The position numbers and the translations under genes are program-made. Positions 1 through 64,000 of a stretch of DNA of 64,000 nucleotides are shown here, piece after piece. Numbering within the stretch: the first letter of the stretch is position 1; each line of letters opens with the position of its first letter. The notes beneath the pieces are model-generated. The model was not told the origin of the DNA. It saw only the letters and a program-made list of their open reading frames with translations, and made no database searches. The DNA comes from Bacteroidota bacterium (GTDB lineage Bacteria > Bacteroidota > Bacteroidia > UKL13-3): contig JAIYCU010000044.1 in NCBI GenBank assembly GCA_027487835.1, forward strand, positions 124,001-188,000, in the 5' to 3' direction.

Positions 1-1263
1 TTAAATGTAAATCCAGTACCAAATCCAAATAATGGTACGGTGGATATTGAATACATTGTAGAGGAACGTGCCAATGATCAAATTGAATTAAGTGGGGGCT
101 GGGGTGCAGGTTTTGTGGTTGGTACCTTAGGTTTGACCCTAAATAATTTTTCGGTAAGAAAGGCGGGCAAAAGCAAATATTGGAATCCAATTCCATCTGG
201 TGATGGTCAGCGAGTTTCTTTGAGGGCCCAAACCAATGGTAGTTTTTTTCAATCTTATTCTGCATCCTTTACTGAGCCTTGGCTCGGTGGTAAGCGCCCT
301 AATTCTTTGACCACTTCTGTTTTTCACTCTATTCAGTCTAATGGTCGACAAGGGGAGTTGCGTTCGGGTTTGTATACCACAGGCGCTTCCATTGGATTGG
401 GTAAACGTTTGCGCTGGCCAGACGACTTTTTTACAGTGCAGTATCAATTAAGTTATCAATTGTACAATAATGATCCAGATGCCAATGGGAACATATTTTT
501 TGGAACCATACCTAATGGCAAATCTAGTAACCTAAGTTTTAGGGTAATATTGGGTAGAAACTCAACCGACCAACCTATTTATCCAAGAAATGGATCAAAC
601 ATTTCCTTAAGTTTGCAATTTACGCCACCTTATTCTTACCTCAATGGGAAGGATTATTCGGGTCAAGATGTAATCGCAAATACACAATGGTTAGAGTTTT
701 ATAAGTGGAAATTTGATGCAACTTGGTTCAATAGAATTGCTGGTAATAAGCGTCCTTTGGTATTAATGACTCGAGTAAATTTTGGATTTTTAGGTTCTTA
801 TAATCCAAGGATGAGTGTTACACCATTTGAACGTTTTTGGGTAGGTGGTTCAGGCTTAACTGGTTTTAGTTTGGATGGCAGAGAGTTAGTGGCATTAAGA
901 GGGTATCAAGATAATTCACTTACACCTTATACAATTAATTCAACAACAGGTGCGTATCAACAAACAGGTGCCACCATTTATAATCGTTATACAATGGAAT
1001 TAAGGTATCCAATATCTTTAAATCCACAGGCAACGGTTTTTCCACTGTTGTTTTTAGAGGCAGGCGGTACTTGGTTAAATGAAAGAAAATTTAATCCATT
1101 TGAGGTAAATCGATCATATGGGTTGGGTGTTAGGATATTTTTACCAATGTTTGGGATGATTGGTTTAGATTATGGTTGGGGTATAGATTTACCCCCAAAT
1201 CATCCTAATCCTTCTAGAATTAACGGCGGTAACTTTCACTTTTTATTGGGTCAACAATTTTAA
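1..1263 (+). CDS. bamA: BamA outer-membrane assembly factor, C-terminal part (5' end outside window)
   Basis: The reading frame is open from base 1, so only the C-terminal part (about 420 residues) is present: the end of the last POTRA domain and the 16-strand barrel. BamA (Omp85 family) folds and inserts beta-barrel proteins into the outer membrane. Visible marks are the EERAND stretch entering the barrel, an LRGYQ motif near residue 285 that corresponds to the conserved (V/I)RGF of loop 6, and a terminal aromatic beta-signal ending in Phe. Two OmpH chaperone genes follow 5 bp downstream, the usual Bacteroidota arrangement. TamA or another Omp85 member is possible in principle, but the ompH-murI context favours BamA. 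Confidence 0.93.
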   Translation, partial: LNVNPVPNPNNGTVDIEYIVEERANDQIELSGGWGAGFVVGTLGLTLNNFSVRKAGKSKYWNPIPSGDGQRVSLRAQTNGSFFQSYSASFTEPWLGGKRPNSLTTSVFHSIQSNGRQGELRSGLYTTGASIGLGKRLRWPDDFFTVQYQLSYQLYNNDPDANGNIFFGTIPNGKSSNLSFRVILGRNSTDQPIYPRNGSNISLSLQFTPPYSYLNGKDYSGQDVIANTQWLEFYKWKFDATWFNRIAGNKRPLVLMTRVNFGFLGSYNPRMSVTPFERFWVGGSGLTGFSLDGRELVALRGYQDNSLTPYTINSTTGAYQQTGATIYNRYTMELRYPISLNPQATVFPLLFLEAGGTWLNERKFNPFEVNRSYGLGVRIFLPMFGMIGLDYGWGIDLPPNHPNPSRINGGNFHFLLGQQF

Positions 1264-1268
1264 AAGGT

Positions 1269-1847
1269 ATGAAATTAAAGAAATTTATAGGGGTTCTGGT
1301 ATTCTTTCTCTTGGTAGGAAGTGCCAAAGTATCTGCACAACGCTTCGCGTATGTTGATACTGATTACATCATGGATATGTTGCCAGATTATAAATCGGCA
1401 CAAAGGCAATTGGATTTAATTGCAGAAAATTGGCAAAAGGAAGCAGAAGCCATGAAGCAAGAAATTGATAAAATGCAGAAAGAGTATCAAGCAGAGGAGG
1501 TTTTACTCACTGAAGAATTAAAGAAAAAGAAAGAAGCCGAAATAAAAGCCAAAGAAGCAGAACTAAAAGATTTTATGAATAAAAAGTTTGGCTATGAGGG
1601 AGAACTTTTTAAAAAGCGTCAAGAATTGGTAAAACCTATCCAGGATAAAGTTTTTGATGCCTGTCAAAAAATTGCAAAACAAAGTGCCTTAGACTTTATA
1701 TTTGCCAAGGGTGGAGAGGTAATCATGATGTACAGCAACGCCAAATATGATAAGAGTGACGAGGTCTTGGCTGAGTTGGGGGTTAGTGTAACCAAAAACA
1801 AAGGTCAAGGCAGCGAACAGGGCAAACCAGCGCCCGGTGGTAGGTAG
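1269..1847 (+). CDS. OmpH/Skp-family periplasmic chaperone (first copy)
   Basis: A 192-residue protein with a Sec signal peptide (residues 1-23, cleavage after VSAQ) and then the OmpH/Skp pattern: a short beta segment (FAYVDTDYIMDMLPDY), a long Lys/Glu-rich coiled coil (about residues 50-125) and a C-terminal beta segment. Skp-type trimers hold unfolded outer-membrane proteins in the periplasm and deliver them to BamA, which is encoded 5 bp upstream. The Gly/Pro/Lys-rich tail ending PAPGGR is not part of the fold and is absent from the second copy. It is likely co-transcribed with bamA. Confidence 0.9.
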   Translation: MKLKKFIGVLVFFLLVGSAKVSAQRFAYVDTDYIMDMLPDYKSAQRQLDLIAENWQKEAEAMKQEIDKMQKEYQAEEVLLTEELKKKKEAEIKAKEAELKDFMNKKFGYEGELFKKRQELVKPIQDKVFDACQKIAKQSALDFIFAKGGEVIMMYSNAKYDKSDEVLAELGVSVTKNKGQGSEQGKPAPGGR

Positions 1848-1892
1848 CTGGCACGATTTTAGAAAGAAATAATTTAACCAATAATTACACAA

Positions 1893-2405
1893 ATGAAAAA
1901 CAATTTTAGAATCCTGGTTGCTTTTTTTGCCATGCTGATTTTGGCAGGAAGCAACGTTAATGCACAAAAAATCGGATACGTAGACCTGCAAGAACTTATG
2001 CAACTAATGCCTGAATACAAAAAGGCAAATACCGATATGGAAGCTTTTGGAAAATCTTTAGAAGATGAGTTGAAGAAAATGAGTGATGAGTTTCAAAAGA
2101 AAGTTGCTGATTATCAAAAGGGCGAAAAGACTATGCCTGAAGCAATTCGCAATGTGAAGCAACAAGAGTTGCAAGATATGCAAACTCGCATCCAAGATTT
2201 TCAGCAAAGTGCACAAGAAAACATTCGTAAAAAAGAAGCTGAACTATTAAAGCCAATTATTGAAAAAGCCAAAGGTGCAATTGCACAAGTAGCTAAAGAA
2301 AGCGGTTACACTTATATCATGGATAGCAGCGTGGCTGGTTTCTTATACAAGCCTGAAGAAACTAATGTTTTAGCAGCTGTTAAAAAGAAATTGGGTATAC
2401 TATAA
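1893..2405 (+). CDS. OmpH/Skp-family periplasmic chaperone (second copy)
   Basis: A 170-residue paralogue of the preceding gene, 45 bp downstream. It has a signal peptide ending at VNAQ (about residue 24), the IGYVDLQELMQLMPEY start of the mature domain, a coiled coil over residues 45-125, and a C-terminal segment containing GYTYIMDSS. The tail is short, unlike copy one. Tandem OmpH genes after bamA are common in Bacteroidota, and the pair may form mixed trimers (inference). A strong terminator follows 20 bp after the stop, which ends the bamA-ompH-ompH unit. Confidence 0.92.
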   Translation: MKNNFRILVAFFAMLILAGSNVNAQKIGYVDLQELMQLMPEYKKANTDMEAFGKSLEDELKKMSDEFQKKVADYQKGEKTMPEAIRNVKQQELQDMQTRIQDFQQSAQENIRKKEAELLKPIIEKAKGAIAQVAKESGYTYIMDSSVAGFLYKPEETNVLAAVKKKLGIL

Positions 2406-2425
2406 TTTTTTAATTCATCAAATTT

Positions 2426-2457
2426 AAAAGGCTGCCTGATTTCAGGCAGCCTTTTTT
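2426..2457 (+). terminator. Rho-independent terminator after the second ompH
   Basis: A perfect inverted repeat: the arm ending GGCTGCCTGA (2426-2439) pairs with TCAGGCAGCC and following T residues (2442-2455), with a tiny loop and a T-run. It separates the bamA-ompH unit from murI. Confidence 0.9.
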
Positions 2458-2483
2458 GTTTTATTTTCATACCTTGCAGTAGC

Positions 2484-3320
2484 ATGAACACAACTCCAAA
2501 ACCTATTCAACCCATTGGTATTTTCGATTCTGGCATTGGAGGTCTAACCGTTGCCCGCGCCATTACCAAATTACTCCCTAATGAAAAGATAATTTATTTT
2601 GGGGATACAGCCCATATGCCATATGGCGAGAAGAGTGCAGAAGCTATTAAACAATATTCTATTAAGATTGCAGAATTCTTAAAGTTTAAAAACTGTAAGA
2701 TGATTGTAATTGCCTGCAATACTGCTTCTGCTGCTGGATATAAAGCCGTGTTAAGGCATACCGGTATGAAAGATTTAATTGTGAATGTAATTGACCCTGC
2801 TGCAGACTATGTAGTTAAGAATTATTATAGAAAGAAAATTGGTGTTATTGCTACCAAACGTACCGTTAGTTCCAATGTTTATAGTAAACGCATTTCACAT
2901 TTAGATCCAGTTGCAGATGTTGCCCAGTTGGCCACACCACTTTTGGCACCTATGATTGAAGAAGGTTTTTATAATAATAAGATTAGCCAAACCATTATCA
3001 ATTCTTATTTATCTAAATCTAAACTTGGTGATATAGATGCCCTTATTTTAGGTTGCACCCACTATCCTTTAATTAAGAATGAGATTCAAAAGTTTTATGG
3101 CAAGAAGGTTTCAGTAATTGATAGCAGCGAAGTTGTAGCTAACCATGTAAAATTAGTGCTTCAAAAACATGATTTACTAAATCCTGGAAGCAGATTTGGC
3201 TTAAGTAAGTCTGACAAGCAATTTTTTGTTAGCGACTATACGCAAAGCTTCGAAGAATCGAGTAAAATATTTTTTGAAGAAAAAGTAAAATTGAAACAAT
3301 TTAATATTTGGGAAGACTAA
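2484..3320 (+). CDS. murI: Glutamate racemase
   Basis: A 278-residue enzyme that interconverts L- and D-glutamate, supplying D-Glu for peptidoglycan. It is cofactor-independent and uses two cysteines. Both are visible: Cys in IACNTASAAG (about residue 78) and Cys in LGCTHYPLI (about residue 191). The N-terminal IGIFDSGIGGLTV and YFGDTAHMPYGEK motifs are typical. The length is normal. The gene starts 27 bp after a terminator, so it needs its own promoter, and ompH/murI adjacency is frequent in Bacteroidota. The next gene follows after 10 bp and may be co-transcribed. Confidence 0.96.
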   Translation: MNTTPKPIQPIGIFDSGIGGLTVARAITKLLPNEKIIYFGDTAHMPYGEKSAEAIKQYSIKIAEFLKFKNCKMIVIACNTASAAGYKAVLRHTGMKDLIVNVIDPAADYVVKNYYRKKIGVIATKRTVSSNVYSKRISHLDPVADVAQLATPLLAPMIEEGFYNNKISQTIINSYLSKSKLGDIDALILGCTHYPLIKNEIQKFYGKKVSVIDSSEVVANHVKLVLQKHDLLNPGSRFGLSKSDKQFFVSDYTQSFEESSKIFFEEKVKLKQFNIWED

Positions 3321-3330
3321 TACTAAAACT

Positions 3331-3984
3331 ATGAAAAGAACATTTTTCCTATTGATTTTCGCCTTTAGTATCGCCATTATTTTTAGTAATTGTAATTGCG
3401 AAAACACGCAAAATAAAGTGATTGATTTTAATCCTAAGCAAAAGTCTTTTTTTGCCGAGTTCCCCAATGGTTATTCTACCTTGAGTTTTAAATCTAATTT
3501 TGGTCAAACTGCTCCTTATGGTGTCAATAATTATTTTTATGAGCAACAGGGTCCAACCCTAAAAGATGGACCCTGCCCGGTTTATAGAATGTATGAGGCC
3601 AGAGAGATTAACTACTCTACTTATGGGTCGAATTTTTATGAGTCAATCAACTTTAGAGTGTCAGCTGATAACCAACCTGGTATTTTTGAAATTCGCGTCA
3701 ATCAATACGAGCCAAACTATTCTAATGGCTATATCAAAGTAGATTTACACAATCCTAATCTCTTCATTGAAGGAGGTTTTGATAATGCTGAGCCTTTTAA
3801 AAATGGTTTTATTGAAATTGGCGATACCACTATATATGGTAGAAACTATAATGACATTTATGCTTTGAAAATTAGTAAACGCTCTACTGCATTATCCGGC
3901 GAACTAAAAGAATTATATCTATCCTTTTCTAAAGGTTTAGTTGCATTAAAGCGAGTTAACAATGTTATTTGGATGGCTGAGTAA
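3331..3984 (+). CDS. Hypothetical lipoprotein
   Basis: A 217-residue protein of unknown function. The N-terminus is a hydrophobic signal with a lipobox-like IIFSNC (Cys at about residue 21), so it is probably a lipoprotein. The mature part is rich in aromatic residues and Asn (for example FPNGYSTLSF, DGPCPVYRMY) and looks like an all-beta domain. No catalytic motif was recognised. It follows murI by 10 bp and converges with the next operon. Confidence 0.7.
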   Translation: MKRTFFLLIFAFSIAIIFSNCNCENTQNKVIDFNPKQKSFFAEFPNGYSTLSFKSNFGQTAPYGVNNYFYEQQGPTLKDGPCPVYRMYEAREINYSTYGSNFYESINFRVSADNQPGIFEIRVNQYEPNYSNGYIKVDLHNPNLFIEGGFDNAEPFKNGFIEIGDTTIYGRNYNDIYALKISKRSTALSGELKELYLSFSKGLVALKRVNNVIWMAE

Positions 3985-3993
3985 ATACCTTTT

Positions 3994-4665
3994 TTATTGT
4001 TTTTTCAGTGTGCTTATTGCACCTAAAAACACTATTTCCCCTAATAAGAACACTGGCCAATTATATGATTTTGGAATTAAAGTTCTGATGCCAGAGAGTA
4101 AATCAAAATTGATATCTTTTTTATAAATCTCAATTAGAATAGCTGTTGAGTCTGCCATAAAAGTATAGAGCATTACTGCAAATCCTAATGCGCTCAATGC
4201 CCAAAATGTTCTGTGTAGCACAATGGCTTTTCCTTGTTTCTTTTTATGCAACACCAACAAGTGTAATCCAATAAAACTTGCAGAAACTAAACAAGGAGCC
4301 AGTACAGGTCCAATCCATGGAACAGGCAATAAGAAAAGTAAATCCCAATCTAAAATGCTTGCAGGCCAGTTTAGAAATACTTTTAAGAATACATAATAAA
4401 ATATATCCCAAATACCAAAGCTAAACAGAAAGGCTGTGAAGCGCTCTGTTTTGGTTTCACCATTCATGTACCCAATACTGCCTAGCATAATTATGGTAGC
4501 AAGTTCCCTAAATAACTCTGTGATCAGCAGGGTTGAACCAATTGTCTCTACCGGAAATTTGAATCCTTCTGGATAGAATAAAGCACGTAAATATATTACA
4601 ACAGCTGTTTCTAGCATGGCCATGGCAATGCTAAATAGGGTAAGGTTAATAAGTTTTGCTTTCAT
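3994..4665 (-). CDS. Hypothetical integral membrane protein
   Basis: A 223-residue protein with about six hydrophobic segments separated by short loops; no family was recognised. It is the last gene of a tightly packed minus-strand operon (7713 to 3994) and starts 4 bp after the stop of the gene before it. The loop sequence GYMNGETKTERF and several Trp/Pro-rich loops between helices carry no known motif. Its role is probably tied to the other membrane proteins of this operon (inference). Confidence 0.7.
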   Translation of the reverse strand: MKAKLINLTLFSIAMAMLETAVVIYLRALFYPEGFKFPVETIGSTLLITELFRELATIIMLGSIGYMNGETKTERFTAFLFSFGIWDIFYYVFLKVFLNWPASILDWDLLFLLPVPWIGPVLAPCLVSASFIGLHLLVLHKKKQGKAIVLHRTFWALSALGFAVMLYTFMADSTAILIEIYKKDINFDLLSGIRTLIPKSYNWPVFLLGEIVFLGAISTLKKQ

Positions 4666-4669
4666 GTTT

Positions 4670-6166
4670 TTATTTTGAATTAGCGATTTCGTGTAACTCG
4701 TTTAATGTTTTTTGGTTGGATAGGTTGTATGACTTCCAAGTTCTGCTATTTACGTGTTGCAGCATGGCATCATACAACATGCGCGATTCGAATGGGTAAT
4801 CAGCTAATTGATTTGGCGGTATAACTTCTCTATAAGCCTTTTTTATAGTGTAGTCTGAGTACGATGCAATTGCAGGATAGGCAGCATAAGAAAGTTTGTA
4901 TAAGTAGTCAATATCTGCTGCCTTATTGGTGTTAATTGCATTCGCAACATGATGATTGGCAATAATGCGATCCCAATTAATACTTGTAGAAGCCATTAAT
5001 AACGTAAACCAAACAAGGGTGTTGGTTTGAACCAAAAAATAGTTGCTAAGTTTGTATTTTATTTTGATATAGGTGAGTCCTAGCCCAATGCTAGCGCAGC
5101 AAAGGAAAAAGTAAACACCAATTCTTTTATAGGTATAAAGATGTTCTTCTTGAATGTATATATGGTTTCTATAAGCCGCTGTAAAAACCAACCAAACATT
5201 TAAGCCTATCCATACATAACTTAAAATTTTATTGGTTTTATTTTTATTGAAACTTTGACTTCCTCTAAATACCCATAGAATAATACTTATTGCAAATAGG
5301 ATAGACCAAATAAGGGCATCAACTCCTTGGTGAACATATTCAGAAAAGGAGATTCCTTCTGGCATTATGTGTTGTGATAAGTAAAAGGTATCAATCACAT
5401 TTACCAATAGCAAAAGTAGGTTCAAACCGAAAAATACAACTTTAGCCAATAACTGCTCTGTAGATTCATTAACTGAGACTCCAAAAATGGTATATGATTT
5501 ATAATCGCTATAACTTAATAAACTGCTGAGTGCACTTTCCTTTTCTGCAAGATGTTTTAGGATAAATGGTTTAAAAAATGTACTTAGCAATACAAACCCA
5601 ATCAAATAATGAAACAATACGGGAATAGAAATAAAGTCAAAGTTGAGCCCTTTAATAAATGTATCAAAGCCTACGCTCATGTTTCTGTAGATGCCAAAAA
5701 ATACGATGAAAACAAGGGTGCTTAAGGTTGTTATTAGTTTGTAATTTGCAGAAGATGGCGGATTACTTTCGTTAGATTCTTCTTGAATCTCGTCATTGTT
5801 TTCTTTACTAAAGTACTTGCTTATTTTTAATAAGGGCGTAGTAATAAATGCGTAAATGCCTTGGATTAAATAACCCATAATGGATAGGTTTGGCAAGGCT
5901 AAACTTACTGCCAGCAATAGCAATGAAATTACATTTGCAAAGGCAGAGAGAAAGTGCCCATGCAGCGCGGCAAAGCACGAAGAAAAAAGTGCTGCAAGGC
6001 TAAAGCCTAGGTTAATTTTTTCTTTCATTTGTTTCGGGTTGAACCAAAAGAGAGTGCCGATTAGCAAGATGTTTAACAAGAGAATGTTAAGGCCAATGCC
6101 TTCTTGGTAAAGGAGAAAGGTATAGGTCAATGCCACTACCAGACTGATTTTATTTGTATGCATCAT
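4670..6166 (-). CDS. Polytopic membrane protein, DUF4153/DUF4173-like
   Basis: A 498-residue protein with about 12 predicted membrane helices and a C-terminal soluble tail of roughly 100 residues containing NWDRIIANHHVANA. The segment YTYKRIGVYFFLCC followed by further helices resembles the DUF4153/DUF4173 membrane families common in Bacteroidota, but I cannot decide between them from memory. The function of these families is unknown. It is encoded one base after the stop of the upstream membrane protein gene, so translation is probably coupled. Two exact copies of the GGTTTGAACC motif lie inside this gene. Confidence 0.7.
   Translation of the reverse strand: MMHTNKISLVVALTYTFLLYQEGIGLNILLLNILLIGTLFWFNPKQMKEKINLGFSLAALFSSCFAALHGHFLSAFANVISLLLLAVSLALPNLSIMGYLIQGIYAFITTPLLKISKYFSKENNDEIQEESNESNPPSSANYKLITTLSTLVFIVFFGIYRNMSVGFDTFIKGLNFDFISIPVLFHYLIGFVLLSTFFKPFILKHLAEKESALSSLLSYSDYKSYTIFGVSVNESTEQLLAKVVFFGLNLLLLLVNVIDTFYLSQHIMPEGISFSEYVHQGVDALIWSILFAISIILWVFRGSQSFNKNKTNKILSYVWIGLNVWLVFTAAYRNHIYIQEEHLYTYKRIGVYFFLCCASIGLGLTYIKIKYKLSNYFLVQTNTLVWFTLLMASTSINWDRIIANHHVANAINTNKAADIDYLYKLSYAAYPAIASYSDYTIKKAYREVIPPNQLADYPFESRMLYDAMLQHVNSRTWKSYNLSNQKTLNELHEIANSK
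5024..5033 (+). repeat. GGTTTGAACC motif, copy 1
   Basis: Exact copy inside the DUF4153/4173-like gene, where the coding strand reads Val-Gln-Thr. Confidence 0.9.
5419..5428 (-). repeat. GGTTTGAACC motif, copy 2
   Basis: Exact copy in the same gene 386 bp away in inverted orientation; the coding strand reads Gly-Leu-Asn. Confidence 0.9.
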
Positions 6167-6167
6167 A

Positions 6168-6737
6168 TTAATTTAAGTTTGTTTTGTTTTGATAAGCGAG
6201 TGCTTGGCGCATCCTGTAAAGCAATAGCAGGTTTATAAGAATGGGTGCGCAAATAAAAATGCCAAAGAATGGTACGATTGCATATAAGATATAGCCCTTT
6301 ATAGCAAGCATCACAAAAGGAACCATGGCTATGATTATTAAAATAATACAAGTGGTTTCAAACACAAATAGAATGGCAGGATGATTCCATTTAAGCCATA
6401 AAGTTTTGCTAAGGAAGTATGCTATTAGAACAAGGAAGTAGTAAAAGAGTATGCGGGTTAGCGTTTCTTCAGGTAGTAATAGTATGTGCATACCTGGATT
6501 AAGGTCGCCGCTTGGTTCTACATAGTTGTTTATTTGAGTGGCAATGCTGGGTAAAACAAGCAGCACTAATGCATCGGTAAACCAGCTTTCAAGGTTATTA
6601 AAGTTTTTGGAAAGCGGTTTATGAATTGCTTTGCTGATTTTAATGATCAGGTAGGTGAGTCCTCCTACTTGAGCAAGTGCTAATGGGATAATGAAAAATA
6701 TAATCGGTTCCATATTTAAAAGTTCTTTGAGTTTCAA
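6168..6737 (-). CDS. Hypothetical membrane protein
   Basis: A 189-residue protein with five or six hydrophobic helices; family not recognised. Met9 (MEPIIFFIIP) is an equally plausible start, because residues 1-8 are polar and the first helix begins just after it. It lies between the winged-helix regulator and the DUF4153/4173-like protein with only 1-21 bp on either side, so it is part of the same operon. Confidence 0.65.
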   Translation of the reverse strand: MKLKELLNMEPIIFFIIPLALAQVGGLTYLIIKISKAIHKPLSKNFNNLESWFTDALVLLVLPSIATQINNYVEPSGDLNPGMHILLLPEETLTRILFYYFLVLIAYFLSKTLWLKWNHPAILFVFETTCIILIIIAMVPFVMLAIKGYILYAIVPFFGIFICAPILINLLLLYRMRQALAYQNKTNLN

Positions 6738-6758
6738 AGTGAATGGGTAAAAAAAATA

Positions 6759-7061
6759 TCAAGATTGTTTTAAGAGTTTTTCAAGGGCATCTAGGTGTAT
6801 TTTGAAAGCAGCTTTACCCAGTTTGGTAGCTTCGAAATAGGTATTGGGTTTTTTGCCAATAAACTGTTTGTTAACCAATACAAAGTCTAGTTTTTCTAAG
6901 GCACTCATGTGGCTGGCTAGATTTCCATCGGTTAGTTTTAGTAGCTCCTTCATGGTGTTAAAATCAACGGTGTCATTTACCATGAGCACCGACATTATGC
7001 CGAGTCTAATTCTGCTTTCAAAAGCTTTATTTAAATGCGCTATGTCGAATTGTTGGATCAA
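6759..7061 (-). CDS. Winged-helix transcriptional regulator
   Basis: A small DNA-binding protein of about 100 residues. The core FESRIRLGIMSVLMVND followed by FNTMKELLKLTDGNLASHMSAL is the helix-turn-helix with recognition helix of the HTH_34/MarR-ArsR-like family; the wing holds GKKPNTYFEAT and the C-terminus is a dimerisation helix. I chose a TTG start at 7061, ten bases after the upstream stop, because homologues begin close to the FDIAHLNKAF segment. An ATG at 7100 would overlap the upstream gene by 29 bp and add 13 unusual residues. In Bacteroidota such regulators are usually paired with a membrane protein, as here, and probably autoregulate the operon (inference). Confidence 0.82.
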   Translation of the reverse strand: MIQQFDIAHLNKAFESRIRLGIMSVLMVNDTVDFNTMKELLKLTDGNLASHMSALEKLDFVLVNKQFIGKKPNTYFEATKLGKAAFKIHLDALEKLLKQS

Positions 7062-7071
7062 GGCTTTAAAC

Positions 7072-7713
7072 TTAATTTTTTTCGAAAGTAAAAAAGGCAA
7101 TTATACCATAAGCAATATGAACAATACCAAATCCTAAGGCCCAAAACAAGAGTCCATGGTTAATAAAAATGCCCGCCAATAGGCCCAAGCTAATTTGAAC
7201 CAAACCTAAAAACTTTACATGTTCAAAAGTGAATTTACTGGCGTTTACGAGTGCGAGGCCGTAGAAAACCAAAGTAGCAGGTGCAACCATTCCAGTGAAA
7301 CCTTGAGCTACCATGATGATACAAAATATTCCGCCAGCCATTAAAGGGATGGCCATGTTAAACATCAGTTGTTTGCTGGTGCTTGTCCACATGCTTTCGC
7401 CTTCTTTTTTTGCCTTTTTAACAGTTAACCAGGTAGCCACACAGAGAGAAGCAAATAATACGCTTAAGGCATCAATTAAAAAGAAGGAAAGAAAAGAGAT
7501 ATTCATTTCTCCTTCTTCATTTTTTGCGTACTCAAAGTAGGGGAGGTTACTATGCTTCGTTTGAAGATATAAATAGGCAGCCGCGGCACCTGCAAGGGCA
7601 ATAAGTCCTACAAAAATTCCAGAAAGTCCGTTCAATGATAAAAAACGCGAAGAGCGTTCCATCATGTTGCGAATGTCTTTGAGGGCTTCTAATTGTTCTT
7701 CTGGGTTTGACAT
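7072..7713 (-). CDS. Hypothetical membrane protein paired with the HTH regulator
   Basis: A protein of about 213 residues starting at MSNPEEQLEALKDIRNMMER. An ATG 36 bases further upstream (7749) also exists, but the family usually begins at this polar N-terminus. A cytoplasmic helix with paired Met/Arg residues is followed by about six membrane helices; a charged loop (KKAKKEGE) sits in the middle. It is the first gene of the operon and the common partner of the downstream winged-helix regulator. It may sense or be controlled by that regulator (inference). No enzymatic motif was seen. Confidence 0.75.
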   Translation of the reverse strand: MSNPEEQLEALKDIRNMMERSSRFLSLNGLSGIFVGLIALAGAAAAYLYLQTKHSNLPYFEYAKNEEGEMNISFLSFFLIDALSVLFASLCVATWLTVKKAKKEGESMWTSTSKQLMFNMAIPLMAGGIFCIIMVAQGFTGMVAPATLVFYGLALVNASKFTFEHVKFLGLVQISLGLLAGIFINHGLLFWALGFGIVHIAYGIIAFFTFEKN

Positions 7714-7907
7714 TTTAAAAGTACTTTGTGTTGCAAAGCTAACTTTCATTTTTTAATTTCCAAATTTTGGTTCAAAAAAAAATCCTTTAACGATAAATGT
7801 AAGTTGCTTGTGGAGTTAAATTCTGTTTTCAAACCAAATTGTAAAACAATATAATTAACCGTAAATCAGGCAAATACTTTGGCTTCTATAATTTGCGTTT
7901 TAGCTCT

Positions 7908-8642
7908 ATGATTAAATTACTTGGATTAGCAACATTGCTGTTTGTTTCTAATATATCTTGTAGAGATAATTCTTTAATAAATAATGCAAATTCTAAAAAC
8001 TTGGTTCAGCCAAAAACTGACAGCATTTTCTCCATAGAAACGCGTTACCAAGCCTTGAAGGATAGTGTAATTGCTTTAAGAAAAATTTACAAAACCCAAT
8101 ACCAACAATCAATAAATAAAGCTGAAGTTGTCAAATTGGCCCGAGCCTCATTTATACAATTACTTGAAAAGGATTTTTTTACGATTTGGAATGGAACGCA
8201 ATGGGACTTTTACGGTACTACCCAAATTCCTCAAAAAGGTAAAATTGCTTGCGGCTATTTTGTGACAACCATCTTAAGAGATATGGGCGTAAAAATAGAT
8301 AGGGTAGCCATGGCAGAAACCTATTCGGAGCGACTCATTAAAACTTTAATTAAACCAGAATTTATTAAAAAGTATGTTCCATTTAACCTTAAGAATTTTG
8401 TTCAAGAAAAGCAAAAGGAAGCAGACAATGTTTACATTGTAGGGTTAGACAACCATGTGGGATTTGTGATTGTAGAAAACCACCAAGTTTGGTTTCTGCA
8501 TAGTTCTGTGTTGCAACCTGGAGCTGTTGTAAAAGAACGTGCAGATACTTCTATGGCATTGCAAATTAACTACTATACGGTTGCTGGTAATTTAACCGCA
8601 GACGAAACCTTTATAAAAAACTGGATTCAAATTCAACCTTAA
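7908..8642 (+). CDS. Putative NlpC/P60-like cysteine peptidase lipoprotein
   Basis: A protein of about 244 residues. I prefer the start MIKLLGLATLL because it gives a clean signal with lipobox VSNISC; an ATG 15 bases upstream is possible. The second half shows a papain-like arrangement: Cys followed by Gly-Tyr-Phe (ACGYFVTTILRDMG) at the head of a helix, then His in DNHVGFVIV and a third polar position in VWFLHSS. This resembles NlpC/P60-type peptidoglycan or amide hydrolases, but overall similarity is not obvious and the function is inferred. It converges with fhs, the 3' ends overlapping by 4 bp. Confidence 0.6.
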   Translation: MIKLLGLATLLFVSNISCRDNSLINNANSKNLVQPKTDSIFSIETRYQALKDSVIALRKIYKTQYQQSINKAEVVKLARASFIQLLEKDFFTIWNGTQWDFYGTTQIPQKGKIACGYFVTTILRDMGVKIDRVAMAETYSERLIKTLIKPEFIKKYVPFNLKNFVQEKQKEADNVYIVGLDNHVGFVIVENHQVWFLHSSVLQPGAVVKERADTSMALQINYYTVAGNLTADETFIKNWIQIQP

Positions 8643-10303
8643 CTCAAATTCACTATCTCTCCATTTACCACATCAATCACATAGGCCGCGGGTTCTTTAG
8701 GCAAACCTGGCATGCGCATAATTTCTCCAGCAACTGCCACAATAAATCCAGCGCCAGCATTGATAACCAAATTGTCTATATGAATGTTAAAGCCTTCTTC
8801 TGCGCCCACCAAGGAAGCATTTTCTGTAAAGCTAAATTGGGTTTTGGCAATGCAAACAGGTAAATGCGCTAATCCAAGTGCGTTTATTTTTTTTAGTGCA
8901 GTTTTTGCATTCTTGCCAAACGTAACAGATTTACCTTTATAAACTTTGGTTACAATTTTAAAAATCTTGTCTTCTATGCTATCACTCAATTCATAGGTAT
9001 GTACAATTGGTTTTGAGGCCTGTTTTTCTACAATTTCAACCACCTTTTTTGCGAGATTTACCGCGCCGTCGCCGCCTTTTGCAAAGCCTTCGTTAATGGC
9101 AAAATGAGCACCCATTTCCATACACCAATTTTCAATAAATGAAATTTCTTCTTCGGTATCAAAGCCAAATTTGTTAAGGGCAAGAATTACTGTTTGTCCA
9201 AATTGTTGCAAGTTTTCTATATGACGTTGAACATTCTTAATCCCTGCTTTTAAGCCTTCTAAATTGGGCTGCTTAATTAACTTTTCATCTACCTTTCCAT
9301 GTAGTTTTATACTTTGGGTAGTAGTTACCAATACACAAGCCTTTGGCGCAATACCTGCTGTTCTGCATTTAATATTCAAGAATTTTTCACCACCTAAATC
9401 AGAACCAAAACCAGATTCGGTTACCGTATATTCTGAATGCTGCAAAGCTGCTTTGGTTGCCATAATGCTATTGCAACCATGTGCAATATTGGCAAATGGT
9501 CCGCCATGTATAAAGGCAGCGCCGCCTTCTATGGTTTGAACCAAGTTTGGCATGAAAGCGTCTTTGAGCAAGGCCACTAATGCGCCTGCCACGCCAAGGT
9601 CTCTTACATAAAATGCTTCGTCATTGTATTTGTATCCTAACAAAATATTTTCTATTCTGTTGCGTAAATCCTCTAATGAATTTGCCAAACAGAAAATGGC
9701 CATAATTTCACTGGCAGGTGTAATGTCAAAGCCTGTTTCTGTTGGGATGCCATTGCAGCTGCCATTTAAGCCACTTAATATATAACGCAAGCTTCTATCA
9801 TTTACATCTAGCACCCTACGCCAAACTATTTGCTTTAAACCATTTGGGTTATTTTTGTTATAATATTGGTAGTTATCTAATAGTGCTGCCAAGGTGTTAT
9901 TGGCAGAAGTGATGGCATGAAAATCTCCAGTAAAATGCAGGTTTATATCTTCCATTGGTAAAACCTGCGAATAGCCGCCGCCGGCAGCCCCGCCTTTCAT
10001 TCCAAACACCGGCCCCAAGCTAGGTTCTCTTAAAGCAACAATTGCTTTTTTGCCAATTTTATTTAAACCCTGCGCAAGCGCAACAGACGTGGTGGTTTTT
10101 CCAGAACCACTTTTATTGGGTGTGGTAGCAGTTACCAATATCAAATTGCTTTGATTGATTTTATCAGCATTTGGTTCAAACCGAACCTTTGCTTTAAACC
10201 TGCCATAAGGTTCTAAAGCCTCTTCTAAAATACCAATGCTTGCAGCTATTTCTTTAATGGGTTTTAGGGCTACTTCGTGGGCTATTTCTATATCAGATTT
10301 CAT
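8639..10303 (-). CDS. fhs: Formate--tetrahydrofolate ligase
   Basis: A 554-residue enzyme making 10-formyl-THF from formate, THF and ATP in the cytoplasm. A P-loop is visible near residue 65 (NKSGSGKTTTSVALAQGL), as are the EPSLGPVFGMKGGAAGGG and DINLHFTGDFHAI motifs that define the family. The length is normal. It lies 6 bp after rocD and is probably co-transcribed with it. Exact GGTTTGAACC motif copies are present at 9533-9542 and 10173-10182, falling in different reading frames of the gene. Confidence 0.97.
   Translation of the reverse strand: MKSDIEIAHEVALKPIKEIAASIGILEEALEPYGRFKAKVRFEPNADKINQSNLILVTATTPNKSGSGKTTTSVALAQGLNKIGKKAIVALREPSLGPVFGMKGGAAGGGYSQVLPMEDINLHFTGDFHAITSANNTLAALLDNYQYYNKNNPNGLKQIVWRRVLDVNDRSLRYILSGLNGSCNGIPTETGFDITPASEIMAIFCLANSLEDLRNRIENILLGYKYNDEAFYVRDLGVAGALVALLKDAFMPNLVQTIEGGAAFIHGGPFANIAHGCNSIMATKAALQHSEYTVTESGFGSDLGGEKFLNIKCRTAGIAPKACVLVTTTQSIKLHGKVDEKLIKQPNLEGLKAGIKNVQRHIENLQQFGQTVILALNKFGFDTEEEISFIENWCMEMGAHFAINEGFAKGGDGAVNLAKKVVEIVEKQASKPIVHTYELSDSIEDKIFKIVTKVYKGKSVTFGKNAKTALKKINALGLAHLPVCIAKTQFSFTENASLVGAEEGFNIHIDNLVINAGAGFIVAVAGEIMRMPGLPKEPAAYVIDVVNGEIVNLS
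9533..9542 (+). repeat. GGTTTGAACC motif, copy 3
   Basis: Exact copy in fhs; the coding strand reads Val-Gln-Thr. Confidence 0.9.
10173..10182 (-). repeat. GGTTTGAACC motif, copy 4
   Basis: Exact copy in fhs, in the third frame; the coding strand reads Arg-Phe-Glu-Pro. Confidence 0.9.
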
Positions 10304-10309
10304 AGGGTC

Positions 10310-11551
10310 TTAATTATTTAAAGCCAACAAGGTACTTTCAATAATATCACAAGCCTCATGCATTTGAGAGGCATTGATAGTAAGGGGAGGAGCAAACCTT
10401 ATAATATTGCCATGAGTTTGCTTGGCTAACAAACCATTTTCTTTTAACATTAAGCAAATCTCCCAACCAGAGTGATCATTAAAAGGTTCTATAACAATTG
10501 CGTTTAATAAACCTTTTCCCCGCACATCAAGTATTAAGCTTGTTTTGGCCATTAAGTTTGTCATTCGGGCCCTAAAAATAATACCCATTGCCTCTGCATT
10601 TTCAGATAGATTTTCATCTTTTAAAACTTTTAGGGCAGTTGTAGCCACCGCGCAAGCCAAAGGATTACCACCATATGTAGAGCCATGCTCACCTGGTTTA
10701 ATGGTTAACATAATTTCATCGTTTGCCAAAACTGCAGAAATGGGTAATAATCCTCCCGAGAGGGCTTTCCCTAAAATAAGAATATCAGGTTTAACCGCTT
10801 CATGATCGCATGCCAACATTTTACCTGTTCTGCAAAGTCCAGTTTGCACTTCGTCTGCAATCATTAGCACGTTGTATTTTGTGCAAAGTGCGCGCACCTT
10901 TTGCAAATATCCTGCATCTGGAACCACTACGCCTGCCTCACCTTGAATGGGTTCAAACATAAATCCAGCAATGTTAGGGTCTGATGCCAAAGTATTTTCT
11001 AATACCGTTATGTCATTGTACGGGATTAAACTAAATCCAGGCATGAATGGTCCAAATCCGGCATAACTGCTAGGGTCGCTACTAGAGCTAATGGCCGCCA
11101 TTGTTCTTCCCCAGAAGTTTCCTTCTACAAAAATAATTTTGGCTTGATTTTCTGGAATTTGTTTAACAGAATATCCCCAGCGTCTGGCCAATTTTATGGC
11201 TGTTTCGCCGCCTTCTACGCCTGTATTCATAGGAAGCACTTTGTCGTATCCAAAGTACTTAGTGATAAATTTTTCGTATTCACCTAACCTGTTGTTGTGA
11301 AAAGCACGACTGGTTAAGGCTATTTTTGAAGCTTGTGTAGTAAGCGCTTCAATTATTTTTGGATGGGCATGGCCTTGATTCACCGCGCTGTAAGCAGAAA
11401 GAAAGTCGAAATACTGTTTGCCTTCTACATCCCAAACAAATATCCCTTCACCTTTTTCGATTACTACCGGAATTGGATGGTAATTGTGTGCACCATACTT
11501 GTCTTCAAGTTCGATAAAATAACTGCTGCTTTTTGTTTCACTCGCTATCAT
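10310..11551 (-). CDS. rocD: Ornithine--oxo-acid aminotransferase
   Basis: A 413-residue class-III PLP aminotransferase. It converts ornithine and 2-oxoglutarate to glutamate semialdehyde and glutamate in arginine/proline metabolism. The N-terminal [16 protein letters not shown] is diagnostic for ornithine aminotransferase; the PLP lysine lies in [10 protein letters not shown] and the cofactor Asp in [13 protein letters not shown] -7-like element TACTTTTG (minus strand, 11563-11556) sits only 5 bp before the ATG. The mRNA could therefore be nearly leaderless, or the match may be fortuitous, since no -33 partner is evident. fhs follows after 6 bp. Confidence 0.95.
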
Positions 11552-11630
11552 AGGGCAAAAGTAAGTATTTTACCCAAAGTGGCCTAATTTGAAGGGCATT
11601 CAAAACCACACTCAAAATGCTTTAAAGGCA

Positions 11631-11666
11631 AAAGGGCGCGGCAAGATTTATCTTGCCGCGCCCTTT
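11631..11666 (-). terminator. Rho-independent terminator of the TonB receptor/type IX cargo operon
   Basis: A perfect 16-bp GC-rich stem (arms 11631-11646 and 11651-11666) with a 4-base loop and T-rich flank, 22 bp past the stop of the type IX secreted protein gene. rocD reads away from it on the same strand, so it insulates rocD. Confidence 0.92.
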
Positions 11667-11688
11667 TAATATAATACAAGAAAGCTCT

Positions 11689-13773
11689 TTAGTTTTTGAT
11701 GATGCGCTTAATTTGCCTGTCATCACCATTTTTTATTTCTAACAAATAGATACCCGCCTCAAGTGATGAGGCGTCTACTGAAATACTTCCCAAACCAAAG
11801 GCAGTCAGTTTTTCTTTGCCTTGTAAATCATATACTACAATCTCAATTGGATTGGTATCTAGGCTTGAAGTCACATTTATTTGCCCATCAAATGGATTGG
11901 GCGATATAGAAATATGGTCAAAATTACGGATGATTTTAATGATATTACTTGTTTCAGTAATCCCATCAAAGTCTATTTGTACCAAACGGTAATAGGTATT
12001 TTCAAAAATATTGGCATCAATAAACTCATATTGATTCAATTTTTGGCTATTGCCTTGCCCTGCAACAAAAGCAATGGTTTCAAACTTGATTCCGTCTGTC
12101 GACTTTTCAATATAAAAACCTTTATTATTAGTCTCACTAGAAGTTTCCCAAGTTAAACGCGAAATACCATTATCATAAAATCCCGTAAAGCTGCGCAAGG
12201 TAACAGGAAGTGGGTTGGTAGTGGCGTTTCCACCCATGTATAATCTAAAGGTAGTAGGAACTACCTGAAAGGCTGTTCTTGTAGCAGACGATCCACTTCC
12301 ACTGGCATGCACACCACCAGGCATACCAAATGTAATGCCATTATCAGCAGAGGCAATTATTCTATTCTCAGCCGCATTTGCTATACCAGCTATTCCATTG
12401 GCATCTATACTCAGGGTTATATTTAAGGCTGTTAAGCCATTATTTACAGAACCTGTCCAATACATATTTGATCTTCTATTTACTGTATAAGCACCATCGC
12501 TGATATTACTAATACTAGTGCCACTTATTCCACTATCTATGTGCATTACAGAAATATTACCACCTGCCATAGGTGCTGAAACAAAGTTTACCGTTACGGG
12601 TCTATAAAAATTGTTTGAACCTACTGGAAATAAAGTTATACCTGTTGTTGAGCTACTTACAAAACGATTAAGCTTGCCAACCAGGGTGCCGCTGGTTCTT
12701 AGCAATGTTGCATTGGCTAGGGTACCTAAGATTAAACTGTCCGTGGCTGGAATAGAAAGGTTTCCTGCAATCATTTGTAAGGTGTCTGAAATACTGCGCG
12801 TGCCTGTAATGGTGATACCATTTGAATTATTAATTACTAATTTTTTAATGATCAAATTTGCAGGAAATTCTCCTCCAAGGGTTTGTGCCGTTGTTCCCGC
12901 ATATTCTAAAGTACTTCCAGTTTTGTAATCATAGTTTGTAACAACACTAGTATAGGCTGCTGAGTTGGTCATGCTAACTTTTCCGCCATTGCCAACAACT
13001 AAGTTTAAAGCATCTAAGCCTCTAGCAGCACTTGCAGCCAATTCTAAGGTTCCGTTAACAACAATAGAATCACATTGTGCACCTGCAGTGGCTGTTCTTC
13101 TTATTGATCCAGATAAAGTAAGTTTTGCACCTGCATTGATAATCAAATCTCCGGTACTGGCAGCTCCATTATCTGGGCGTATATCGTTTCCACTATTGGT
13201 TTGCAGTGTTCCAGAAATAATAGTAATTCTATTTGCTTTGAACCCACTATTAAAAGAAGCGATTTGGTTAGGGTTTAGAGCAACCTCCAAGTTCCATCCT
13301 GGAGGATTATTTCCCCATTGGCCTGTAAGTGTAGCCGCTCTTGTATTTCCTACAAGTCTTATTGCGCTCCCTGCAGTTGAGGTGTTTATCCAAGTGGCCA
13401 AATTAGGAAGGGAAGTTGAATAGGTTACAGGAAAAACATTAATTGCCGAAGCATAACAAGCCAAATTTCCATTAACATTAAGAATAAAACCAGCCAAATT
13501 TAACCTCGCTGAACTCGCATTATGTAAATTCAATGTGTAGCAAGTTTCATTTTGTATTAGGTTAATTAGGTGTCCAGTTTGAATGTAAACCGTATCATTT
13601 GCCCCGGGTATTTGCCCTGTTGTTGCGGCGGACCAAGCCGTGCCATTGTATCTTTCCCAACTAGCAATGGCGTTCCAATTTCCAGTAGTAACTACCGATC
13701 TGTAAGCAAATTGAGCAAAGGCTATATTGCCCAAAAATGTTACAAATAATAACATTAGGTTGAATTTTTTCAT
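11689..13773 (-). CDS. Secreted beta-repeat protein with type IX secretion sorting domain
   Basis: A 694-residue protein with a Sec signal peptide (residues 1-20, ending IAFAQ). It continues with a WNAIASWERYNG segment and many Gly/Asn/Thr-rich beta-strand repeats resembling a parallel beta-helix, then a Fn3-like region (about 520-610: LRSFTGFYDNGISRLTWET). The C-terminal domain (about 620-694) has ISPNPFDG, an ELQGK-like VYDLQGKEK and GIYLLEIKNGD, ending in a basic strand: the classical type A sorting signal. It is thus predicted to be exported through the outer membrane by type IX secretion and surface-anchored or released. It lies 18 bp after a TonB receptor gene. The binding target is unknown. 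Confidence 0.85.
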   Translation of the reverse strand: MKKFNLMLLFVTFLGNIAFAQFAYRSVVTTGNWNAIASWERYNGTAWSAATTGQIPGANDTVYIQTGHLINLIQNETCYTLNLHNASSARLNLAGFILNVNGNLACYASAINVFPVTYSTSLPNLATWINTSTAGSAIRLVGNTRAATLTGQWGNNPPGWNLEVALNPNQIASFNSGFKANRITIISGTLQTNSGNDIRPDNGAASTGDLIINAGAKLTLSGSIRRTATAGAQCDSIVVNGTLELAASAARGLDALNLVVGNGGKVSMTNSAAYTSVVTNYDYKTGSTLEYAGTTAQTLGGEFPANLIIKKLVINNSNGITITGTRSISDTLQMIAGNLSIPATDSLILGTLANATLLRTSGTLVGKLNRFVSSSTTGITLFPVGSNNFYRPVTVNFVSAPMAGGNISVMHIDSGISGTSISNISDGAYTVNRRSNMYWTGSVNNGLTALNITLSIDANGIAGIANAAENRIIASADNGITFGMPGGVHASGSGSSATRTAFQVVPTTFRLYMGGNATTNPLPVTLRSFTGFYDNGISRLTWETSSETNNKGFYIEKSTDGIKFETIAFVAGQGNSQKLNQYEFIDANIFENTYYRLVQIDFDGITETSNIIKIIRNFDHISISPNPFDGQINVTSSLDTNPIEIVVYDLQGKEKLTAFGLGSISVDASSLEAGIYLLEIKNGDDRQIKRIIKN

Positions 13774-13791
13774 TATATAAAAATTGAAGAT

Positions 13792-16653
13792 TTAAAATTT
13801 AAAAGTTAAGCCAAGCATAATATGTCTTTGTTCTAAGAATCTTGCTGGATTGGTTGGGGGTGGGCCGCTAACTCCCAAGCGGGGGTCAACATATCTAGGG
13901 TCAACCCAAGAATCTGGCACATTATCTCCCATACGGTATGCTCTGCCTGTTACTGGATTAATAATGGCGGCATTTTGATTGTTAAACAAGTTGGTAATTT
14001 GCAGGTTGAAACCCAAAGTTGATTTTTTTACCTTCCAATACTTACTAAAGGTAAAATCTGCCCAAAACCAAGGGGTGCCAATTTTGCTCCAACGGGCATC
14101 TGGGTCGGGGTTTTCAACAAAAATAGGACGCCCAGTGCTTGGATCATTTCTGTCAAAAATAAAAGGTGTATATCTTACCCCAGTTCTAAATACGGTTTCA
14201 AAATAGAAACTCATATTGTTTAACCACGGCAGGTTAAAAAGGCCTCCCTTTTTTTCAATTTTAAAAACATGATTGGTTTTAAAATCAAAAGGAACATCCC
14301 AAGGTAAATAATATTCCTTGGTATCCTCTACGGCACCTGTTGCTAGAATGTCTTTTAATGCCTCATTTGCAGAAGCGCTTTGCCCCGTGCTTACCATATA
14401 CGTGAAGGCTGCTTGTCCCTGATACCAATTTTTATAGCGCTTTATATAATTTACCTCTAAACCTCTTGTGCGGGCATAATCGCTATTGATGCGTATAGTT
14501 CTTGAAACTTCCCTGCCTGTAATGTCTTTGATAATTACAGAAGTTGTAGTTACAAAATCATATTTATCTTTAAAAAATGCTGAAATAGTTAGGGCATCGT
14601 TTGAACCCAAGGCGCTTTTTAATCCAATTTCATAACTGATATCAACCTCTGGGTTTAGGTTAGGATTCCCAACTCTCGAAAGGGTAGAACGGTCTTGGTA
14701 ATTTGGGTTCAAACCAGGATAAATAAAACTTGGATGCGGCAATATGGTGGTATGACCATAATTAAAATAAAGCATTTTGTTTTCTGCTATTGGGAAGGTC
14801 GCATTTATTTTAGGCAAGAACCTAAATTTATACCTTAGGTTTCCAATTTTTACAGAACTATTCTTATAATCCTCTCTAATGGCATCAAGGATAGGTGCTC
14901 TAGGGTCTTCAACTGCATCATCAACATACTTCCCAGGTGCCCAATATTCAAAACGTCCACCAATACTTGCAATTAAACCTTTATATTTAATTTGGTCTGT
15001 AATAAAGAAACCACCGCGCCTAGGGCTTACTTGCCAAACATCGCTTTGTTGACCTAATCGAAAGGTTTGTGAGGAGGTGCCATCTGCCAATTGAATGGGT
15101 GCGCCAATCCAGGGGCGCACAATATCAATCCAAAGCATTTCTTGGAACTTCATTTCAAAACCAAAGGTGAGCTTATTGAGGGAATTCTTGCTGAAATAAT
15201 TCCCTGTTGCCTTGGCCACATATTCTTCTAAATAATGATGGTGCCATAAGGTTGCAATGCCATTGTTATTGAAGAATCCCGAGGCTGGATTAATAAAAAC
15301 AACACTGTCATTGGCTGTTTTTGGGAATATTTCTATTGGAAATTGATTGATAGAACTTGGGTCAAAAACTTGGTCAACATTCATTGGACGCCAATCTCTG
15401 CCATTTGCATCTGCTCTTAATTGCACCAAAAATCTCGAAACAGTTGCATTGTAACTTAAACGTTTATTTACAGAATGTTTAAAGTTTAACATTTGCATAA
15501 AAGCTTCATGTGTAAAGGTATTGGCATTGTCCATTTGCTGACTAAAGTTATATTGATAGCCTGGCTGAAACGGAACATCATTTCCAAAAATCCTTAACAT
15601 ATTAACATCTTGGTTTATAGATAAACTGCGAAGCACAGTACCTGTTAACATTTTACCTTTTTTAAAGTCGTAGCTAAACTTTACAAAACCACTCCATCGA
15701 TTATCTTGAAAAGGGGTCCAACGGGTGTCACTCATGCCTCTTTCATTTAAGATGGAAGATTGAATTTGGTTGGCGGGGTTTCTATAAAATTCGTCGGTAA
15801 AGGATGCCCTAAGAGCCGTATTAAATTTTAAGCGGCCATCCAATGCTTTTTTGAAGAGGGGTGTGCCTAAGTTTAATTCCAACACTTGACTGTTCCAGGT
15901 GCTAATCCAATCATTGTTGAACCCAAGGTTATCTCTTTTATACGAACCGCTTATGTCTAATTTATTGCCAGCCGTTTTGGTTTTTGCGCTCACCACACCT
16001 GCGGTGGCATCTCCAATTTCTGCGCCTACCCCACCTGTTGTAATTTCAATTTCTCCAATGGCATTTGCACCAATATCCAGGCCAAATCCAGTGCCGGCCA
16101 TTGGATCAGTAACCGAAACGCCATCAATATAAGTGCCTGTTTCGTAGGTTCTACTTCCTCTGATGCTTACTCCCGCCGGCGATTGAATGACCCCTGGCTG
16201 TGTATTGATTATTTTTTGTAATTGTCTGGCTGGCGCCAATTCGATGTTTTCTTGGCTAATGGTGTTTAAGCTTTGACCTTTTTCAATATCAATCAGGGGT
16301 TTTTTCCCAACAATAACCACTTCATCAATGTTTGCTGTAGATTCAATCAATTGAAAGGTTCCTAGGTCCTTGATTTCGCCTGCCTTTAAACGAACACCTG
16401 TTTGGATTACTTTTTTATATCCAATATAACTTATCTCAATTGCATATTCTCCAGGCTTAATATTTTTTATTATAAACTTGCCATTGGCATCACTGGCTGT
16501 GCCAAATGAGGTACCTTTAATCAAAACTGTAACACCTGGTAATTCTGATTGGTCTTTTTTATCTATAATTTTTCCACTAATACTCGCGGTGGTTTGAGCC
16601 AGCAACATTGTTGGAAGAAAAATAATCGCCAGAAGATGTAAAATTCTGTTCAT
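13792..16653 (-). CDS. TonB-dependent outer-membrane receptor with carboxypeptidase-like regulatory domain
   Basis: A 953-residue protein with a signal peptide (residues 1-19, ending LLAQ), a carboxypeptidase-regulatory-like beta-sandwich (about 22-110: SGKIIDKKDQSELPGV, IKPGEYAIEISYIGY), a plug domain (about 115-240: QPGVIQSPAGVSIRGSR, YIDGVSVTDPM) and a 22-strand barrel ending in FKF. It imports a substrate using TonB energy. There is no SusD-type partner next to it, so it is not a classical glycan-uptake pair. The neighbour is a type IX cargo that may be its accessory (inference). The substrate cannot be read from the sequence. An exact GGTTTGAACC motif encodes GLNP at 14706-14715. Confidence 0.92.
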   Translation of the reverse strand: MNRILHLLAIIFLPTMLLAQTTASISGKIIDKKDQSELPGVTVLIKGTSFGTASDANGKFIIKNIKPGEYAIEISYIGYKKVIQTGVRLKAGEIKDLGTFQLIESTANIDEVVIVGKKPLIDIEKGQSLNTISQENIELAPARQLQKIINTQPGVIQSPAGVSIRGSRTYETGTYIDGVSVTDPMAGTGFGLDIGANAIGEIEITTGGVGAEIGDATAGVVSAKTKTAGNKLDISGSYKRDNLGFNNDWISTWNSQVLELNLGTPLFKKALDGRLKFNTALRASFTDEFYRNPANQIQSSILNERGMSDTRWTPFQDNRWSGFVKFSYDFKKGKMLTGTVLRSLSINQDVNMLRIFGNDVPFQPGYQYNFSQQMDNANTFTHEAFMQMLNFKHSVNKRLSYNATVSRFLVQLRADANGRDWRPMNVDQVFDPSSINQFPIEIFPKTANDSVVFINPASGFFNNNGIATLWHHHYLEEYVAKATGNYFSKNSLNKLTFGFEMKFQEMLWIDIVRPWIGAPIQLADGTSSQTFRLGQQSDVWQVSPRRGGFFITDQIKYKGLIASIGGRFEYWAPGKYVDDAVEDPRAPILDAIREDYKNSSVKIGNLRYKFRFLPKINATFPIAENKMLYFNYGHTTILPHPSFIYPGLNPNYQDRSTLSRVGNPNLNPEVDISYEIGLKSALGSNDALTISAFFKDKYDFVTTTSVIIKDITGREVSRTIRINSDYARTRGLEVNYIKRYKNWYQGQAAFTYMVSTGQSASANEALKDILATGAVEDTKEYYLPWDVPFDFKTNHVFKIEKKGGLFNLPWLNNMSFYFETVFRTGVRYTPFIFDRNDPSTGRPIFVENPDPDARWSKIGTPWFWADFTFSKYWKVKKSTLGFNLQITNLFNNQNAAIINPVTGRAYRMGDNVPDSWVDPRYVDPRLGVSGPPPTNPARFLEQRHIMLGLTFKF
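14706..14715 (-). repeat. GGTTTGAACC motif, copy 5
   Basis: Exact copy in the TonB receptor gene; the coding strand reads Gly-Leu-Asn-Pro. Confidence 0.9.
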
Positions 16654-16737
16654 CAGGTAGTTTTTGTTTTGCTATTATAGCCCTGCAAAATAAAACAAAT
16701 GTGCTGAAGTAAAAACAGTAAATAATAACTTAATGCT

Positions 16738-16747
16738 GGTTTGAACC
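16738..16747 (+). repeat. GGTTTGAACC motif, copy 6 (intergenic)
   Basis: Exact copy in the 127-bp gap between the TonB receptor gene and the first fused E1 gene. Confidence 0.9.
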
Positions 16748-16780
16748 TAAATTACATTTAGGTGCTAAGGATTTTTAGTT

Positions 16781-19225
16781 TTAATATAAACCTGGTGAAT
16801 AAGCTTGCATCATCTCTAAAATTGTATCATAAATATCCTCTGCATTGGGTTTGCTAAAATAGTCCCCATCAGTTCCATAAGCTGGCCTATGAGGTTGTGC
16901 CGTGATGGTTAAAGGTTTTGCATCTAACCATTGATAAGCATTTTGCACTTCCAAAATTTGTTGTAGAATAAATGCACTCGCGCCGCCAGGTACGTCTTCA
17001 TCAATTACCACTAGTTTATTAGTTTTTTTCACCGATTCAACTATGGTATGACCAATATCAAAAGGCAATAGAGTTTGCGGGTCGATTAAATCTGCTGTGA
17101 TGCCAATTTCTTTTAACATTTGGAGAGCCTCTTGCACTACGCGTATAGTTGAACCATAAGAAACAATGGTGAGGTCGTCACCCATTTCTAATAACTCAGG
17201 CATACCCAAGGGAACGGTATAATGGCCAATATTATCTGGAAGTCTTTCCTTTAAACGATAGCCATTTAAGCACTCAATCATTAAGGCTGGCTCATCACTT
17301 TTCATAAGGGTTTCATATAAACCTGCTGCTTGCACCATATTGCGTGGGGTAAGAATGTGCATGCCTCTTAATGAGTTTATAATCATGCCAATTGGCGAGC
17401 CTGAATGCCAAATACCTTCTAAGCGATGTCCTCTAGTTCTCACTATCAATGGTGCCTTTTGTCCGCCTTTTGTGCGGTATTGCAAGGTTGCTAAATCGTC
17501 GCTTAATGGCTGTAAGCCGTATAATAAATAATCTAGGTACTGTATTTCTGCAATGGGTCTTAATCCCCTCATTGCAGCTCCAATGCCTTGTCCGATAATA
17601 GTTAGTTCTCGGATACCAGTATCAAATACCCTGTTTTCGCCATGAGTTTCTTGAAGCCCAGCAAAGCCTTGGTTAACATCGCCAATTTTGCCAACATCTT
17701 CACCAAAGGCAAAAACCCTCGGGTCTCTGCTTAGCAATTGGTCGAAATAAGCAACTAAAACTTCTCTACCATCTACTACTTTGCTGTTTTCAGAAAATAT
17801 AGGTTGGGTGGCTAAAACCTGCAAGGCTTGTTCCTTAGATTGACTGAACAAAAAGGAATTATAACGATCCTGATTTTTAACTTTGAATTGCGCTTGCCAA
17901 TTTAATAATTGCTGGCGGGCAGGAGAAGTTTCATAGGCGCTTAAACGTAATGCTTTATGAACAGCAGCAGCAACTTCCTTTCTTATCGGCTCATTGATAT
18001 TTTGAAGTTGTTGGGATAAATTTGCTATTTCGCTACCATGCGTGGCAACCATTGCCAATTGAGAAAGAAGTTGGCAAGCCTCTGCCACATCCTCTTTAAT
18101 TGGTTTTAAGTAGCTTTCCCAAGCATTTTTCTTAGAAACATTCACCTGAATTTTAGCTTCGTTTTCAAGGGTTTCTAATTCCTCAACTGTGGCTACCTCA
18201 TTTGCCAAAATCCAATCTTTGAATTTTATTAAACAATCATTCTCAGCTTCCCAAGTTAATCTTTCTTTGCTTTTATAACGTTCATGAGAACCAGAAGTAG
18301 AATGACCTTGTGGCTGTGTTAATTCAGTTACATGAACCAAACAAGGAATATGCTTTTCTCTTGCAATTTTTCCTGCTTCTTCATAAACCCTGCAGAGTTC
18401 TGGATAATCCCAGCCCTTTACAACAAAGATTTCGAAACCTTCCCCTTTTTCATCTCTTTGAAATCCTTTTAAAATCTCAGAAATGCTTTCTTTGGTTGTT
18501 TGATATTTAGCATGAACAGAAATGCCATAGGAATCGTCCCAAACAGAAACTACCATCGGGATTTGCAATACTCCTGCTGCATTAATGGCCTCAAAGAAAT
18601 GGCCTTCACTACTACTGGCATTTCCAATAGTTCCCCAAGCTACTTCATTGCCATTGTTAGAAAAATTATTCTCTCCAATTATTGAAGCATTTGCCCTGTA
18701 ATATTTAGAGGCATGCGCCAATCCCACCAACCTAAGCATTTGAGCTGCGGTTGGAGATATATCCGACGATGAATTCTTTTGTTCTTTTAATGTTTTCCAA
18801 TTTCCTTGGTCATCCAATGTACGTGTGCCATAATGACCATTCATCATTCTCCCGCCACTAGCTGGCTCGGCATTGACATCCGTATGGGCATATAATTGAG
18901 CAAAAAATTCTTGAACGCTCAATAGGCCTGCAGACATCATAAAGGTTTGATCTCTGTAATATCCACTTCTAAAATCGCCATTTTTAAAAGCTTTTGCCAT
19001 GGCTATTTGTGGTAACTCTTTACCATCCCCAAAAATGCCAAATTTGGCCTTGCCAGTTAAAACTTCCTTGCGCCCAATTAAACTGGCTTGTCTGCTTTGG
19101 TATGCAATTCTGTAGTCTTCTAAAACTGCAGACTTGTGTTTTGAATTGGCCGTAGCCTTTGTTCCATCGGTCATAATATCCAAGTTTTCTTTTCCAAACC
19201 TAACTAATTTCCTTAAGTCTGCCAA
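16781..19225 (-). CDS. Fused alpha/beta 2-oxoacid dehydrogenase E1 component (ThDP-dependent)
   Basis: An 814-residue protein joining an E1-alpha domain (about 30-330) and an E1-beta domain (about 470-810) through a helical linker. Such fusions in Bacteroidota are taken as branched-chain or related 2-oxoacid dehydrogenase E1 components feeding a lipoyl E2. The alpha domain has the GDGKELPQ and YYRDQ substrate-channel motifs. The ThDP/Mg motif reads GNASSSEG (residues 201-208) and ends in VWDDSYG (228-234). Homologues as I recall them have GDA at the first site, so the Mg-binding Asp appears replaced by Asn. The beta domain (FGEDVGKIGDVNQGF, PTEIQYLDYL-like) is normal. No E2/E3 genes are adjacent. 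Substrate specificity is uncertain. Confidence 0.88.
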   Translation of the reverse strand: MADLRKLVRFGKENLDIMTDGTKATANSKHKSAVLEDYRIAYQSRQASLIGRKEVLTGKAKFGIFGDGKELPQIAMAKAFKNGDFRSGYYRDQTFMMSAGLLSVQEFFAQLYAHTDVNAEPASGGRMMNGHYGTRTLDDQGNWKTLKEQKNSSSDISPTAAQMLRLVGLAHASKYYRANASIIGENNFSNNGNEVAWGTIGNASSSEGHFFEAINAAGVLQIPMVVSVWDDSYGISVHAKYQTTKESISEILKGFQRDEKGEGFEIFVVKGWDYPELCRVYEEAGKIAREKHIPCLVHVTELTQPQGHSTSGSHERYKSKERLTWEAENDCLIKFKDWILANEVATVEELETLENEAKIQVNVSKKNAWESYLKPIKEDVAEACQLLSQLAMVATHGSEIANLSQQLQNINEPIRKEVAAAVHKALRLSAYETSPARQQLLNWQAQFKVKNQDRYNSFLFSQSKEQALQVLATQPIFSENSKVVDGREVLVAYFDQLLSRDPRVFAFGEDVGKIGDVNQGFAGLQETHGENRVFDTGIRELTIIGQGIGAAMRGLRPIAEIQYLDYLLYGLQPLSDDLATLQYRTKGGQKAPLIVRTRGHRLEGIWHSGSPIGMIINSLRGMHILTPRNMVQAAGLYETLMKSDEPALMIECLNGYRLKERLPDNIGHYTVPLGMPELLEMGDDLTIVSYGSTIRVVQEALQMLKEIGITADLIDPQTLLPFDIGHTIVESVKKTNKLVVIDEDVPGGASAFILQQILEVQNAYQWLDAKPLTITAQPHRPAYGTDGDYFSKPNAEDIYDTILEMMQAYSPGLY

Positions 19226-19269
19226 ATTACTCGACCAGATGAATTAACTATTTTTTAAGCAGGTTTGAC

Positions 19270-19299
19270 TTGATTTATTTATTTGTATCCTTAACTTTG
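19270..19299 (+). promoter_or_regulatory. Bacteroidota-type sigma promoter for the first DUF1573 gene
   Basis: The -7 element TAACTTTG (19292-19299) matches TAnnTTTG exactly; a TTG -33 element (19270-19272) sits 19 bp upstream, the established spacing for the Bacteroidota primary sigma factor. The start codon is 38 bp downstream of the -7 box. Confidence 0.65.
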
Positions 19300-19337
19300 G
19301 AACAGATATTGATACGTAGAAAGCAAATAGTGAAAAA

Positions 19338-19745
19338 ATGAAAAAATTAATTTTAACAGCACTTATCGCCATCGGCGGTGTAATGACAACTTCAGCTCAA
19401 ACTGCAGAGCCTGCTAACGACAAAGCTCCAGAAATCAAGTTTACTTCAGAAACACATGATTTTGGAACTATTCCCCAAGGCACACCTGCTACTTATGAGT
19501 TTGTATTTAAAAATACAGGAAAAACCAACCTAATTATCACTAGCGCATCTGCCAGCTGTGGTTGTACTACTCCAGAATGGACAAAAGAACCAATTAAGCC
19601 AGGTAAAACGGGCTATGTAAAAGCTACTTACAATGCTGCTGCTTCTGGGCCTTTTACCAAAAGTGTAACTGTAAATAGTAATGCTAAAAACTCTCAAGTT
19701 ATTCTTTACTTAAAGGGAGATGTTAAACCAACCGAAACTAAGTAA
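19338..19745 (+). CDS. DUF1573 secreted protein (first copy)
   Basis: A 135-residue exported protein: signal peptide residues 1-20 (ending TSAQ), then one DUF1573 domain, an Ig-like beta sandwich of the ASH/MSP class. The diagnostic stretch is HDFGTIPQGTPATYEF followed by ASCGCTTPEWTKEPIKPG and a final strand with KGDV. The CGC pair in the middle is characteristic. The cellular role of DUF1573 is not established; these proteins are abundant in Bacteroidota periplasms. It has a good upstream promoter and a terminator 17 bp after the stop. Confidence 0.88.
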   Translation: MKKLILTALIAIGGVMTTSAQTAEPANDKAPEIKFTSETHDFGTIPQGTPATYEFVFKNTGKTNLIITSASASCGCTTPEWTKEPIKPGKTGYVKATYNAAASGPFTKSVTVNSNAKNSQVILYLKGDVKPTETK

Positions 19746-19761
19746 TTACTTTTTAAGAATT

Positions 19762-19798
19762 AAAACCTGCATGCCATAAAAGTATGCAGGTTTTTTTT
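19762..19798 (+). terminator. Rho-independent terminator between the two DUF1573 genes
   Basis: The stem AAAACCTGCAT (19762-19772) pairs with ATGCAGGTTTT (19784-19794), followed by more T residues. It lies only 11 bp before the next start codon, so the second gene is either expressed by read-through or has a promoter hidden in the hairpin region. Confidence 0.85.
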
Positions 19799-19809
19799 AT
19801 GTTTGAACC

Positions 19810-20253
19810 ATGAAAAAATTAACAATTGCCTTTCTTTTTTTAATAGCAAGTATTAGTTCAATTGCCCAAACTAAAAAAGATGATACGCCCAAACCTGTTA
19901 TTTCTTTCGAAAAATTAAGTCACGACTTTGGCAAAGTATATGATGGTAAATCTGTTTCCTATGAATTTGTATTTGTAAATACAGGCAAAGTACCTTTGAT
20001 TTTAACTAATGTACAACCTTCTTGTGGTTGCACAACACCTGAATGGCCTAGGGAACCCATCATGCCAGGACAAAAAGGAAAAATCAAAGCCATTTATACT
20101 GCCGGAACTTTTAGAGGTGCCTTCAGCAAAAGTATCTCTGTGGTTTCTAATGCCGAGCAATCTGCCGTGCAGTTAATTATTAAAGGGACTTCAGAAGACA
20201 TGCCTAAAGAGCCAAGTTCACCTGTGAGAATTGAACAAAGCGGCGGATTTTAA
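19810..20253 (+). CDS. DUF1573 secreted protein (second copy)
   Basis: A 147-residue paralogue of the preceding gene: signal peptide residues 1-19 (ending SIAQ), HDFGKVYDGKSVSYEF, PSCGCTTPEWPREPIMPG, then a short charged extension (residues 125-147) not found in copy one. The tandem arrangement and near-identical core motif suggest duplication. The partial motif TGTTTGAACC lies at the start of its leader. It converges with lolA directly at the stop codons with no space for a separate terminator. Confidence 0.88.
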   Translation: MKKLTIAFLFLIASISSIAQTKKDDTPKPVISFEKLSHDFGKVYDGKSVSYEFVFVNTGKVPLILTNVQPSCGCTTPEWPREPIMPGQKGKIKAIYTAGTFRGAFSKSISVVSNAEQSAVQLIIKGTSEDMPKEPSSPVRIEQSGGF

Positions 20254-20916
20254 TTAACGCAAATCAATTACCTCTACGCCAGGGTATTTTTTTACATCAA
20301 ATAAAAATTGGTTATCGTCAAACTTGAAGTTGGGAACTTGGTTGGTTACCGTATAGGTGTGAATAGTTCCGGTTTTGTCATAAACTTGAGAGCTTAAAAT
20401 AGTTTGATTTGTTTTATCAACTACTACTTTTATCTTAAAGAATTTCTTCTTTTTATCTTTTGGGGTAAGTTCAATTGTTACAATCTCTTTATTGCCTTCC
20501 TTTTTGGTCTCAAGGGTTTTATACAAAAATCCTTTGCCATACATCGTAAATAGATCATCAATCTTAATTCCTGCTTCTTTTGGATTGTAGTTGTCTATCT
20601 GAACCTCATTTACCTCTCTGCTGTAAGTCCAAATGGTTTTGTTATCGCAGATAATAACCTGGTTAGCGATGTCTAACCTAAATTTATTTCCCTTTACCAA
20701 AAGGTTGCCTTTTTGCCTTTCTTGACTTTTTTGTTGTTTGTTTTCTATCGTGTAAACAAAATCTGCTTTAATCGACTTAAAGGCCTTATAGCGCTTACTG
20801 ATTTTATCCATCAGTTTTTCAGCTTCGTTTTGTTTAGCGGTTTGACCCCAAGATAGTGTTGCACTAATGCATACTAAAACTAGAATTATACTTTTTTTCA
20901 CACTGCAAATATTCAT
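20254..20916 (-). CDS. lolA: LolA-like outer-membrane lipoprotein carrier
   Basis: About 220 residues with a signal peptide (SVKKSIILVLVCISATLSWGQ region). A GTG at 20901 and an ATG at 20949 are alternative starts; I chose the ATG giving MNICSVKKS. The mature part follows the LolA fold: MDKISKRYKAFKSIKADFVYTI, GNLLVKGNKFRLDI, VIICDNKTIWTYSRE and VEVIDLR at the end. LolA ferries lipoproteins across the periplasm to the outer membrane, which suits the many lipoproteins in this window. It starts 36 bp after ftsK, the usual ftsK-lolA pairing, and is likely co-transcribed. Confidence 0.87.
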   Translation of the reverse strand: MNICSVKKSIILVLVCISATLSWGQTAKQNEAEKLMDKISKRYKAFKSIKADFVYTIENKQQKSQERQKGNLLVKGNKFRLDIANQVIICDNKTIWTYSREVNEVQIDNYNPKEAGIKIDDLFTMYGKGFLYKTLETKKEGNKEIVTIELTPKDKKKKFFKIKVVVDKTNQTILSSQVYDKTGTIHTYTVTNQVPNFKFDDNQFLFDVKKYPGVEVIDLR

Positions 20917-20952
20917 TAATTCAGTCAAATAGAAAAACCATGCCAACATGAG

Positions 20953-23550
20953 TTATTTCATATTTCTTAACAATTCTTCTAATTCTGCCTCAGTATGCAC
21001 CATTACTTCCCGCGCTTTGCTGCCTTTAAAGGCACCTACGATACCCGCTTTTTCAAGTTGGTCGATGAGTCGGCCAGCCCTATTATAACCTAGGTTGAGC
21101 CTTCTTTGTAATAAAGAGGTAGATCCTTGTTGGTTAACCACAATAATTTTAGCGGCTTCTTCAAATAAGTCATCTCTATTGCTGTGGTCAAAACCTTCGC
21201 CCGAAAGTCCGCTGTCATCCCCCTCCGTTTGAACCAATGGAAGTAGATAAGGCTCTCTTCCTGGTTGATTGCCAATAAATTCAGTAATTTTTTCTACCTC
21301 AGGTGTATCTACAAAAGCACATTGAAGTCTAATCAAATCATTACCATTGCTAAATAACATGTCACCTTTTCCTATCAATTGGTCAGCACCATTGGCATCC
21401 AAAATAGTACGCGAGTCAATTTTTTGAGAAACCCTAAAAGCTACCCTTGCAGGGAAATTTGCTTTAATCGTACCCGTAATGATATTTACACTCGGTCTTT
21501 GTGTAGCTAAAATTAAATGGATGCCTATCGCCCTCGCTAATTGAGCAAGTCGCGCAATTGGGTGCTCCACTTCTTTTCCAGCCGTCATCATTAAATCTGC
21601 CAATTCATCAATAACAACTACTATGTAGGGCAAAAAGCGATGTTGTATTTTATCTGTTGGTGCCAATCTTCTGCTAATAAACTTTGCATTGTACTCGCGC
21701 AGGTTTCTTACTTGGGCATCTTTTAGTAAGTCATATCTGTCGTCCATTTCCTTACACAAAGAGTTTAAGGTATGAACTACCAATTTTGTGTCTGTGATTA
21801 TTGCATCTTGGTCGCCAGGAATTTTTGCTAAAAAGTGTCTTTCAATTGTTTTATAAATATTTAATTCAACCTTTTTTGGGTCAACCAATACAAACTTAAT
21901 TTGAGAAGGATGTTTTTTATAAAGTAAGGACACCAATATGGCATTTAATCCTACTGATTTTCCTTGACCTGTGGCGCCGGCCATGAGTAAATGTGGCATT
22001 TTTGCCAGGTCAGCTACAAAAACTTCATTCGAGATAGTTTTCCCAAATCCTATGGGTAAATCCATGTCGGCATTCACAAACTTCTGACTAGCTAAAACAG
22101 ATTTCATGCTCACCATTGCAGGAACCGAGTTAGGAACTTCGATACCAATGGTACCTCTCCCAGGAATTGGCGCAATAATCCTAATGCCCAAGGCTGCCAA
22201 ACTCAATGCAATGTCATCTTCTAGGTTTTTAATTTTGGCAATTCTAACACCATCTTGTGGAATAATTTCATATAAGGTAACCGTGGGGCCAATGGTTGCA
22301 GATATTTTTTTTATGCCAATCCCATAATTCTTTAAAGTGTCCTCAATCATCCTGGTTTTTTCAGATAATTCGGCACTTTCAACCTTCCCTTTATTGTCTC
22401 CATATTCATTTAGTAAATCAATGGTTGGGAACTGATACCTGCTAAAATCTAAGGTAGGATCATAAGGTGTATTTAAATCAGGAATATGGGCAGTTGCATC
22501 TTCTTCTATAAGCTCTTCTTCTGGCAAATCCTGCACCTCTAACACTAGGCCACTATCTGTGGTTAATGCACTGATTTCTGGCATAGGAGTAGGTAGCATT
22601 GAAATGAGTTCTTCTGGATTATTAATATCTAGTATCAATCCAGTTGTATTTTCTGTAGCCAAATCTATTTCATCTTCTATTGGCGTTATAATTTCTAAAG
22701 TAGCTTTTGTTTCTAAAGGTTCAATTTCTTCCAAAGAGGTTTCTAAACTTGAAGCAATGTTTTCTTGTTTTAATACCAAATCTTCCAAATCAATAGGTAA
22801 TTCTTCAATGTTTTCGGTTTGACCCAAGTCTGGTGCTTCAGTATTTTTTAGGATTTGGTTTAGTTTGTTTTCGGCTTTCTGGGCAGCCATTTGCGGACTG
22901 TAAAACTCGATATTGAAAACAATCACAAGGAAAATTAAAAGATAGCTTATCAATAAAAGTCCAGTTCCTAATGTGCCTAGCAATCCATTTAAAAAGAGGT
23001 TGCCAAAATATCCGAAAGAGCCTGCCGAAACTGGGTAAATTTCGCCCAACAAAAATCCCATTATTAACGACGCCCAAATGCCTCCAAAAAAACTGTATCT
23101 TAATACTTTAAAAATTGGTATGGGTTCAAGCTTTGTAAGTAATAAAATCCCCAACAAAAAGAAGTGCAGAACAAAGGCAAAGGATGCAATTCCAAATCCC
23201 TTATAAATAAAAACATAGCTTAACCATGCCCCAAAGGTTCCTAATAAATTTTCTGCTAAGTTGGGTTGATAAATTTGCATTGTCCCAAAAGTTAGGGTTT
23301 GCACCAAACTTTGGTCTGCTTCCCAACTGTTAAAAAAAGAAATGCAGGAGATGAAAAGTACCAATGAGAAGAATATAGAAAGAATCCCGGTAGATTTTTG
23401 AAATCTTTCATCCATTAAAAATTGAAAGTATTTGCCTTTTTCTGCCGCCTTCTTTTCCCTTTTCGGACGCTGCTCCTCAACCTTATCCTTTTCTGGAAAC
23501 TCCTCAATTTCACCGAAAATGAGTTTATTTTCTTTTACCTTTTTTGCCAT
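20953..23550 (-). CDS. ftsK: DNA translocase FtsK
   Basis: An 865-residue septal DNA pump that resolves chromosome dimers and clears DNA from the division septum. The N-terminus has a basic tail and four or five membrane helices (about residues 55-215). An acidic linker rich in Glu (about 230-370) follows, then the motor: Walker A in LMAGATGQGKSVGLNAIL, Walker B in PYIVVVIDELADLMM, and the C-terminal gamma winged helix (about 800-865: STSLLQRRLNLGYNRAGRLIDQLEKAGIV, split here for reading) that reads polar DNA sequences. The length is typical for Bacteroidota. A GGTTTGACCC variant motif lies in the linker region at 22816. Confidence 0.97.
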   Translation of the reverse strand: MAKKVKENKLIFGEIEEFPEKDKVEEQRPKREKKAAEKGKYFQFLMDERFQKSTGILSIFFSLVLFISCISFFNSWEADQSLVQTLTFGTMQIYQPNLAENLLGTFGAWLSYVFIYKGFGIASFAFVLHFFLLGILLLTKLEPIPIFKVLRYSFFGGIWASLIMGFLLGEIYPVSAGSFGYFGNLFLNGLLGTLGTGLLLISYLLIFLVIVFNIEFYSPQMAAQKAENKLNQILKNTEAPDLGQTENIEELPIDLEDLVLKQENIASSLETSLEEIEPLETKATLEIITPIEDEIDLATENTTGLILDINNPEELISMLPTPMPEISALTTDSGLVLEVQDLPEEELIEEDATAHIPDLNTPYDPTLDFSRYQFPTIDLLNEYGDNKGKVESAELSEKTRMIEDTLKNYGIGIKKISATIGPTVTLYEIIPQDGVRIAKIKNLEDDIALSLAALGIRIIAPIPGRGTIGIEVPNSVPAMVSMKSVLASQKFVNADMDLPIGFGKTISNEVFVADLAKMPHLLMAGATGQGKSVGLNAILVSLLYKKHPSQIKFVLVDPKKVELNIYKTIERHFLAKIPGDQDAIITDTKLVVHTLNSLCKEMDDRYDLLKDAQVRNLREYNAKFISRRLAPTDKIQHRFLPYIVVVIDELADLMMTAGKEVEHPIARLAQLARAIGIHLILATQRPSVNIITGTIKANFPARVAFRVSQKIDSRTILDANGADQLIGKGDMLFSNGNDLIRLQCAFVDTPEVEKITEFIGNQPGREPYLLPLVQTEGDDSGLSGEGFDHSNRDDLFEEAAKIIVVNQQGSTSLLQRRLNLGYNRAGRLIDQLEKAGIVGAFKGSKAREVMVHTEAELEELLRNMK

Positions 23551-23693
23551 TTTCTATCAGTAACGAAACTATGACCTTATTTTGTTAACTCATGTCTTTT
23601 TTTTGAACCAATTCACAACTCAAATGAGAATGTTCTATTTTAAGAAACAAATCAAACGAATTGCTTTATATTCGGGCAAATTTTTTAGTTAAA

Positions 23694-24230
23694 ATGAACG
23701 AAGTTGCAGTTGTATTTTTAGAGATTACTAAGTATCTCATTCCAGCCCTAATTGTATTTATTATTACATACTATCAGTTTAAAACGTTTTTCGATTCTGA
23801 GTATCAGAAGCGTGCAATGGATTTAAAATCTGAACACCTAAAAACAATGCAGCCGTTGCGCCTACAAGCTTATGAAAGGTGTATTTTGTTAATGGAAAGA
23901 ATGAATCCAGAGAGTTTAGTTATGAGGACTCATAAACCTGGAATTAGTGCCTCTCAATTAAAACTTGAATTAATTGCCGCTATTAATTCTGAGTTTAATC
24001 ATAATTTATCACAACAATTATATGTTTCTGCCCAAGCTTGGCAGGTTATTAGAGTGGTGAAAGAAGAAACCATTAACTTAATTAATACCGCCTATTCAGA
24101 TTTAGGTCCGGCTGCTGTTGGCCTTGATTTAAGTAAGGCTATTTTTGAGCAGCTGATAAAAATTGAAGTAGTTCCAAGTACCAAGGCCTTGAGCTTTCTG
24201 AAAAAGGAATTTGATTTAGTATTTGGGTAA
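23694..24230 (+). CDS. Membrane-anchored protein of unknown function (DUF7935-like)
   Basis: About 178 residues from the start [20 protein letters not shown]. An upstream ATG at 23661 would add 11 residues, but the chosen start begins just before the helix. There is one N-terminal transmembrane segment (about 8-28), then a basic and largely helical cytoplasmic domain with [20 protein letters not shown] and [17 protein letters not shown]. This pattern occurs across Bacteroidota as an uncharacterised family, possibly DUF7935 (from memory). It precedes the acyl-CoA mutase gene by 11 bp, so it may be co-transcribed, with no evident functional link. Confidence 0.75.
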
Positions 24231-24241
24231 TAGCTAATAAA

Positions 24242-25792
24242 ATGAGTGAAAAGAAGTTTACAACCGATGCTGGTATTGAAATAAAGGAACTTTATTCAGG
24301 CCAAGATTCGAAAGAATTGCCAGGTGAGTTTCCTTATACTAGAGGCGTTCAAAAAGATATGTATCGCGGCAGGCTTTGGACTATGCGTCAATATGCAGGT
24401 TTTAGCACGGCAGAAGAAAGTAATAAGAGATATAAATACCTATTGGCCAATGGCACCATGGGATTAAGTGTTGCTTTTGATTTGCCTACTCAAATTGGAT
24501 ATGATTCGGACCATTCCATGAGCGAGGGAGAGGTTGGGAAAGTTGGGGTTGCCATAGATTCTATAAAAGACATGGAAGTGCTTTTTGATGGAATTGATTT
24601 GGAGAAAATAACAACCTCAATGACCATCAATGCAACAGCCTCTACTCTTTTAGCATTTTATATCGCTTTGGCTAAAAAACAAGGTGCTGATATCCGTAAA
24701 ATTTCAGGCACTATTCAAAATGATATATTGAAAGAATATGCTGCAAGGGGTACTTATATTTATCCCCCAAAGCCAAGTATGTGTATTATTACAGATATTT
24801 TTGAATACTGTAGTATAGAAGTGCCAAAATGGAATACCATTTCTATAAGTGGTTATCACATTAGGGAAGCAGGCTCTACTGCTGTGCAAGAAATTGCTTT
24901 TACCTTGGCAAATGCGAAAGCATATTTGCAGGCAGCCATAGAAAAGGGAATGGATATAAATGTATTTGGTCAACGTTTGTCCTTCTTTTTTAATGCCCAT
25001 AATAATTTTTTTGAAGAGATTGCAAAATTTAGGGCGGCAAGGAGGATGTGGGCCCAAATAACAAAAGATATGGGTGCTACCAATCCGAAAGCCATGATGC
25101 TTAGATTTCATACTCAAACAGGGGGAGCCACCTTACAAGCGCAACAACCAGAAAATAATATCATGCGTGTAACACTGCAGGCAATGGCTGCGGTGATGGG
25201 AGGTACTCAGAGTTTGCATACCAATGGGTTTGATGAAGCCCTAAGTTTGCCTACAGAAGCTGCTGCAAGAACGGCCTTGCGTACCCAACAAATTATTGCA
25301 TACGAAAGTGGAGTAGTGGATACGGTTGACCCAATGGGAGGATCCTATTTTGTGGAAGAACTAACAGATACAATTGAGAAACTTGCTTGGGATTATATCC
25401 ATAAAATAGAGGCCATGGGTGGCGCAGTTAGTGCTATCGAGCAAGGGTATATGCAAAAAGAAATTGCAGATGCTTCTTATCGTTACCAAAAGGATATTGA
25501 GAATGGTAACAAAATTATTGTGGGTGTCAATAAGTTTGCACTTGAAAAAGAAGTAATGCCACCCTTATTCAAAGTAAACGATAGCATACGTTTGGATCAA
25601 ACCGAAAAATTAAAGCAACTAAGAAATGAAAGAGATGCTGAGTTGGTTGCTGCTTCATTTGTATCATTAGAAAGCGCTGCCAAAGAGGGAAGAAATGTAA
25701 TGCCTATAATTATTGAAGCAGTGGAAAGAAAGTTAACCCTTGGCGAGATAGCTGATGTTTTTAGAAATGTTTTTGGAGAATACCGAGCCTAA
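24242..25792 (+). CDS. Acyl-CoA mutase large subunit (methylmalonyl-CoA mutase catalytic domain only)
   Basis: A 516-residue protein corresponding to the TIM-barrel catalytic half of methylmalonyl-CoA mutase: [56 protein letters not shown] and [14 protein letters not shown] are all recognisable. The C-terminal B12-binding domain (DxHxxG) is absent. The holoenzyme therefore needs a separate small cobalamin subunit encoded elsewhere, as in the archaeal-type and several Bacteroidota mutases. It interconverts succinyl-CoA and methylmalonyl-CoA or acts on a related acyl-CoA; the substrate is not decided by the sequence. The next gene begins 9 bp downstream. Confidence 0.92.
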
Positions 25793-25801
25793 TTTACTGT
25801 T

Positions 25802-26536
25802 ATGAAAAAGTTACTCTTTGGTTTATTAATTCTATTCTCCGCTTGCCATTCACAATTGCAGGTGGCTAGTGTAGACTCTAGCTATTACAAGATTCATAAA
25901 GATTCCATTAAGCCAGATGTAGATGTTTTGCAAACTATTGCGCCCTATAAAGCCAAATTAGATAGTTTAATGAATGTAGAGCTTATCTTATCGGAAGGAG
26001 AGTTTAAAAAAGCACAACCAGAAGGTAGTTTGGGGAATTTGGTTTGTGATGTTTTAATGCAATTTGCCAAAAACAAAAATTACCAAGCAGATTTGTGTTT
26101 GCTGAATAACGGAGGTTTGCGAATTCCTGTTATTTATAAAGGTCCAGTAAGCGTAAGAACAGTATATGAACTAATGCCATTTGAGAATCAATTGCTCATG
26201 GTTAAAATTAGTGGTAAGCAATTTTATGAGTTAATGAAAATGATTGCAGCATCCGGCGGCGCGCCCGTTGCAGGCATAGAAATGGTTATTCAAGATAGTA
26301 ATATTCAAACGCTGTTGGTTCAGGGTAAACCATTTGATGAAGCAAAAACATATTGGGTACTTACCAGTGATTATTTAGCCAACGGTGGCGACAAATATGA
26401 AGCATTGAAAAATCCAATTGAAAAAATAGATTTAAAAAAACTTATTCGTGATGCCCTTATAGAAATGTTTGATAAAATGGATACGGACGGTGCACATTTA
26501 ATTCCTATTACAGATGGTAGAATTAGAAAAAACTAA
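25802..26536 (+). CDS. 5'-nucleotidase C-terminal-domain lipoprotein (separate gene)
   Basis: A 244-residue protein with lipobox FSAC (Cys at about residue 15), then the substrate-binding C-terminal domain of the UshA/5'-nucleotidase family: LCLLNNGGLRIPV, VYELMPFENQLLMVKI, and LTSDYLANGGDKYEAL. In the usual enzyme this domain follows the metallophosphatase domain in one chain. Here it is alone and encoded upstream of its partner, overlapping it by 23 bp in another frame. Together they presumably form a two-subunit periplasmic or surface nucleotidase (inference). Confidence 0.85.
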   Translation: MKKLLFGLLILFSACHSQLQVASVDSSYYKIHKDSIKPDVDVLQTIAPYKAKLDSLMNVELILSEGEFKKAQPEGSLGNLVCDVLMQFAKNKNYQADLCLLNNGGLRIPVIYKGPVSVRTVYELMPFENQLLMVKISGKQFYELMKMIAASGGAPVAGIEMVIQDSNIQTLLVQGKPFDEAKTYWVLTSDYLANGGDKYEALKNPIEKIDLKKLIRDALIEMFDKMDTDGAHLIPITDGRIRKN

Positions 26537-27467
26537 AAGAAGAGATTTTATTAAAAAAACCATTTATTTGGTTGGTTTTGGTGCTTTGGCAAATTCTCCC
26601 TTAAGGATAATGGCCAAAGAGCCAGAAAAAACCACTTTGTTGGTATTACATACCAATGATTGGCATAGTAGAATTGAGCCCTTCCCAGAAATTGATAAGC
26701 AAAATGGTGGAATGGGAGGTGCTGCCTATAGAGCGGCGTTAATTAAATCTATCCGCGAAAGGGAAGGGGAAGTTTTATTATTAGATTCAGGTGATATTTT
26801 TCAAGGTACGCCCTATTTCAATTTTTATGGGGGCGAGTTAGAATATAAGTTAATGTCGGCAATGGGTTATGATTGTGCCACACTAGGTAATCATGATTTT
26901 GACAATGGAATAGAAGGAATTATTTCCCAATTGCCCAATGCCCGTTTTCAATTTGTAAATGCAAATTATGATTTTAAAAATACTGCATTGGAAAATGTGG
27001 TAAAGCCATATTCTATTTTTAAGAAAAAAGGCTTAAAAATTGGGGTATTTGGGGTTGGAATTGAATTGTATGGTTTAGTGCCAGAAAAGTTATATGGTAA
27101 AATAATTTACAATGATCCAATTGCATCTGCTAACCATATTGCGGCTCATTTAAAACTGGTGGAGAAATGCGATGTAATTATTTGCCTTTCTCATTTAGGG
27201 TATAAATACAACAATAATAAAGTAAGTGATTTGGTATTTGCGGAGAAAACTGAACATATTGACCTCATTTTAGGAGGGCATACTCATACCTTTTTAAATG
27301 AACCTGTACAAGTAAAAAATCTTATCAACAAAAATGTAATGGTAAATCAGGTTGGTTGGGCTGGATTGCGTTTAGGCGCTATTCGTATCAGTTTTGAACC
27401 GTTTGTTAACACCAATAGGGCTGTTTACATGAATGGAGAGCCTGCAATAAACATTGAAAAAGTTTGA
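26514..27467 (+). CDS. 5'-nucleotidase metallophosphatase subunit with Tat-like signal
   Basis: A 317-residue calcineurin-like phosphoesterase. Metal ligands are visible in LHTNDWHSR, LLLDSGDIFQG, TLGNHDFDNG and ILGGHTHTF. The N-terminus KRRDFIKKT followed by a short hydrophobic stretch is a twin-arginine signal, unlike the lipobox of the upstream partner gene. It lacks the family C-terminal substrate domain, which is supplied by the overlapping upstream gene. The start overlaps the upstream stop by 23 bp, indicating translational coupling. Substrates are probably nucleotides or related phosphoesters. Confidence 0.88.
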   Translation: MVELEKTKRRDFIKKTIYLVGFGALANSPLRIMAKEPEKTTLLVLHTNDWHSRIEPFPEIDKQNGGMGGAAYRAALIKSIREREGEVLLLDSGDIFQGTPYFNFYGGELEYKLMSAMGYDCATLGNHDFDNGIEGIISQLPNARFQFVNANYDFKNTALENVVKPYSIFKKKGLKIGVFGVGIELYGLVPEKLYGKIIYNDPIASANHIAAHLKLVEKCDVIICLSHLGYKYNNNKVSDLVFAEKTEHIDLILGGHTHTFLNEPVQVKNLINKNVMVNQVGWAGLRLGAIRISFEPFVNTNRAVYMNGEPAINIEKV

Positions 27468-27719
27468 TTTGTTAAATAATTGTTTCGCCTCTAGTTCCCT
27501 GTTATTATTGGCGTTTTCAGCCTTTATTAACAAATTCTTATCTAAATCGCTACAAGGTTTTAAGCAATCAAAAAAATTTTTTTTCAAACAAAAATTGTTT
27601 CTGTTAGAAATCAGTGGGAAAAATGTTTTAACCCCAACTTTTCCCTTTTTGAATGTTGAAAATGTTTTGTAGTGTGAACTTTTTTAGTCATTTTCACGAA
27701 CGCAATTGGAGGAAAAGAA

Positions 27720-29159
27720 ATGACTGAAAAAACCTGTGAATCTGTTTGGAATAGTATCCTAAAATTAATTCAAGACAATGTACCTGCTCAAAGTTTTAAA
27801 ACTTGGTTTGAGCCAATTAGACCGATTAAATTAGATAACAAAGTACTTACCATACAGGTACCTAGTCAGTTTTTTTATGAATGGTTAGAAGAGCACTATG
27901 TAAGTTTGCTTAAAAAGACCCTTAAACAAGAATTAGGGATGGGTGCGCGCTTAGAATACAATATAATTGTAGAAAATGGCACAAGTACTTCTAGTCCTTA
28001 CATTGTAAATATTCCAGGTAGCACAAGTTCGCGTGCAGATTTGCAACAAACTGCTAACCAAGGTATCAATCTTAATCCAAGCATTAGAAATCCATTTATT
28101 ATTCCTGGTATTAAAAAGGTGAATATAGAAAGTAACCTTAATCCAAATTGTAGTTTCGATAATTTTATTGAAGGTGATTGTAATAGATTGGCTAGAAGTG
28201 CAGGTTTGGCAGTGGCAAATAAGCCAGGTGGTACTTCTTTTAATCCATTGATGATTTTTAGTGAAACTGGATTAGGTAAAACGCACCTTGTGCATGCCAT
28301 TGGAAATATGATAAAGCAAAACAATAAGAATAAAGTTGTTTTGTATGTGCCAGTAGAGAAGTTTATAAATCAGTTTGTGGATGCAATTAGAAACAACTCC
28401 AACCAAGATTTTATCAATTATTACCAACAGGTAGACGTACTAATTGTAGATGATGTTCAATTTTTAGAGAACAAACAAAAAACACAAGAAATTTTCTTTA
28501 CTATTTTTAATCACCTGCACCAACAAGGAAAGCAAATTATCTTAACCAGTGACCGTGCCCCTAAAGATTTAAAAGGCATGGACGAACGTTTACTAAGTAG
28601 GTTTAAATGGGGTTTATCTGCAGATTTACAAACTCCAGATTTTGAAACCAGAATGGCCATCTTAGAACACATGATGTACAATGATGGAATTACCTTGCAT
28701 AAAGAAGTGGTAGAGTATGTTTCTCATAATATTAATAGTAATGTAAGAGAATTGCAAGGCGCTTTAGTTAGTTTGCTTGCTCAAGCTAGCTTAAATAGAA
28801 AGGAAGTAAACCTTGAACTTGCCAAGCAAATTCTTAAGAACTTCGTTAAAAATAATACAAGAGAAATTTCTATAGAATATATTCAGAAGTTGGTTTGTGA
28901 TTATTTCACCATTCCAGTTGAACATGTTAAGTCTAAAACACGTAAACGTGAAATAGTGCAGGCTCGCCAAATTTCTATGTATTACGCCAAAGATTTAACT
29001 AAGTCGAGTCTTAAAACCATTGGAATGCATTTTGGAGGTAGAGACCACTCTACGGTTATTCACGCCTGCCAAACCGTAAATGATTTAATGGAAACAGACA
29101 AGAAGTTTAAAGCAGATATCGACGAAATAGGAAAGCGAATCAAGATGAATTTGGTGTAG
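27720..29159 (+). CDS. dnaA: Chromosomal replication initiator DnaA
   Basis: A 479-residue AAA+ initiator that opens the origin. Domain I is at residues 1-80 (WNSILKLIQDNVPAQSFKTWFEPI), followed by a linker and domain III with Walker A FSETGLGKTHLVHAIG and Walker B VDVLIVDDVQFLENK. Domain IV carries the DnaA signature GGRDHSTVIHACQTV. A strong Shine-Dalgarno (GGAGG, 27709-27713) precedes the ATG, uncommon among the genes here. The AT-rich 252 bp upstream hold no consensus DnaA box (TTATCCACA), so I do not place oriC there. Confidence 0.98.
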   Translation: MTEKTCESVWNSILKLIQDNVPAQSFKTWFEPIRPIKLDNKVLTIQVPSQFFYEWLEEHYVSLLKKTLKQELGMGARLEYNIIVENGTSTSSPYIVNIPGSTSSRADLQQTANQGINLNPSIRNPFIIPGIKKVNIESNLNPNCSFDNFIEGDCNRLARSAGLAVANKPGGTSFNPLMIFSETGLGKTHLVHAIGNMIKQNNKNKVVLYVPVEKFINQFVDAIRNNSNQDFINYYQQVDVLIVDDVQFLENKQKTQEIFFTIFNHLHQQGKQIILTSDRAPKDLKGMDERLLSRFKWGLSADLQTPDFETRMAILEHMMYNDGITLHKEVVEYVSHNINSNVRELQGALVSLLAQASLNRKEVNLELAKQILKNFVKNNTREISIEYIQKLVCDYFTIPVEHVKSKTRKREIVQARQISMYYAKDLTKSSLKTIGMHFGGRDHSTVIHACQTVNDLMETDKKFKADIDEIGKRIKMNLV

Positions 29160-29876
29160 TATTAAAGAAAGCGAAGGCTTGAGAGTTTACATGCTGTTAA
29201 ATATAAGCTGTATGCAATTAAAAGTAATTCCTAAAGCCGCCAAAATGCTCAATCTTGGTGTCTTGGGTATTTCATGATGCTTATATCTGGCAAACAGAAT
29301 TTATCAATTCACACAAAATTTATATTGATTACATTTGTGAACAAGTGATTACTTCTTTACTAGGCTAGTGTTAGGCTCAAACCGAAAGAAATTTCCTTTT
29401 CCAAACCCTGGCTTAGATTATATTGCAAAGCCTGCCTGTCAAAATGATATGGTTGAAGGTTATTCTTTAGGAGAGGAGTTTAAGAGATTTTTTTATTTGA
29501 TGAAATTGGAAAACTGGGACTAAGGATATCTTTTTTCTGGAGTATCTTTTTTAATAATAAATCTTACATTCTTAAAGTTACTTTGCAAATGAAGGATTAT
29601 TGTTAAAGTAAATTGTAATCTAACAGCCAATTTTTGATTTTTTCATTATTAGAAATTTGTCAGCCATCGCAAACTTAAATTAAAGGGATAGATTGGGGTT
29701 GATTATTTTTTTTACTTAAAAATTTGCATATTTTTGTTTGCTATGGAGGTCGAAAAATTTGTTAATCTGTGAAAGTCAGCCTTCTAGAATTCAAAGACTT
29801 AGATTTCTGTCAATTTAAATTTAATTGCAGCTAGCATAATTCGATAGAGAAGACCAAATTTGTATTAGAAACTTTT
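29160..29876. other. 717-bp region without an intact gene, downstream of dnaA
   Basis: No open frame of plausible length and composition was found on either strand. A short frame at about 29213-29275 (MQLKVIPKAAKMLNLGVLGI then stop) is followed in another frame by VFHDAYIWQTEFINSHK and IYIDYICEQVITSLLG then stop. This looks like a frameshifted coding remnant, but neither piece is recognised. A diverged copy of the motif (GGCTCAAACC) is at about 29376. The region marks the border between dnaA and the AT-rich sugar locus. Confidence 0.4.
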
Positions 29877-31016
29877 ATGAGAATTATTTATTTAACTATT
29901 GCTAAATTCAACAAACGTGACTATTTCAGATTTGGGGTTGATTTTTTCAAAGAAAAGGGAATAAATATCGAGGTTTGGAATATTTCACAATTACTTTTTG
30001 CCGAATATCATAACACTTATATCCCACCTGATACTATCGATTATGAGCATTATACCGAATTTAAAGATTATGGGCAATTGAATTCTGAATTAAAAAAGCT
30101 CACAAAAACTGACATTTTAATAGATTTTAATGCTCAATACCTAAAGGATGGTATAAGTAATGTTTCGAACACAACGAATGTATATAAAGTAGTTATAAAT
30201 TTTAAGCCAAGTAATGACGATAATTTCTGGAATGCCTTAATAAAAAAACGTTGGTTGCAAATTTTGCAATTTTGGTTTATTGGTAAGACTATGTTCTTAT
30301 TAAACCGAGGGCAAAAGAAATACAATGGTGTTATTTTAGGAGGATTTTTATCGTATGGCTATTTAAGAATTGAGGAATTTCAGTATCCATATAAAATTAT
30401 AAAAATACATGCCTTGGATTATGATTTGTATTTAAGCCAACAAAGAAATCCTAGAAGTTTACAAACTAATGAATATTGTGTATTTCTAGATGAGGCTGTT
30501 GTAAATCATCCTGATTTTAAAAGTTTTGGATTATTTAATTCAATGAAATTATGTGATACAGAAGTGTATTATAAAGAATTAAATTCATTTTTAGATTTTG
30601 TTGAAGCCAAGTATAAAGTTAAAGTTATAATAAGTTCCCATCCTCGGGTAACTTACGAAGATTCGAATGTTTTTTTGAACAGGGAAGTAATGTATGGAAA
30701 TTCAAACGAATTAATAAAAAATGCAAAATTTGTGATTGGTCACACCTCAAATTCAATGCATTATGCAATCCTACATAATAAGGGCTTGATTTTTTTAGAT
30801 TCAACTAATTATGATCAAAAGTTTAGAAAAATGATTCAACAAAAGGCTTCAATTTTAGCAGTACAAGTTGTAAATTTAAGTGAGTTTAATGGCTCTTTAA
30901 ACCTAGATTTTAATACGAATCAATACCCTAAATTTTTCAATAATTATATAAAAGAAAGTTCATCGAACAAATCCCCATCTTGGGTAATTCTCTTCAATGA
31001 ATTTGTTAGGGGTTGA
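29877..31016 (+). CDS. Putative capsule-type glycosyltransferase (polysialyltransferase-like GT-B)
   Basis: A 379-residue cytoplasmic protein, family uncertain. The C-terminal half looks like a GT-B donor domain: acidic pair in FLDEAVVNHPDF (residues 203-214), HP in IISSHPRVTY (251-260), and KFVIGHTSNSM (284-294) followed by the AILHNKGLIFL strand. Bacterial polysialyltransferases and capsule Kdo-type transferases use a D/E-D/E motif, an HP motif and a Ser/Thr motif, so a CMP-ulosonate transferase is plausible (inference). It is the first gene of the sugar locus, 717 bp after dnaA and 75 bp before the next gene. AT-rich codon use matches its downstream neighbours, not dnaA. Confidence 0.55.
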   Translation: MRIIYLTIAKFNKRDYFRFGVDFFKEKGINIEVWNISQLLFAEYHNTYIPPDTIDYEHYTEFKDYGQLNSELKKLTKTDILIDFNAQYLKDGISNVSNTTNVYKVVINFKPSNDDNFWNALIKKRWLQILQFWFIGKTMFLLNRGQKKYNGVILGGFLSYGYLRIEEFQYPYKIIKIHALDYDLYLSQQRNPRSLQTNEYCVFLDEAVVNHPDFKSFGLFNSMKLCDTEVYYKELNSFLDFVEAKYKVKVIISSHPRVTYEDSNVFLNREVMYGNSNELIKNAKFVIGHTSNSMHYAILHNKGLIFLDSTNYDQKFRKMIQQKASILAVQVVNLSEFNGSLNLDFNTNQYPKFFNNYIKESSSNKSPSWVILFNEFVRG

Positions 31017-31091
31017 AAAATATTATTATGTAAACTCCATTAAAGATGATATTATTTATAAAACATAAATGGATTTTTATCAATTATTAAA

Positions 31092-32018
31092 ATGAAAAAA
31101 GTACTTGTAACATCAACCTCATTTCAAGATACGCCAGGAGAACATCAAATCTATTTAAATTCACAAGGATTTGAAGTTCATTATTTAAGAGGTCCATTAA
31201 AAGCTGAGGTATTATTGCCAATTATTGGTGACTTTGATGGCATTATTTGTGGAGATGATGATGTCAACAGGGAGGTAATTGAAAAATGTAAGCAAGGAAA
31301 TATTAAAGTTATTTCTAAATATGGTATTGGATTAGACAAAATAGATTTAGTAGCAGCAAATGAATTTGGTATTCCCGTAACCAATTGTCCTGGAGTTAAT
31401 CAGATAACAGTAGCGGAGCATGTATTTGCAATGGTACTTTCTTATTTTAAAAATATTATCCATGAAAACAGCATAATTCAAAATGGGGAATGGGTTCGCT
31501 TAATAGGTAGAGATATTTATGGAAAAACTATTGGAATAATTGGACTTGGAGCTGTTGGAAAAGAAGTGGCAAAAAGAGCTATAGCATTTGGGATGAAAGT
31601 GGTAGCATTTGATAAAATTATTGATGAAGAGTTTGGTAGGCAATTTGGTATTGATTATTTAAAGTCAGTAGAAGAATTAATGGCAAATTCAGATGTTATA
31701 AGTCTTAATGCCTCATTAAATCACGACTCAACCGGTTTGATCAACCATAATAATATGGCTCAATTAAAAAGTGGAGTGGTAATTGTAAATACAGCAAGGG
31801 CTGGATTAATTGATCAAGATGTTGTTCTTAATGGAATAGAAAAGGGTATTATAGCTGGTTATTTGACTGATGTTTTAGAGGTTGAACCTATGGTACCTAA
31901 CCATCCTTTTTTAGGTAATGTTAAAATTGTAATCACACCACATATTGGATCTCGGACTTATGAAAACGTTGAAAGGCAAGGAAAGATGTCTGTAGAAAAT
32001 TTGTTAAAATATATTTAA
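31092..32018 (+). CDS. D-2-hydroxyacid dehydrogenase (phosphoglycerate dehydrogenase-like)
   Basis: A 308-residue NAD-dependent dehydrogenase. The Rossmann motif IGIIGLGAVGKEV (about 150-162) is followed by an Asp at the end of strand two (VVAFD), giving NAD preference. Catalytic Arg, Glu and His are seen in VNTARAGLID, DVLEVEPM and ITPHIGS. It is short compared with SerA and has no ACT domain, so it is unlikely to be the serine-pathway enzyme. In this locus it more likely oxidises or reduces a sugar-acid intermediate (inference). The next ATG follows its stop directly (0 bp). Confidence 0.85.
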   Translation: MKKVLVTSTSFQDTPGEHQIYLNSQGFEVHYLRGPLKAEVLLPIIGDFDGIICGDDDVNREVIEKCKQGNIKVISKYGIGLDKIDLVAANEFGIPVTNCPGVNQITVAEHVFAMVLSYFKNIIHENSIIQNGEWVRLIGRDIYGKTIGIIGLGAVGKEVAKRAIAFGMKVVAFDKIIDEEFGRQFGIDYLKSVEELMANSDVISLNASLNHDSTGLINHNNMAQLKSGVVIVNTARAGLIDQDVVLNGIEKGIIAGYLTDVLEVEPMVPNHPFLGNVKIVITPHIGSRTYENVERQGKMSVENLLKYI

Positions 32019-32921
32019 ATGAAAAAGGTTGTAGTTTTTGGTGGTTCTGGGTTTTTAGGAAGCCATATTGCAGATTCCTTAACTGATCTAGGCTATATTG
32101 TGACAATATTTGATGTTACTGAATCGCAGTATTTAAAAGATTCTCAAAAAATGATTGTAAGTGATGTAATGGATCGAGAAGCAGTTAAGGCTGCCGTTTC
32201 GGGAAATGACATTGTTTACCATTGTGCCTCTATCGCAGATATTGCTGAAAATAGATTGAATCCCGTGGAGTCTGCACAAAAAAATATTATTGGTTCCCTT
32301 CATATTTTAGATGCTTGCAAGGAATTTAAAGTAAAGAGATTTGTGTTTGCGAGTACTATTTATGTATATAGTGATCATGGATCGTTTTATAGGAGTTCTA
32401 AACAAGCCTGTGAATTATTTATTGATAATTACCAAAAGGAGTATAATTTAGATTTTACAATTTTGAGATATGGTTCATTGTATGGTACAAGAGCAAATGA
32501 ATTTAACTTTATAAAAAATGCAATTACATCTGCATTGGTTAATGGCAAAATCGAAAGGCAAGGAGATGGTCAAGAGATTAGGGATTATATAAATGTTATC
32601 GATGCTGCTACCTGCAGTGTTGATATACTTGCTGATGAATATCGAAATAAATATATTATGGTAACTGGTCCCCAAACGATGCGGGTTTCAGAGTTACTAG
32701 AAATGATCAACGAAATGTTAAGAAACCAAATATCAATTGAATATTTTGGTGAACCAAAAGAAGGGCATTACAAGATTACCCCTTATACATTTAAACCAGA
32801 GGTTGCATTGAAAATTATTCCAAAGGAATATCACGACTTAGGGCAGGGAATTTTAGAGTGTATTTACAATAATTATGAGGAATTAATAAAGAATGGATCT
32901 CATATTTCGATTAAGCTATAA
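32019..32921 (+). CDS. NAD-dependent epimerase/dehydratase (extended SDR)
   Basis: A 300-residue nucleotide-sugar-modifying short-chain dehydrogenase. The NAD motif VVVFGGSGFLGSHIA (residues 4-18) is followed by an acidic FDVTES. The catalytic YxxxK is found in SFYRSSKQACELF, and the Ser of the triad in FVFASTIYVYS. YGSLYGTRANEFNFI and RDYINVIDAA are typical of UDP/CDP-hexose 4-epimerases and 4,6-dehydratases. The substrate may be a nucleotide-linked or free sugar of the locus. It starts exactly after the preceding stop and precedes the cyclase gene by 2 bp, so the block is certainly one transcript. Confidence 0.87.
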   Translation: MKKVVVFGGSGFLGSHIADSLTDLGYIVTIFDVTESQYLKDSQKMIVSDVMDREAVKAAVSGNDIVYHCASIADIAENRLNPVESAQKNIIGSLHILDACKEFKVKRFVFASTIYVYSDHGSFYRSSKQACELFIDNYQKEYNLDFTILRYGSLYGTRANEFNFIKNAITSALVNGKIERQGDGQEIRDYINVIDAATCSVDILADEYRNKYIMVTGPQTMRVSELLEMINEMLRNQISIEYFGEPKEGHYKITPYTFKPEVALKIIPKEYHDLGQGILECIYNNYEELIKNGSHISIKL

Positions 32922-32923
32922 CT

Positions 32924-33571
32924 ATGTATAAATATTTATCTTATCCTTTAAGTTCTGAAACACCGCTTTATGGAGGCGCGAGTGATATCAAAATTGATCA
33001 AATCAGACAAATCGAAAGGGGAGATACCTCAAACAATAGTTTTTTAAGTTTCCCAAATCACGCAGGAACACACATTGACTTCCCAAATCATTTTATTCAA
33101 AATGGAAAGAATTCTAGTGATTATCCTGCAGAATTTTGGCTCTTTCACTATGTATATACCATTTTTAAAGAATGTAAGTCGAATGAATTAATAGATTTTA
33201 TGGATTCTGAACTTAATACAATTCCAGAGAACATTGAATTTTTAATAATAAATACAGGGTTTGGCAAGTATAGAAATGAAAAAGTATATTGGTACAATAA
33301 TCCGGGATTGCATCCAAATTTAGCCTCAAAGTTGAAAGGAAGATTTAAATCGCTTAGGATAATTGGTTTAGATATAATTTCTATTACCTCTTTTCAAAAT
33401 CGTGAATTAGGAAGATTGGCACATAAAGAATTTTTATCTGAACCTTCAATTTTACTAATCGAAGATATGAATCTAAGTGAATTAAAGAAAAATCCAAATC
33501 AGTTGATTTGCTTACCTTTACATGTTGAAACTTTAGATGGAGCACCTATAACTATAATAGCAGATTTATGA
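32924..33571 (+). CDS. Cyclase-family metal hydrolase (kynurenine-formamidase-like)
   Basis: A 215-residue member of the Cyclase family (PF04199 type). The defining metal motif HxGTHxDxPxH is complete: HAGTHIDFPNH at residues 46-56. Other family members hydrolyse N-formylkynurenine, isatin or act in polyketide cyclisation. Inside a sugar locus the enzyme could open a lactone, hydrolyse an amide or remove a formyl group. Note that a formyltransferase-like gene lies in the same locus (37695-38591). It overlaps the next gene by ATGA (33568-33571), so the two are translationally coupled. Confidence 0.82.
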   Translation: MYKYLSYPLSSETPLYGGASDIKIDQIRQIERGDTSNNSFLSFPNHAGTHIDFPNHFIQNGKNSSDYPAEFWLFHYVYTIFKECKSNELIDFMDSELNTIPENIEFLIINTGFGKYRNEKVYWYNNPGLHPNLASKLKGRFKSLRIIGLDIISITSFQNRELGRLAHKEFLSEPSILLIEDMNLSELKKNPNQLICLPLHVETLDGAPITIIADL

Positions 33572-34209
33572 AAAAAGTTAAAGCGTTGATTTATGATTTT
33601 GATGGTGTAATTTGTGATTCTGTGAATGTCAAAACAGAGGCATTTGCATCAATCTACCAAGAATTTGGAGAGGATATAGTTGAAAAGGTTGTACTTTACC
33701 ATTTAGAACATGGAGGTGTTTCAAGATTTGAAAAGTTTAAATATTGGCACAAACATTTTTTAGATATTGAGCTAGATGAAAGTCAAATTCAAGAATTGTC
33801 TGAGAGATTTTCATCCCTAGTTTTGGAAAAGGTTATAAATGCTCCTTACCTGCCAGGAGCGTTGGAATTTATACAAAAAAATAGTGCGAAGTATTTGCAA
33901 TTTATATGCACTGGAACTCCAGAAAATGAGATAATATTTATTACAGGAGAAAAGAATATTCAGAGTTTTTTTAATGGGATGTTTGGTTCACCTACCAAAA
34001 AGACACAAATAATCAATAAGATTTTACTTGAAAATAAGCTTTTCCCAAATGAAGTTGTTTTTTTTGGAGACGCAGTTACCGACTACAAAGCAGCTTTAGA
34101 TACTGCAGTGAATTTTGTTGGAGTTGGCACTGCTTTAAATTTCCTTCCAAGCAACCATATTAATAGAGTAGAAGATTTTTTGAAGTTAGATATAGAAAAC
34201 TTATTTTAA
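33568..34209 (+). CDS. HAD-superfamily phosphatase (subfamily IA)
   Basis: A 213-residue HAD hydrolase. The nucleophile motif is IYDFDGVICDS (residues 8-18), the cap begins at SVNVKTEAF, motif II is ICTGTPE, and motif III/IV is VVFFGDAVTDYKAAL. This is a phosphoglycolate-phosphatase/beta-phosphoglucomutase-type fold. In Kdo and sialic-acid pathways a HAD enzyme (KdsC, NeuC partner) removes a phosphate from the ulosonate before CMP activation; the same step is a good guess here (inference). It is coupled to the cyclase gene by a 4-bp overlap and precedes the GT42/DUF115-like gene with no gap. Confidence 0.87.
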   Translation: MKKVKALIYDFDGVICDSVNVKTEAFASIYQEFGEDIVEKVVLYHLEHGGVSRFEKFKYWHKHFLDIELDESQIQELSERFSSLVLEKVINAPYLPGALEFIQKNSAKYLQFICTGTPENEIIFITGEKNIQSFFNGMFGSPTKKTQIINKILLENKLFPNEVVFFGDAVTDYKAALDTAVNFVGVGTALNFLPSNHINRVEDFLKLDIENLF

Positions 34210-35028
34210 ATGTTAAAGCATATTAAAAATACAATCAAAAGTTTGACTGAGCTAGTTAAACGCCAGAATTTTAGTGAAGTAACTGAAATAAATCCTTTTT
34301 TGGCTTTTAAGGACATACACAAAGGTGAAAGTGTTTTTATTATTGGAAATGGTCCGAGTTTGAAGCCTGAAGATTTGGATAAAATTAAGGATAGTCGTTT
34401 TTTTACAATAGCCTCAAATAAAATATATAAAATTTTCCCTCAAACCAGCTGGCGACCAAATTATTATACCATTGAAGACACAGGCGTTTGTAAATCTTCT
34501 AAAGAGGATATAAAGCAACAAATTACCTGTCCAATATTTGCTGGGGATTATCTGAAAGAATGGTTAGTTGGCTCCAATAACCCTATTTTTTTTCATCAAA
34601 TTCAAAGAGTTCAACCTCCAACATTGCCTAATTTTTCAACAAACTTACTCGAAGGAATCAATTGTGGAGGTACAGTTACCTACTCAATGATGCAAATTGC
34701 TGTTTGGATGGGTTTTACTGAAATTGTTCTTTTGGGCGTAGATTTTCATTACAAATTACCTAATGAATTAAATGAGGTAAGTGGTTTCCCTGGTTATAAA
34801 GGCTATAAGGCCGATAAAGAAATAAATGCCTCAAACTATTTTGTACCAGACTACTTTAGTGAAACAGAAGTAATCTTTGCCCCAGATATGGAGACATCTA
34901 AATGCGCTTATGCAGCAGCAAAAGCGTTTAGTGAGCAATCTGGGGCCTTGGTTATAAAAAATGCTACGCGTGGAGGGAAATTAGAAGTTTTTGAAAGGGT
35001 AGATTTTGAATCGATTTTATCAAAGTGA
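34210..35028 (+). CDS. DUF115/GT42-like protein, candidate CMP-sugar glycosyltransferase
   Basis: A 272-residue protein. Motif SVFIIGNGPSLKPEDL (residues 41-56) and the later GGTVTYSMMQIAVWMGF, ending IVLLGVDFHY, match both the DUF115/MptE-like domain and the GT42 sialyltransferase fold of Campylobacter Cst enzymes, where GNGPSL forms part of the CMP pocket. The catalytic His I expect from CstII (around a HYIGH motif) is not obvious; the equivalent region reads ASNYFVPDYF. A glycosyltransferase using the CMP-sugar of this locus is therefore a hypothesis. It follows the HAD gene directly and converges with the FkbM gene. Confidence 0.65.
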   Translation: MLKHIKNTIKSLTELVKRQNFSEVTEINPFLAFKDIHKGESVFIIGNGPSLKPEDLDKIKDSRFFTIASNKIYKIFPQTSWRPNYYTIEDTGVCKSSKEDIKQQITCPIFAGDYLKEWLVGSNNPIFFHQIQRVQPPTLPNFSTNLLEGINCGGTVTYSMMQIAVWMGFTEIVLLGVDFHYKLPNELNEVSGFPGYKGYKADKEINASNYFVPDYFSETEVIFAPDMETSKCAYAAAKAFSEQSGALVIKNATRGGKLEVFERVDFESILSK

Positions 35029-35036
35029 AAGTTTTT

Positions 35037-35990
35037 TTAAAAGCTAATCTTGTTTTTTATCTTACCAAGAAAGGTTCTAATTTTTCGTAGGTTTTTTAAT
35101 TTCAAAGGCTTTGATGTCTCCACCACAACTGCTTTCTTATTGCTTTTTTCAAAATTCAAATAAAAATGCTGTAACTCATCGATTTGATTTTTACTTAAGT
35201 ATGTTTGGGCCTTTTGAAAAAGGTAATAACTGTAATTTATGAAACCTGTATTAAAGGATATAAAAATTTGTTTTAATAAACTTGTTAGGTTTTTTTCTTG
35301 AGTGAAATCAAGTGTGTTCATGTCCTTGAAATAGATTGTATTACAAAAAGAAATTTCAGCTTTAGTAAATTCAAATGTAATATCCACTTTTTTCAAATAA
35401 TGTATCATTTCCATGTCAAACAATCTAAAACCATTTTTTAACATAAATGAATGGATTTCTGAAAATGTAGGTTGGTTTTCATAGAAGTAATAGAATTCTG
35501 TTTCAATTTCTAAAAACAAAACGTCATTTATATATTGATTTGCTCCGATTAAAATGTCTAATTCTGATCCTTGTGTGTCAACCTTTAGAATATCTATTTT
35601 CCTCCCATCTATTTTGGCAATATTTTCAATTGTGGTTGATGTGCATTCGTATTCTCCTACAATATCAAATCTTTCAGGATTTAAAAACTCGTTTAGATAA
35701 TTTCTATTAGGTTTTAGAATTGAAGAACAATTTTGTTTGCGACAAACATTGATTTTAATTGTTTCTTCTTTGCCGCTTAAAGCAGTATTGTAGTATTTTT
35801 CATTGCTTTTTTTTCTTGAAACTAGTTTTTCGTATTCAGTCTTGTCTGGTTCAAAGCCAATTATTTGAATGAAATCATAATCCCAAATGCTGTTAGGCCC
35901 ACCTTCAGCGCCTATATCATAAAGGGTGATTTCTTTTAAACCTATGCTTGTTAAGATATTATATAATTTAATACTATCGGATTTGTTCAT
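35037..35990 (-). CDS. FkbM-family SAM-dependent methyltransferase
   Basis: A 317-residue protein on the strand opposite to most of the locus. The SAM-binding segment YDIGAEGGPNSIW with an acidic strand end FEPDKTEYEKLV, and DILKVDTQGSELDILIGA (about residues 132-149), match the FkbM methyltransferase family that O-methylates sugars and polyketides. The C-terminal third (about 215-317) is a helical extension of unknown role. It could methylate the surface glycan made by the neighbours (inference). Its opposite orientation breaks the locus into two plus-strand transcripts (29877-35028 and 36121-38591). Confidence 0.85.
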   Translation of the reverse strand: MNKSDSIKLYNILTSIGLKEITLYDIGAEGGPNSIWDYDFIQIIGFEPDKTEYEKLVSRKKSNEKYYNTALSGKEETIKINVCRKQNCSSILKPNRNYLNEFLNPERFDIVGEYECTSTTIENIAKIDGRKIDILKVDTQGSELDILIGANQYINDVLFLEIETEFYYFYENQPTFSEIHSFMLKNGFRLFDMEMIHYLKKVDITFEFTKAEISFCNTIYFKDMNTLDFTQEKNLTSLLKQIFISFNTGFINYSYYLFQKAQTYLSKNQIDELQHFYLNFEKSNKKAVVVETSKPLKLKNLRKIRTFLGKIKNKISF

Positions 35991-36120
35991 TTAGTTTATT
36001 GATTATTTTGTTTAATAGTGTAATTTAGTACAAAAATAAAGTCAAAAACACTCATTCAAGTCATATATTTGAATAATTTGTTTAAGCTTAATTTAATGAG
36101 GCAGGGTAAGATAAAAAGAT

Positions 36121-36864
36121 ATGAGAAGAAAAGTTGAAATTGGTTCGTGGGTTACCCTAGGACATATGGGAATAACGGAGGTGATGGCTGGGGCTGGTTT
36201 CGATTGGCTTTGTATTGATGTAGAACATAGTGTAATCGATTATTATGCATTACAGGTTTTGATTTCCTCAATTCAATTTAAAAAATGCAGGGCTTATGTT
36301 CGGGTAGGGGCAAATGATGCTACCATAATAAAACGTGTTTTGGACGCAGGTGCTGATGGAATTATTTGTCCAATGATTAACAATGCAATTGAAGCAAAGT
36401 TACTTGTTAGCAATGTTAAGTATCCACCTCATGGAAATAGAGGTGTTGGTTTAGCTAGGGCCCAAAATTATGGTTTGGATAATGGTTTCGAAACCTACAA
36501 AGACTCTAAGGCAAAAGAAGTTATTATTATTGCACAAATAGAACATTATAAAGCAATACAAGAATTAGAGCAAATTATTGAAGTTGAAGGATTAGATGGA
36601 ACCTTTATTGGGCCTTACGACCTTTCAGGTTCTTTAGGAAAGCCTGGGCAATATGATGATAATGATGTAAAAATGATGTTATTAAAATATGAATCTATTG
36701 CTTCCTTATCCGATAAATATATGGGCTTTCATGTTATAAATCCTGATGCAGAATTAGTAAATGAAAAAATAAGTAAGGGGTATAATTTTATAGCATTTAG
36801 TATCGATACCCTTTTCTTAGGTTCATTGTGTAGAAGTGAAATGCAAAAAGTTAATAAATTTTAA
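36121..36864 (+). CDS. HpcH/HpaI-family class II aldolase
   Basis: A 247-residue aldolase of the family that condenses or cleaves pyruvate (or oxaloacetate) with an aldehyde to give a 4-hydroxy-2-oxo acid, i.e. the 3-deoxy-2-ulosonate skeleton. Expected active-site residues are in place: His36 (DVEHS), Arg61 (VRVG), Glu141 (AQIE, metal), Asp167 (IGPYDLSGSLG, metal). The gene is followed after 1 bp by a CMP-Kdo-synthetase-like gene, which makes an anabolic role likely. That is unusual, because characterised members are mostly degradative. The sugar acceptor is unknown. Confidence 0.9.
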   Translation: MRRKVEIGSWVTLGHMGITEVMAGAGFDWLCIDVEHSVIDYYALQVLISSIQFKKCRAYVRVGANDATIIKRVLDAGADGIICPMINNAIEAKLLVSNVKYPPHGNRGVGLARAQNYGLDNGFETYKDSKAKEVIIIAQIEHYKAIQELEQIIEVEGLDGTFIGPYDLSGSLGKPGQYDDNDVKMMLLKYESIASLSDKYMGFHVINPDAELVNEKISKGYNFIAFSIDTLFLGSLCRSEMQKVNKF

Positions 36865-36865
36865 T

Positions 36866-37654
36866 ATGAATATAATTGCTGTTATTCCAGCTCGTATGGA
36901 TTCATCTCGTTTTCCAGGTAAGCCTATGAAGCTAATTCATGGCATTCCAATGATTGGTCATTGTTATTTTAGAAGTAAAATGAGTAGCATTATTAATGAT
37001 GTTTATGTAGCAACTTGCGATCAAATTATTTTTGATTATATAACGTCAATTGGAGGAAAGGCTATAATGACAGCGAATACCCACGAAAGAGCCTCAGATA
37101 GAGCCGCAGAGGCTATGTTGATAATAGAAAAACAGCTCGGTATAAAGGTTGATGTCGTTGTGATGATTCAAGGCGATGAACCAATGACCTATCCAGAAAT
37201 GATTGATGAAGCTGTTGCCCCGTTATTAAAAGATAAACATGTTAAAATAACTAATTTAGTGGCAGATATTGAAACTGTAGAGGAATTTGAAGACCCAAAT
37301 GAAGTAAAAGTTGTACTAGATAAAAACTCAAATGCACTTTACTTTTCCCGAGAACCTATTCCATCCAGAAGAAAAGGTGTACTTGATGTTCCCATGAAAA
37401 AACAAGTTTGTATTATCCCTTTTAAAAGGGACTTTTTATTAGAATATAACGATTGGAGTCAAACCCCGTTAGAGATAATAGAGTCTGTTGATATGATGAG
37501 AATAATTGAAAATGGCCAAAGTATCAAAATGATTCATACAAGCTATAAAACTAAAGCAGTGGATACTTTGCAAGATTTATTGCAGGTGGAAAAATTGATG
37601 AAAAATGATAGCTTGCTAAAATTGTATGGAAGACCCAATCCCAGCCTCAACTAG
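36866..37654 (+). CDS. CMP-3-deoxy-ulosonate cytidylyltransferase (KdsB-like)
   Basis: A 262-residue enzyme from MNIIAVIPARMDSSRF. An earlier in-frame ATG at 36836 lies inside the aldolase gene and gives a non-homologous tail. Motifs of CMP-Kdo synthetase are clear: PARMDSSRFPGKPM (residues 8-21), IQGDEPM (101-107), LYFSREPIP (158-166) and VDTLQDLLQVE near the end. It activates a 3-deoxy-ulosonic acid with CTP. It differs from housekeeping KdsB at sugar-proximal places: the region usually reading HLGIYGYR is QVCIIPFKR. The substrate may thus not be Kdo. It follows the aldolase by 1 bp, strongly coupling the two steps. Confidence 0.87.
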   Translation: MNIIAVIPARMDSSRFPGKPMKLIHGIPMIGHCYFRSKMSSIINDVYVATCDQIIFDYITSIGGKAIMTANTHERASDRAAEAMLIIEKQLGIKVDVVVMIQGDEPMTYPEMIDEAVAPLLKDKHVKITNLVADIETVEEFEDPNEVKVVLDKNSNALYFSREPIPSRRKGVLDVPMKKQVCIIPFKRDFLLEYNDWSQTPLEIIESVDMMRIIENGQSIKMIHTSYKTKAVDTLQDLLQVEKLMKNDSLLKLYGRPNPSLN

Positions 37655-37694
37655 AATTTAATTCAATATTCTCTTCTAAACATTTGTTTTATTT

Positions 37695-38591
37695 ATGAAA
37701 GTAACACTTTATTTAATGACCCAAAAAGGTTATGAAGTATTAAAGGCATTAATTCAAAACAAATTTATTGAGTTAGTATCTGAGGTTATTATTGGAAGAG
37801 ATAAGCATATTCAAAAGGATTATGCTGATGATTTAATATCTATTTGTAAATCAAATAACATCAAATTTTATGAACGTAACAGCGGATTTATTTCGGAATC
37901 TGACTATGAAATTGCAATTTCTTGGCGTTGGCTAATTTCGCCAAAACCTCTTTCGAAATTGATAGTGTTACACGATTCAATTCTGCCTAAATATCGAGGC
38001 TTTGCACCGTTAGTAAATATGTTAATCAATAAGGAAACAGAAATTGGTGTTTCAGCAATCTTTGCCTCAGAAGAATATGATACTGGGGAAATAATTTCCC
38101 AATCTTCAACCCAAATAGAATACCCTATTACAATTGCAGAGGCAATAGACTTGATTACTAAGAACTATGTAGAAGTTATAATTAATATTTTCACTGGTTT
38201 TGTTAATGGTTTTGAAATTTCACCTATAAAACAAAACGAGGAATTAGCTACCTACAGTTTATGGCTTAATGAAGATGATTATTTAATTAACTGGAAAAAA
38301 GATGCCAATGAAATCCTTAGACTAATAAATGCGGTTTCATTTCCATATAAAGGAGCATCCACATTTATTAATGGGAAACAAAAGGTTAGAATAATTGAAG
38401 CTGAGTTAGAGCCAGATGTTAAAATAGAAAATCGTTCAGAGGGGAAAGTGATATTTGTAAGAAATCAATTCCCTATTGTAGTTTGCGGGTCGGGTTTAAT
38501 TCGACTAAAAAAGGTATATGATGAGGAAACTGGGTCCGAAATTATACCTTTAAAAAACTTCAGAGTAAAATTTTCTTCTCAACTATGTTAA
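37695..38591 (+). CDS. Formyltransferase-fold protein (sugar N-formyltransferase-like) lacking the catalytic Asn
   Basis: A 298-residue protein with the N10-formyl-THF transferase fold. The loop VLHDSILPKYRGFAP (residues 91-105) and EEYDTGEII (126-134) align with the Asn-x-His ... Asp triad of methionyl-tRNA and sugar formyltransferases. His93 and Asp129 are present at the standard 36-residue spacing, but the Asn position is Val91. The C-terminal subdomain (about 205-298) resembles the FMT_C barrel. It may formylate an amino sugar of the locus or have changed chemistry (inference). The 3' end overlaps the converging membrane gene by 4 bp. Confidence 0.78.
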   Translation: MKVTLYLMTQKGYEVLKALIQNKFIELVSEVIIGRDKHIQKDYADDLISICKSNNIKFYERNSGFISESDYEIAISWRWLISPKPLSKLIVLHDSILPKYRGFAPLVNMLINKETEIGVSAIFASEEYDTGEIISQSSTQIEYPITIAEAIDLITKNYVEVIINIFTGFVNGFEISPIKQNEELATYSLWLNEDDYLINWKKDANEILRLINAVSFPYKGASTFINGKQKVRIIEAELEPDVKIENRSEGKVIFVRNQFPIVVCGSGLIRLKKVYDEETGSEIIPLKNFRVKFSSQLC

Positions 38592-40198
38592 TTCATTAAA
38601 GGTAATACGGCTTCTGGAGCTTTACTTTCAAAGCTAATCTTTACGTAGTCATCGGAATTCAAATAGAAAGAATTTCTGTTAGTATAATAATGCAGTACAT
38701 CCCTCATAATTTTAAAGTAGTTGTTCCTATACTCAAATTGCATAATCATAGTTGAACAGGTTCCATCCGGTGTAAAATCTTTCATGTTACAATTAGTTAA
38801 GGCATGGTTTTCTATTCGAAATTTTACAAATTGACTAAGATTACTTTTTCCAAGTTTACCTGCAACGAAATTTTCATCAATAAAAAGTTTGTCTTCTTTT
38901 CCTTTAATTAATTTATACATACCGTTCAGTTCATAAAACCTAAAATTGCTAAAATAATCATCCCTTCTGTCTTTCTTGTATTCAACGTATATCACTTTTG
39001 AACTCAAACTGTTGTTTTCTTTAATATAATGCATAATTATTTCTTGTGAAAGCCATCTTCGCATTTGCTTAAACTGTAAACTAACATGTACTGAACTTAG
39101 CAAAAATAAAAAAATGCAAAATACCATCATATGATGTTTTGACTTCACTAATCTGGTGATTGCAAAAAATATCAAAATCGAAACGCCAAAATTTAATAAT
39201 AATTGGTGTCTTGTATCATAATCTTCAAAACTTGGGGCCTTACCTACAAGCAAGTATGGAGTTAATGACAGAGTAATCATTAGCAGACTTAACCAAAACC
39301 ATTCTTTTTTTATGCTATCGAAAGATATGCTTTTTACAACTTGCATCTTTTTAAAACTACTGCTAAAAATTAGTATTGCCAAGAAAATAACCATAATAAC
39401 CAACCAACTATATGGATGCTCAAATAATAGTTGCATAATTCCAATAATATTGGCATTAATACTTTTAAATATGTCAATTGGAAGTGCGATTATGTTGCTT
39501 AACTTGATTTCGTTGTATTCACTATAAAGTTTTATTGGATGAAAATATTTCTGACGGATAAACCAAAAAAGTACAGGAATTGAAAAGAACAAAAAGTTTG
39601 TTTTTAACATGATCATCCATTTTTTAAAGTCAAATAGTGGATTGTTTTTGATCAATATATGCAGTAAAATTAGTGAATATAATAGCAACAATGAGTTAGT
39701 GAAAAAGGAGAAATAGAATAGTGGTAGAGATAAATACCTATATAAATCACTCTTTATTAAATCACTTTTGAAGTACATAAAGCAAGCCAAAAGAAAAATG
39801 AATAATGAAACCGTATATGGCAAGCATATCATAGTTATTCTTGCTAGATTATAAGGCAAGGCAATAAAAATTAAAGCAATAAAAAATGAGTTTTTCGGGG
39901 TGAAAAGTTTTGAAATTATTAATATTTTATGAAACAATAATGCTGACGAAATAGTAAGTATTAAAGAAACAATTCGATAACTTAAAACTGGATTTGGTAA
40001 GCTATTTAAAAAACTATGTATGTGATAGCTGCCACCATAAAACCCGCCATTTCCAATAAATTGGTCTTTGATTCCTTGATCCGACATGTTGAATAGGGTC
40101 CAATCATCCCAAAATACACCTAAATTAACAACATTTAGAAGGTTTATAATTATGGTAAAAAGAACTAAAAATAATAGATTAAATGTATTGTTCTTCAT
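38588..40198 (-). CDS. Polytopic membrane protein, possible lipid-sugar glycosyltransferase
   Basis: A 536-residue protein with about 11-12 membrane helices in the first 390 residues and a soluble C-terminal domain. Asp pairs early on (VFWDDWTLF, near residue 30) resemble the DD/DE motif in the first periplasmic loop of GT-C/GT39-type enzymes that use polyprenyl-phosphate sugars, but no family is assured. It is the last gene of the AT-rich locus, in opposite orientation. An acceptor- or lipid-linked transfer or a flippase-type role is possible. No Wzx or Wzy gene is seen in this window. Confidence 0.6.
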   Translation of the reverse strand: MKNNTFNLLFLVLFTIIINLLNVVNLGVFWDDWTLFNMSDQGIKDQFIGNGGFYGGSYHIHSFLNSLPNPVLSYRIVSLILTISSALLFHKILIISKLFTPKNSFFIALIFIALPYNLARITMICLPYTVSLFIFLLACFMYFKSDLIKSDLYRYLSLPLFYFSFFTNSLLLLYSLILLHILIKNNPLFDFKKWMIMLKTNFLFFSIPVLFWFIRQKYFHPIKLYSEYNEIKLSNIIALPIDIFKSINANIIGIMQLLFEHPYSWLVIMVIFLAILIFSSSFKKMQVVKSISFDSIKKEWFWLSLLMITLSLTPYLLVGKAPSFEDYDTRHQLLLNFGVSILIFFAITRLVKSKHHMMVFCIFLFLLSSVHVSLQFKQMRRWLSQEIIMHYIKENNSLSSKVIYVEYKKDRRDDYFSNFRFYELNGMYKLIKGKEDKLFIDENFVAGKLGKSNLSQFVKFRIENHALTNCNMKDFTPDGTCSTMIMQFEYRNNYFKIMRDVLHYYTNRNSFYLNSDDYVKISFESKAPEAVLPLMN

Positions 40199-40250
40199 TG
40201 GTAAATGTTTAATCTCAAAAGTAAAGTTTATTTCAATATTACCTAATTCT

Positions 40251-41510
40251 TCAATTTTCCTTTTTAGTTTTTCCTTTAAAAATCAACCTTAATGAACTAT
40301 CGCTTGAGAAATAGGCCCAACTCCAGTGGATTAAAATAATTAGCTTATTTCTTACACTTAAAATCAGCATGAGGTGTAAAAACATCCAAACCAACCAAGC
40401 TACAAATCCTTTAAATCTCATAAAGGGTAAGTCAACCACGGCTTTGTTTTTTCCTATGGTAGCCATCGACCCTAAATCTAAGTATTCATAGGCATTTATG
40501 GGTTTCTTATGAACCATTCGCTTTAGGTTTTTTGCAAGGTTGCTGGCCTGATTAATGGCAACATTAGCCACTTGTGGATGACCTTTTGGATAGCTAGATG
40601 TTTCCATATAAGATATGTCACCAATGGCATATATGTCATCATGATTCAAAATGGTATTGTATCTATCCACTTTATACCTGGCATTGGGCAAATAGGCATC
40701 AGGATTTAATCCAGGCAATATATTTCCGCTTACGCCTGCGGCCCAAATTAAGGTTTTAGTTGTCAGTTTTTCACCAGAACTAAGAATGGCATCTAGGCCA
40801 TCATACGACTTTACAAAAGTTTGAGTGATAATCTCTACGCCCATGCTTTTTAAATAGGATTGTGAAGCTTGTTTAGCCAATTCACTCATATTGTTTAAGG
40901 TATTGGCGCTTCCTTCTACCAATATCACGCGCATTTTTGCTGGGTCTAATTGCGGATATTCTTCAGGCAATACACGTTTAATTATTTCACTAAAGGCCCC
41001 AGCAAGTTCTACTCCTGTTGGTCCGCCTCCAACTATAACAATATTGTTTCTAGGGTCATCCGCAAGATGTAGTTGTGAAGATAAAGTTTCAAAGATGGTT
41101 AGTAGATGATTCCTTACTTGGATGGCTTCAGTGGTAGATTTAAGGGTTAATGCATGTTGCTCTATTTGTGCATTGTTAAAAAAGTTTGTTTTACATCCTG
41201 TGGCAATAACTAGTTTATCATAAGATATCGCTTCGGTTTCGGTTTGAACCAAACGCGACTCAGTATTTATGTGAAGGACGGTTCCCATTTTTACCGAGAT
41301 GTGTTTTTTATTTCTAAAAATATTTCGGATAGGAAATGAAATCGATGAAGGTTCTAATTGTGCAGCGGCAACTTGATAAAAGAGTGGTTGAAATTGATGG
41401 TGATTTAATTTGTCAATTAAAACAATATCAAACAATTTTTCATCTAAGTTTTTGGCTAGTGATAAACCTGCAAAGCCAGCGCCTAAAATGACTATTTTTT
41501 GCTTGTCCAT
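40251..41510 (-). CDS. ndh: Type II NADH:quinone oxidoreductase
   Basis: About 419 residues starting at MDKQKIVILGAGFAG; an upstream ATG at 41543 lies inside the preceding gene. Two dinucleotide sites are visible: FAD GAGFAGLSLAKNL near the N-terminus and NADH IVIVGGGPTGVELAGAF (about 168-184). The family motif AAAQLEPSSISFPIR matches the quinone-interaction region, and the C-terminal hydrophobic helices (about 365-400) anchor it to the membrane. It feeds electrons from NADH to quinone without pumping, and so supplies the quinol pool oxidised by alternative complex III in this window. It starts 4 bp after the DUF2007 stop. Confidence 0.93.
   Translation of the reverse strand: MDKQKIVILGAGFAGLSLAKNLDEKLFDIVLIDKLNHHQFQPLFYQVAAAQLEPSSISFPIRNIFRNKKHISVKMGTVLHINTESRLVQTETEAISYDKLVIATGCKTNFFNNAQIEQHALTLKSTTEAIQVRNHLLTIFETLSSQLHLADDPRNNIVIVGGGPTGVELAGAFSEIIKRVLPEEYPQLDPAKMRVILVEGSANTLNNMSELAKQASQSYLKSMGVEIITQTFVKSYDGLDAILSSGEKLTTKTLIWAAGVSGNILPGLNPDAYLPNARYKVDRYNTILNHDDIYAIGDISYMETSSYPKGHPQVANVAINQASNLAKNLKRMVHKKPINAYEYLDLGSMATIGKNKAVVDLPFMRFKGFVAWLVWMFLHLMLILSVRNKLIILIHWSWAYFSSDSSLRLIFKGKTKKEN
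41241..41250 (+). repeat. GGTTTGAACC motif, copy 7
   Basis: Exact copy in ndh with flanks TTTC and AAAC; the coding strand reads Val-Gln-Thr. Confidence 0.9.
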
Positions 41511-41514
41511 AAAA

Positions 41515-41748
41515 TTAAATTGGATTGTTTTGAGTGGCTTCAAAGTCTTGTAATACCTGCATGGCTTTTTCTACATCTTCCTCCAATACCTGCACTTTTA
41601 TGCCCCCAATGGCATTTGAGTATAGCGGGTTCATAAGAATGGTAAATTCATCTTTAATGTAAACAGGAATCCCAACTTCTTCAAGCATTCCCTTTAACAA
41701 GGTAACTTCCAATGGGTACTCAAAAGAGCGGATGGTAACTAAAGCCAT
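41515..41748 (-). CDS. DUF2007 (putative signal-transducing/PII-like) small protein
   Basis: A 77-residue protein from MALVTIRSFEYPLEVTLLKG, preferred over an ATG 45 bases upstream. The pattern is a ferredoxin-like fold with EVGIPVYIKDEFTILMNP and a final helix VEKAMQVLQDF, as in the DUF2007 family. No biochemical role is established. It sits 4 bp before ndh and is probably co-transcribed. Confidence 0.82.
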   Translation of the reverse strand: MALVTIRSFEYPLEVTLLKGMLEEVGIPVYIKDEFTILMNPLYSNAIGGIKVQVLEEDVEKAMQVLQDFEATQNNPI

Positions 41749-41833
41749 ACTAACAATAAGGTTATTAATAAAACCCCATACAATAGTAAGCAACTTATAG
41801 GCAAACTTGTTTTAAAAAAAATGTTTATTCTTC

Positions 41834-41908
41834 TCGGAATTGCGAGATTCAAACTCGCTACCCCTCGCACCCCATGCAAGTACTGCTGCCAAGATGCGAT
41901 AAATTCCA
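41834..41908 (-). tRNA. Degenerate tRNA-Pro(GGG)-like gene
   Basis: On the minus strand a 75-nt cloverleaf can be drawn. The 7-bp acceptor is TGGAATT/AATTCCG (first pair U-G). The anticodon stem CTTGC/GCGAG encloses loop ATGGGGT with anticodon GGG after U33, and the T stem GCGAG/CTCGC has loop TTTGAAT. The D loop keeps the GG pair and A14/A21. Deviations: the D stem TCGC/GCAG has a C-A mismatch, one extra base lies before the anticodon stem, position 10 is U, and T-loop C56 is U. No CCA is encoded. It is either a diverged functional tRNA-Pro or a decaying copy. No other tRNA is seen in the window. Confidence 0.55.
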
Positions 41909-41974
41909 TGTGGTTTTGCAAATACAAAAACATATATATATTTGATATAGGTAATCCATAAAAATATTGAAACT

Positions 41975-42634
41975 ATGAAACGCAATCTAAGTTTGATATT
42001 AGCGGTAACGCTTTTATTTTCCTGCTCCCCCGTTCGTCTAATTAAACCCTTAGAAAAAGGTCAAAAGGCTATCGGAGGTAATTTTGGTGGACCTATCATT
42101 GACTTTGCTGGTGCCCCCATTCCTATTCCTTATACCGCTGCTTTTTACGCTAAAGGGATTACACAAAAAACTTCGCTTTATGGCGGCCTGCATCTTACTT
42201 CCCTTGCGTTTGGCGTATTACAGGCCGAGGTGGGAACCTGCAACCAATTGTGGTCAAACCAATCCAAAACCTTAGGATTTTCAGTTTCTCCAGCCTTGCA
42301 GCTTGCCCTCGATAGATGGGATTGGAACTTTCGCTTTTGGCCACAACTCGATTGTCAATTATACAAAACTTTTACCAACCAATCTTTTGTTTATGCTGGC
42401 ATAGGGAATTGGTTTGAACCTACTCGGATGCGCCCGCACAATGAAACGCAAGAAAAGTTTTGGTTTATGCACCCTCAACTTGGATATCGCTGGGGCAAGC
42501 ATAAATGGAACTATGGCATAGAAAGCAAATGGGTTGGACCCAACCTGCCAAATAAGCCCAATGTTGCAGATTATAAAGGCATCAATGGAATGGGTGCCTT
42601 AGGTGTTTATTTTTCAATCATGAAAAGGTTTTAA
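41975..42634 (+). CDS. Hypothetical lipoprotein, beta-rich
   Basis: A 219-residue protein with lipobox LLFSC (Cys at about residue 17). The remainder alternates strand-like segments (GGNFGGPIIDFAG, TSLYGGLHLTSLAFG, FVYAGIGNWFEPTR) and ends in Phe, resembling a small outer-membrane barrel or barrel-associated lipoprotein. The family was not recognised. It lies 1 bp before the next lipoprotein gene, so the two are an operon. An exact GGTTTGAACC copy encodes WFEP at 42411-42420. Confidence 0.75.
   Translation: MKRNLSLILAVTLLFSCSPVRLIKPLEKGQKAIGGNFGGPIIDFAGAPIPIPYTAAFYAKGITQKTSLYGGLHLTSLAFGVLQAEVGTCNQLWSNQSKTLGFSVSPALQLALDRWDWNFRFWPQLDCQLYKTFTNQSFVYAGIGNWFEPTRMRPHNETQEKFWFMHPQLGYRWGKHKWNYGIESKWVGPNLPNKPNVADYKGINGMGALGVYFSIMKRF
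42411..42420 (+). repeat. GGTTTGAACC motif, copy 8
   Basis: Exact copy in the beta-rich lipoprotein gene; reads Trp-Phe-Glu-Pro. Confidence 0.9.
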
Positions 42635-42635
42635 T

Positions 42636-43511
42636 ATGAAAAAGATAGTTACTTTATTTATAGCGCTAAGTCTTTTAAGTGCATGCCTTCGACTCGACTC
42701 TAATTTCTATAATTTAAGTGATAAAATCACTGAATACAAATGGGATAATTATGTAGGTGTACAAGACTTTAAGCTTGGTTCTGCTTATGATATCGCAGAT
42801 ACTATGCATACTACCTTTACCCTTAATTCGGAAGGAAATAAAATTTATGCCACCTATATTGGTGATATAAATAGGATTGCTACTGACACGGTCATTTTAT
42901 ATTGCCATGGCAATAAGTGGCACATGGATTTTTATTGGCAACGTGCAAAACTATTAGCACATACTAATGGTAAACATACTTATGGTTTACTAATGCTAGA
43001 TTATCGCGGCTATGGTTTGTCGGAAGGCAAACCTACTGAGGATGGTTTGTATGCCGATGTAAATACAGCCATGCAATGGCTGCAAGGAAAAGGCCTTTCA
43101 GAAAACAGATTTATTCTTTATGGATTTAGCATGGGTACTGCACCTGCAACTGAGTTAACTGCTAATCCTAGAACGTTAAAACCTTTGAAACTTATTTTAG
43201 AAGCGCCCTTTGCTAGTAGTGCGGTAATGACTGCTGATGGTGGTGGATTAAATGTCCCAGGTTCTTTTGTTACCAATCTAAAAATAGACAATGCTGAAGA
43301 AATCAAAAAAGTAACTCAACCACTTTGTTGGATACATGGCACTTATGATAATTTCTTAAACATAAAAACCCATGGAGAAATTGTTTTCAAAAACCATAAT
43401 GGGGCCTTTAAAGAGGCACATAGAATAGAAAATGCAGACCACGGTGAGGTGCCCGTATTGACAGGTTTTGATAGATATTTGAAAATTATGGGGGATTTTA
43501 TAAGACGCTAA
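42636..43511 (+). CDS. Alpha/beta-hydrolase lipoprotein (S33 serine aminopeptidase-like)
   Basis: A 291-residue protein with lipobox LSAC (Cys at about residue 17). The hydrolase fold is clear: oxyanion-hole region LYCHGNKWHM, nucleophile Ser in YGFSMGTAPATEL (about 168), acid in IHGTYDNFLN and His in ADHGEVPV. It is anchored in the envelope, probably facing the periplasm. The substrate is unknown; esters or peptides are both possible. It follows the upstream lipoprotein by 1 bp. Confidence 0.85.
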   Translation: MKKIVTLFIALSLLSACLRLDSNFYNLSDKITEYKWDNYVGVQDFKLGSAYDIADTMHTTFTLNSEGNKIYATYIGDINRIATDTVILYCHGNKWHMDFYWQRAKLLAHTNGKHTYGLLMLDYRGYGLSEGKPTEDGLYADVNTAMQWLQGKGLSENRFILYGFSMGTAPATELTANPRTLKPLKLILEAPFASSAVMTADGGGLNVPGSFVTNLKIDNAEEIKKVTQPLCWIHGTYDNFLNIKTHGEIVFKNHNGAFKEAHRIENADHGEVPVLTGFDRYLKIMGDFIRR

Positions 43512-43612
43512 AAACGTTTGAATTTTTACTTTTATTGCCCCAAAAAAATAAATAGACTAAGATGTAACATTCAGTCATAGTGCTCGTTTTCATGGCATTA
43601 ATAAGCTCTACC

Positions 43613-45652
43613 ATGAAATTAGTATTATCATTAACTTTAGGTTTGTTAGCCTTGGCAACAAATCTAGCTGCACAAACTTCGCTTACCAATTATGCTGTTT
43701 ATTTTAAATCCGATGAAGACAAGTTAGATGCTTCCGACATAGAAATTCTTCAGCCTATTCTGGTACAACTCAAAGGCCCTAATTATGCAGAGATCAATTT
43801 AAAAGCGCATGCCGATTATGAATCTGATGTTTCTTACAATCAACAACTTTCTGAAAGACGTTGCAATGCTGTAAGAGGCTTCCTATTAAGCAATGGAATC
43901 GATGCCAAGCGAATTACTTCCCAAAGTTTTGGGGAATTAAAACCTAAATTAAAGGATAAGTCGCAAAAAGCCAAGGCTTTAAACCGAAGAGTAGATATTG
44001 AACTGGAAACATTTTCTACTCAAAATGTCCAAACGTTTTTAAGTTTGGTTGGCGGAAATCTAGCCCAAGAGTTTAGGGTAAATGCTGCAAAGCCTATAAA
44101 AATTGTAGGAAAGGGAGGTTTGCAAATTGAAATTCCTGCAAATGCATTTGTAAATCAAAATAATCAAGCCATTTCATCAAACAATATTAGCATTAGCATG
44201 CAAGAACTTTTTGGTCCGCGCGAAGCATTCACCCAACAATTAAGTACCATGAGCAATGGAAAAATATTAGAAACAGGAGGGATGTTTAGTATAGAGGCTT
44301 CACAAGGAACAAATAAATTAAAACTTAAAGAAGGCGCTTCTATTGAAGTGAAATTACCATCTTCAAATTTGGTAAATGGTATGCAGGTTTTTCTTCCTGT
44401 AATAGATGCTTCAACAGGTATCAAGGAATGGAAACCAACTGTTAATGCATTTGAACTTACTCCAGCTAAAAAAGTAGAATTACCTTTTGTATATTTTGAT
44501 ACTACAGCCCTTAGAAAATTTAAGGTAAGTGAATTAGACATGAATCCTTTGCCCAATTTAGTTTTTGGTTCTGTCCCTTGGCCCGCTCGGCCCAATTGCC
44601 CAAAGGCTCCCAAACAACCTGTTTTAGCTACCAAAAATGAGTTGTTTAATTTTGCTGAACGCGTTTTCTATTCTTCAGCATTTATGGAAAAGGAGCTGAT
44701 GGAAATTAATAGGTCTCGACAAAAGAGTTATGATAGAGCCTTCCTATCATGGCAAAATAAATACAGAGATTATGAGTATAATATGGAGAAATATAAATTC
44801 GATTCTGCGGCTTTCGAGTTTGCCACTCGAGATACTTTTATGAATTGGTTAATGGATACCGAAAAGCAATTAAATGTCTATGTTAAAGACCATGAACGGC
44901 AGTTTTTTAACCAAGGAATTGAACGCTTTTGTAAGGCAAGTAGTTTAAAGAAACTTACCGGTTTGAACTTAAAATCGGTTTTCTTTAATGCCGCTAAACC
45001 CAATAAAACCATGTCTAAACATTTTGCAATTGTAGCTGCCTACCTTCATAAGATTTCAATACTTAAAAATAGCAGTATGGCTGAAGTTATAAAATTGGCA
45101 GGTGATAAAAGCAATCAAATCAGCTTAAACGATAAAAAGCTTAACTATAATATTCGCTATTTTAACCATTATTATACCAATAGTTTTGCAGTGGATATGA
45201 TGGATCAAAACATTGAACTCAAACAGCTTTTTAGGAAGGCAGAATCTGAAATAATTGATTTAAGGGAGGCTGCTGGAATGCTAGATAATAGGGATGTTGC
45301 AATGATTTATAGCGCAAGTTTGGGTCAAACCGGATTATATAATTGTGATAGATTTAACGGAACTCCACCTACTCAAATGGCTAGAATATATATCAATGCA
45401 CCTCAAAATGCTCGAGTTTCATTTTATGTAAAAGAAATTAATGCATTTATTTATGCCTATCCCGATAAAAAAGGATATTACGTTGACCTGCCCAAAAATA
45501 AGAAAGTAAAATTATTGGCATTTGCCCTCAATGAAAACGCAGAACCAATATTGGGTCAAACCGAATTAATAGTAAAAGAAGAAGTTCGTTTAACCCCTCA
45601 ATTAGAAAGAGTAAGCGTTAAAGAATTACGCCTTACCATTGCGAATATCTAA
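43613..45652 (+). CDS. Secreted protein with N-terminal OmpA domain and large uncharacterised region
   Basis: About 679 residues starting at MKLVLSLTLGLL (signal peptide ending NLAAQ); an ATG 33 bases upstream would lengthen the signal. An OmpA/MotB peptidoglycan-binding domain comes first (about residues 25-135: AVYFKSDEDKLDASD, KAHADYESDVSYN, LNRRVDIELE). About 540 residues follow with a ZU5-like beta segment (IPANAFVNQNNQAISSNNIS) and helical parts of unknown function. OmpA domains are usually C-terminal, so this order is unusual. It may tether a large periplasmic or surface module to the wall. Two GGGTCAAACC variant motifs lie near its 3' end. The gene converges with the E1 gene, overlapping by 4 bp. 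Confidence 0.82.
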   Translation: MKLVLSLTLGLLALATNLAAQTSLTNYAVYFKSDEDKLDASDIEILQPILVQLKGPNYAEINLKAHADYESDVSYNQQLSERRCNAVRGFLLSNGIDAKRITSQSFGELKPKLKDKSQKAKALNRRVDIELETFSTQNVQTFLSLVGGNLAQEFRVNAAKPIKIVGKGGLQIEIPANAFVNQNNQAISSNNISISMQELFGPREAFTQQLSTMSNGKILETGGMFSIEASQGTNKLKLKEGASIEVKLPSSNLVNGMQVFLPVIDASTGIKEWKPTVNAFELTPAKKVELPFVYFDTTALRKFKVSELDMNPLPNLVFGSVPWPARPNCPKAPKQPVLATKNELFNFAERVFYSSAFMEKELMEINRSRQKSYDRAFLSWQNKYRDYEYNMEKYKFDSAAFEFATRDTFMNWLMDTEKQLNVYVKDHERQFFNQGIERFCKASSLKKLTGLNLKSVFFNAAKPNKTMSKHFAIVAAYLHKISILKNSSMAEVIKLAGDKSNQISLNDKKLNYNIRYFNHYYTNSFAVDMMDQNIELKQLFRKAESEIIDLREAAGMLDNRDVAMIYSASLGQTGLYNCDRFNGTPPTQMARIYINAPQNARVSFYVKEINAFIYAYPDKKGYYVDLPKNKKVKLLAFALNENAEPILGQTELIVKEEVRLTPQLERVSVKELRLTIANI

Positions 45653-47670
45653 TAAGAAACTAGCTTTGATAAGGCTTGTCTGAGTCGGGCTTTTGGCAAG
45701 AAATTTTCTTCCAACTCTAAATTAAAAGGAACGGGCGAATCTAAACTTCCTACACGCATAACAGGGGCATCCAAATTTTCAAAGCAATGCTCTGAAAGAT
45801 AGGCTGCAATTTCTGCACCTATGCCCCCTGTAAGTGTGTCTTCATGCAAAACCAATACTTTTCCAGTTTTTTTAACGCTAGAAATAACCGACTCTTTGTC
45901 CCAAGGCAATAGGGTGCGTAAATCTATAATGTCGGCCTCTATTTGCATTTCCTTACATGCCTGAACAGCCCAATGAACCGCAGCACCATAGGTAATTATA
46001 CTTAAATCTTCTCCAGATTTAACTGTTTTGGCTTTGCCAATTTCAAGCATGTAATAATCATCATAAACTTCTTCCTCTAATTCAGTCATGCGATACAATA
46101 CTTTATGTTCAAAAAACAAAACCGGATTTGGGTCATTAATGGCTGCGGTTAACAAACCTTTGGCATCAGAAGGGCAAGAAGGATAAATTACTTTTAGGCC
46201 AGGCACATGAAAAAACCAAGCTTCATTACTTTGTGAGTGGAAGGGCCCTGCGCCTACTCCTGCGCCAGTTGGCATCCTCACCACTACATCTGCTTGTTGG
46301 CCCCAGCGGTAATAACTTTTAGCTAAATTATTTACAATTTGGTTGAACCCAACACTTACAAAATCTGCAAATTGCATCTCTACCATCGCTTTCATCCCCT
46401 TGATTGAAAGTCCATAGGCTGCTCCAATTATGGCACTTTCGCAAAGTGGGGTATTTCTAACCCTATCTTTACCAAATTGCTCCAAAAAGCCTTGGGTAAT
46501 TTTAAAAACACCTCCGTATTCAGCAATATCTTGGCCCATCAAAACTAGCTCAGGATGCTTTTCCATTGATTGTCTCAATCCATCGCTGATGGCGTCAACA
46601 TAGCGTTTTTTAGTTACATTTTCAGTGGCAGGCAAAACTACCACATCCTGCAAATTGCCATATTGCTTAGCAGTTGCTTTAAAGTTAGCATTTGCATAAA
46701 CATCATTGAGTTCTAATTCTGTATTGGGTATAATCTCTGGTTCATTTAACACAGATTCAACTCCCTCATCAATTTCCTTTTTAAACTCAGCCCTAATTTC
46801 ATCAATTAGGCTTGGGTTTATAATCCCTTCTTCTAACAAGTACTTCTCATAATTACTTACAGGGTCTTTTTTGCCCCACATATCAAAAAGTTCTTGAGGT
46901 ACATACTTGGTGCCCGAGGCTTCTTCATGCCCTCGCATTCTAAAGGTTAAACACTCTAAAATTACTGGTCGAGGTTTGGTTCTTATGGAGTTTCCTAAGT
47001 TTCTAACAATGTCATACACCTCCAGTAAATTGTTGCCATCTATTTGATAGGCTTCCATGCCATACCCAATTCCTTTGTCGGTAAAGCTCTTAAATTTGAA
47101 CTGCTCATTGCTTGGGGTAGACAGTCCATAACCATTATTTTCAATCAAGAAAATTACAGGTAAATTCCATACCGCAGCAGTATTCAAGGCTTCGTGAAAA
47201 TCACCTTCACTTGCGCCACCATCGCCACTAAAAACTACGGTGAGTTTCTTTTCATCTTTCAATAAATTGGCTAAAGCTATTCCATCTGCAACACCCAACA
47301 TCGCACCAAGGTGCGAAATCATGCCCACAATATGGTGCTCATTCGTGCCAAAGTGAAAAGAGCGCTCTCTTCCTTTTGAGAATCCATCAAATTTTCCCTG
47401 CCATTGCGAAAATAATTTGGCAAATGGGATATCGCGACCTGTAAATACACCTAAGTTTCTATGCAAGGGTAAAATGTATTCATCCTTATCCAACGCTGCG
47501 GTTAAACCCACAGATATAGCTTCTTGCCCTATTCCACTAAACCATTTACTTACCTTTCCTTGCCTTAATAAAATCAACATTTTCTCCTCTATCATCCTCG
47601 GCTTTACGATTGCCTTGTAAAGTGCAATTAGTAATTCGTCGCTGTATTGTTTGCGGTTAAAACTTAGCAT
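45649..47670 (-). CDS. Fused alpha/beta 2-oxoacid dehydrogenase E1 component, second paralogue
   Basis: A 673-residue protein: E1-alpha (about 1-320) and E1-beta (about 345-673) joined. Unlike the larger paralogue at 16781-19225, its ThDP motif is canonical: GDGGASEG (residues 149-156) and ENNGYG (177-182). Substrate-side residues include RNLGVFTGRD and ERSFHFGTNEHH; the beta part has GQDIAEYGGVFKITQGF and TGAGVGAGPFHSQSNEAWF. This type is annotated as branched-chain or pyruvate dehydrogenase E1. E2 and E3 genes are not adjacent. A 130-residue shorter linker distinguishes it from the first paralogue. Confidence 0.92.
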   Translation of the reverse strand: MLSFNRKQYSDELLIALYKAIVKPRMIEEKMLILLRQGKVSKWFSGIGQEAISVGLTAALDKDEYILPLHRNLGVFTGRDIPFAKLFSQWQGKFDGFSKGRERSFHFGTNEHHIVGMISHLGAMLGVADGIALANLLKDEKKLTVVFSGDGGASEGDFHEALNTAAVWNLPVIFLIENNGYGLSTPSNEQFKFKSFTDKGIGYGMEAYQIDGNNLLEVYDIVRNLGNSIRTKPRPVILECLTFRMRGHEEASGTKYVPQELFDMWGKKDPVSNYEKYLLEEGIINPSLIDEIRAEFKKEIDEGVESVLNEPEIIPNTELELNDVYANANFKATAKQYGNLQDVVVLPATENVTKKRYVDAISDGLRQSMEKHPELVLMGQDIAEYGGVFKITQGFLEQFGKDRVRNTPLCESAIIGAAYGLSIKGMKAMVEMQFADFVSVGFNQIVNNLAKSYYRWGQQADVVVRMPTGAGVGAGPFHSQSNEAWFFHVPGLKVIYPSCPSDAKGLLTAAINDPNPVLFFEHKVLYRMTELEEEVYDDYYMLEIGKAKTVKSGEDLSIITYGAAVHWAVQACKEMQIEADIIDLRTLLPWDKESVISSVKKTGKVLVLHEDTLTGGIGAEIAAYLSEHCFENLDAPVMRVGSLDSPVPFNLELEENFLPKARLRQALSKLVSY

Positions 47671-47727
47671 ATCTAAAAATTGTAGTGCGAAAATAGTGTT
47701 TAATTGCTAACTTGAACCTTTATCATC

Positions 47728-48414
47728 ATGGAAAAAATCTTGTTCTTACACGGGGCCTTGGGTTCAAAATTGCAATTTCAGCCCCTTATTAATTCGCTTT
47801 CTAGCGACTATGAATGCCATGCCCTTAATTTTGCTGGCCATGGAGGAGAATCAATACCAACTGCTGGACTCACATTTCAAACTTTTGCAGAGAATATTTT
47901 GCAATATTTAAACAAGCATCAAATTGAAAAAATAAACCTATTTGGTTTTAGCATGGGAGGCTATGCCGCTTTGTATTTTGCACATTTGCATCCAGAGCGT
48001 GTTTCTAAAATTTTTACCCTAAACGTGAAGTTTAATTGGGACCCAATTTCCACCGCCAAGGAGGCCGGTTTATTAGATGCAGAAAAAATGCTTGAAAAGG
48101 TGCCCTCATTTGCCAATAACTTGATGGTTATACATGGACTTCACCTTTGGAAATCATTGCTTAAAAGTACTAGCGATATGATGAAACAACTTTCAGAAAC
48201 CGTTACCCTGTCCGAGCAGGAATTGAAAGCCATTTCACAGCCAGTGCTACTTGCCATTGGTGATAGAGACCAAACCAGTTCTGTTTTTGAAACCTTGGAA
48301 ACTTTTAAGAAATTACCTAATGCCGCATTTATGGTATTTCCTCAAACTGCTCATCCTTTCGAAAGGGTTTCCTTAGCCTTATTGCAGCCAGCAATCAAAG
48401 AATTTTTTAAGTAA
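47728..48414 (+). CDS. Alpha/beta hydrolase
   Basis: A 228-residue cytoplasmic hydrolase without signal peptide. HGALGS near residue 9 forms the oxyanion region, the nucleophile Ser lies in LFGFSMGGYAAL (about 78), Asp in IGDRDQTSS and His in TAHPFERV. It resembles menaquinone-type MenH and small carboxylesterases; the exact substrate cannot be read. It is transcribed divergently from the E1 gene with a 57-bp gap and stands 43 bp before the thioredoxin-like gene. Confidence 0.83.
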   Translation: MEKILFLHGALGSKLQFQPLINSLSSDYECHALNFAGHGGESIPTAGLTFQTFAENILQYLNKHQIEKINLFGFSMGGYAALYFAHLHPERVSKIFTLNVKFNWDPISTAKEAGLLDAEKMLEKVPSFANNLMVIHGLHLWKSLLKSTSDMMKQLSETVTLSEQELKAISQPVLLAIGDRDQTSSVFETLETFKKLPNAAFMVFPQTAHPFERVSLALLQPAIKEFFK

Positions 48415-48435
48415 TTTTGGTCTAATTATTGTTTC

Positions 48436-48445
48436 GGTTTGAACC
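48436..48445 (+). repeat. GGTTTGAACC motif, copy 9 (intergenic)
   Basis: Exact copy 12 bp before the thioredoxin-like start codon, flanked by TTTC and AAAA. Confidence 0.9.
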
Positions 48446-48457
48446 AAAAATAATACA

Positions 48458-48922
48458 ATGTATATGTTGAAGAGAATAACCTTGATGTTCAGTTTATTTT
48501 TACTTTTTTCCTATAAAAATCCTACAGATGAAAGTTTAAAATGGTACCAATGGAATGAGGGATACCCATTAGCAATAAAAGGAAAAAAAATTATTTTAGT
48601 AGATGCTTATACTGATTGGTGTGGTTGGTGTAAAAAGATGGATAAGGATACCTACACCAATCCAGAAGTAATCAAAAAACTCAATAAGCATTTTGTTGTA
48701 ATCAAATTTAATCCAGAATTGCGCGATTCAACCTATACTATAGACGGACAAATTTATTCAGCTAGAGATTTCTACATGCAACTCAGCAGAGGAGAGATCA
48801 CAGGTTTTCCAACCACGTATTTTATAGACCCACAAAAGAAATCAGTGTTTATAGACCCAGGCTACCGCGATGCTGCCACCTTTTTACAGATTTTAGATAA
48901 GGTAATTGACGATGCTAAGTAA
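48458..48922 (+). CDS. Thioredoxin-like (DUF255/thioredoxin_7) protein
   Basis: A 154-residue exported thioredoxin-fold protein: signal peptide in residues 1-20, then AYTDWCGWCKKMD with active-site CxxC, and cis-Pro in GEITGFPTTYFID. Such proteins reduce or isomerise disulfides in the periplasm. An exact GGTTTGAACC copy lies 13 bp before the ATG, between the two genes. A terminator follows 40 bp after the stop. Confidence 0.88.
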   Translation: MYMLKRITLMFSLFLLFSYKNPTDESLKWYQWNEGYPLAIKGKKIILVDAYTDWCGWCKKMDKDTYTNPEVIKKLNKHFVVIKFNPELRDSTYTIDGQIYSARDFYMQLSRGEITGFPTTYFIDPQKKSVFIDPGYRDAATFLQILDKVIDDAK

Positions 48923-48962
48923 TTTTGATTTTTTTATTGCAGTGTTTTAGTTCTCCTAAATA

Positions 48963-49000
48963 AAAAAACTGCCCTAGCTTTTACGCCAAGGCAGTTTTTT
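48963..49000. terminator. Bidirectional terminator between thioredoxin-like gene and ahcY
   Basis: AAAAAACTGCC (48963-48973) and GGCAGTTTTTT (48990-49000) form a hairpin with T-runs on both strands. It lies between two converging genes and can serve both. Confidence 0.85.
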
Positions 49001-49021
49001 CTATCGAATTTCGAATATCGA

Positions 49022-50335
49022 CTAGTAACGGTACATTTCAGCTTTGAAAGGACCTTCTGTTGCAACGCCAATGTAATCTGCTTGCTCTTTGTCTAAAATG
49101 GTCAACTTAGCACCAATGTGTTCTAAGTGCAATGCCGCTACCTTTTCATCTAAATGCTTAGGTAAAACATATACTTTATTTTCATAGTTTGCGCTGTGGT
49201 TCCACAATTCAATTTGAGCCAAAGTTTGGTTCGAGAATGAATTACTCATAACAAAACTTGGGTGACCCATTGCACAACCTAGGTTAACTAAACGACCTTC
49301 TGCTAATACAATGATTTCGTTACCATTGATATTGTAAATATCAACTTGAGGTTTTAAAGTGTATTTGCTATCCCCATGGTTTTTGTTTAACCAAGCCATG
49401 TCAATTTCATTATCAAAGTGCCCGATATTACAAACAATAGCTTTATCGCGCATTTTCAAGAAATGACGGTCAGTAATAATTTTTAAATTACCAGTGGCAG
49501 TTACAAAAATGTTTGCTCTCGTACAAGCATCTTCCATAGTTACCACTTCAAATCCATCCATAGCAGCTTGTAAGGCGCAAATTGGATCAATTTCAGTAAT
49601 CAAAACACGTGCACCAGCACCACGCAATGATTCTGCAGATCCTTTACCTACATCGCCATAACCAGCAACAACAGCAACTTTACCAGCCATCATAATATCA
49701 GTAGCTCTGCGTATAGCATCTACTAAAGATTCTTTGCAACCATATTTGTTGTCAAATTTAGATTTTGTAACTGAGTCGTTTACATTGATGGCAGGCATCA
49801 CTAAAGTGCCTTTTTTCATGCGCTCATATAAACGGTGAACACCTGTAGTTGTTTCTTCTGATAATCCTTTGATTTCGGCAGTTAACTCAGGGTAGCGGTC
49901 AAAAACCATATTGGTTAAATCACCACCATCATCTAAAATCATATTCAAGGGCTTTCCGCCTTCAAAGGCAAAAAGGGTTTGTTCAATACACCAATCAAAC
50001 TCTTCTTCGTTTTGACCTTTCCAAGCATAAACGGGGATACCAGCATCAGCAATCGCAGCTGCGGCATGATCCTGTGTTGAGAAAATATTGCAAGAACTCC
50101 ATGTAACTTCTGCACCTAATTCTTTTAAAGTTTCAATTAATACAGCAGTTTGAATAGTCATGTGAAGACAACCAGCAATGCGGGCGCCTTTAAGAGGTTG
50201 CTGTGGGCCATATTCTTTACGAATAGTCATTAAGCCCGGCATTTCTGCTTCAGCCAATTTAATTTCTTTTCTTCCCCACTCAGAGAGGGAAATGTCCTTA
50301 ACCTTGTAAGGAAGAGCGGTTTTTGCGTCTGACAT
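49022..50335 (-). CDS. ahcY: Adenosylhomocysteinase (S-adenosylhomocysteine hydrolase)
   Basis: A 437-residue NAD-dependent enzyme splitting S-adenosylhomocysteine into adenosine and homocysteine, which relieves product inhibition of methyltransferases. Family marks: [20 protein letters not shown], the NAD site [31 protein letters not shown] and the C-terminal KAEMYRY. Upstream on the minus strand a TAATTTTG (50371-50364) fits the Bacteroidota -7 element 28 bp before the ATG, but no clear -33 element accompanies it. No SAH-type riboswitch was recognised in the leader. The final Lys-Tyr region is intact. Confidence 0.97.
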
Positions 50336-50563
50336 ATAATATGTTTTATTTCGTTATGAACGGCAAAATTAAGTTAATTTAGCTGAATATCACGCTCGCT
50401 ATGTCAAATTTTGCTTAAATAATTGTGTTCAAAAGATTATTATTTGATAATTAAGTTGGTTCAACCCGACACCATACTAAAATTAATAATTAAAGCGAAG
50501 GCATTGTTGGTTCTAAAACTTTTTTATACCAATATTGTATTCTTATTTAGAATTAATATAATT

Positions 50564-50983
50564 ATGGCATATCCAGAAATGTTAGTTGCGCCAATGCGTC
50601 AACAATTAGAATCAGTAGGCTTTACGTCTTTAATGAATAGTACCGAGGTAGAGGCAACTTTAAGTAAAAAAGAGGGTACTCAATTATTAGTTTTTAATAG
50701 TGTTTGTGGCTGTGCAGCAGGAACTGCCCGTCCAGGAGTTATGGAATCTTTGGTAGGAGAGGGTAAGAGACCTTCAGAACTGTTAACAGTTTTTGCAGGT
50801 CAAGAGGCTGAGGCTGTAGCAAAAGCGAGAGAATTTACTTTGCCTTTTCCTCCTTCTTCGCCTTCTATAGCCTTGTTTAAAAATGGAGAATTAGTTCATT
50901 TTATCGAAAGACACAACATTGAAGGCAGAAGCGCTGCAATGATTGCTGAAAATCTTAAAGGAGCTTACGAGGAGTTTTGTTAG
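50564..50983 (+). CDS. Bacilliredoxin (BrxA/BrxB, YphP/YqiW family)
   Basis: 139 residues from MAYPEMLVAPMRQQLESVGF. An earlier in-frame ATG at 50423 would add 47 unrelated residues and is rejected. The thioredoxin-like fold carries the CGC motif (NSVCGCAAGTARP, about residues 45-57), as in bacilliredoxins that remove bacillithiol from proteins. A final conserved segment is IERHNIEGRSA. Bacillithiol is known from several Bacteroidota, so the role is plausible. It is transcribed divergently from ahcY. Confidence 0.9.
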   Translation: MAYPEMLVAPMRQQLESVGFTSLMNSTEVEATLSKKEGTQLLVFNSVCGCAAGTARPGVMESLVGEGKRPSELLTVFAGQEAEAVAKAREFTLPFPPSSPSIALFKNGELVHFIERHNIEGRSAAMIAENLKGAYEEFC

Positions 50984-50987
50984 TTAA

Positions 50988-52358
50988 TTACTCCTCCAAC
51001 CCAATCTCTTCATCTCCTTTTTGGTAAGGCAGATAACTAAGAATAAGTTGAAACATCTCATCCGTAGTTTTCATGCTGCCGTTCTTTTCAGAGATGTTTC
51101 GAGGTGGAGAGAATGGATTATTTGGATTATTGGAGGTGTTATCAAACACTCCTTCTACATAAATGGTGCTGCCCCTTGGTATGGGCAGCATTTTTTTTGG
51201 CATATAAAAGTACTGCCACCTAAAATCCCAATTCGGTATGTGAATCAGCCTTATAGTGTCACCACTTGGCTTTATGGCATAAGCCAAATATCGTTTGCCA
51301 ATTAAATGCATATGCGGTACAATACTTACAACCGATATGTCTAAGGGTACCGTAAAATTAATTGTAAAGGTTTTTATGGTATTGGGTGGAATGCTTAGTT
51401 CGGGTACAACTGGGCTTATTCCTAGTGTGCCTAATTGAAATTCAGATACTGGTCGGGTAGGGGCTTTGGTATCAAAGTATAACCTAAAATAAGAAGAGTC
51501 TAACTCGTCTTTTGCGCTGGGGCCAAAGTGTATATCGTTTAAATACAGTGCCGCCTTCTTATGAATCTTATATCCCCCAATTCCATTAGGGTAGAAACTA
51601 AATTGAGAACCTGGTAAATAGTTACAAACGCTAGGTGTCATGATTGGATAAGTCCCATCGTCATTGGCTAGATTTAAGTCATTATGAATTCTTATACTTT
51701 CACTTTGGTCCTGCCTGATATAGTAATTTCCCTGATGCAAACTTGTTTTTGCGTCAGTTGCATAGTTTATTAAATGCGCATTCATATGATGCACTAATTT
51801 TTTTTGATGGGGCACAAACTCTACTGCTTTTAAAAAGGTATCTGCTCCTAGTTCAATTGGGAATTTAACCACATAAAATCTATCTTGATTATCCCCCTTA
51901 ATTTCAAATGGCTTTGGAATTTTAATTACCTTAGAAATTAATCCTAAATTTTTTTGAGAAGGTTTTAAATAAGGGATTAGATTAGCTGTATCACCTGGTT
52001 TACATCCATCAATAACCCATCTTGCAATTAAGTTAATTTCTGTTTCTGTAAGGTAAGTTTCATTTGCAAAATGTGAGTAGTTTGGATCGGCTGGCCAGGG
52101 TGGCATAATCCTATTTTCTGTCACATATTGTATCAATTTCCCTTTAGAAGATACCTGCTCATAATCATAGAGGTTAAAAGGCGCGCCACCTTCCTCATGA
52201 TGGCATTTGCTGCAATTCTTTCTAATAATTGGGGCAATATGTTCCGCAAATAAAACGGGTTCGTATTGCGTTGTAATAGAAGAATGTTCATTATCACAAC
52301 CAATTATTATAAGCGTTAATATAAAAAAAAATAGCGTTTTATATATTTGAGGTTGCAT
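50988..52358 (-). CDS. Lipoprotein with c-type haem site and copper type II monooxygenase (PHM-like) domain
   Basis: A 456-residue protein with lipobox IIIGC (Cys at about residue 21). A single CxxCH haem motif is in KNCSKCHHEEGGAPF. The rest resembles a peptidylglycine/dopamine monooxygenase: VPHQKKLVHHMN, VPHMHLIG (CuM His-x-His) and TTDEMFQLILSYL, where Met is the CuM ligand. Proteins of this type in other phyla are often fused behind a redoxin domain, and a stand-alone redoxin gene ends at 55027 upstream. Substrate and true monooxygenase activity are unproven. Confidence 0.82.
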   Translation of the reverse strand: MQPQIYKTLFFFILTLIIIGCDNEHSSITTQYEPVLFAEHIAPIIRKNCSKCHHEEGGAPFNLYDYEQVSSKGKLIQYVTENRIMPPWPADPNYSHFANETYLTETEINLIARWVIDGCKPGDTANLIPYLKPSQKNLGLISKVIKIPKPFEIKGDNQDRFYVVKFPIELGADTFLKAVEFVPHQKKLVHHMNAHLINYATDAKTSLHQGNYYIRQDQSESIRIHNDLNLANDDGTYPIMTPSVCNYLPGSQFSFYPNGIGGYKIHKKAALYLNDIHFGPSAKDELDSSYFRLYFDTKAPTRPVSEFQLGTLGISPVVPELSIPPNTIKTFTINFTVPLDISVVSIVPHMHLIGKRYLAYAIKPSGDTIRLIHIPNWDFRWQYFYMPKKMLPIPRGSTIYVEGVFDNTSNNPNNPFSPPRNISEKNGSMKTTDEMFQLILSYLPYQKGDEEIGLEE

Positions 52359-52497
52359 CTAAATGATTGTCTTTTTTATTTACAGGGTGTAACTTTCAAT
52401 TAATCAAAAGACTTATTTATCTGATTTTTTCGATGAAAATTTCATTTCTTTTTATTTAAGTAAATGGTAAATTCTCATGTTTGTTTATCTTTCAAAT

Positions 52498-53373
52498 TCA
52501 ATGGATGGATAACCTTAATTGATTTTGTATCTGATTTGAGTAAAATGTTGCACCTTTGACATTAAGATGATTTGCATCTGACATATAGCTCGAATCAATC
52601 GAATCATTCAAAAAATTTAAGTGTTTTCTATGTTTGATTTTTTCAATCTCATGAGTAAAAAAATCAAAGTACCCTGTGTCTATTTGATTTTTATATTTCA
52701 AGTGGTATGGTGTAGAAAGTAATACTAATTCAATATTATTTGCCATACATAAACTATCAATCTTATTTAGGTAATTTACTTGAGTCTGACTATACTTTTC
52801 TTCAATTTTACTTTTAGAAAAGTGCATTTTAAATGTTTTATTAATTAAATCTATACTCGGATTTGAATTGTTTGACTCGTAAAATCCTCCCCAATCTTGT
52901 CCATTATAAACATTTAAGAAAGTTTCATAGTTTAAGAGTTGTTTGTAACTTGAAATGAAATCATAATTTTCAAATACTCTTGTAAAATATAAATATCTTT
53001 TTAAACTGTTTTTACCTTCTGCATAGTTTAAATCAAACAATCTATCATAAATTGGAGAAAAATTATGAATAGAAACACCTAAAATTACCATTTTAGGTTT
53101 TCCACCCCCAGCTTCAATAATATCTAATAATTTAAAATAACTAAAATAAAAATGCTCACCAGAACTGGCAAAATTATAAGTCTTATGCCCTATTAAATGA
53201 GGATTGATTCTTTGAACCTGCGAATCACCCATAATAAAACATTCATTTTTTGATATTTCTAATATTCTCTTCTTAGTTTTAAATTTTGTATAGAAAAAGA
53301 AAATTATAGTAATGATTAATAATGATATTATTGGAATACAAAATTTAACTAGTTTTATCCTGAATTTCTTCAT
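52498..53373 (-). CDS. SGNH-hydrolase-like protein (AlgJ/DltD-type partner of MBOAT)
   Basis: About 291 residues from MKKFRIKLVKFC; a start at 53460 would sit inside the MBOAT gene. One N-terminal membrane segment is followed by a SGNH-like domain: ECFIMGDSQVQRI (nucleophile Ser), VILGVSIHNF, and DANHLNVKGATF near the end (Asp...His). The C-terminal DxxH pair fits acyl-transfer partners that accept an acyl group from the membrane MBOAT and modify a polysaccharide. It follows the MBOAT gene by 5 bp and is very AT-rich. Confidence 0.75.
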   Translation of the reverse strand: MKKFRIKLVKFCIPIISLLIITIIFFFYTKFKTKKRILEISKNECFIMGDSQVQRINPHLIGHKTYNFASSGEHFYFSYFKLLDIIEAGGGKPKMVILGVSIHNFSPIYDRLFDLNYAEGKNSLKRYLYFTRVFENYDFISSYKQLLNYETFLNVYNGQDWGGFYESNNSNPSIDLINKTFKMHFSKSKIEEKYSQTQVNYLNKIDSLCMANNIELVLLSTPYHLKYKNQIDTGYFDFFTHEIEKIKHRKHLNFLNDSIDSSYMSDANHLNVKGATFYSNQIQNQLRLSIH

Positions 53374-53378
53374 GATTT

Positions 53379-54827
53379 TTAAAATTGAAAATAAATGAAT
53401 TGTTGTTCTTTTCCATTGAAAACAAAAATCATAGTGATAATTATATAATAGAAACTCCACCTTAAAGCACTATTCCAGTTAAGGCCTAATTTTTGAATTG
53501 CAAATTGATTTTCTCTACCTAACCATTCAAAGAAAGTTAGAAAACCTATCATTACCAATGTTATTGCAGCATTGGTTATTCCAATAAATTTAGGCATTTC
53601 AAAAATTGATGGTGAGATGATATTTGAAATATACTCAAATGCATGATTCAAACTATTTGCTCTAAAAAAAATCCAAGCAAAAACTGCAAGCATAAAGGTA
53701 ATAACCATTTGTATTAACTCGTGGATAGATGGAAAAATTTTTCCTTGAGCCACAATTTCTAAATTGTTTCTGTTAGTTTTCATAATTATGGAAGGTAAAA
53801 TAAACAACGCATTTAGTGCACCCCAAACTACAAATGTCCAATTGGCTCCGTGCCAAAAACCACTTACAATGAAAATAATGAATGTATTTCTAACACGCAT
53901 CCAATTACCACCTTTGCTGCCACCCAAAGGAATGTAAAGGTAATCTTTGAACCACGAAGAAAGTGATATGTGCCAACGTCTCCAAAATTCAGCAATATCT
54001 CTAGAAAAATATGGATAAGCAAAATTTCGCAGTAATTCGATTCCAAAAAGCCTAGCAGTACCTAATGCGATGTCTGAGTATCCTGAGAAGTCACCATAAA
54101 TTTGAAATGTAAAGAAAATTGCTCCTAATAGCAAGGTACTGCTGTTAGCTTCAGCCGAATTGTTGAAAGCCTGGTTGGCAAAGTCTGCACAATTATCAGC
54201 TATGACTATTTTTTTGAATAATCCCCATAAAATTTGTCTGAGACCATCAATGGCTTTATCGTAATCAAAAGTTCTTTGCTTTTTTATTTGTGGCAACAAA
54301 TGTGTTGCTCTCTCAATTGGTCCAGCTACAAGTAAAGGGAAAAAGCTTACAAAAACTGCATAATCAATAAAGTCCCTTTCTGCTTCAATTCTATCATTAT
54401 AAATATCTATGATATATGATAAGCCGTGAAAGGTATAGAATGAAATTCCTACCGGTAAAATAACACTTAAAGTCCAAGGATTTACATTGAATCCCAAATA
54501 AGAAATAGCAACGGCAAAGGAATCTGCAAAGAAGTTGTAATATTTGAAAATGCCAAGAAAGCCTAAATTAATAATCACACTCAGCCAAAACCAAAATCTT
54601 TTATTTTTTTTACTAAGAGAATTCTGCATTTTCAGGCCAGTGAAAAAGTCTAAAAAGGTTGAAAATAAAAGTAAAAACATAAATCTCCAATCCCAACAAG
54701 CATAAAAGAAATAGCTTGAAAGCATCATCAAAGTATTTTGGATTTTAATACTTTTATTGGATGCAAACCAATATAGAATAAATACTATTGGTAAGAATAT
54801 TGCAAAATTAATTGAGTTAAATAGCAT
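53379..54827 (-). CDS. MBOAT-family O-acyltransferase (AlgI/DltB-like)
   Basis: A 482-residue polytopic membrane protein. The family is clear from FWRRWHISLSSWFKDYLYIPLG and the catalytic His in VSGFWHGANWTFVVWG, with DFFTGLKMQ near the N-terminus. AlgI-like members move acetyl groups across the membrane for O-acetylation of exopolysaccharide. The downstream SGNH protein is the likely transferase. The pair is AT-rich and lies between a redoxin gene and a cytochrome/monooxygenase gene, splitting them. The acylated polymer is unknown. Confidence 0.92.
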   Translation of the reverse strand: MLFNSINFAIFLPIVFILYWFASNKSIKIQNTLMMLSSYFFYACWDWRFMFLLLFSTFLDFFTGLKMQNSLSKKNKRFWFWLSVIINLGFLGIFKYYNFFADSFAVAISYLGFNVNPWTLSVILPVGISFYTFHGLSYIIDIYNDRIEAERDFIDYAVFVSFFPLLVAGPIERATHLLPQIKKQRTFDYDKAIDGLRQILWGLFKKIVIADNCADFANQAFNNSAEANSSTLLLGAIFFTFQIYGDFSGYSDIALGTARLFGIELLRNFAYPYFSRDIAEFWRRWHISLSSWFKDYLYIPLGGSKGGNWMRVRNTFIIFIVSGFWHGANWTFVVWGALNALFILPSIIMKTNRNNLEIVAQGKIFPSIHELIQMVITFMLAVFAWIFFRANSLNHAFEYISNIISPSIFEMPKFIGITNAAITLVMIGFLTFFEWLGRENQFAIQKLGLNWNSALRWSFYYIIITMIFVFNGKEQQFIYFQF

Positions 54828-55026
54828 CGTGTTTGCCTATTTTTTATTTTTATGTGATTAAACCTCCAAAAACTGACTTAAAAAATTGCAATATAATTAT
54901 CTATAATTATTTCCCAACCCAAAATGATTTTCAATTGTCCTTTTGAATTTTCTTCATAACCAAAGTAATTTAACTATAAATTTATTTGTATATATTTTCA
55001 GTAAATTTTGTTTATTAAAATATTAT

Positions 55027-55641
55027 TCAATTGATAAAACATCCCACTGCTTTTGTTTGATAGGGTTTAAACTTTTTTCCTTCGTATAAATTTGCTAATA
55101 CATCGGCCAAATCATGCGCTGTGATTACAGTCCTTTTTTTTCCAAGTTCGTATGCCCAATTATCAATGCGGCCGCTATACACAATTTGATTGGCAGAATT
55201 AAATACAAAAACTTCTGGTGTTATACGCGCGTTAACCTGCATTGTATATGCTTTATTGGGGTCTAGATAAAAAGGAATTTCTTTTAAGCCATATTGGCTT
55301 CTATAACTTACAATTTTTAGTAAGCTATATTCAGTTCCTGGCACAATGGCTATAAATTCAACTCCCTTTGTTTTGTAAGTTTCATATAACTGTTTTATCG
55401 TTAAAGTATAACTTTGGCATAGCGGACATTCAGGGGATAAAAAGAATACTACATAGGCATTATTTTTTTTTAGGTTCGAGATAACTTCAAATTTACCTTC
55501 TGTGTTTTGCAAGGCCATCGTCTTTATCTTCCTAGGTTGCACTTCTGCATTTTCTTTATGGAGGTCAAATTTAAACTCATGCCAAAAATTTAGCATACTA
55601 AAGATAAGAATCCAAAGAATAGACTTGCTCGACATAATCAT
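55027..55641 (-). CDS. Redoxin (AhpC/TSA-like) exported protein
   Basis: A 204-residue thioredoxin-fold protein; the N-terminal hydrophobic stretch (residues 5-20) is a likely signal. The active site is SPECPLCQSY (Cys pair at about 77-80) and cis-Pro in ARITPEVFVF. The end, VYSGRIDNWAYELGKKR then HDLADVLANLYEGK and TKAVGCFIN, matches the linker that in other bacteria leads directly into a c-type cytochrome plus PHM-like module in one polypeptide. Here that module is a separate gene at 50988-52358. The function is probably redox support of that oxidase-like protein (inference). Confidence 0.82.
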   Translation of the reverse strand: MIMSSKSILWILIFSMLNFWHEFKFDLHKENAEVQPRKIKTMALQNTEGKFEVISNLKKNNAYVVFFLSPECPLCQSYTLTIKQLYETYKTKGVEFIAIVPGTEYSLLKIVSYRSQYGLKEIPFYLDPNKAYTMQVNARITPEVFVFNSANQIVYSGRIDNWAYELGKKRTVITAHDLADVLANLYEGKKFKPYQTKAVGCFIN

Positions 55642-55691
55642 TTACTACAAATGTAAAAATGCTTTACTATTTTCGTCTAAAATACGCATAT

Positions 55692-57089
55692 ATGTATAAA
55701 TATCTTTTGTTGTTTTTAAGTTTCGGTTTGAACCAAACTTTGTTAGCACAAGTTCATATTGAACTCACAGTTAGTGCCAATACACCGGCTACAGATAGTA
55801 TTTATGTTGCTGGGTCATTTAACGCTTGGAGCCCTAATGCTGCAGCCTATAAACTCCAAAAAGTTGGGGAAGTTTACAGAATTACACTGCCTGCAAGTAC
55901 AGGTACTGCTCAGTTTAAATTTACACGTGGTTCTTGGGAAACTGTTGAAGGTACTTCTAATGGCAGTTTTACGCCTAACAGAACATTTGCCTATTCCTCA
56001 AACCTTAATCTCAATTTGACCGTTGCTGGATGGGAAGATAAAAAGCTTGGTGGTGGAGGATCTGGTTCTACAGCTTTATCCAATGTTAAGATTCTCAGTG
56101 ATACTTTTTATATCCCACAACTTAATCGTAAACGTCGTATTTGGATTTATTTACCTAATGATTATGCCAGCGCATCTAAAATGTATCCTGTACTTTACAT
56201 GCACGATGGGCAAAATCTTTTTGATAATTTAACTGCTTTTTCTGGCGAATGGGGAATTGATGAAGCCATGCTTACTAGGGAAAAGGCAGGTTATGCTGGA
56301 TGCATCGTGGTAGGCATAGATAATGGCGGTGCGCAACGTCTAAATGAGTATTCTCCATTTCTAAACACGACTTATGGTGGCGGGCAAGGTGAAGAGTACG
56401 CTGCTTTTTTGGTTCAAACCTTAAAACCTTATATTGATGCCAATTATAGAACACTCAAAGATAGGTCAAACACCATTATTGCAGGTTCATCTATGGGAGC
56501 ATTGATTAGCCTTTATGCAGCCATTAAGTATCCACAAGTATTTAGTAGGGTAGGTTTATTCTCTCCTGCATATTGGTTTTCTGACTCCTTAATGCAATTT
56601 ATAAAACAGCAAACCATAAATGAACCTATACGGTTTTACCATATCAGTGGTGCAAATGAAAGTGCAACCATGGTGCGAAATATGCAAAAGTATGATTCAC
56701 TTTTGGCCACAGAGGGTTATGCAATGATAGACAGAAAATTGGTGGTAAAGTCGGATGGTGCGCATAGTGAATGGTTTTGGAAGAGAGAATTCCCTGAAGC
56801 ATTTACTTGGCTAGTTAATGGCCCTGTTGGATTGCAATCGGGCTTAATTGAGAAATTAAATGCCGAAACAACTATTTATCCTAATCCAGTGCAAGCTGTT
56901 ATGTCTGTAAAGGCTTCACATCAGATTGATAGTATTGAATTGATAGATAATTTAGGCAGAATCATTTATAGTAAGATTTTGAACTCAAACACATTCAAAA
57001 TCGAAACTACTCAATTTGCAAAAGGCAATTATACCTTGCTTTTTCATGCAGCTGGCGTTTACTATTCACGCAAAATAACTTTAGAATAA
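55692..57089 (+). CDS. Secreted esterase with starch-binding-like N-domain and type IX sorting domain
   Basis: About 465 residues from MYKYLLLFLSFGL (signal peptide ending LLAQ); an in-frame ATG 33 bases upstream is not needed. Domain order: a CBM20/AMPK-like beta domain (about 20-115: SIYVAGSFNAWSPN), an esterase-type alpha/beta hydrolase (about 130-390, nucleophile Ser in IAGSSMGALISL, His in DGAHSEWFWKRE), and a C-terminal type A sorting domain (TIYPNPVQAV, ELIDNLGRIIYS, GNYTLLFHAAG). It is predicted to be exported by type IX secretion. Two exact motif copies occur in it: one in the signal peptide (55725) and one at 56411. Confidence 0.87.
   Translation: MYKYLLLFLSFGLNQTLLAQVHIELTVSANTPATDSIYVAGSFNAWSPNAAAYKLQKVGEVYRITLPASTGTAQFKFTRGSWETVEGTSNGSFTPNRTFAYSSNLNLNLTVAGWEDKKLGGGGSGSTALSNVKILSDTFYIPQLNRKRRIWIYLPNDYASASKMYPVLYMHDGQNLFDNLTAFSGEWGIDEAMLTREKAGYAGCIVVGIDNGGAQRLNEYSPFLNTTYGGGQGEEYAAFLVQTLKPYIDANYRTLKDRSNTIIAGSSMGALISLYAAIKYPQVFSRVGLFSPAYWFSDSLMQFIKQQTINEPIRFYHISGANESATMVRNMQKYDSLLATEGYAMIDRKLVVKSDGAHSEWFWKREFPEAFTWLVNGPVGLQSGLIEKLNAETTIYPNPVQAVMSVKASHQIDSIELIDNLGRIIYSKILNSNTFKIETTQFAKGNYTLLFHAAGVYYSRKITLE
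55725..55734 (+). repeat. GGTTTGAACC motif, copy 10
   Basis: Exact copy inside the signal peptide of the secreted esterase, with flanks TTTC and AAAC; reads Gly-Leu-Asn-Gln. Confidence 0.9.
56411..56420 (-). repeat. GGTTTGAACC motif, copy 11
   Basis: Exact copy in the catalytic domain of the same esterase; the plus strand reads Val-Gln-Thr. Confidence 0.9.
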
Positions 57090-57099
57090 GCGTTAAAAA

Positions 57100-57144
57100 T
57101 TTATCATAAAAAAAACCGGCCTTGGCCGGTTTTTTTATGATAAA
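57100..57144. terminator. Long bidirectional terminator between the esterase gene and actF
   Basis: TTTATCAT plus eight A and CCGGCC (57100-57121) pair with GGCCGG plus seven T and ATGATAAA (57124-57144), leaving one bulged A. T-runs on both strands serve the two converging genes. Confidence 0.92.
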
Positions 57145-57152
57145 TTTTATTA

Positions 57153-58460
57153 TTAAATACCTACATCATGCAAAGCACTTTCCATTACATATGGATGCTT
57201 AGTAGGGTATAGGTTTGCTTTGGTTAAGGCTCTTAAAGTCATCAATAAGAATAAACCAGCGAATAAGCATAAGAAACCAATTTCCATTAAACCAATACCT
57301 TGAGAGGCAACTTTAATAATTCCAGCTGGGTGCGTATCACTAGGATCTGTTGCTAGGTTCATAGCACCAGGCATAACCATTGCCCAAACATCTAACCAAT
57401 GTCCAATTAGTATCATTGAACCAACAATATAACCTGAAATTTTGTTACGTTTCCAATCGCGCATCATAAAGAAGAAGAAAGGTGTGATAAAGTTTAAGAA
57501 CAATATCAAGAAAATCCACCCCTTATATGAACCAAAAATACGGTCTTTATAGTAAACAACTTCTTCTGGTATATTGGCATACCAAATTAACAAGAATTGA
57601 GATACCCACATATACGTCCAGAAAACTGAGAACGCAAACATGAATTTTCCTAAATCGTGTTGATGTTCATCGCTCGCAATATTTAGGTATCCTCTGCTAC
57701 GTAGATAATGTGTAAATAGGTAAATTATGGTTAATGCACTTACCCAACCTGTTGCAAAATTGTAAATTGAGAAGATTGTTGAATACCAATGTGCATCAAT
57801 ACTCATTATTTGATCCCAAGAAAACATGGAGAAAGTAAAACCAAAAATTACGGTAAAAGCTGCTGATAAGGCATAGGTCTTTTTATAATTTACTAATCCA
57901 CCAATTTCATCTTCATTTCTGCTATACTTTCTGAACATGTGCGCGCACCAAATCCAAAATCCCATAAAAACTACCATTCTTATATAGAAAAATGGCTTGT
58001 TTAAATACCAACTTTTGCTTGCAAGAAGCGCATCATAATTACTTGTGCCTTCCGTCATGATGCCATCATGTGCCCAATGATATAGAGTTGGTAAAGCAAA
58101 AAAGCTAATAATCAATAAGATTGGCCCACCAATTAGGGTGTATTCACTCATGGCTTCAGGAATCCTGCGAATAGCTATGTACCAACCTGCATTAGCAATT
58201 TGACTAATTGAAATAAAAGCTGCAGCACAAATTGAAATGATAAAAAAGAAATAGCCATTTACTAATAAATTGGCCCAAAATCTCTTTTGAATTAAATGGT
58301 GTAAATCGTGTTCAGATAAACCTTCAATGTGAGGGTGGTAGGTAAAATAGCCAATAGCAGCTAAAATAAGACCTACAATCATTAAACCAAAGGCCCATTT
58401 TTTGTTGCCTGAGGTAATGGTATATTTTTCTTCTCTGATATGAACTTCTGCGTGTTCCAT
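57153..58460 (-). CDS. actF: Alternative complex III subunit ActF (NrfD-like membrane subunit)
   Basis: A 435-residue polytopic protein with about ten membrane helices, related to ActC. Motifs include ISISQIANAGWYIAIRRIPEAM, YTLIGGPILL and FSVFWTYMWVSQFLLIWYAN, split over neighbouring helices. ActF is one of the two large NrfD-type membrane subunits of alternative complex III, which oxidises menaquinol or ubiquinol and reduces a cytochrome c or oxidase. It is the last gene of the operon; a bidirectional terminator follows 9 bp after its stop. Confidence 0.93.
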   Translation of the reverse strand: MEHAEVHIREEKYTITSGNKKWAFGLMIVGLILAAIGYFTYHPHIEGLSEHDLHHLIQKRFWANLLVNGYFFFIISICAAAFISISQIANAGWYIAIRRIPEAMSEYTLIGGPILLIISFFALPTLYHWAHDGIMTEGTSNYDALLASKSWYLNKPFFYIRMVVFMGFWIWCAHMFRKYSRNEDEIGGLVNYKKTYALSAAFTVIFGFTFSMFSWDQIMSIDAHWYSTIFSIYNFATGWVSALTIIYLFTHYLRSRGYLNIASDEHQHDLGKFMFAFSVFWTYMWVSQFLLIWYANIPEEVVYYKDRIFGSYKGWIFLILFLNFITPFFFFMMRDWKRNKISGYIVGSMILIGHWLDVWAMVMPGAMNLATDPSDTHPAGIIKVASQGIGLMEIGFLCLFAGLFLLMTLRALTKANLYPTKHPYVMESALHDVGI

Positions 58461-58485
58461 TGTGTTCTTTTTCTTGAGTTAAAGG

Positions 58486-59091
58486 TTATTTTGTTGAGCT
58501 AGTGGCAGCAGGAGAAGTGCCATTTACCGAATGAATATACTGTACCACTTGCCAAATTTGTTCTGGTGTTAATACTGTACCATAGGCTCCCATTAAGTTT
58601 TTTCCGTATTTAATTGAATAAAACATTTTCCCATCAGGGGTTGTCTTAATTCTTTCAGAATTATAATCTGGTGGGGGAGGGAATTTCCCAGCTGCAACGA
58701 TAGTACCATCACCCGCACCTTTTTCTCCATGACAAGGTGTACAATTAATATTATATAATCTGTTACCTGCTGCAATGTTTGTTGCATTAGTTGGCAAAGG
58801 ATTTTTCAAATTAGCAGATGCCTCGTACGATTCATTGCTAACTTTCATATCATACTTTGCATATTCGAATTGACCTCTTGCTACTGTATTTTTTACAGGT
58901 TCGCGCATGTTCATGCCATGCGGGTTAATTGTATTAGGCTCTTCTTCCAGTTGCGTCATTGGCTCATAGGCAAAAGAATTATACATGTTTGGTGCATATT
59001 CATAACCTGTATTATCTCCGCCAGCGCTGCATGCACTTAAAAGGGCAATTGCACCAATAACTAGTCCGGTATATAAAATAGAAATTCTCAT
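58486..59091 (-). CDS. actE: Alternative complex III subunit ActE (mono-haem cytochrome c lipoprotein)
   Basis: A 201-residue lipoprotein: lipobox LLSAC (Cys at about residue 21), then a long N-terminal linker (PYEYAP-like NPHGMNMREPVK) and one cytochrome c domain with haem motif NCTPCHGEKGAGDG (about residues 116-129) and axial Met in KNLMGAYGTVLTPEQIWQ. It carries electrons from the complex to the terminal oxidase. Its start overlaps the actD stop by ATGA, so translation is coupled. Confidence 0.93.
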   Translation of the reverse strand: MRISILYTGLVIGAIALLSACSAGGDNTGYEYAPNMYNSFAYEPMTQLEEEPNTINPHGMNMREPVKNTVARGQFEYAKYDMKVSNESYEASANLKNPLPTNATNIAAGNRLYNINCTPCHGEKGAGDGTIVAAGKFPPPPDYNSERIKTTPDGKMFYSIKYGKNLMGAYGTVLTPEQIWQVVQYIHSVNGTSPAATSSTK

Positions 59092-59627
59092 AGTTCTTTA
59101 ATCCTTTCTCTAACTTCAATAGCTCCACCATCAATTAATTTTTGATTTAAGGCTCCCATATCTGCCTTGCTAGCTTTAACATCTACAGCAATAATGAATA
59201 AATCATCTGTAACGCGCGGGTCCATGATATCTGCATTCTTACCCCAAAATAATTTATTTACAATGAAGAAGCAAGTTACCATTCCAAACGCCGTAAATAG
59301 AATACTCAATTCAAAAGTAATTGGAATGTAGGTTGGAATGTGAAGGCTTGGTTTACCACCAATGTTCATTTGCCAATCAATATAGGAAACATAAACTTGG
59401 AAGGTTACCGCTAAAGACAAACCTGTCATTGCAAACAAAAATGCTGCAATGCTAAGTCTTGAACGTTTAATGCCCATTACCCTGTCTAAACCGTGAATTG
59501 CAAATGGAGAATAAACATCCTCAATTTTATATCCACCTTTGATTAGTTTTTTGGTTGTTGAATAAACTTTATCTGGGTTATCATAAACGCCAAGTATAAG
59601 TTGTTTGCTAGTTTCCTTAGTTGCCAT
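59088..59627 (-). CDS. actD: Alternative complex III subunit ActD (DUF3341)
   Basis: A 179-residue small membrane subunit with two helices (about 60-85 and 105-125) and the conserved IHGLDRVMGIKRSRL and FELSILFTAFGM segments of the DUF3341/ActD family. It ends in GAIEVRERIKEL. Its start overlaps the actC stop by 11 bp, and actE overlaps its own end by 4 bp. The function in the complex is structural. Confidence 0.93.
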   Translation of the reverse strand: MATKETSKQLILGVYDNPDKVYSTTKKLIKGGYKIEDVYSPFAIHGLDRVMGIKRSRLSIAAFLFAMTGLSLAVTFQVYVSYIDWQMNIGGKPSLHIPTYIPITFELSILFTAFGMVTCFFIVNKLFWGKNADIMDPRVTDDLFIIAVDVKASKADMGALNQKLIDGGAIEVRERIKEL

Positions 59628-61038
59628 GTAAAACTCCTTTCTCTGTTGCTAATTCATGGCTATGACCATGATGTTGATGTTCATCTTCATGGGCATGGGT
59701 TGGGATAATACTTTTAACCTCAGCCATATTGATAGATGGTAAAAACTTAATAAATAAGAAGAATAAGAAGAAGAATAATCCAAATGATCCAATTAAGATA
59801 GTAACCTCTGTGATGGTCGGGGTGTACATCGCCCAATTGGCAGGGATAAAGTCCCTATGTAAAGAAGTTACGATAATTACAAAACGTTCAAACCACATAC
59901 CTATGTTTACAATAATACTCATAATAAATAATACAGTTGGATTGGTTCTTGCTTTTGAGCTCCAAAATACTTGAGGTGCAATTAAGTTGCAACTCATCAT
60001 GGTCCAATAAGCCCACCAATAAGGCCCAAATGCACGATTCAAGAATGCATATTGTTCATATTCTACTCCCGAATAGGCCGCTACAAAGAATTCTGTGATG
60101 TATGCCATACCTACCATGGTTCCTGTAACCATAACAACTTTAGCCATTGCATCAAGATGTGCTTCCGTAATATAATCTTTGTAATTCATTACCTCACGTG
60201 CAATTACCAATAGTGTTAGCACCATACCAAATCCAGAAAAGATTGCCCCAGCCACAAAGTAAGGAGGGAAAATGGTAGTGTGCCATCCTGGTACCAATGA
60301 GGTAGCAAAGTCCATTGATACAATTGAATGTACAGATAATACAAGTGGTGTAGAAATACCAGCTAAAATTAAACTGATAACTTCATATCTGTGCCATGTG
60401 CGGGTTGAACCGGTCCATCCCATTGCAAAGAAACCATACCAGAATTTTCTTGCTTTGGTTGTAGCTCTATCTCTTACTGTAGCTATATCTGGGATCAACC
60501 CAACATACCAAAATACCAAGGATACACTAAAATAAGTTGAGATAGCAAAAACGTCCCAAACCAATGGAGAGTTAAAGTTAACCCATAAAGTTCCAAAGGC
60601 ATTTGGCAATGGAATTGGCCAGTAAGCTACCCAAGGTCTACCCATATGAGATAGGATAAATGAGGCAGCACAGATTACCGCGAAGATTGTCATTGCCTCT
60701 GCAGACCTATTGATTGACATACGCCATTTTTGACGGAATAATAATAATACTGCTGAAATTAGGGTTCCTGCATGACCAATACCAACCCAAAATACGAAGT
60801 TGGTAATGTCAAATGCCCAGCCTACAGTTTTGTTTAGACCCCAAGCGCCTAATCCAACTAATACTGTATAGGTGGTGGCACCTATCCATAATGCTAAAGT
60901 TACAGTAGAAAGGCTAAAGCCTATCCACCAACCTTTAGATGGAGAATTCTCCAGTGGTCTAGTGATGTCTCTAGTTACATCACTATAGGTTTTTCCACCG
61001 GTAACTAATTGATCTCTAATGGGTGATTCGTATGACAT
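59617..61038 (-). CDS. actC: Alternative complex III subunit ActC (NrfD-like membrane subunit)
   Basis: A 473-residue protein with about ten membrane helices. Family marks are FVFWVGIGHAGTLISAVLLL, MGRPWVAYWPIPLPN and WYGFFAMGWTGSTRTWHRYE. The C-terminus is His-rich (DEHQHHGHSHEL), possibly binding metal. With ActB it forms the quinol-oxidising core. It starts 21 bp after actB. A variant motif GGGTTGAACC lies inside at 60402-60411. Confidence 0.95.
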   Translation of the reverse strand: MSYESPIRDQLVTGGKTYSDVTRDITRPLENSPSKGWWIGFSLSTVTLALWIGATTYTVLVGLGAWGLNKTVGWAFDITNFVFWVGIGHAGTLISAVLLLFRQKWRMSINRSAEAMTIFAVICAASFILSHMGRPWVAYWPIPLPNAFGTLWVNFNSPLVWDVFAISTYFSVSLVFWYVGLIPDIATVRDRATTKARKFWYGFFAMGWTGSTRTWHRYEVISLILAGISTPLVLSVHSIVSMDFATSLVPGWHTTIFPPYFVAGAIFSGFGMVLTLLVIAREVMNYKDYITEAHLDAMAKVVMVTGTMVGMAYITEFFVAAYSGVEYEQYAFLNRAFGPYWWAYWTMMSCNLIAPQVFWSSKARTNPTVLFIMSIIVNIGMWFERFVIIVTSLHRDFIPANWAMYTPTITEVTILIGSFGLFFFLFFLFIKFLPSINMAEVKSIIPTHAHEDEHQHHGHSHELATEKGVLHGN

Positions 61039-61059
61039 GTGATACTTTTAGTTTATGGT

Positions 61060-64000
61060 TTATGAATGGTGTTCAGCGTGTTTTTCGTCCTTTTTGTGTT
61101 CTTCAGGCTTAGCTTCATGCTTTGCAGCACTATGGCCTTTCTCATGAACCAATTCTTCGTTTACATTTCTAATTTTTGTCATGTAAGCAACAGATGGTTG
61201 AACATTTAACTCATCTAATACAAAATAAGCTCTGTCTTTCTTGAAGTACTCTCTTACTTTGCTCTTCTCATCATTGATGTCTCCGAAAATAATGGCATCA
61301 GCTGGGCAAGATTGTTGGCAAGCAGTTTTAACATCTCCATCTACAAGGGTTCTGTTTTCAAGTTTCGCTTTTAATTTTCCAGCTTGAATTCTCTGTACAC
61401 AGAAAGAGCATTTTTCCATTACCCCTCTAGAACGAACAGTTACATCTGGGTTAATTACCATACGACCTAAATCATTGTTGAAGTTGAAATCAAACTGATC
61501 ATTATCGCGGTATTTAAACCAATTGAATCTGCGTACTTTATATGGACAGTTATTTGCACAATAACGAGTACCTACACAACGATTATAAGCCATATGGTTT
61601 AAACCTTCGCTGCTGTGAACAGTAGCTAATACAGGGCAAACTGTTTCACAAGGTGCGTGTCCACATTGTTGACACATTACTGGTTGATAGGTTACGCTTA
61701 CATTTTCAAAATCAACACCTGTTGATTCATTATTGTAATCATCCTCTTTGGTAATGAAGTTATTATCCTTCGTGCGGAAACGGTAATAGCGGTCAATACG
61801 AATCCAGTGCATTTCTCTACGATTTAGCACTTCTTTTCTACCAACTACGGGCACATTGTTCTCAGCATTACAACTTACTACGCAAGAGCCGCATCCAGTA
61901 CATTTATTTAAATCGATAGCCATGGTCCATTTATGGCCTTTGATATCTCTTTCACTCCAAAGCGTAATTAAGTTGCCATTTTCTCTTAAAGATTTGTGGT
62001 GGTCATGATTACCAGCCTTAGTGTCTTTAATATATTCTCCTAAGGACGCCTCTTTAATAATTGCTCTACCTTCTATTGTGTGGTGAGTTTGTGTATGCGC
62101 TAACTCATAGCTTCCTTCTGCTTTGTCAATTTTTACATCAACTTGCATATGCATTTGAGAAGTAGAATAGTTAGCTGCTGTATAGGCATTTACCCCAACG
62201 TTTAAACCAGTTTTTCCACCTGCTGTTCTTCCATATCCCACAGCTACTGCTACAACATTATTAGGTTGTCCGGGTTGAACCAAAACCGGAACTGATTCAA
62301 TTTTCCCTGATTTAAAGGTTATATTAATTTTATCGCCATCCTTTATTTTTAATTCCTTTGCTGTTGCATGGCTAATGGCGGCATAGTTATCCCAACATAC
62401 TTTCGAGATAGGGTCTGGCATTTCTTGGAGCCAAGGATTATGGGCACCTTCCCCAGCACCTACACCTACCTTAGTATAAAGTTTAAGTTCTAACTTTTTA
62501 GTGTTAGTAGTATACAACTCATAAGCTGAGGCTTCAACTCCATTTGTAGCTGCTGCATTGAAGCTAGCACTAACTGGGCTTACGGATGCTTGATAAAATC
62601 CATCATGAATGGCTTTTGTCCAGTTATCTCCGTTTAATGTGCTTGCCCAATTGCTAACCATGTAATCGTAAAAGTTTGTAGTTAAGCCTGCCCAAAGTAA
62701 GAAACTTTCTTGCATTTGGCGGGTTTCAAAAACTGTGCTAATACTTGGTTGTGTAAAGGTAAAATAACCAGCTTTAGGTTCATTGTCATTCCAGCTTTCC
62801 AAATAATGAGAATCTGGTGTATTGTACATGCAAAGGTTGGCAGTTTCATCTAGGTTGCTACCTGAAGAAATACTTACTTTCGCTTTCTTAATGCCTTCCA
62901 TTAATTTAGCACTTTCGCTATAACTGTAAACAGGGTTTACATTATAGAAAATTACACCATCAGCAGCACCACTAGATAAGTCATTTACAAAACTTGCAAA
63001 TTGTGCGTCATCGCTGTAATGTTGGTTGCTATAGTTAGCTAAATCGACAGTATTACCAATATTACCTAATAAACTATTGATTGCATTTACAACCACTTGG
63101 GCTCCAATTGAATTTGAACCTGAAACTACGATTGATTGCCCTTTATTTGCCCATAATTCTTTTGCAGTGTTCTCAATACCATTTACCGGTAATTCAACAG
63201 CAGGCAAACTACCCAAGGAAGGTGCACCTGCTAAAACTGCAATTTTATTGTAAAGGCTAATCAAATAAGCTGTTTCAGCCGATGGTTTAATTGGGTAACG
63301 CACATCTGCATTAGAACCTGTAACTGAAAGGTAAGATTCAATTTGAATGTGACGGCTCATTGTTTTGTCTTCAGCGCTGCGGTTTTTAGCCCATTGCTTA
63401 GTGTACTCAACTGGACTAATCCAAGTACCTAAAAAGTCGGCACCAAAACTTACAATCACTTTAGCTAAATCAAATCTGTATCCTGGAATAACTTCCATTC
63501 CAAATGATTCTTTATTTGCTTTGGCAATGGCTCCATAAGAGAATGGCTCGTATGAGATATGCTTAATCTGAGGATATTTAGCGATAAGGGCTGCAATTGC
63601 TTTTTTTGTACTCGGACTATTTACAGTCCCGGTTATCAAGGCTACATTCTTCGAACTTGCTAAAGCAGTTGGGATTTCCTTGTCAATTGCTTGCCAAGTT
63701 GCATCAGCGCCTTTGATGCGTGGTTTACGTAAACGCTCATTATCATATAGACCTAAAAGACTTGCATGTCCAGTTCCACATACACCACCTTTAAATACAG
63801 GTGAATCAGCATTGCCTTCTATTTTAATAGGTCTACCTTCTCTTGTTTTAACAAGTATACTGCAATTTGCAGCACAAGCATTACAAGTACTTGCATACCA
63901 ATTAGGGATGCCAGGCGTAATATTTTCCGGTTTTACTATATAGGGTATTGCATTCTTTACAGGCGTTTTATTGCAAGCTGCAAGTGCTACAGCAGAAATA
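61060..64000 (-). CDS. actB: Alternative complex III subunit ActB (Fe-S protein, molybdopterin-oxidoreductase-like), 5' end outside window
   Basis: The frame stays open to base 64000, so the N-terminus is cut; about 980 residues are visible. The first part carries a CxxCxxxC cluster motif (STCNACAANCSILVK) and a later Cys in GGVCGTGHAS, then a large molybdopterin-family fold. The C-terminal ferredoxin-type part has several CxxCxxC sets: NKCTGCGSCVVSCNAENN, MCQQCGHAPCETVC, TRYCANNCPYKVR and KCSFCVQRIQAG. It ends in a His/Lys-rich tail. In known ActB the pterin is lost and the Fe-S chain carries quinol electrons. A methionine at 63639 could be mistaken for the start, but it is internal. actA should lie beyond the window edge. 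Confidence 0.94.
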   Translation of the reverse strand, partial: ISAVALAACNKTPVKNAIPYIVKPENITPGIPNWYASTCNACAANCSILVKTREGRPIKIEGNADSPVFKGGVCGTGHASLLGLYDNERLRKPRIKGADATWQAIDKEIPTALASSKNVALITGTVNSPSTKKAIAALIAKYPQIKHISYEPFSYGAIAKANKESFGMEVIPGYRFDLAKVIVSFGADFLGTWISPVEYTKQWAKNRSAEDKTMSRHIQIESYLSVTGSNADVRYPIKPSAETAYLISLYNKIAVLAGAPSLGSLPAVELPVNGIENTAKELWANKGQSIVVSGSNSIGAQVVVNAINSLLGNIGNTVDLANYSNQHYSDDAQFASFVNDLSSGAADGVIFYNVNPVYSYSESAKLMEGIKKAKVSISSGSNLDETANLCMYNTPDSHYLESWNDNEPKAGYFTFTQPSISTVFETRQMQESFLLWAGLTTNFYDYMVSNWASTLNGDNWTKAIHDGFYQASVSPVSASFNAAATNGVEASAYELYTTNTKKLELKLYTKVGVGAGEGAHNPWLQEMPDPISKVCWDNYAAISHATAKELKIKDGDKINITFKSGKIESVPVLVQPGQPNNVVAVAVGYGRTAGGKTGLNVGVNAYTAANYSTSQMHMQVDVKIDKAEGSYELAHTQTHHTIEGRAIIKEASLGEYIKDTKAGNHDHHKSLRENGNLITLWSERDIKGHKWTMAIDLNKCTGCGSCVVSCNAENNVPVVGRKEVLNRREMHWIRIDRYYRFRTKDNNFITKEDDYNNESTGVDFENVSVTYQPVMCQQCGHAPCETVCPVLATVHSSEGLNHMAYNRCVGTRYCANNCPYKVRRFNWFKYRDNDQFDFNFNNDLGRMVINPDVTVRSRGVMEKCSFCVQRIQAGKLKAKLENRTLVDGDVKTACQQSCPADAIIFGDINDEKSKVREYFKKDRAYFVLDELNVQPSVAYMTKIRNVNEELVHEKGHSAAKHEAKPEEHKKDEKHAEHHS

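Follow-up and report, generated by a model that had tools for sequence, protein, structure and literature searches.

A recurrent aldolase-cytidylyltransferase pairing suggests a route to CMP-activated ulosonic acids without a PEP-dependent synthase

CMP-activated ulosonic acids (sialic acids, Kdo and their relatives) are major surface sugars, and to our knowledge all known pathways to them use PEP-dependent synthases. Within the 64,000-nucleotide stretch of a Bacteroidota genome that we analysed (the window), a locus of ten open reading frames at positions 29877-38591 encodes an HpcH/HpaI-type aldolase and a KdsB-like CMP-sugar synthetase, and no NeuB or KdsA was found in this locus. Which enzyme, then, would form the carbon skeleton of the activated sugar? 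The initial annotation proposed the aldolase, which it described as catalytically complete and placed 1 bp before the synthetase gene, and both the coordinates (aldolase end at 36864, synthetase start at 36866) and our alignment agree with that description. All ten frames were confirmed at the positions given for them. Family assignments were made with Pfam and NCBIfam (Table 1). The genes between 31092 and 34209 form a tight run, in which neighbours are separated by 0-2 bp or overlap by 4 bp.

Table 1. Genes of the locus, with predicted functions and the evidence for each assignment.
Position	Strand	Predicted product	Evidence
29877..31016	+	Candidate GT-B glycosyltransferase, without family match	AlphaFold2 and Foldseek
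31092..32018	+	D-2-hydroxyacid dehydrogenase, glycerate/phosphoglycerate-dehydrogenase-like; core partner	Family match; near 77/87 aldolases
32019..32921	+	Extended SDR, cassette A	PF01370
32924..33571	+	PF04199 ("cyclase") metal hydrolase, proposed lactonase	Conserved motif; operon slot
33568..34209	+	HAD phosphatase (HAD_2)	PF13419; DxD motif
34210..35028	+	MptE/DUF115-like protein, candidate CMP-ulosonate transferase	PF01973
35037..35990	- (opposite strand)	FkbM-type methyltransferase, accessory	PF05050
36121..36864	+	HpcH/HpaI class II aldolase, module subfamily (His204 signature); proposed skeleton former	PF03328; alignment to HpaI/YfaU
36866..37654	+	KdsB-like CMP-ulosonate synthetase (predicted), separate clade	PF02348; in-frame GTG ORF starts at 36836
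37695..38591	+	Divergent formyltransferase-like protein, outside conserved module	PF02911/PF00551

The pairing of the two genes extends far beyond the window. A cytidylyltransferase gene lies within 8.5 kb of the aldolase at 86 of the 87 distinct loci of this aldolase subfamily, and at 64 of those 86 it is on the aldolase strand with a gap of less than 300 bp. Since none of 27 other HpcH-family genes of the same phylum has such a neighbour, the pairing exceeds chance. KdsA is encoded at none of the 87 loci and NeuB at 8; this scarcity of PEP synthases favours the pathway proposed below, and the 8 loci with NeuB weigh against it. The loci span about a dozen bacterial and archaeal phyla, and the carriers include Bacteroidota, ammonia oxidisers, Campylobacterota, Desulfobacterota, Omnitrophota, Bacillota, Chloroflexota and some archaea. 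A family-level search of close relatives returned distant aldolases and not the module aldolase. Genome and viral contigs gave no match to a single-sequence aldolase query and did match an alignment query. The partner synthetase is KdsB-like at some loci and NeuA/PseF-like at others (97 bits to PseF, cut-off 205.7), as expected if it is the aldolase product that the synthetase activates.

It is probable that a class II pyruvate-type aldolase here replaces the PEP synthase on the way to a CMP-activated ulosonic acid. The reactions, their substrates and their order, as we infer them, would be the following. The metal-dependent aldolase would condense an aldehyde with a three-carbon 2-oxo acid, either pyruvate or hydroxypyruvate. 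The HAD phosphatase would remove a phosphate, the KdsB-like enzyme would couple the ulosonate to CMP, and the MptE/DUF115-like and GT-B-like transferases would attach the sugar to a surface glycan. In this scheme the 2-hydroxyacid dehydrogenase is a core member, and the SDR and the lactonase-like hydrolase constitute an exchangeable cassette A, which would supply or modify the acceptor. Against the scheme, these last three enzymes fit a simple condensation of pyruvate and an aldehyde only with assumptions, and the aldolase could cleave its substrate, or epimerise it by retro-aldol and aldol steps.

Most of the gene set listed by the initial annotation recurs, namely the aldolase, the synthetase, the 2-hydroxyacid dehydrogenase, the SDR, the PF04199 hydrolase and the HAD phosphatase; the FkbM methyltransferase and the formyltransferase-like gene, which it had also counted in, fall outside the conserved core. 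The 2-hydroxyacid dehydrogenase, with invariant R/E/H catalytic residues, is encoded within 8.5 kb of 77 of the 87 aldolases. Its restriction to cassette A was considered and rejected, as A and B loci are intermingled in the tree of this enzyme. The SDR is found near 60 of the 87, and a 4,6-dehydratase function was discarded for it on inspection by eye, the usual TDE motif being absent. The HxGTHxDxPxH motif of the PF04199 hydrolase is conserved, and the protein is not a kynurenine formamidase equivalog (TIGR03035, 57.5 vs 223.05 bits). The DxD motif of the HAD phosphatase is conserved too, and the same HAD family is encoded in 6 loci where a cytidylyltransferase gene comes after that of an unrelated HMGL-type aldolase. 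This arrangement favours the proposed pathway, as does a YhcH/ulosonate-anomerase-like gene that recurs in cassette-B loci. As for the putative transferases, phmmer relatives of the MptE/DUF115-like protein occur in 14 surveyed loci, the window included, and gene 29877, with relatives in loci L080, L082 and L090, gave a low-confidence AlphaFold2 model (pLDDT 66) that Foldseek matched to GT-B enzymes and to UDP-GlcNAc 2-epimerases. The formyltransferase-like gene at 37695 has no phmmer relative at the other aldolase loci, and at the active site, where N-x-H is the usual motif, it has V-L-H by eye.

These partner enzymes could also build the skeleton oxidatively. The SDR would convert a sugar phosphate by oxidation into a lactone, the PF04199 hydrolase or a 6-phosphogluconolactonase would open it, and the 2-hydroxyacid dehydrogenase would yield a 2-keto-aldonate that is dephosphorylated by the HAD enzyme and activated by the CMP synthetase, leaving the aldolase to epimerise the product by retro-aldol and aldol steps or to trim its chain. 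In favour of such a route is a swap seen among cassette-A loci, where a 6-phosphogluconolactonase (TIGR01198, 167 bits, above cut-off) fills the operon slot of the PF04199 hydrolase in sister loci and the two never occur together, and 2-ketogluconate reductases do belong to the 2-hydroxyacid dehydrogenase family. However, the SDR is nearer to sugar-nucleotide 4-epimerases than to aldose dehydrogenases, its closest solved structures being UDP-sugar 4-epimerase-like, and cassette-B loci retain the aldolase, the synthetase and the 2-hydroxyacid dehydrogenase with no SDR and usually no HAD. We therefore regard the oxidative route as unlikely.

If the aldolase makes the skeleton, what does the synthetase activate? 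The KdsB-like protein narrowly misses the KdsB equivalog cut-off (TIGR00466, 153.6 vs 155.2 bits), and the housekeeping KdsB of the same genome scores 221.3 bits. Module KdsB-like enzymes form a clade of their own (support 0.96), with 15 alignment columns that discriminate them from housekeeping KdsB. The catalytic Lys20, Asp99 and Asp226 are present in 100% of both the module and the housekeeping sets; the roles of the catalytic Lys and of the two Mg-binding Asp residues have been described (PMC3149649). The module enzymes carry the substitutions H173Q, Y177I, E202D, Q203M and T125N, and almost every module member, like the protein encoded in the window, has Gln173, Ile177, Asp202 and Met203 where housekeeping KdsB has fixed His173, Tyr177, Glu202 and Gln203 (numbering of the E. 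coli K5 enzyme). The C-terminal domain of KdsB binds Kdo (PMC3149649), and the changed residues are located in the sugar-binding domain, a statement about position and not about contact with the sugar. The divergence from housekeeping KdsB in the sugar domain, noted in the initial annotation, is thus borne out. Among 395 genomes of the same phylum, 8 of 9 KdsB-like genes with the module signature have the aldolase in the locus; the exception (genome G091, locus L167) has no aldolase within 1.5 kb and none matched in the genome, which also counts against the model.

A search for a second, canonical kdsA/kdsB pair, as the initial annotation had suggested, found both KdsA and KdsB elsewhere in the genome, together with a NeuB. 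Precursors could hence be shared, the KdsB-like enzyme activating Kdo or the NeuB product and the adjoining aldolase being an unrelated catabolic or salvage enzyme. We consider this very unlikely: with a canonical KdsB present, the KdsB-like enzyme would not be the sole Kdo activator, KdsA is encoded away from the locus, the NeuB gene is accompanied at a distance of about 2 kb by a separate cytidylyltransferase gene, residues that housekeeping KdsB has fixed are lost in the module clade, and the aldolase pairs with a synthetase of one flavour or the other at all but one of its loci. Thus none of the three outcomes that the initial annotation had named as refuting its idea was encountered.

The window aldolase, the only HpcH_HpaI match in the genome, is a class II member (PF03328, 109.1 bits, cut-off 25). 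It shares its fold family and its catalytic and metal residues with HpaI, GarL and YfaU; Asp33, His36, Arg61, Glu141 and Asp167 are intact in the alignment to solved HpaI/YfaU and conserved across the subfamily. In contrast to these enzymes, it has a biosynthetic context, scores far below their equivalog cut-offs (HpaI TIGR02311, 174 vs 368.8 bits; GarL, 136 vs 406.75; YfaU-type, 138.9 vs 441) and carries His204, found in 88 of 88 module aldolases, at the position of EcHpaI Leu212. The closest solved relatives, HpaI and YfaU, are catabolic, but that the aldolase degrades a glycan or sugar acid as HpaI, GarL or YfaU do and sits in a polysaccharide cluster incidentally is the least probable reading, given those scores, a His where catabolic members have Leu, and sugar-activation and glycan genes as recurrent neighbours at nearly 90 loci.

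Returning to the aldolase as skeleton former, hydroxypyruvate would be a serious alternative to pyruvate as the aldol donor, because the invariant His is at a donor/acceptor-pocket position and the partner dehydrogenase is glycerate/phosphoglycerate-dehydrogenase-like. More tentatively, the 2-hydroxyacid dehydrogenase might provide a hydroxypyruvate nucleophile for a CMP-ulosonate that keeps its C3 hydroxyl and is not 3-deoxy, while two exchangeable cassettes, one linear and one with an AroB-related cyclising enzyme, might supply different aldehydes to one core.

The proposed pathway resembles that of Kdo (KdsD-KdsA-KdsC-KdsB) in its three steps, in which a C-C bond is formed, a HAD phosphatase removes phosphate, and an enzyme of the KdsB family activates the product with CMP. 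It differs in having an HpcH/HpaI aldolase for the PEP-dependent KdsA, a synthetase that falls in its own clade and has altered residues in the sugar domain, a different HAD, and extra dehydrogenases and a hydrolase. With the sialic, legionaminic and pseudaminic acid pathways (NeuB; NeuA/LegF/PseF) it shares a predicted CMP-ulosonate end product, the NeuA/PseF-like synthetase of sister loci and nearby MptE/DUF115-like proteins, whereas most loci lack NeuB, and enzymes dedicated to a hexosamine-derived precursor were not recognised in the module. NanA or Kdo aldolase run synthetically likewise yields an ulosonate from pyruvate and an aldose without PEP. NanA, which is catabolic in vivo, belongs to a different family as a class I Schiff-base aldolase, and no NanA-type gene was recognised in the locus. 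In vitro, an aldolase combined with a CMP synthetase is an established route to CMP-sialic acids (PMC7729866). We found no published account of an aldolase-based CMP-ulosonate pathway in the open-access literature, a scope that makes this weak evidence, and nothing relevant in open-access work on pentulosonic-acid capsules and Klebsiella K38.

If the proposal is correct, many genes annotated as "kdsB", "neuA" or "4-hydroxy-2-oxoheptanedioate aldolase" would be misnamed, and pathway prediction based on NeuB/KdsA would overlook the carrier organisms. Culturable species that offer test cases are Nitrosomonas europaea, Nitrosospira multiformis and Syntrophomonas wolfei. The module would then make a class of surface sugars so far unassigned, and a CMP-ulosonate retaining the C3 hydroxyl, if formed, would represent a kind of activated sugar distinct from the 3-deoxy-ulosonates known to derive from PEP.

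All ten ORFs of the initial annotation were recovered in the window at the same coordinates, and family searches upheld its assignments of the dehydrogenase, SDR, hydrolase, HAD, MptE-like, methyltransferase, aldolase, KdsB-like and formyltransferase-like products. The AlphaFold2 model of the first gene product (pLDDT 66) is similar to GT-B glycosyltransferases and UDP-GlcNAc 2-epimerases. The formyltransferase-like protein, inspected by eye, has V-L-H in place of the usual active-site N-x-H motif, and the Pfam domain match leaves out its N-terminal portion; formyl transfer by this protein is possibly changed or lost. The GC content of the locus is 28-32%, versus ~33-38% in the flanks, lower GC being frequent in glycan islands, and in a family-level search nearly every genome of this family lacked the aldolase.

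Genes of the window locus and the basis of their assignment
Product	Position	Strand	Basis
First gene of locus, no family match	29877-31016		AlphaFold2 model only
D-2-hydroxyacid dehydrogenase	31092-32018		family search
Extended SDR	32019-32921		family search
PF04199 metal hydrolase	32924-33571		family search
HAD phosphatase	33568-34209		family search
MptE/DUF115-like	34210-35028		family search
FkbM methyltransferase	35037-35990	minus	family search
HpcH/HpaI aldolase	36121-36864		family search
KdsB-like cytidylyltransferase	start 36866		family search
Formyltransferase-like protein	37695-38591		family search

A profile scan of GTDB genomes found at least 407 aldolase relatives, the best 80 of them belonging to Bacteroidota, Nitrosomonas/Nitrosospira, Campylobacterota, Desulfobacterota, Omnitrophota, Chloroflexota, Bacillota, Nitrospirota, Bacteriovoracaceae, Deferribacteraceae and archaea (taxa as recorded); relatives in 395 Bacteroidota genomes show 61-31% identity. 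We clustered every ORF of about 100 loci, annotated them by HMMs made from the clusters and, after dropping two duplicates and seven outgroup loci, counted neighbours in 87 loci including the window. A cytidylyltransferase lies within 8.5 kb, the range set for these counts, in 86 of the 87, the only exception (L120) starting at the aldolase at a contig end, and in 64 the two genes share a strand with a gap below 300 bp. Other neighbours are the 2-hydroxyacid dehydrogenase (77 loci), SDR (60) and HAD (54); as for PEP synthases, a NeuB-like gene is near the aldolase in 8/87 and KdsA in none of the 87. As a control, 27 further HpcH-family genes of the same phylum were examined, none of which has a cytidylyltransferase in its 1.5-kb flanks, and in the reverse test the aldolase was in the locus of eight of nine module-signature KdsB-like genes of the 395 genomes. 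The loci are not independent, ammonia-oxidising bacteria making up about a quarter of them, and nitrifier-free counts are therefore given where they matter. Consecutive genes on an Acuticoccus (Alphaproteobacteria) plasmid encode the aldolase, an acylneuraminate cytidylyltransferase, a phosphoglycerate-dehydrogenase-like protein, a HAD and an NAD(P)-oxidoreductase.

Nitrosomonas/Nitrosospira and relatives (loci L088, L089, L101-L128) carry the KdsB-like, aldolase, 2-hydroxyacid dehydrogenase, SDR and HAD genes in a single run, to which many add 6-phosphogluconolactonase. Next to the module, LIC12162-family transferases (TIGR04331; 518 bits for the L114 protein) and flippase-like genes are found repeatedly (L051, L063, L080, L086, L099, L100, L114). 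Putative viral contigs of IMG/VR (L204-L256, 4-548 kb), viral by collection label and with thin hallmark evidence within the stretches, also carry aldolase relatives, nearly all with His204; a cytidylyltransferase is near in 35 of 53 and SIS-domain or MptE-like genes are often present. A search of isolated phages gave weak relatives only.

In the window's own genome the aldolase is the sole PF03328 match. Since the genome encodes a separate canonical KdsB (contig and position C20:35334; 221 bits, TIGR00466), KdsA/DAHP-synthase family members (C41:183418, C1:162146) and a NeuB (C20:225848) with its own cytidylyltransferase (C20:228017), the KdsB-like protein is not the sole Kdo-activating enzyme and neither the NeuB nor a KdsA is a dedicated partner of this locus, two possibilities that the initial annotation had set against its proposal. 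Going by sequence, a precursor could still be shared.

The 60 module KdsB-like proteins form a single clade separate from 30 housekeeping KdsBs (FastTree support 0.96). All retain the catalytic Lys and both Mg-binding Asp, with near-exceptionless changes elsewhere (among others His173->Gln, Tyr177->Ile, Glu202->Asp, Gln203->Met, Thr125->Asn and Asp52->Cys; E. coli K5 numbering), about half of them in the C-terminal, Kdo-binding domain (PMC3149649). All module aldolases (88/88) have His at residue 204. Of the eight other sequences in the alignment, seven have Phe, Leu or Ile there, among which are two divergent aldolases with a synthetase nearby (L045, L047). His204 aligns to YfaU Leu216 and E. 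coli HpaI Leu212; in the structure of A. baumannii HpaI this position is Leu214, which lines the aldehyde site (PMC8560999). An active-site Phe of S. wittichii HpcH touches hydroxypyruvate C3 (PMC7610986; F210 variants are listed in PMC11194214), and from the numbering we infer that it corresponds to position 204.

Without nitrifiers, KdsB-like and NeuA/PseF-like synthetases each occur in 35 loci (both in some), and both types score under the curated KdsB and PseF cut-offs. The strongest argument for CMP activation of the aldolase product is this pairing of a single aldolase subfamily with two families of synthetase.

Beside the module core lie two exchangeable gene sets, cassette A (SDR and HAD, the window type; 49 loci) and cassette B (19 loci), found together in one locus only (hypergeometric P 2e-7; 3e-6 without nitrifiers; relatedness ignored). 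Because both are scattered across the aldolase and 2-hydroxyacid dehydrogenase trees, the common core is the aldolase, synthetase and 2-hydroxyacid dehydrogenase. Cassette B comprises a Gfo/Idh oxidoreductase, a GmhA-like isomerase, a classical SDR and an AroB-related cyclising phospholyase (TIGR04425, 463 bits in L069), hinting at a carbocyclic building block; YhcH, related to N-acetylneuraminate anomerase, recurs in its loci. Its members adjoin the aldolase and synthetase in L031, L034, L035, L056, L057, L066, L069, L070, L073 and L097. In cassette-A loci the PF04199 hydrolase (17/49) and 6-phosphogluconolactonase (17/49) are never found together (P 9e-5; 0.015 without nitrifiers), and in Bacteroidota either one fills the same place in the operon, a pattern that points to a lactonase function for the PF04199 enzyme.

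We favour a scheme in which the aldolase would join a three-carbon 2-oxo acid and an aldehyde into an ulosonate or its phosphate, the HAD would strip the phosphate, the synthetase would activate the ulosonate with CTP, and the MptE/DUF115-like or GT-B-like enzymes would transfer the product. The nearest relatives of the 2-hydroxyacid dehydrogenase are glycerate/glyoxylate and phosphoglycerate dehydrogenases, and this partner together with His204 makes hydroxypyruvate a credible aldol donor. Oxidation of an aldonate is just as conceivable for this enzyme family; an oxidative route, in which SDR, lactonase and 2-hydroxyacid dehydrogenase would yield a 2-keto-aldonate, seems improbable. The logic of the aldolase-based scheme agrees with a second arrangement, since an unrelated HMGL-type (PF00682) aldolase replaces HpcH next to synthetase and HAD. 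One genome of the window's genus (G007, L159:6690-10603) has this aldolase-like gene followed by those for a KdsB-like synthetase and for a HAD of the family seen in the window, with an MptE-like gene adjacent. The triple recurs in five further genomes (L257, L261-L264) with a KdsB-like or NeuA-like synthetase, and the HMGL gene adjoins an HpcH aldolase in three more loci, two with a synthetase.

Searches of the open-access (as distinct from subscription) literature found no account of a CMP-ulosonate pathway based on an aldolase. Both the class of end product and the fold of the synthetase are known; the skeleton-forming enzyme and the sugar would be new, and N. europaea, among the module-bearing ammonia oxidisers, offers a culturable test system.
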